DNA of 17,330 bases from Ignavibacteriales bacterium (lineage in GTDB: Bacteria; Bacteroidota; Ignavibacteria; Ignavibacteriales; Ignavibacteriaceae). The notes beneath the pieces are model-generated. The model was not told the DNA's origin and did not search any database. It saw only the letters and a program-made list of their open reading frames with translations. Where the stretch lies: positions 5,001-22,330 of the forward strand of contig JAGUXE010000010.1 in assembly GCA_020061995.1 (NCBI GenBank). The letters are read 5' to 3'. This document shows positions 1 to 17,330 of the stretch, piece after piece; positions within the stretch are counted from its first letter, which is position 1; each line of letters begins with the position of its first letter. The position numbers were made by a program, and so were the translations under genes.

Positions 1-831
1 CAGCATCCTCCGAAAATCCACCTGCATTCTCAATGGCATTTTTCAAATTGCTACTATTTTGGTTATCGGAATGTAACCCGGCGACTTCACCTCTCCAAGG
101 ACAGCAACAGTAAATGCTTTCTTGTTCGTTTCATCAGCTATTATTCTAATCCTATCTCCTCGTTCCAAAGAGACTAAATCATTTATGTTAACATTAATCT
201 TAGTCATTTCATTTCCAATATAGTTGAGTCTGATAATCTCGACAGACTTAACATCATAAGCCTTGTGAACACCATGAGCAAGCTCTAATGCTGTCTGCAA
301 ATTATCCCCATCTACAAACTGGAATTTTCCGGGAAGGTTTACCGCTCCTTCGACAGAGAAAAAACTTCTTTCCATATCAACGGTCGGAAATATTATTACA
401 TCATCATTTTTTAGATATGGATTATTGGAATAATCTCCATTTGTCCTAAACATTAATAAATCTAATTTAACTGTCTCTCCGGAAATTCTTTTTAACTTTA
501 TATCCCTCAATCCGTAATTGATTAATTTAGTTTGAATTTCATTTACCATAATTTCACTTTTCGCAGTTTGAAAAAGTGAAACCTGTGCTTCATTAAAAAT
601 TCTTGTAATAAATTGGTCAACTCTCTCATTCATTTGTGCATTAAATGATCCTGTTGTTATGAAGTTCCCACCAATTGCAACATTAATAGTTGGTGAATTT
701 GAACTTGACAGAGCTTTTAGAAGTTGCATATCAGTTTGAGAAAAATTGAGTTGACAAAATAATGCCACATTAAGCAGGGTAAGCAAAACGGTTTTTATAT
801 TCTTTCCAGTATTTTTCATTTTTATTCTCAT
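1..831 (-). CDS. SLBB-domain polysaccharide export protein, frameshifted and partial
   Basis: Outer-membrane/periplasmic polysaccharide exporter of the Wza-like SLBB class, expected to form part of the channel for capsule or exopolysaccharide. Residues 1-31 form a signal peptide (basic start, hydrophobic 14-27). A degenerate first SLBB-like domain covers about 49-150, ending in a pattern of the type LKNDDVIIFP. A second lies at about 157-232 (VEGAVNLPGKF to ERGDRIRI). A third begins at about 240 (VLGEVKSPGYIPITK). The open frame stops at 43-45, in mid-domain. One base away the sequence continues as LKNAIENAGGFSEDA, the expected SLBB continuation, up to the window edge, so one A seems missing from the run at 57-60. 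The start at 831 is supported by AGAGG six bases upstream. It begins 8 bases after the rfbB stop, so it is cotranscribed. The Cys near the signal peptide lacks a lipobox. Domain call firm; whether the gene is intact is uncertain. Confidence 0.82.
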
Positions 832-839
832 TAGTTCCT

Positions 840-1853
840 CTATTTGGCTGAATATTGAAGTGAATAATATTTTTGATAATCACCCGAAATTATTCTCTCC
901 CACCATTGCTGGTTCTCAAGATACCATTTGATTGTATAATCAATTGCTGTTTCAAAATTAAAAGATGGTTTCCATCCCAGTTCATTCTCAATTTTGGAGG
1001 CATCGATTGCATACCGCCTATCATGTCCCGGACGATCTTTTACATATTGAATTAGAGTTTCAGGCTTTCCAAGAATTTTTAGTATTAATTTAATAATATT
1101 TATGTTTGGCATCTCATTATTTGCACCAATGTTATAAACCTCACCAGATTTACCCTTTTCAAAAACTAAATCAACAGCTTTATTGTGATCGATTACATAA
1201 ATCCAATCTCTCACATTCATCCCATCACCGTAAACTGGCAAACTTTTATTATTGAGAGCATTTATAATCATAAGAGGGATTAATTTTTCCGGGAACTGAT
1301 ATGGTCCATAATTGTTTGAACATCGCGTAACAGAAACCGGCATTCCGTAAGTATGATAAAATGCTAATGCCATCATATCAGCACCGGCTTTGCTTGATGA
1401 GTAAGGACTATTTGGTGATAAGGGAGTTCCTTCAGTAAATAATCCTTCATTTCCCAAACTCCCGTAAACCTCATCTGTTGAAATCTGTAAAAACTTTTTC
1501 ACTTCAAATCTTCTTGCTGTTTCAAGAAGTACATTTGTTCCAATTACATTGGTTCGATAAAATACTTCCGACCCTAATATGCTCCTATCAACATGAGATT
1601 CAGCAGCAAAATTTATTACATACTTGATTTCATATTTCTTAAAAAGATATTCAACTAATTCCGAATTAGTGATATCTCCTTTTACAAAACGATAATTCGG
1701 ATTGTTTTCAGATTCTTTTAAATTTTCGAGATTACCGGCATAAGTCAGTTTATCAAGATTCACAATAAAATAATCATCTCTTTCTTTTAAAATATGATTA
1801 ATATAATTGCTCCCAATGAATCCGGCACCACCGGTTACTAAAATTTTCTTCAT
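840..1853 (-). CDS. rfbB: dTDP-glucose 4,6-dehydratase (RmlB/RfbB)
   Basis: Converts dTDP-glucose to dTDP-4-keto-6-deoxyglucose in the cytoplasm, the entry step to dTDP-L-rhamnose and other deoxysugars used in O-antigen or capsule. The 337-residue length is normal for the family. Visible signatures are the NAD-binding GGAGFIG (8-14), the NFAAESHVDRS segment (81-91), STDEVYG (125-131) carrying the Thr-Asp-Glu catalytic residues, the YSSSK Tyr-x3-Lys pair (Y151/K155), SNNYGPYQFPEKLIP (179-193) and YGDGMNVRDWIYV (208-220). Together these distinguish RmlB from generic UDP-hexose epimerases. It sits 15 bases after the barrel protein gene and 8 before the SLBB exporter, consistent with a polysaccharide operon. 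A possible RmlD partner lies 12 kb away on the other strand (13499-14392); rmlA and rmlC are not in the window. The ATG has only a weak GGA upstream. Confidence 0.96.
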   Translation of the reverse strand: MKKILVTGGAGFIGSNYINHILKERDDYFIVNLDKLTYAGNLENLKESENNPNYRFVKGDITNSELVEYLFKKYEIKYVINFAAESHVDRSILGSEVFYRTNVIGTNVLLETARRFEVKKFLQISTDEVYGSLGNEGLFTEGTPLSPNSPYSSSKAGADMMALAFYHTYGMPVSVTRCSNNYGPYQFPEKLIPLMIINALNNKSLPVYGDGMNVRDWIYVIDHNKAVDLVFEKGKSGEVYNIGANNEMPNINIIKLILKILGKPETLIQYVKDRPGHDRRYAIDASKIENELGWKPSFNFETAIDYTIKWYLENQQWWERIISGDYQKYYSLQYSAK

Positions 1854-1868
1854 AAAAATAATTCCGTG

Positions 1869-2600
1869 TTAATATGCAAAAAAGCCGAAAAATATTCCGG
1901 TTTGAATAAATAGTGCGTCCCCTTTTAATGTTGATGGGGTATTGAATACTTCCTTTTTATTATCAACTTGCCAATCTTCTCCAAAAGTAAAAGCATAACC
2001 GGCACCAATTCTTAATGAAACAAAACGATATACAGGAATATCAACGTTCAGGGTTGGTGCAAATACAAAATGTGTTTTACTTATTTGTCTGCTGAAACTT
2101 GATGCATATTGTGAAGTATCCGAAATTTCATTCCAGATATCATCCCACTGAAAAGTTGATTTATTCCTAAACAACTCGATTTTTGTATCTCCGCCTCCAA
2201 TTATTGCACCTATCGAGACAGCAAAACTACGACTAAACGGAATTGAATATTCCAAAGTCAAACCGCCAAAATTCATTGAGTAAATAACTTCTCTTTCATA
2301 CCCGTCTTTGAAAGCCGTGCTGCTAGTTGAACCTCCAAATCCAATTCCCCCGATACGCAAATTGGGTATGAAACTTAAGTAGACAAATCCCGCTCCACCT
2401 GAAGCAAAGAAACCACTATTACTAAGTGCCGGTGCACCAAACCCACTCAATTTTGAATTAAGTTCATTAAAGTTGGGAATGAACCACGAGGGTGAAAACC
2501 CTCCACCAGCCCCAAATGGTGAATCAAAATATCTCTTTTCTTGCGCTTCAATTTTTTGAGACAATAGGAAAACCAAAATTAAAAATATTGTTCTAAGCAT
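1869..2600 (-). CDS. Outer-membrane beta-barrel protein of unknown function
   Basis: Not assigned to a named family. The 243-residue protein starts with a signal peptide (hydrophobic 4-14, cleavage likely after IEAQ at about 20). A glycine-rich stretch follows (FGAGGGFSPSW; later ASGGAGF, IGGIGFGG). The rest is alternating polar/hydrophobic beta strands such as LTLEYSIPFSRSFAVSIGAIIGGG and FVSLRIGAGYAFTFG. It ends in an aromatic-rich strand (GIFFGFFAY) with a terminal aromatic, as expected for Bam-inserted barrels. An AAGAGGT ribosome site lies about six bases before the ATG. It sits between the transglutaminase-like gene (27 bases) and rfbB (15 bases), so it belongs to the same transcript. 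A small porin-like or surface protein is likely; a role in polysaccharide export would be only inference. Confidence 0.72.
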   Translation of the reverse strand: MLRTIFLILVFLLSQKIEAQEKRYFDSPFGAGGGFSPSWFIPNFNELNSKLSGFGAPALSNSGFFASGGAGFVYLSFIPNLRIGGIGFGGSTSSTAFKDGYEREVIYSMNFGGLTLEYSIPFSRSFAVSIGAIIGGGDTKIELFRNKSTFQWDDIWNEISDTSQYASSFSRQISKTHFVFAPTLNVDIPVYRFVSLRIGAGYAFTFGEDWQVDNKKEVFNTPSTLKGDALFIQTGIFFGFFAY

Positions 2601-2627
2601 GTTTACCTCTTGGAATATTAATATAAC

Positions 2628-4070
2628 TTATTTTTCATTTTCATCTTCTGAGGGATATGTTACTTTCATCTCATAATTCCATTTATCAAAATATAAATTT
2701 CCTCCTCGCCATTCAACTTCGCCACGCTGGAAATCAATAGTTTCACTTCTAGGATAAATCTTTGCCGGGAAAAGAGGTTTTGCATAATCGTCATTGACAA
2801 TATATCTATAAGGATCAATTCCTGAAGCATAAAAATATTTCACCATATCATTACTACTCTCTTGAATTCCGAAATCAGGATCTACTGTAATCCACCCAAA
2901 TTCATCAAAATAAACTTCAGCCCAATCATGTAGATTAATTGAACCCGGATGCAGCATCCAACCACTTTGCCATTTTGCAGGTATTCCATTATATCGACAA
3001 AGGGTAATGAACAACAGAGATTTAATTCCGCAATCCCCATGCATATTTTCTAAACAATAATCCGTGATTGCATTTAATGTTGAATATTCTCGAGCACTTG
3101 CCCATGGAATATTTTCACCTATCCATTCCATTATTAATTTTAACTTTTTATAGTTATTAGTTTCACTACCAATAATGTTTTTAGAAATCTCTTTAATTTT
3201 GTCACTAAAATGAATATGAGGAAGTCTCTCTGAAGTGAATAATTTAAATACTTCAGAATTCTTTGAAATATTATATTCTTTATTATTTTCAAATCGTACA
3301 TACGAACCAAATCCTAAATACTCAAGTTCATAAGAAAAGATAGTTGGTTTATTTGGTTCTGCTACATGTTCAATATAAATGGTACTGTGAGAAAATTCGT
3401 TTTTACTTATTAAATAATCAGCACTATTAACTTCCATCAAATTGATGTTTTGATGTCTAATGTTATTTTGCCTCGGGAAAGGCAACCAACACCTAATCGT
3501 TTCACCTGCGGGTACAACGTCAGGTTTAACTTCGAGCTTATAGTTGATTCTGAATTTTACTGGTTTAAGTAATCGTCTTTTGGTGATTTCGTATTCTTGC
3601 AAAAGTAAAGAGATATGTAGAGACAAGAAATCGGTAAGTTTATTCTCACTGATTCCATCAACTCTCTGTTTAACTTTCTTTGCATCTTTATCTATTCGGA
3701 AAAGATTAGGGATAGCATTCTTGAAATATCGTTTCTCCCCGTTAATCAATTTCACTTCTAGTGCTTTTGATGCTTCCCATGAATCAATCATTTCGACGGT
3801 GAGATGAGGATAATATTTTTTCAATTGATTAAAGATGTAACTCTGGTTTCTTGTGAAATCCTTTTCTATTCGATCCATCAAATCTTTCTTAAAAAAAAGT
3901 TCATTCTTCTCTAATTCTGTAAGATTTGAAAAACCGATTAAAGAATCTATAATCATACTCGCATTATTATGATTCCCGGCATCAATTTCTTTATGTAAGT
4001 CGGTAAATTTCTGTTGACTGTAGAAAGCTGTTTGCATCATTAGAATTGCAATTATTACTATTTTCTTCAT
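2628..4070 (-). CDS. Exported transglutaminase-like (TGc) domain protein
   Basis: A 480-residue protein with a short signal peptide (MKKIVIIAILMMQTAFYSQ). It has an uncharacterised N-terminal region to about 165, a beta-rich segment at about 171-252, and a transglutaminase-core domain at about 290-405. The papain-like triad is visible: Cys347 in GDCGIKS, His381 in LHDWAEVYF and Asp397 in VDPDFG, with the usual motif spacing. Bacterial transglutaminase-like proteins of this kind act as cysteine peptidases or amide hydrolases rather than true crosslinkers, so a periplasmic or surface peptidase/amidase is the best reading. It follows the KdsC-like gene by 13 bases and precedes the barrel gene by 27, within the envelope operon. 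No clear Shine-Dalgarno sequence precedes the ATG. Domain assignment is strong; the substrate is unknown. Confidence 0.85.
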   Translation of the reverse strand: MKKIVIIAILMMQTAFYSQQKFTDLHKEIDAGNHNNASMIIDSLIGFSNLTELEKNELFFKKDLMDRIEKDFTRNQSYIFNQLKKYYPHLTVEMIDSWEASKALEVKLINGEKRYFKNAIPNLFRIDKDAKKVKQRVDGISENKLTDFLSLHISLLLQEYEITKRRLLKPVKFRINYKLEVKPDVVPAGETIRCWLPFPRQNNIRHQNINLMEVNSADYLISKNEFSHSTIYIEHVAEPNKPTIFSYELEYLGFGSYVRFENNKEYNISKNSEVFKLFTSERLPHIHFSDKIKEISKNIIGSETNNYKKLKLIMEWIGENIPWASAREYSTLNAITDYCLENMHGDCGIKSLLFITLCRYNGIPAKWQSGWMLHPGSINLHDWAEVYFDEFGWITVDPDFGIQESSNDMVKYFYASGIDPYRYIVNDDYAKPLFPAKIYPRSETIDFQRGEVEWRGGNLYFDKWNYEMKVTYPSEDENEK

Positions 4071-4083
4071 AACATTTAAATTT

Positions 4084-4611
4084 TCATTCTTGAATTGAAC
4101 ATATCAAATCAGCGACATATCTAAAAACTCCTTCACCCCCTTTTTGAGGAGCTACAATGTGACATTCATTTATCACCTGAGAAGCTGCATCCTTAGGACA
4201 AATACTCAAACCCACAAAATTGAGAACTTCAAGATCATTAACGTCATCACCGATAAAAGCTATATTTTCCTTTGATAAACCTGACTCTTCAATTATTTTT
4301 TTTACCGAATCCAATTTGTTTTCTACTCCGTACAAGATGAAATCAAACTTTAGAACTTCTGCACGTTTCTTAGCTATTGGTGTTTTATCGGCAGAAACAA
4401 TTCCTGACATAATTCCGGAATTTCTCAGAAGAATAACCCCCATACCGTCCTTGGCGTTGAATTTTTTCAACACAAGACCATCTTCAGTATAAAACATCCC
4501 TCCGTCGGTTAAAACACCATCAACATCAGTGAGTAACAATCTTATTTTCTTTAATCGGCTAAAATTCTTTTTGCTAATTATTTCTTTTGACACAATATTT
4601 ACCCAATTCAT
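4084..4611 (-). CDS. kdsC: KdsC-type HAD phosphatase (KDO-8-phosphate phosphatase family)
   Basis: HAD-superfamily C0-type phosphatase, probably 3-deoxy-D-manno-octulosonate 8-phosphate phosphatase, making free KDO for the LPS inner core. The 175-residue size suits this cap-less family. Motif I is LLTDVDGVLTDG with nucleophile Asp29 and acid/base Asp31. Motif II is the Ser in GIVSADK (S73). The motif III Lys lies in AKKRAEV (about 81-83). Motif IV is GDDVND (121-126). The C-terminal GGEGVFRYVADLI matches the KdsC tail that closes the neighbouring active site in the tetramer. Related phosphatases act on sialic or nonulosonic acid phosphates, and the sequence alone does not exclude that. About 25 residues precede motif I, slightly more than usual. 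It is the first gene of the leftward operon; the ATG lacks an obvious ribosome site and lies close to a possible promoter. Confidence 0.85.
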   Translation of the reverse strand: MNWVNIVSKEIISKKNFSRLKKIRLLLTDVDGVLTDGGMFYTEDGLVLKKFNAKDGMGVILLRNSGIMSGIVSADKTPIAKKRAEVLKFDFILYGVENKLDSVKKIIEESGLSKENIAFIGDDVNDLEVLNFVGLSICPKDAASQVINECHIVAPQKGGEGVFRYVADLICSIQE

Positions 4612-4625
4612 TATTTATATTATTA

Positions 4626-4654
4626 AGTATATTATTTTCTGAATTAGTGAACAA
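4626..4654 (-). promoter_or_regulatory. Possible promoter for the leftward kdsC operon
   Basis: On the minus strand TTGTTC (4654-4649) is followed by a 17-base spacer and TATACT (4631-4626). The -10 matches the sigma70 consensus at five of six positions; the -35 shares only TTG. The start would lie only some eight bases before the kdsC ATG, a very short leader, which agrees with the lack of a ribosome-binding site there. Primary-sigma consensus in this phylum may differ, so this is tentative. Confidence 0.25.
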
Positions 4655-4660
4655 TTCAGA
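4638..4660. promoter_or_regulatory. 8-bp inverted repeat, possible operator
   Basis: TCTGAATT (4638-4645) and AATTCAGA (4653-4660) are perfect inverted copies separated by 7 bases. The repeat lies 27 bases upstream of the kdsC start, between the two putative divergent promoters, where a dimeric regulator could affect both directions. There is no U-run, so it is not a terminator. In AT-rich DNA a repeat of this size can occur by chance. Confidence 0.3.
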
Positions 4661-4683
4661 CATTTCAAAAAACAGACTATAAT
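4655..4683 (+). promoter_or_regulatory. Possible promoter for the rightward secreted-protein gene
   Basis: TTCAGA (4655-4660), a 17-base spacer and a perfect TATAAT (4678-4683) are seen on the plus strand. It would give a leader of about 290 bases to the gene at 4984. In such AT-rich DNA a TATAAT is common by chance, so confidence is low. The -35 overlaps the right arm of the inverted repeat at 4638-4660. Confidence 0.22.
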
Positions 4684-4983
4684 AATATGCATTTTTTTGT
4701 TGTTTGAAAAATGAAGTCATCGATTACAGTTATCAATAAATAGTCACACAGTTTACTTCATAAAATTTAAGTTCACAATTCTTAACTGCGAAATAATCTA
4801 CGATGGCATGAATTATTTTCGTGGTCAGATATTCCAAAAGTTCCTGTTTTAAACAAAATTAAATAAATTTTCACTGGAACATATTTTGCAGTTGGTTTCC
4901 ATGAAAAAAAAATTATTCACTCATCAGGTGGTGGTTATTAAACTTATAAAATCACTATCAAATCACAATCTAAAAGATTAATT

Positions 4984-5829
4984 ATGAAAAAATTTACTCT
5001 CATCATGTTTTCCTTAATAATTTTATTAACCATGCAAGTTTCAGCCCAATGGATTAACAAATGGAATTCAGAGCCTATAAGTTATACCACAATAACAGGA
5101 TGGTTCAATTTCGTAAAAACTGAGAATGGTTGGAATCAACGCTTCTATTACCTTGACTCTCTCAAATTTATAGTCTATGCTGATCACTTCTCGCAAAATC
5201 CTCAGTATACTTATAATTTTACTGCGCCAGAAATACTAGCCGGACAACAACTATATTCAATAGCGCATGATGTTACGGGTGATGGTATTACAGAATTTTA
5301 CATCCTCAGTTGGTATGGGAATTCTTCTGAATACCGTCAGGGTTTCAAGATATTAGATATTACAACAAACACCGCCATCTTCGAAAAGAATGCTGCAAAT
5401 GCTTACTACTCTTACCCATCATTTTCTGATGTTGATGGTGATGGAATTATTGAATGTTATTTCATAAAATACCCTTATCCTTTCGACGGGACCTATACTT
5501 ATGAAGTTTATACAACTAACACAACAGGATTAAATAATAATGACCGGCCAATTCGATTTGAATTAAAACAGAATTTTCCTAATCCGTTTAATCCATCAAC
5601 TAAAATTGAATTCTCTCTGGAAAGAGGGGAGAATGTCCGTTTAGAAATTTTTGATATTACAGGAAGAAGTGTTACAACCTTAGTTAATGAGTTTAAGAAC
5701 TCCGGGAATCATTCAGTTATTTGGGACGGTAAAGACTCTCAAAATTTTTCTCAACCAACCGGGGTTTATTTTTATAGGCTTAACATTTCAAATCGTTCAG
5801 AAAACAGGAAAATGATAATTCTTAAATAG
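4984..5829 (+). CDS. Secreted protein with Por/T9SS-type C-terminal sorting domain
   Basis: A 281-residue exported protein with signal peptide MKKFTLIMFSLIILLTMQVSAQ, a central domain of unknown fold and a C-terminal sorting domain (about 192-281). The tail begins with QNFPNPFNPSTKIEF and contains LEIFDITGRSV, then GVYFYRLN, and ends in KMIILK. This is the architecture of type IX secretion (TIGR04183-like) substrates, in the wording typical of Ignavibacteria. The central part has two acidic loop motifs, DVTGDGITE (96-104) and DVDGDGIIE (149-157), resembling FG-GAP/VCBS calcium-binding repeats and spaced about 53 residues apart. It is therefore probably delivered to the cell surface or medium. 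The ribosome site is weak (AAAGA). It lies 114 bases upstream of the PqqD-like gene, so it may or may not share that transcript. The specific role is unknown. Confidence 0.85.
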   Translation: MKKFTLIMFSLIILLTMQVSAQWINKWNSEPISYTTITGWFNFVKTENGWNQRFYYLDSLKFIVYADHFSQNPQYTYNFTAPEILAGQQLYSIAHDVTGDGITEFYILSWYGNSSEYRQGFKILDITTNTAIFEKNAANAYYSYPSFSDVDGDGIIECYFIKYPYPFDGTYTYEVYTTNTTGLNNNDRPIRFELKQNFPNPFNPSTKIEFSLERGENVRLEIFDITGRSVTTLVNEFKNSGNHSVIWDGKDSQNFSQPTGVYFYRLNISNRSENRKMIILK

Positions 5830-5933
5830 TTTAGTTTCAGTGTGCAGCAATATAAATTACTTTCTTAATAATTATTTGACATCCAATTTAAACCATGTTC
5901 ATCGAATCTATGTCGAACAACTACTTTCAATAA

Positions 5934-5939
5934 AAGGAG
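5934..5939 (+). promoter_or_regulatory. Strong ribosome-binding site of the PqqD-like gene
   Basis: AAGGAG four bases before the ATG at 5944. It is one of the two strongest ribosome sites in the window, which fits high expression of the first gene of the cluster. Confidence 0.75.
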
Positions 5940-5943
5940 TGAA

Positions 5944-6198
5944 ATGAATACTTTTAATGTTCCACCAAATGTCGCAGTAAGCGATACAGGATTTGTGTTT
6001 CTCCCGACTACCGGGGAAACATTTACACTAAACGAAATTGGTAAGGAAATTTTTAAGCAGCTTCAACAAGGTAAAAGCTACGATGAAATTGTTGAAATAA
6101 TTTTGTCATTCTATGATATTGATAAAAATTCTTTGGAAAAAGATTTTAATGATTTTGTTATGCAATTAAAAAACTATTCTTTAGTAGTTGAATTATGA
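5944..6198 (+). CDS. PqqD-like RiPP-recognition (RRE) protein
   Basis: Small 84-residue protein matching the PqqD family fold (winged helix), whose members bind leader peptides and present them to modifying enzymes. The pattern is clear: a beta-rich start (VAVSDTGFVFLPTTGETFTLN), the LNEIGKEIFKQL helix (29-40), GKSYDEIVEIIL (43-54), then FYDIDKNSLEKDFNDFVMQLKNYSLV, equivalent to the 'Y-D-h...D-h..Fh..L...gLh' end of PqqD. A strong AAGGAG (5934-5939) precedes the ATG by four bases, so this is probably the first gene of its operon. Its stop overlaps the ATP-grasp start (ATGA, 6195-6198), which implies coupled translation. No pqqA, pqqE or other PQQ genes are nearby, so a PQQ role is unlikely. 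The likely partner is a leader-like sequence elsewhere, possibly the decarboxylase N-terminus. Confidence 0.85.
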   Translation: MNTFNVPPNVAVSDTGFVFLPTTGETFTLNEIGKEIFKQLQQGKSYDEIVEIILSFYDIDKNSLEKDFNDFVMQLKNYSLVVEL

Positions 6199-7229
6199 AC
6201 ATAGCTGTAACCGGTTTAAATGCCACCGACAACCCTGGACCCGGTATTCCGGTAATCAGAAGTATAAAAGCTCATCCTGAATTTAAAGGCAATATTATCG
6301 GGTTAATTTATGACTCGCTTGAGCCGGGAATTTATATGGAAGATATGGCTAATAAATGCTATTTAATTCCATATCCTTCAACCGGTCTCGAAATGTTATT
6401 TGAACGTATTTCTGCAATACATGAAAAAGAGAAAATCGATCTTATTATTCCAACCCTAGATTCAGAGCTTTATGGTTTTGCGAAACTAAAGGATCGGTTT
6501 ACTGAAATTGGTATCAAAACTTTTTTACCTACTATCGGACAACTAAACATTAGAGCAAAGGATAATCTTTTTGACTTTTGCACTTCGCATGAAATAAAAG
6601 TTCCGAAAAATATTCTTCTAACATCATCCAACGACATCTACAATATTCCTAAAGATTTTAAATATCCTGTTGTTGTGAAAGGAATTTTTTATGATGCATA
6701 CATTGCCAATAATTTCGATGAAGTTAAAACTGCTTTTCACAAAATGAGTGCTAAATGGGGTTATCCGATAATTGTACAGGAGTATATAAAAGGAACAGAA
6801 TTCAATGTTGTTGCTCTCGGAGATGGAACTGGAGAAACAGTTGGCGCAGTCCCGATGAAAAAACTTTATATAACTGATAAAGGAAAAGGTTGGGCCGGAA
6901 TTACGATTGATGATCCAAATTTATTAAATCTTTCAAAAAAAATAATTTCCAAAACTAAATGGAAAAGTGGATTAGAACTTGAGTTTATGAAATCAGAAGA
7001 TACAAACGAATATTATCTGCTAGAAATAAATCCCCGTTTCCCCGCTTGGGTTTATCTTGCTCCGAATGCGGGGCAAAACCTTCCATACGCTTTGGTTCAG
7101 TTAGCAATGGGAGAAAATGTAAAACCGTTCGAACAATATACTGTAGGGATAGTATTTGTGCGTGCCGCATGGGACTTGATTACAAACTTAAAAGCTTTTG
7201 AAAAAATTGCAATCCAAGGAGAAATTTAA
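6195..7229 (+). CDS. ATP-grasp ligase (PylC / carbamoyl-phosphate synthase-like)
   Basis: A 344-residue ATP-grasp protein expected to activate a carboxylate as acyl-phosphate and join it to an amine. The N-terminal Rossmann-like domain begins MNIAVTGLNATDNPGPGIPV, resembling PylC and CPSase-like ligases. The ATP-grasp domain follows with KYPVVVKG (156-163; ATP-binding Lys), VQEYIKGTEFNVVAL (194-208), the acidic LELEF (260-264) and the metal-binding LLEINPRFP (275-283). The C-terminal 55 residues complete the lid. It overlaps the PqqD-like stop by four bases, and its own stop overlaps the decarboxylase start (TAATG at 7227-7231). Overlap on both sides argues for a stoichiometric, functionally linked trio. 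PylC joins D-ornithine to lysine; a similar amino-acid or amine ligation is inferred here. Substrates cannot be read from the sequence. Confidence 0.87.
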   Translation: MNIAVTGLNATDNPGPGIPVIRSIKAHPEFKGNIIGLIYDSLEPGIYMEDMANKCYLIPYPSTGLEMLFERISAIHEKEKIDLIIPTLDSELYGFAKLKDRFTEIGIKTFLPTIGQLNIRAKDNLFDFCTSHEIKVPKNILLTSSNDIYNIPKDFKYPVVVKGIFYDAYIANNFDEVKTAFHKMSAKWGYPIIVQEYIKGTEFNVVALGDGTGETVGAVPMKKLYITDKGKGWAGITIDDPNLLNLSKKIISKTKWKSGLELEFMKSEDTNEYYLLEINPRFPAWVYLAPNAGQNLPYALVQLAMGENVKPFEQYTVGIVFVRAAWDLITNLKAFEKIAIQGEI

Positions 7230-8584
7230 TGGATACGAAAAAACGATATGAACGCCCGGTAATTACAAAACACTATTCAGGTTTTATGAATAAGATCGGA
7301 ACAAGTTCATTCTCAAAACCCAAAAAAGATATTGATGGTATAGCCGTTAATGATTTAGTTGAGAAATTCGGTTCCCCTTTGTTTGTAATTTCTGAAAAGA
7401 AAATTAGACTAAACCAGAGGAACGCATTACGCATTTTCAAAACACGTTATCCAAAAGTTCAGTTCGCATGGTCGTATAAAACAAACTATTTAAATGCAGT
7501 TTGTTCTGTATTCCATCAGGAAAATTCATGGGCAGAAGTTGTATCTGAATTTGAATATGACAAAGCCCGCAAACTTGGTATCAAAGGAGCGAATATTATA
7601 TTCAATGGTCCTGATAAAAGTCGCAAAGCTCTCTTGAAAGCCATTAATGAAAAAGCAAAAATTCACATTGATCATTTTGATGAACTTTATGAAATTATAG
7701 AACTATGTGATACCGAAAAACTTAAAGCTAAAGTTGCAATAAGAATCAACATGGATGTTGGTGTTTATCCAAAATGGGATCGGTTCGGATTCAATTATGA
7801 AAACGGTGAAGCTTGGCAAGCAATAAAAAGAATTGTCACTAATAAAAACTTAGAACTGATTGGACTTCATACACATATTGGAACATATATGATGTCAACA
7901 GAAGCTTATCGAATTGCTGCTTCAAAATTAGCTGGTCTCGCCAAAAGTATTAAAGAACAATTCGATATAATTCTAGAATACATTGATCTTGGTGGCGGTT
8001 TTGCTTCGCACAATACTCTACTTGGACAATATTTGCCCGCTGAAGAAGTCATTCCTTCAATTGAGCAATTCGCTGATGCTATTTCATCCGGTTTATTTGA
8101 ATTAAACTTTAAAAACGATGACTTACCTTTGCTAATTTTGGAAACAGGTAGAGCATTGATTGATGATGCTGGCTTTTTAATTTCAAGTGTATTGGCTAAT
8201 AAACGTCTATCAGATGGTAAAAAAGCTTTAATAATTGATGCCGGTGTGAATATCTTGTTCACCGGATTTTGGTACAAACACAAAATTACACCGGCACAAG
8301 ATTGCGGAATTCATACGGAAGAATCAGCTATATTCGGTCCTTTGTGCATGAATATTGATGTTGTTAGAGAAAGCATTACTCTTCCTCTTCTAAAAAAGGG
8401 AGATAAAATTGTCATCGAGTATGTTGGTGCTTATGACATGACTCAATGGATGCAGTTTATAACATTGAGGCCAAATGTTGTTATGATAATGGAAGATGGA
8501 TCAGTTGAATTAATTAGGAAATCAGAAACACTTGATTATATAACTGATGTTGAATTGCTTCCTGAAAAACTCTCGTTAAAGTAA
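7229..8584 (+). CDS. Fold-III PLP-dependent decarboxylase, DapDC-like, with leader-like N-terminus
   Basis: A 451-residue alanine-racemase-fold decarboxylase related to diaminopimelate, arginine and carboxynorspermidine decarboxylases. The PLP lysine is K84 in FAWSYKTN. The barrel carries LHTHIGTYM (213-221, equivalent to HIGSQ), the phosphate-binding DLGGGF (253-258) and LETGRAL (304-310, in place of EPGR). The C-terminal barrel has IFGPLCMNIDVV (368-379) with conserved Cys373 and EYVGAYDMTQW (397-407). In true LysA the segment after that Cys is usually ESGD; here it is MNID, so lysine synthesis is unlikely to be its job. Residues 1-36 precede the normal LysA start (about IAVNDLVEKFGSPLFV) and hold YERPVI (7-12), like the YxxPxL motif of lasso-peptide leaders. 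The start overlaps the ATP-grasp stop. Family is firm, substrate unknown. Confidence 0.88.
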   Translation: MDTKKRYERPVITKHYSGFMNKIGTSSFSKPKKDIDGIAVNDLVEKFGSPLFVISEKKIRLNQRNALRIFKTRYPKVQFAWSYKTNYLNAVCSVFHQENSWAEVVSEFEYDKARKLGIKGANIIFNGPDKSRKALLKAINEKAKIHIDHFDELYEIIELCDTEKLKAKVAIRINMDVGVYPKWDRFGFNYENGEAWQAIKRIVTNKNLELIGLHTHIGTYMMSTEAYRIAASKLAGLAKSIKEQFDIILEYIDLGGGFASHNTLLGQYLPAEEVIPSIEQFADAISSGLFELNFKNDDLPLLILETGRALIDDAGFLISSVLANKRLSDGKKALIIDAGVNILFTGFWYKHKITPAQDCGIHTEESAIFGPLCMNIDVVRESITLPLLKKGDKIVIEYVGAYDMTQWMQFITLRPNVVMIMEDGSVELIRKSETLDYITDVELLPEKLSLK

Positions 8585-8602
8585 AAAGAAATTGAGATTA
8601 TA

Positions 8603-10780
8603 TTGAAACTTCATGCATTATTGAGCGAATCAAGTTTAATGTTTATTGATTCAATCCTTTACTCATATGCCCAAATATTTTTTTCGAACAGGCGATGGCT
8701 GGGGGCATTGATTCTCGCAGTAACTATGTTTTTTCCTTTAGTCGGTTTAATGGGTCTGCTTGGTGTGACTATCGCCAATATTACTGCAGCAATTCTAAAG
8801 TTCGACCAGGCGAAAATTCGAAGCGGATTTTATGGATTTAATGGAATATTATTTGGAGTGGCTGCAGGTTATTATTATGAATTAAGTTTTTTCATGATTT
8901 TAATAATACCTGTATTTCTGATTATTACTTTTTTCATCTCAGCTGTGCTAGAACATTATTTGGCTGTTGCATTTAATCTTCCCGGATTAAGTTTACCTTT
9001 TATTTTTTCTTTATACATCTTTATAATATTCCTAACAAACTACGGGGATATTAAAATTCATCATTTAAGTTTTCCATATGATAACTTGTTAGCAAGTTTC
9101 CCGATATTTATTAAAAATTATTTCAAATCTTTAGCACTCATAGTGTTCCAACCTAGTGTTTTTGCAGGCATTATTTTGTCAATAGGTATACTTATTTTCT
9201 CCAGAATTCTCTTTGTGCTGAGTATAGTCAGTTATAGCTTATCAGCAATTTTGTTAACAATTATTTTACCAGTTCAAACGGATCAATTAGCTATACTTGT
9301 TGGTTTTAATGCAATTCTAACAGCCTTTGCATTAGGTGGTGTATTAATACTACCTTCACCAAAAAGTTTTTTTCTAATGGTAATTTCGACACTAATTGTT
9401 GTAATCTTTACAGGATTTTTTCACAAGTTGTTGACTGGAACTCTTCTGCCACTTTTAGTGCTTCCATTTAATTTCATTGTTCTTTTCACAATCTATAGTT
9501 TGAAATTCAGAAAAGAACAAAGTGAGTTAGACTTATTATACTTTACACCCGGTTCACCTGAGGAGAATCTTTATTACCATCAAAACAGAAAAAACCGTTT
9601 TGATAGATTTAAATATTTCTATCCAGAGCTTCCCTTTTTCGGTGAATGGTTCGTTTCTCAAGGATTTGAAGGTGCTTATACTCATAAAAATGCATGGAAG
9701 TATGCTTGGGACTTTGTTGTTATAGACGAGAAGAAATCCCAATTCTCCAACGAGGGAAATCAACTCACCGATTACTACTGTTACAAACTCCCCGTTTCAT
9801 CACCTCTCGACGGAAAAGTTGTAAAAGTTGCAAGTTCAATTCCGAATAATGAAGTAGGTGATGTTAATCTTGATAAAAATTGGGGAAACACTGTAATAAT
9901 TGACCATGGTGAAGGTCTTTTTAGTGCTGCCTCACATTTGGATTCTGATTCTATTAAACTTAAAGAGAATGATTATATTCTCAAAGGTGATGTTATTGGT
10001 CTATGCGGTAATAGCGGACGCTCTCCATATCCCCACATCCATTTTCAATACCAATTGACTGATAAAATTGGAGACAAGACTTATCGTTTTCCTTTTGCTC
10101 ATTTTATTGAAAAGAGAGAGGATAAACTTATTGCTAAAAGTTTTGATTATCCGAAGGAGAATAGCATAATTCAGAATATTGTTGTTCACAAAACAATAAA
10201 AAAAGCATTTGGATTAAGGTTAGGTGATAAAATAACACTTCAATGTTCGGTTAATGAAAATTCATTCACGGAAGAATGGGAAGTGAAAGTAGATATTTAC
10301 AATATGCTCTACATAGAAAATGACCAAAAAGAAACAGCATATATTTATTTAACAGATAAAGTTTTTTACTTTTCCCACTATTTGGGAAGTAAAAAATCTG
10401 CGCTATACTATTTCTTTCTTTTAGCATATCAAGTTCCACTATGCTATCATGCCAATCTTGAATGGAAGGATCAATATTCACTTTCACAATTAAACGGTAC
10501 ATCAATAAGGTATCTGACTGAATTTTTACTTTCGTTTAAGAATTTTATTCATGCTGAAGGAAATTTCAAGTATTTAGAAAGAGATGAACATAGTGAATCA
10601 TTTATTATCGAAAACAAAATTGAATTAAAGGGAAATGGGATTCTATCCTCACTAAATAAGACCATGTCTGGTCAAATTAAAATCAGTGACGATGGGAAAA
10701 TTGATTCGTTTCAATTCTCAAGTAAACACAACTATAAATTCAACGCTACTTTAACAAGTAATAACGGAGATTTATCATGA
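8603..10780 (+). CDS. Urea-transporter-like membrane domain fused to M23 metallopeptidase
   Basis: A 725-residue fusion. Residues about 30-300 are a polytopic membrane domain resembling urea transporters (UT family), with the paired repeats SGFYGFNGILFGVAAG (74-89) and LVGFNAILTAFALG (232-245) and the LPGLSLPF selectivity-type segment (126-133). Residues about 345-505 are a LytM/M23 zinc endopeptidase domain: His361 and Asp370 in THKNAWKYAWDF, SHL (444-446), then CGNSGRSPYPHIHF with HIH (478-480). Spacing H-x8-D differs from the classic H-x3-D but the second motif is complete. Residues about 505-725 form an unassigned soluble C-terminal domain. The start is a TTG with GAG seven bases upstream; an internal ATG at 8639 is an alternative that keeps all domains. 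It follows the decarboxylase by 18 bases and overlaps the TPR gene by four. A transporter with a periplasmic wall-cutting or sensing domain is inferred. Confidence 0.84.
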   Translation: MKLHALLSESSLMFIDSILYSYAQIFFSNRRWLGALILAVTMFFPLVGLMGLLGVTIANITAAILKFDQAKIRSGFYGFNGILFGVAAGYYYELSFFMILIIPVFLIITFFISAVLEHYLAVAFNLPGLSLPFIFSLYIFIIFLTNYGDIKIHHLSFPYDNLLASFPIFIKNYFKSLALIVFQPSVFAGIILSIGILIFSRILFVLSIVSYSLSAILLTIILPVQTDQLAILVGFNAILTAFALGGVLILPSPKSFFLMVISTLIVVIFTGFFHKLLTGTLLPLLVLPFNFIVLFTIYSLKFRKEQSELDLLYFTPGSPEENLYYHQNRKNRFDRFKYFYPELPFFGEWFVSQGFEGAYTHKNAWKYAWDFVVIDEKKSQFSNEGNQLTDYYCYKLPVSSPLDGKVVKVASSIPNNEVGDVNLDKNWGNTVIIDHGEGLFSAASHLDSDSIKLKENDYILKGDVIGLCGNSGRSPYPHIHFQYQLTDKIGDKTYRFPFAHFIEKREDKLIAKSFDYPKENSIIQNIVVHKTIKKAFGLRLGDKITLQCSVNENSFTEEWEVKVDIYNMLYIENDQKETAYIYLTDKVFYFSHYLGSKKSALYYFFLLAYQVPLCYHANLEWKDQYSLSQLNGTSIRYLTEFLLSFKNFIHAEGNFKYLERDEHSESFIIENKIELKGNGILSSLNKTMSGQIKISDDGKIDSFQFSSKHNYKFNATLTSNNGDLS

Positions 10781-11412
10781 AGAATTATATTATTACCGGA
10801 TTATTAACTACAACTATTATTATGCTTTTTTTTGTTACCCAGCTTTTATCTCAACAAAAAGACAGTCGTATCTCCGCTTTTAATTCATCTGTTAAATATG
10901 AGTTAAAAGGTGATTATAAAAATGCTTTATCAGAGCTGCAAAAAATTTATTCTGAAAATAAAAATAATTACTTAATTAATTTAAGGTTAGGTTGGCTATA
11001 TTACTCATCGAAAGAGTATAACAAATCGTTTGAGTTTTATAGTGCGGCTGCTAAATTAAATCCCGAAAGTGTTGAAGCAAAAATTGGATTAACTTACCCA
11101 CTCTCTTCCATGGGAAAATGGAATGATATTGTTGACATCTACAAAAACATTCTTAAGGTGGAGAATAATAATTATACTGCCAATTTAAGATTGGGGCAGA
11201 TTTATTTAGAACGATTTGATTATCCGACTGCAAAAAAATACCTCGAAAAAGTGCAAACACTTTATCCGGGCGAGTTTGAACCTAATTTATCACTCGGATA
11301 TACTTATTATTATCTCGGTAATAATCAAAAAGCAAAAGAACTCTTTACATACGCATTAATGCTGGATGAAAATAATGCATTAGCTTCAGCAGGTTTAAAA
11401 TTAGTAAAATAG
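10777..11412 (+). CDS. Exported TPR-repeat protein
   Basis: A 211-residue protein with an N-terminal signal peptide or anchor (MKNYIITGLLTTTIIMLFFVTQLLSQQ), then about four to five tetratricopeptide repeats filling the rest. Units begin near SAFNSSVKYELKGDYKNALSE (34 on), LINLRLGWLYYSSKEYNKSFEFY (65 on), AKIGLTYPLSSMGKWNDIVDIY, TANLRLGQIYLERFDYPTAKKYL and PNLSLGYTYYYLGNNQKAKELF, each about 34 residues apart. It therefore acts in the periplasm as a scaffold. The ATG lies inside the preceding stop (ATGA, 10777-10780), indicating translational coupling to the UT-M23 fusion. The barrel gene follows by 25 bases. A TPR plus a barrel recalls the two halves of YaiO or PgaA-like outer-membrane export proteins, here as separate genes. 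Confidence 0.83.
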   Translation: MKNYIITGLLTTTIIMLFFVTQLLSQQKDSRISAFNSSVKYELKGDYKNALSELQKIYSENKNNYLINLRLGWLYYSSKEYNKSFEFYSAAAKLNPESVEAKIGLTYPLSSMGKWNDIVDIYKNILKVENNNYTANLRLGQIYLERFDYPTAKKYLEKVQTLYPGEFEPNLSLGYTYYYLGNNQKAKELFTYALMLDENNALASAGLKLVK

Positions 11413-11437
11413 AATTCATTTTTCCGAGGTAAACATT

Positions 11438-12271
11438 TTGAGACTTCTTGTTTTCATTTGCTTAATGTTGAGTCTATTTAGTAAAATATCATTTGCTGAT
11501 TCAACATTTATCGCCCCTTCATATTTTTTAACTTATGGTGATTATTCGAATAAATCTTATTCGATTTCCAATTCTTTCTATCTCTCCACATATCTGACTA
11601 ATCGAATCACCTTAATAAATCATTATGAATACTTAAATATTAAGCTTGGTAAGGATTCTACTTTTCGCCAGCATACTCTTCTCGGTGGGACAATAATAAA
11701 TTGGTTCCCTTACTACTTTAAATTTTATTACAGTTATAAGCGAGGTGACTATCTTGTTGATAACAATCAGTTTTATTCAGATCATACAAACATTTACTCA
11801 TTTGAAACAGTTTATTATCAAAATCTTTTTTATTTGGGGTTGAGTTATTCTTTTGAAAATGCAATCGGGATTTTAAACACAAATAATCTTACCCATCAAC
11901 AAATTCACCAGTTAACAGGTAGAATTGATTATATTTATTCTCCCTCACTTTATTTATCTGTCCGGCCTAATTTCAGTTCATTAAAGGATGGACGTGAGTT
12001 ATATTCGCTCTCCGGAAAGATCACATATTTTCCAATTATCACTACTTCAATTAAAGTCTATGGATTTTATGGTGAGCGTGCCTACTATTTCGACAACGAT
12101 CTTTTGACTTTATTCAATCAAGATGAAACACAAAAATATCAAGCCGGAGTTCAAATAGACTACTATCCTTCATATTATTTGCTTTTTTCTGCCGGAGTTC
12201 AGCATACGAAGTTTCAAACAATTAGTATAAATTATTTTGTTGCAGGTATCCGTTACGGTCTCTTTATTTAA
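11438..12271 (+). CDS. Outer-membrane beta-barrel protein, YaiO-like
   Basis: A 277-residue protein with a signal peptide (MRLLVFICLMLSLFSKISFAD) and an aromatic-rich, alternating strand pattern throughout, e.g. RITLINHYEYLNIKLG, YYFKFYYSYKRGDY, LFYLGLSYSFENAIG and YYLLFSAGVQHTKF. It ends in a last strand (YFVAGIRYGLFI) suited to Bam recognition. Tyrosine and phenylalanine content is very high. The pattern and its pairing with the upstream TPR gene resemble the barrel half of YaiO-family proteins. The start is TTG, supported by GAGG (11426-11429) eight bases upstream. It is the last gene of the tight cluster and is followed by small dyad-symmetric sequences before anmK. It may be the outer-membrane exit for whatever the cluster makes; this is inference. 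Confidence 0.72.
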   Translation: MRLLVFICLMLSLFSKISFADSTFIAPSYFLTYGDYSNKSYSISNSFYLSTYLTNRITLINHYEYLNIKLGKDSTFRQHTLLGGTIINWFPYYFKFYYSYKRGDYLVDNNQFYSDHTNIYSFETVYYQNLFYLGLSYSFENAIGILNTNNLTHQQIHQLTGRIDYIYSPSLYLSVRPNFSSLKDGRELYSLSGKITYFPIITTSIKVYGFYGERAYYFDNDLLTLFNQDETQKYQAGVQIDYYPSYYLLFSAGVQHTKFQTISINYFVAGIRYGLFI

Positions 12272-12314
12272 TCACTGATTATTGATATTTTGGTTTTCAA
12301 TTAATAATCAAAAT
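12269..12314. promoter_or_regulatory. Two dyad-symmetric sequences between barrel gene and anmK
   Basis: TAATCA-C-TGATTA (12269-12281) overlaps the barrel-gene stop codon. ATTTTGGTT (12287-12295) can pair with AATCAAAAT (12306-12314), nine pairs with one G-U, leaving a ten-base loop, three bases before the preferred anmK ATG. These could be an operator and a weak hairpin that limits anmK translation, or chance in AT-rich DNA. No ribosome site is visible here. Confidence 0.25.
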
Positions 12315-12317
12315 GAT

Positions 12318-13511
12318 ATGAATATTGAAGCCCTTTACAAATTAAGTAGAAAAAATAAAAAGAGAATAATCGGATTAATGTCAGGCACCTCCCTTGATGG
12401 TATAGATGTTGTCCTGATTGAAGTAAAAGGAAATGGTTTAACTACTAAGATTAAACAACGTGCATTTGATACTTTTCCCATTCCTGAAAAATTAAGAGAG
12501 ATGATTCACCATAATGCCGAGTTCAAAGGCGGAAATGTTACTGAATTATGTCAACTCAATTTCATGATAGCCCATCTTTATGCAGATTGTATAATTAAAT
12601 TCTTAAGAAAGTTAAATCTCAAATCATCCAATATTGATTTAATTGGAACACACGGGCAAACCATTCAACATCTACCCAAAAAAGAAAAAATTTTTGGTAT
12701 AAACTCAGCTTCAACATTACAGATTGGCGATCCATCAGTACTAGCAAAGCTAACAGGAATATTAACAATTGGTGATTTCAGAGTTGCTGACGTTGCTTTA
12801 GGCGGACAAGGTGCACCACTTGTCCCTTACTTTGATTACATCCTTTACACATCAAAAACAAAAAACCGTGCTTTACTGAATATCGGAGGAATCTCAAATA
12901 TAACTTCGCTCCCAAAAAATGTTAATCTTACCAACATCGCAGCATTTGACACAGGTCCGGGAAATATGTTAATCGATCAAGTCGTTAAAAGGTATTTTAA
13001 CAAACCATTTGATTATAATGGAAAACTTGCATCAAAAGGAAAAGTTAATTCAACACTATTAGAGAGTCTTTTAAAATCTGATCAATTTACAAAAACTAAA
13101 CCGCCGAAATCATCAGGGCGTGAATATTACGGTAAATATTTTCTGCCTCCATTTTATGAACAAATGGATAAACTGAACAAGTATGATGTAGTTTCAACTA
13201 TTACTTACTATACTTCAAAAACTATTTATTACAATTATGAGAAATTCATCAAGAAGAATTCTCTATTAACCGAACTATTTGTTAGTGGCGGCGGAGCTCT
13301 TAATCAAACACTTTTAAAGTACTTGCAGTCACTTTTTGGATACTCTGTATCAGTGAAGACCAGTGATTTTATTGGTATATCTATTGAAGCAAAAGAAGCT
13401 ATCTGTTTTGCCGTATTAGCAAATGAGACACTAAGTGGAAATGGAGCAAATGTAGTTACTGTAACCGGGGCTTCAAAGCCGACAATATTGGGAAAAATAT
13501 GTCTGCCTTAA
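12318..13511 (+). CDS. anmK: Anhydro-N-acetylmuramic acid kinase (AnmK)
   Basis: Phosphorylates and opens 1,6-anhydro-N-acetylmuramic acid to MurNAc-6-phosphate in the cytoplasm, part of peptidoglycan recycling. From this ATG the protein has 397 residues, close to the family norm. Signatures are IIGLMSGTSLDGIDVVLIE (17-35), GTHGQTIQHLP, the long conserved block DFRVADVALGGQGAPLVPYFD, LLNIGGISNITSLP, FDTGPGNMLID, GREYYGKYF, ELFVSGGGALN and a C-terminus with KEAICFAVLA and TGASKPTILGKI. An in-frame TTG at 12282 would add twelve residues (MIFWFSINNQND), but it has no ribosome site and does not resemble family N-termini, so ATG 12318 is preferred. The gene overlaps the following reductase by 13 bases. 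Its neighbours include an M23 domain and a DUF1460 enzyme, both cell-wall turnover proteins. Confidence 0.95.
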   Translation: MNIEALYKLSRKNKKRIIGLMSGTSLDGIDVVLIEVKGNGLTTKIKQRAFDTFPIPEKLREMIHHNAEFKGGNVTELCQLNFMIAHLYADCIIKFLRKLNLKSSNIDLIGTHGQTIQHLPKKEKIFGINSASTLQIGDPSVLAKLTGILTIGDFRVADVALGGQGAPLVPYFDYILYTSKTKNRALLNIGGISNITSLPKNVNLTNIAAFDTGPGNMLIDQVVKRYFNKPFDYNGKLASKGKVNSTLLESLLKSDQFTKTKPPKSSGREYYGKYFLPPFYEQMDKLNKYDVVSTITYYTSKTIYYNYEKFIKKNSLLTELFVSGGGALNQTLLKYLQSLFGYSVSVKTSDFIGISIEAKEAICFAVLANETLSGNGANVVTVTGASKPTILGKICLP

Positions 13512-14392
13512 AAGTTTTAATAACAGGTGGTAGCGGTTTACTCGGGCAATATCTCAATATCGAATTATCAAAACATTTTGAAATATTGACTCTTTATAAT
13601 TCAATTGCGGGAAATGTTAAATCGTTTAATAATCGTTGTATCGACATAACAGATTTTATTGCAATAAAGTTGATTTTTGATGAGTTTAAACCTGATGTTG
13701 TTTTCCATACAGCAGGAATCTCAAATGTTCAAACTGCAGATAAACTACCACCAAGTGAAGTATTTAATATAAATGTAAAAGCGACTGAAAATATTGCACA
13801 ACTTTGTGATAGTTTCAGAACTCGATTATTTTATACATCAACTGATTTAGTTTATGCAGGTTATCGCGGTTCAATGTTAAAGGAAGAATCTAAATTGGTT
13901 CCATTATCACTTTATGCCGAGACTAAATTAATAGGTGAGATAAAGATAAAGGAAACATTTGACAACTTTGTGATATTGAGAACAGCCTTATTATTCGGAT
14001 ATGGGATGAATTTAAGAACAAATTTTTTTCATCAAATGGTAAATAATCTTAGGAACAGAAAAGTTGTTAATCTATTTACTGACCAATTCAGAACCCCACT
14101 CCCTTTACCTGAGGCTGCTTCAATTGCTGTTGATTTAATAAAGGCAAACTTTTCTAATGAAATTATTAACTTCGGGGGCTCGGAACGAATTTCACGTTTT
14201 GAAATGGGAAAGATGATTTGTAAAATTGAAAATATTGATGATCAATTACTTAATCCAATCACAATGGATCAGATTTCCGGACTTCCAATTGTGGCTGATG
14301 TCTCAATGGATACATCAAAACTAAAATCATTTGGTATTAATCTGTTATCTATCGATGAATCCCTTCACAATGTTTTATCTCAATTTAAATAA
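13499..14392 (+). CDS. RmlD-type SDR sugar reductase (dTDP-4-dehydrorhamnose reductase family)
   Basis: A 297-residue extended SDR of the RmlD/RfbD substrate-binding family, which reduces dTDP-4-dehydrorhamnose to dTDP-L-rhamnose with NAD(P)H. It shows GGSGLLGQYL (10-19), VVFHTAGISNVQTAD (67-81), YTSTDLVYAG (112-121), the catalytic YAETK (Y139/K143) followed by LIGE, RTALLFGYG (161-169) and DQFRTPLPLPEAA (195-207), the RmlD-like sugar-binding segment. These favour RmlD over epimerases, but MAT2B-like or other 4-ketosugar reductases share them, so no symbol is assigned. The start lies inside anmK (13-base overlap) with GGGAAAAA upstream. RmlB is encoded at 840-1853, so both ends of a rhamnose pathway may be present locally. 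Confidence 0.82.
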   Translation: MSALKVLITGGSGLLGQYLNIELSKHFEILTLYNSIAGNVKSFNNRCIDITDFIAIKLIFDEFKPDVVFHTAGISNVQTADKLPPSEVFNINVKATENIAQLCDSFRTRLFYTSTDLVYAGYRGSMLKEESKLVPLSLYAETKLIGEIKIKETFDNFVILRTALLFGYGMNLRTNFFHQMVNNLRNRKVVNLFTDQFRTPLPLPEAASIAVDLIKANFSNEIINFGGSERISRFEMGKMICKIENIDDQLLNPITMDQISGLPIVADVSMDTSKLKSFGINLLSIDESLHNVLSQFK

Positions 14393-14395
14393 TTT

Positions 14396-14401
14396 AAGGA
14401 G
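14396..14401 (+). promoter_or_regulatory. Ribosome-binding site fixing the TTG start of nfo
   Basis: AAGGAG ends five bases before the TTG at 14407. No in-frame ATG is available close by, and the family N-terminus begins at exactly this point, so the non-ATG start is well supported. Confidence 0.8.
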
Positions 14402-14406
14402 AAAGC

Positions 14407-15258
14407 TTGAAACAACTACTCGGAGCACATACCTCAATTCAAGGTGGGGTTTCAAATGCGGTGGATCTTGCTGAAAAACTAAAGTTTTCGGCTATGCAGA
14501 TCTTTACTAAAAATAATAATCAATGGAAAGGTAAACCGTTATCCGATGATGAAGTGAATTCGTATAAAACTAAATTGAAAAACTCAGGGATAAAATTTGT
14601 GGTTTCCCATGACTCATACTTAATTAATCTTTGTGCTAAAGATGAGGAAATATTGCAAAAATCACGCGAAGCATTTTGGGATGAACTGAATCGCTGCGAA
14701 ATGTTAGATATTCCCTTCCTGAATTTTCATCCCGGTGCTCATGGCGGAAACGGAGAAGATTACGGAATTAAGATGATTGCAGAATCGATAAACATTGTTC
14801 ACTCAAAAACTAAAAATTTTAAAGTTAAAAGTATGCTCGAAGTTACTGCAGGACAAGGAACTGCATTGGGTTACAAATTTGAACACTTAGCCAATATAAT
14901 CGATCTTGTTGAACATAAAGAAAGACTGTCGGTTTGTATTGATACAGCACATATTTTTGCCGCAGGTTACAATATCAAAGATGAAAAAGAATATGAAAAA
15001 GTTATAAATGATTTTGATGAAATAGTCGGGCTTTCCCGATTAAATTGTTTCCATATGAATGATAGTAAAAAGGAACTAGGCTCACGAGTAGATCGCCATG
15101 ACCATATAGGAAAAGGATTTATTGGTGTTGAAGGTTTTAGAAATATTATGAACGACAAGCGTTTGACTCATATTCCAAAAATACTCGAAACCCCAAAAGG
15201 GAAAGAGCAATTAGAAGATTTAGAAAACCTCTCCGTTCTTAAAAGTTTAATTAGATAA
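14407..15258 (+). CDS. nfo: Endonuclease IV (apurinic/apyrimidinic endonuclease Nfo)
   Basis: Zinc-dependent AP endonuclease that cuts 5' of abasic sites in base-excision repair. The 283-residue length and sequence match bacterial Nfo. It starts GAHTSIQGG. All nine trinuclear-zinc ligands are in place with E. coli-like numbering: His68 (SHDSYLINL), His108 (NFHPGAHGG), Glu145 (LEVTAGQGTALG), Asp179 and His182 (CIDTAHIFAAGY), His216 (CFHMNDSK), Asp229 and His231 (VDRHDHIGKG), and Glu261 (ILETPK). It uses a TTG start set by AAGGAG. It lies 14 bases after the reductase gene and ends three bases from the convergent DUF1460 gene, leaving no room for a terminator. Its position after sugar and wall genes looks incidental. 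Confidence 0.97.
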   Translation: MKQLLGAHTSIQGGVSNAVDLAEKLKFSAMQIFTKNNNQWKGKPLSDDEVNSYKTKLKNSGIKFVVSHDSYLINLCAKDEEILQKSREAFWDELNRCEMLDIPFLNFHPGAHGGNGEDYGIKMIAESINIVHSKTKNFKVKSMLEVTAGQGTALGYKFEHLANIIDLVEHKERLSVCIDTAHIFAAGYNIKDEKEYEKVINDFDEIVGLSRLNCFHMNDSKKELGSRVDRHDHIGKGFIGVEGFRNIMNDKRLTHIPKILETPKGKEQLEDLENLSVLKSLIR

Positions 15259-15261
15259 TCA

Positions 15262-16107
15262 CTACGGTTCTAAAGTTCGCAGAACAATAATTCCTGTATG
15301 CTTTTTAATTTTTAAAAGATACTTATGTAAAGTTGTATCAGTAATTTGTACCTTTGAACCTACTAATGGAGCATGCATGAAGTGAATATCTCCATTATTC
15401 ATTCTTACAGCTATTCCAACGTGAGAAATATCTAGACCATTCAGATTAGTTGTTATTGCTATTAAATCACCATTCTCAATCTTATTTTCAATTTTATTAA
15501 CCTCTGCTTTAGGGATATAATAATACTGCCGCAAGTTAATTTCTTTTTCTTGTGAAGCTATAACCGGAATAAATGATGGATTAGATTTAAGCATTTTATA
15601 AGAATCGGGATTTTTCGACATATAACCGACTTTAAACTTTATCTCCTTACCACCGATTTCCTTTGTAACATCCTTAATAATACCCTTTGATGAATTATAA
15701 AAAATCCAATCTGAAAAATAATGAAGACGTGATGGATAACCTTCAATAATTCCTTTACGATATCGTATAAAAGTTAATTCATTCTGATAATCTTCGAAAG
15801 AAGTTTTTCCCTTTTTTACAGAACGTGCAAATGTAAGCGAGGTTTCAAGAAAAGTAGTGCAATCCAAACCTGTTAAATTGATTGCCAACTCTTCATCCCC
15901 TTTAGTTTCAAGGGTGTGAGCCACATAATCTGTATTAAGAAAAGTTTTGCCAACTTCAGTAACAAGTTCTCCAATTTTTAAATTATCCAATTTCTTATCG
16001 ATAACCAGTTGAAATTTTGAATTACAAATTTTAACATCTTTTTCAGAAAATACTTGTCCAAATGAAATGGTTGTAATAATAAGGAGTAAATAAATAATAT
16101 TTTTCAT
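15262..16107 (-). CDS. Exported DUF1460 N-acetylmuramoyl-L-alanine amidase-like protein
   Basis: A 281-residue exported member of the DUF1460 (PF07313) family, an NlpC/P60-like cysteine peptidase/amidase group acting on peptidoglycan fragments. A signal peptide is seen (MKNIIYLLLIITTISFGQ). The nucleophile is Cys83 in TGLDCTTFLETSLTFAR, the family hallmark. The catalytic His229 lies in DISHVGIAV, and HFMHAP (242-247) supplies further active-site histidine(s). The middle region (IEGYPSRLHYFSDWI) is also typical of the family. Its ATG overlaps the dnaB stop by four bases (16104-16107), so translation is coupled to dnaB, an unexpected pairing of wall hydrolase and helicase. It probably trims anhydro-muropeptides in the periplasm, upstream of AnmK recycling; this link is inferred. 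Confidence 0.87.
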   Translation of the reverse strand: MKNIIYLLLIITTISFGQVFSEKDVKICNSKFQLVIDKKLDNLKIGELVTEVGKTFLNTDYVAHTLETKGDEELAINLTGLDCTTFLETSLTFARSVKKGKTSFEDYQNELTFIRYRKGIIEGYPSRLHYFSDWIFYNSSKGIIKDVTKEIGGKEIKFKVGYMSKNPDSYKMLKSNPSFIPVIASQEKEINLRQYYYIPKAEVNKIENKIENGDLIAITTNLNGLDISHVGIAVRMNNGDIHFMHAPLVGSKVQITDTTLHKYLLKIKKHTGIIVLRTLEP

Positions 16108-17330
16108 ATCGGAAAATCCTCTTCCTGCTGAACAGGAGTTATTTGATTAGTTTCAATTTGTCTAAAATGTTCACGACTTTCGAAACGTGCATATTCTTTT
16201 ATAAATGATAATTGAATCTCCCCAACGGGACCATTTCTTTGTTTTGCAATAATAACTTCAGCCATGCCTTGAGTCGAATTTCCATTATGGTCTGTTGTAA
16301 TTCCATAATATTCGGGACGGTTAAGAAACATCACAACGTCAGCATCTTGCTCTATGGAACCTGACTCACGTAAATCAGAAAGTTGTGGTCGTTTATCAGT
16401 ACGAGCTTCAACAGCACGATTAAGCTGTGCTAAAGCGATAATTGGAATATTTAATTCTTTAGCGAGCGCTTTAAGTGATCGTGATATTTGTGATATTTCT
16501 CTTTCACGACTTTCAGACTTGGCTGGTCCTTGAATTAGCTGAAGATAATCAATAACAATAAGTCCAATATTCTTTTCTGCCTTTAACCGACGAGCTTTAG
16601 CCCGAATTTCAAGAATGGTTTGAGCAGGTGAATCATCAATATAGATCGGAGCCTCAATAAGCTTTGAAGCTATTTTACCAAGTTTCATTCCATCCTCACC
16701 AGGAAGTTTTCCGGTTCTAACTTTATGTGCATCCAACCTACCTTCAGCACATATTAAACGTATAACCAATTGTAAGGTAGCCATTTCTAAACTAAAAAAA
16801 GCAACCGGTATACGAAACTGCATTGATGCATTCCTCGCCAACGACAAAGCAAAAGCAGTTTTTCCCATTGATGGACGCGCGGCAAGAATTATAAGATCAG
16901 ATTTTTGAAATCCACCAAGAATTTCATCTAAATCATAAAAACCGGTTGGTACCGAAAACTGTTTGTAATCTGATGAGTGAATTGCTTCAATATATTCTAA
17001 TGCTGAACGAACAGCTCTATCCATATCTTGATAAGAGCTTTTCATATATTGTTCGGTTATTTCAAAAATTCTACGTTGAGCAAAATCCAAAATATCAAAC
17101 GCATCTTCACTACTTTGGTAAGCCTCTTGAGCAACTTCGTGCGTTGCAGTAATTAAATTGCGAAGAATAGCTTTCTCAAGAATTATTTTTGCATGGTATG
17201 TAATATTTGCGGCTGAAGAAATATCCTGTGCAAGTTGACTAAGATATACAGCTCCACCTACGGCTTCAATTTTCCCCGCTTTTCTCAATTCTTCATAAAG
17301 AGTAACAGTGTCGATAGGTTCATTTGATTC
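16104..17330 (-). CDS. dnaB: Replicative DNA helicase DnaB, partial at right edge
   Basis: Hexameric 5'-3' replication-fork helicase; the C-terminal 408 residues are in the window and the N-terminus is off the right edge. The frame stays open to 17330, reading EPIDTVTLYEELRKAGKIEA, a typical DnaB stretch, so the TTG at 17288 is not the real start. The rest of the N-terminal domain and linker (to about residue 115) precede the RecA-like domain. That domain begins at PTGFYDLDEILGGF and carries Walker A ARPSMGKT (151-158), SLEM (180-183), Walker B IVIDYLQL (Asp261) and the arginine-finger region RESGSIEQDADVVMFLNRPE. KQRNGPVGEIQLSF follows, then a short acidic tail. No intein interrupts the usual insertion points. 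The stop overlaps the DUF1460 start. Confidence 0.97.
   Translation of the reverse strand, partial: ESNEPIDTVTLYEELRKAGKIEAVGGAVYLSQLAQDISSAANITYHAKIILEKAILRNLITATHEVAQEAYQSSEDAFDILDFAQRRIFEITEQYMKSSYQDMDRAVRSALEYIEAIHSSDYKQFSVPTGFYDLDEILGGFQKSDLIILAARPSMGKTAFALSLARNASMQFRIPVAFFSLEMATLQLVIRLICAEGRLDAHKVRTGKLPGEDGMKLGKIASKLIEAPIYIDDSPAQTILEIRAKARRLKAEKNIGLIVIDYLQLIQGPAKSESREREISQISRSLKALAKELNIPIIALAQLNRAVEARTDKRPQLSDLRESGSIEQDADVVMFLNRPEYYGITTDHNGNSTQGMAEVIIAKQRNGPVGEIQLSFIKEYARFESREHFRQIETNQITPVQQEEDFPI

What the first reader, a model, noticed from the sequence alone, without database searches (positions are those of the whole stretch)
5944..12271. Six-gene PqqD / ATP-grasp / PLP-decarboxylase / UT-M23 / TPR / barrel cluster
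Six plus-strand genes with overlaps of 4, 1 and 4 bases and gaps of only 18 and 25 encode a leader-recognition protein, a ligase, a decarboxylase, a transporter-peptidase fusion, a periplasmic scaffold and an outer-membrane barrel. Nothing in standard PQQ, lasso-peptide or pyrrolysine pathways has this set. The order suggests a route from cytoplasmic synthesis (decarboxylate an amino acid, ligate the amine or acid) through the inner membrane and periplasm to the surface. Gene calls are seen in the sequence; the pathway reading is inference.
Basis: partly seen in the sequence, partly recalled or inferred. Interest (0 to 1): 0.75.

Follow-up and report, generated by a model that had tools for sequence, protein, structure and literature searches.

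The report
Peptide-tagged decarboxylase operon in Bacteroidota
Bacteria related to Ignavibacterium carry a conserved but apparently undescribed operon in which a small adaptor protein, known from peptide-antibiotic factories, seems to grip a tag on a metabolic enzyme instead of a peptide, next to genes that look like a route through the cell envelope.

Summary
The cluster is real. In a phylum sample the decarboxylase (DC) and a UT-M23 protein occur in the same 33 of 395 genomes. Of 124 loci, 120 hold PqqD, ATP-grasp, DC and UT-M23, all 120 on one strand in one order; in three of the other four, UT-M23 lies elsewhere in the genome. The DC carries an N-terminal tail with [YF]xxPx[IVL] in 36 of 36 loci, the motif that lasso-peptide RREs (PqqD-like proteins) recognise; 0 of 20 paralogues read carry the tail. 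DC residue 7 covaries with PqqD residue 67, which by my alignment is the Asp that binds the leader Tyr in a solved RRE complex: Tyr/Asp 110, Phe/non-Asp 12, no exception, rank 1 of 37,716 column pairs. So PqqD most likely docks on the DC itself, not on a RiPP precursor. The DC is FigC/FslC-like, suggesting that ligation precedes decarboxylation. UT-M23 has a third, tentatively LolA-like domain. Substrate and product are unknown; export is inference. The Tyr-to-Phe switch needs at most three events on the tree, so the covariation rests on few changes.

The parts
5944..6198 (+). PqqD-family RRE, 84 aa; predicted leader-contact residues N30, Y57, D67, F71, L75, L80
   Evidence: Pfam PF05402 E 5.8e-13; nearest solved relatives TbiB1 5v1u/5v1v E 4.8e-11 and TfuB1 6jx3 E 1.1e-6; N30 in 123/123, D67 in 111/123, F71 in 109/123 loci
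6195..7229 (+). ATP-grasp ligase, 344 aa (CPSase-like; substrates unknown)
   Evidence: 50 residues invariant over 36 loci, incl. K162, E261, E263, E277, N279, R281
7229..8584 (+). alanine-racemase-fold PLP decarboxylase, FigC/FslC-like, 451 aa
   Evidence: K84, C373 and M374 invariant in 36/36
7238..7300 (+). DC residues 4-24: RRE-type tail KKRYERPVITKHYSGFMNKIG (YxxPxI docking motif plus a second conserved block with K22)
   Evidence: 36/36 loci; 235/240 homologues, the 5 others start inside the tail; absent in 20/20 paralogues read; covariation with PqqD D67
8603..10780 (+). three-domain membrane protein: urea-transporter fold (about 1-335), M23/LytM peptidase (about 337-500), C-terminal beta domain (about 505-717, tentatively LolA-like)
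   Evidence: (pLDDT 87.5); M23 ligands H361, D370, H445, H478, H480 in 36/36 loci
10777..11412 (+). TPR protein with N-terminal signal or anchor (read from sequence)
   Evidence: present in 33/36 loci
11438..12271 (+). putative outer-membrane beta-barrel with signal peptide (inferred from sequence, not modelled)
   Evidence: no Pfam/NCBIfam match above cut-off; related protein in 18/36 loci, a different TPR-barrel gene in 11/36
4984..5829 (+). T9SS-sorted secreted 281-aa protein, lineage-specific companion
   Evidence: Por_Secre_tail; relative scoring 293 bits or more in 14/36 loci, within 170 bp upstream of PqqD in 12 of them; 3-nt gap in L002

Best explanation
The operon encodes a small-molecule pathway organised by an RRE that binds an enzyme. 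PqqD (the RRE) grips the YxxP-type tail on the N-terminus of the decarboxylase (well supported; about 0.9). By doing so it probably holds the ATP-grasp ligase and the decarboxylase in one complex, so that the ligase product is passed to the decarboxylase: the ligase joins an amino acid to another group, and the FigC-like decarboxylase then removes the carboxylate of the capped amino acid, giving an amine (inferred; about 0.5). UT-M23 works with this trio (supported by co-occurrence; about 0.8); the product, or a conjugate of it, is probably handed to the envelope proteins: the urea-transporter-fold domain as inner-membrane passage, the M23 domain to open peptidoglycan locally, the tentatively LolA-like domain and TPR protein as periplasmic carrier or scaffold, and the barrel as outer-membrane exit or anchor (inferred; about 0.45, raised from 0.4). 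Substrate and product are not known.
For: Docking: tail motif in 36/36 loci and 235/240 homologues, absent from 20/20 paralogues read; in 36 loci no other ORF carries the motif recurrently, and in 33 genomes a DNA pattern for it hits 18 cluster DCs and 35 other places, against 44 for the reversed-pattern control. Lasso RREs recognise [Y/W]xxPx[L/V/I/F/A] (PMC13381572, passages); PqqD's closest solved relatives are lasso B1 RREs. Published LppB contacts N33, Y60, D70, F74, M78, L83 (passages) map at a constant offset to N30, Y57, D67, F71, L75, L80. Tail Tyr/PqqD Asp67 110, Phe/Ser 7, Phe/Tyr 4, Phe/His 1, no exception, rank 1 of 37,716 pairs by two measures. Ligate-then-decarboxylate: DC scores 239 bits to N-citrylornithine decarboxylase against 161 to DAP decarboxylase; Met beside the catalytic Cys in 36/36, as in FigC, where the substrate side-chain amine is capped (PMC7857480 section 8); clade members act on capped or carrier-bound amino acids (section 14). 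Unit. Fusion domains.
Confidence: 0.5

Rival explanations
1. The decarboxylase is itself a RiPP-like substrate or carrier: PqqD presents its tail to the ATP-grasp enzyme, which attaches an amino acid to the tail, probably at the near-invariant Lys22, and the catalytic domain decarboxylates the tethered amino acid (carrier logic as in butirosin BtrI/BtrK; the BtrJ ligase step is recalled).
For: K22 in 122 of 123 tails and a conserved second block SG.MNKFG after the docking motif; conservation then drops in residues 25-34, as in a flexible arm; BtrK, which decarboxylates a carrier-bound glutamate, is a relative.
Against: L225 has Gln at position 22 with all four genes present; nothing shows modification; an arm of about 12 residues may be too short to reach the active site.
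Confidence: 0.2
2. PqqD and the tail regulate the decarboxylase (chaperone, oligomer or activity switch) rather than channel a substrate.
For: Binding is supported, its purpose is not.
Against: The PqqD gene overlaps the ATP-grasp gene by 4 bases in 21 of 36 loci, and PqqD distances track those of the ligase (r 0.78) as much as those of the DC (r 0.79).
Confidence: 0.15
3. An ordinary RiPP pathway whose short precursor lies elsewhere; the DC tail is a coincidence or mimic.
For: PqqD-like RRE plus ATP-grasp is one of the usual RiPP signatures (ATP-grasp is among the RiPP identifiers used in PMC12710340, passage).
Against: No recurrent motif-bearing small ORF among 7,649 ORFs of 36 loci; no excess in 33 whole genomes (a pattern that finds only 18 of 34 DCs); gaps inside the operon of the window are 25 bases or less; tail-RRE covariation.
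Confidence: 0.07
4. Unrelated housekeeping genes (lysine synthesis, urea uptake, wall hydrolase) that happen to be neighbours.
For: Database names are diaminopimelate decarboxylase, alanine racemase and urea transporter.
Against: Same 33 of 395 genomes, 120/120 collinear; separate LysA-like paralogues score at most 149 bits against 560-952 for cluster DCs.
Confidence: 0.02

Closest known systems
Discrete lasso-peptide RREs (TbiB1, TfuB1/FusB1) and LppB with YxxP leaders
   Same: PqqD family, mostly the same predicted contact residues, same YxxPx[ILV] motif
   Different: The motif sits on a 451-aa PLP enzyme with conserved catalytic residues, not on a short precursor; no lasso cyclase or leader peptidase among the 17 window proteins scanned
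FigC/FslC N-citrylornithine decarboxylase (7kh2), with SbnH, AcsE, MccE, BtrK
   Same: Closest solved sequence; C-M-[NQ]-x-D active-site loop; lacks the Asp that binds a free side-chain amine
   Different: Citrate-facing H357 and R387 of FigC align with I376 and Q406 here, invariant in 36/36 (own mapping), so citrate is unlikely; partner is an ATP-grasp enzyme, not a NIS synthetase; extra RRE tail
Butirosin BtrJ/BtrI/BtrK (BtrJ as ATP-grasp ligase recalled; BtrK activity)
   Same: ATP-grasp ligase plus AR-fold decarboxylase acting in sequence
   Different: No acyl carrier protein found among the window proteins scanned; PqqD instead
Bacterial urea transporter dvUT (3k3f)
   Different: Fused to M23 and a third domain; the dvUT Glu of GEVMF aligns with position 179 (Ala 15, Leu 13, Glu 0 of 36), the signature Thr with position 130 (Ser 33 of 36) and 286 (Val 19, Thr 3 of 36); roles of these residues in urea binding recalled

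Membership tests
RRE (PqqD-like) | PF05402 match above cut-off and homology to solved leader-binding RREs | tested here: met
   49.4 bits against cut-off 23.4; TbiB1 E 4.8e-11
RRE (PqqD-like) | binds a leader-type peptide | not testable with these tools
   only covariation and motif evidence
Lasso-peptide cluster | lasso cyclase (Asn-synthetase-like) and leader peptidase beside the RRE | tested here: not met
   none among 17 window proteins scanned against Pfam; the nearby Transglut_core protein is on the other strand and its N-terminus looks like a signal peptide
Lasso-peptide / other YxxP RiPP cluster | short precursor peptide with YxxP leader | tested here: not met
   no recurrent candidate in 36 loci
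PQQ biosynthesis | PqqA, PqqC and radical-SAM PqqE neighbours | tested here: not met
   none among 17 window proteins scanned (PqqA-sized ORFs were not scanned); PQQ_PqqD equivalog score 16.9 against cut-off 46
Pyrrolysine (PylC) | PylC-type ligase with PylB/PylD | tested here: not met
   only the PylC-like N-terminal domain matches, 29.5 bits, cut-off 27; no PylB/PylD among scanned window proteins
FigC/FslC-type decarboxylase | best match to FigC; Met beside catalytic Cys | tested here: met
FigC/FslC equivalog | NCBIfam NF041039 curated score | tested here: not met
   236.8 bits against cut-off 500
Diaminopimelate decarboxylase | TIGR01048 curated score; CES-type loop | tested here: not met
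   213.5 against 297.9; CMNID or CMQID loop in 36/36
Urea transporter | UT fold | tested here: met
Urea transporter | urea conduction | not testable with these tools
   filter residues partly replaced; TIGR03441 110.7 against cut-off 274.6
M23/LytM peptidase | H...D and HxH zinc ligands | tested here: met
LolA-like carrier | LolA fold of the C-terminal domain | tested here: inconclusive

The most novel reading that the evidence does not exclude
The decarboxylase is an enzyme that carries its own RiPP-style leader and works as its own substrate carrier: the RRE presents its tail to an ATP-grasp ligase, an amino acid is loaded onto the tail (Lys22), decarboxylated in place, and released to a UT-M23-LolA-like trans-envelope exporter. 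This would be a biosynthetic logic between RiPP and carrier-protein chemistry.
Probability: 0.15. Interest if true: 0.95.

Novelty: new variant of a known kind. Interest (0 to 1): 0.74.

Why it matters
RREs are used as markers of peptide natural products. Here one travels with an enzyme that wears the leader motif, so RRE-leader recognition appears to have been reused as a docking device in a non-peptide pathway (or the enzyme is itself the modified protein). That would change how PqqD-family genes are read in genome mining, explain some 'orphan' RREs in Bacteroidota, and give a directly testable pair of residues (Tyr7, Asp67). It also suggests that a large group of proteins filed as diaminopimelate decarboxylase, alanine racemase and urea transporter is misnamed. 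Ignavibacterium album, named in the database for one DC homologue (P0073), would be a species to start with; its gene neighbourhood was not examined here.

Tried and rejected
Whole genome of the window: not held. Paper searches with these term sets found no paper on the cluster: urea transporter/M23/ATP-grasp/PqqD/decarboxylase 0; urea transporter/M23/fusion/Bacteroidetes 0; PqqD/decarboxylase/ATP-grasp 1, a lanthipeptide review seen in the listing only; urea transporter/peptidase M23 0; RRE client terms 1, RRE-Finder; BtrJ/BtrK/decarboxylase 0; Ignavibacterium/PqqD 0. The library holds open-licence PMC papers only, so this is weak evidence of absence. Passages of PMC12710340, PMC7470986 and PMC10352776 were searched for decarboxylase and ATP-grasp without finding this system. 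NCBIfam scan of eight DC tails: no lasso-leader model matched; two weak tryglysin_RiPP hits, E 0.07 and 0.12, below cut-off. Tail profile against PDB: no leader chain found, one unrelated hit at E 1.2. Promoter/terminator scan: 44 promoter-like sites against 39.2 (sd 6.6) and 1 terminator-like against 3.5 (sd 2.0) in shuffles; not used. Rfam: none. C-terminal domain modelled alone: low confidence.

A claim I dropped on checking: I first read L165 and L211 as systems without UT-M23. Their genomes do hold a full-length UT-M23 on another contig, as does the genome of L233, whose contig ends beside the DC.

Dropped rows: G558 and G433 (partial DC matches) were not fetched. L226 (contig end, no PqqD) and L241 (failed the script's tail regex) are not in the 122; read by eye L241 is Tyr with Asp, and L226 has a Phe tail but no PqqD to test. 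In one search a cruder tail regex misread L066, L201, L214, L216, L221 and L225; one search replaces it. L072-L075 (stand-alone or broken UT genes without PqqD, ATP-grasp or DC) were left out of the 36-locus set. Three of the 23 paralogue matches were not read; in two of the 20 read a looser regex hit the catalytic-domain GSP/GTP segment, not a tail. Loci come from even draws of a phylum and two classes plus window and L001-L003, not from all genomes.
Full report
What is there. The window is Ignavibacteria-like: a syntenic MAG contig (L001) encodes 89-95% identical UT-M23, ATP-grasp, PqqD and DC proteins. Families: PqqD, ATP-grasp, alanine-racemase-fold PLP decarboxylase, urea-transporter/M23 fusion, TPR, and an unclassified secreted protein that I take for a barrel.

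Is it a unit? UT-M23 searched in 395 genomes of the phylum of G001 gave matches covering both UT and M23 in 33 genomes (in G008 as two ORFs; in G258 without the C-terminal domain); the DC at E 1e-100 gave the same 33 and no other (sets compared by eye). At E 0.001 the UT-M23 profile also finds lone M23 or UT proteins, in 367 of 395 genomes. In window, L001-L003 and 32 further loci, PqqD, ATP-grasp and DC lie on one strand in one order, followed by UT-M23. In L070 the best PqqD match is weak (43 bits) and 1.9 kb away; in L071 UT and M23 are separate ORFs. With 88 more loci from two classes (73 of 395 and 42 of 245 genomes positive at E 1e-120), 120 of 124 loci hold all four genes and 120 of 120 keep the order. 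Of the other four, L226 lost PqqD at a contig end, and L165, L211 and L233 lack UT-M23 in the stretch fetched, but their genomes each hold a full-length UT-M23 on another contig. So each of the 124 loci fetched has UT-M23 beside it or in its genome. Pairwise identities of the five proteins PqqD, ATP-grasp, DC, UT-M23 and TPR are correlated over 33 loci (r 0.78-0.94; permutation p 0.001 for each pair). Neighbours shared by 8 or more of 36 loci are only these genes, the two barrel types and T9SS-tailed proteins (that BLAST grouping joined 29 of the 36 PqqD, which the profile finds in 36). TPR is in 33 of 36. The T9SS protein is next to PqqD in 12 of 36 loci, so it is lineage-specific.

The tail. 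Residues 4-24 of the DC (KKRYERPVITKHYSGFMNKIG in the window) lie before the catalytic domain and are conserved across loci whose DCs share as little as 46% identity, while residues 25-34 are mostly not. The motif is [YF]-E-[RKS]-P-x-[IVL] in 35 of 36; L066 has YTKPVL. Of 240 homologues from two protein searches 235 have it and 5 start inside the tail. In the same 33 genomes, the 34 cluster DC matches begin at profile position 1-4, whereas 23 paralogue matches begin at position 15 or later; of 20 paralogue N-termini read, none has the tail. Passages of PMC13381572 state that discrete lasso RREs recognise [Y/W]xxPx[L/V/I/F/A] and list the LppB contacts, among them N33, Y60, D70 (hydrogen bond to the leader Tyr), F74, M78 and L83. 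At a constant offset of three these fall on PqqD N30, Y57, D67, F71, L75 and L80, whose window residue is found in 123, 109, 111, 109, 116 and 96 of 123 loci (the offset is my alignment, anchored on the N...Y...D...F...L spacing). Not every contact fits: LppB V63 falls on position 60, mostly Asp or Glu here. PqqD's nearest solved relatives are TbiB1 and TfuB1, solved with their leaders (PMC13381572).

Covariation. In 36 loci, PqqD column 67 was the only one whose residues are disjoint between Tyr-tail and Phe-tail loci. I then fetched 88 loci not used to form the idea: all seven new Phe-tail loci with a PqqD have Ser at 67, and the Tyr-tail loci have Asp. In all, Tyr/Asp 110, Phe/Ser 7, Phe/Tyr 4, Phe/His 1, n = 122, no exception; the pair ranks first of 37,716 PqqD-DC column pairs by MI-APC and by MI over joint entropy. 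A Tyr that loses its hydroxyl together with the Asp that would bind it is what direct contact predicts. Caution: on the catalytic-domain tree both traits need three changes, and well-supported branches force only one, so the number of independent events is one to three, the sign test there cannot reach significance, and rank 1 is not a p-value.

No precursor peptide. Among 7,649 ORFs of 20 aa or more in 36 loci the motif recurs only in the DC. A DNA pattern for KKx[YF]ExP over 33 genomes hits 18 of 34 cluster DCs and 35 other sites; the reversed control gives 44 (sums mine). A divergent precursor could escape both.

Chemistry. The DC is closest to FigC/FslC (239 bits; DAP decarboxylase 161; BtrK 125). 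[quoted passage not shown] The present DCs have Met there in 36 of 36. FigC's citrate-facing H357 and R387 align with I376 and Q406, both invariant in 36 (mapping mine), so the cap is probably not citrate. I infer: ligase first, decarboxylase second. I did not build a tree with FigC, so clade-2 membership is by similarity only.

How likely. PqqD binds the DC tail: about 0.9. It scaffolds ligase and DC: about 0.5. Ligation precedes decarboxylation: about 0.5. UT-M23 works with the trio: about 0.8. UT-M23 and the barrel export the product: about 0.45 (raised from 0.4 when searches showed that UT-M23 stays in the genome where the operon is split). The tail is itself modified: about 0.15-0.2. Product identity: unknown.

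Spread. Named homologues are Bacteroidota in the wide sense (Ignavibacteria, Melioribacteraceae, Chlorobiaceae, Bacteroidales, Sphingobacteriales, Ferruginibacter), plus MAGs labelled Desulfobulbaceae that I take for misbinned (only the best 120 of each search are listed). Of 8,000 DC candidates scored, 7,973 pass E 1e-100, and of 7,996 UT-M23 candidates 802 pass 1e-20, a set that may include partial matches. Other phyla were not sampled as genomes.

Noticed in passing
window 4984-5829: T9SS-sorted 281-aa protein with an FG-GAP-like stretch directly upstream of the operon; in L002 only 3 bases before PqqD. Possible surface partner or target of the product.
   Followed up: partly
L165:590-3560, L211:2592-5328: PqqD/ATP-grasp/DC trio without an adjacent UT-M23; the UT-M23 gene sits on another contig of the same genome, so the operon can split while both halves are kept.
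   Followed up: yes
L071:7944-10198: UT and M23 halves are separate overlapping ORFs; natural split or frameshift.
   Followed up: no
L225 (DC tail): Only tail of 123 with Gln instead of Lys at position 22; bears on the carrier model.
   Followed up: no
window 8603-10780: Relatives are named 'urea transporter' in databases although filter residues of the second repeat are changed; probable misannotation.
   Followed up: partly
window 12315-13511, 15262-16107: Anhydro-MurNAc kinase follows the operon and an AmiA-like amidase lies further on; AnmK is not among the families shared by 4 or more of 36 loci, so probably chance.
   Followed up: partly
window 2628-4070: Secreted-looking transglutaminase-like protein upstream on the other strand, shared by 7 of 36 loci only.
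   Followed up: no
G127:C1: Identical-scoring DC copies near both ends of the contig, probably an overlapping circular assembly end.
   Followed up: no
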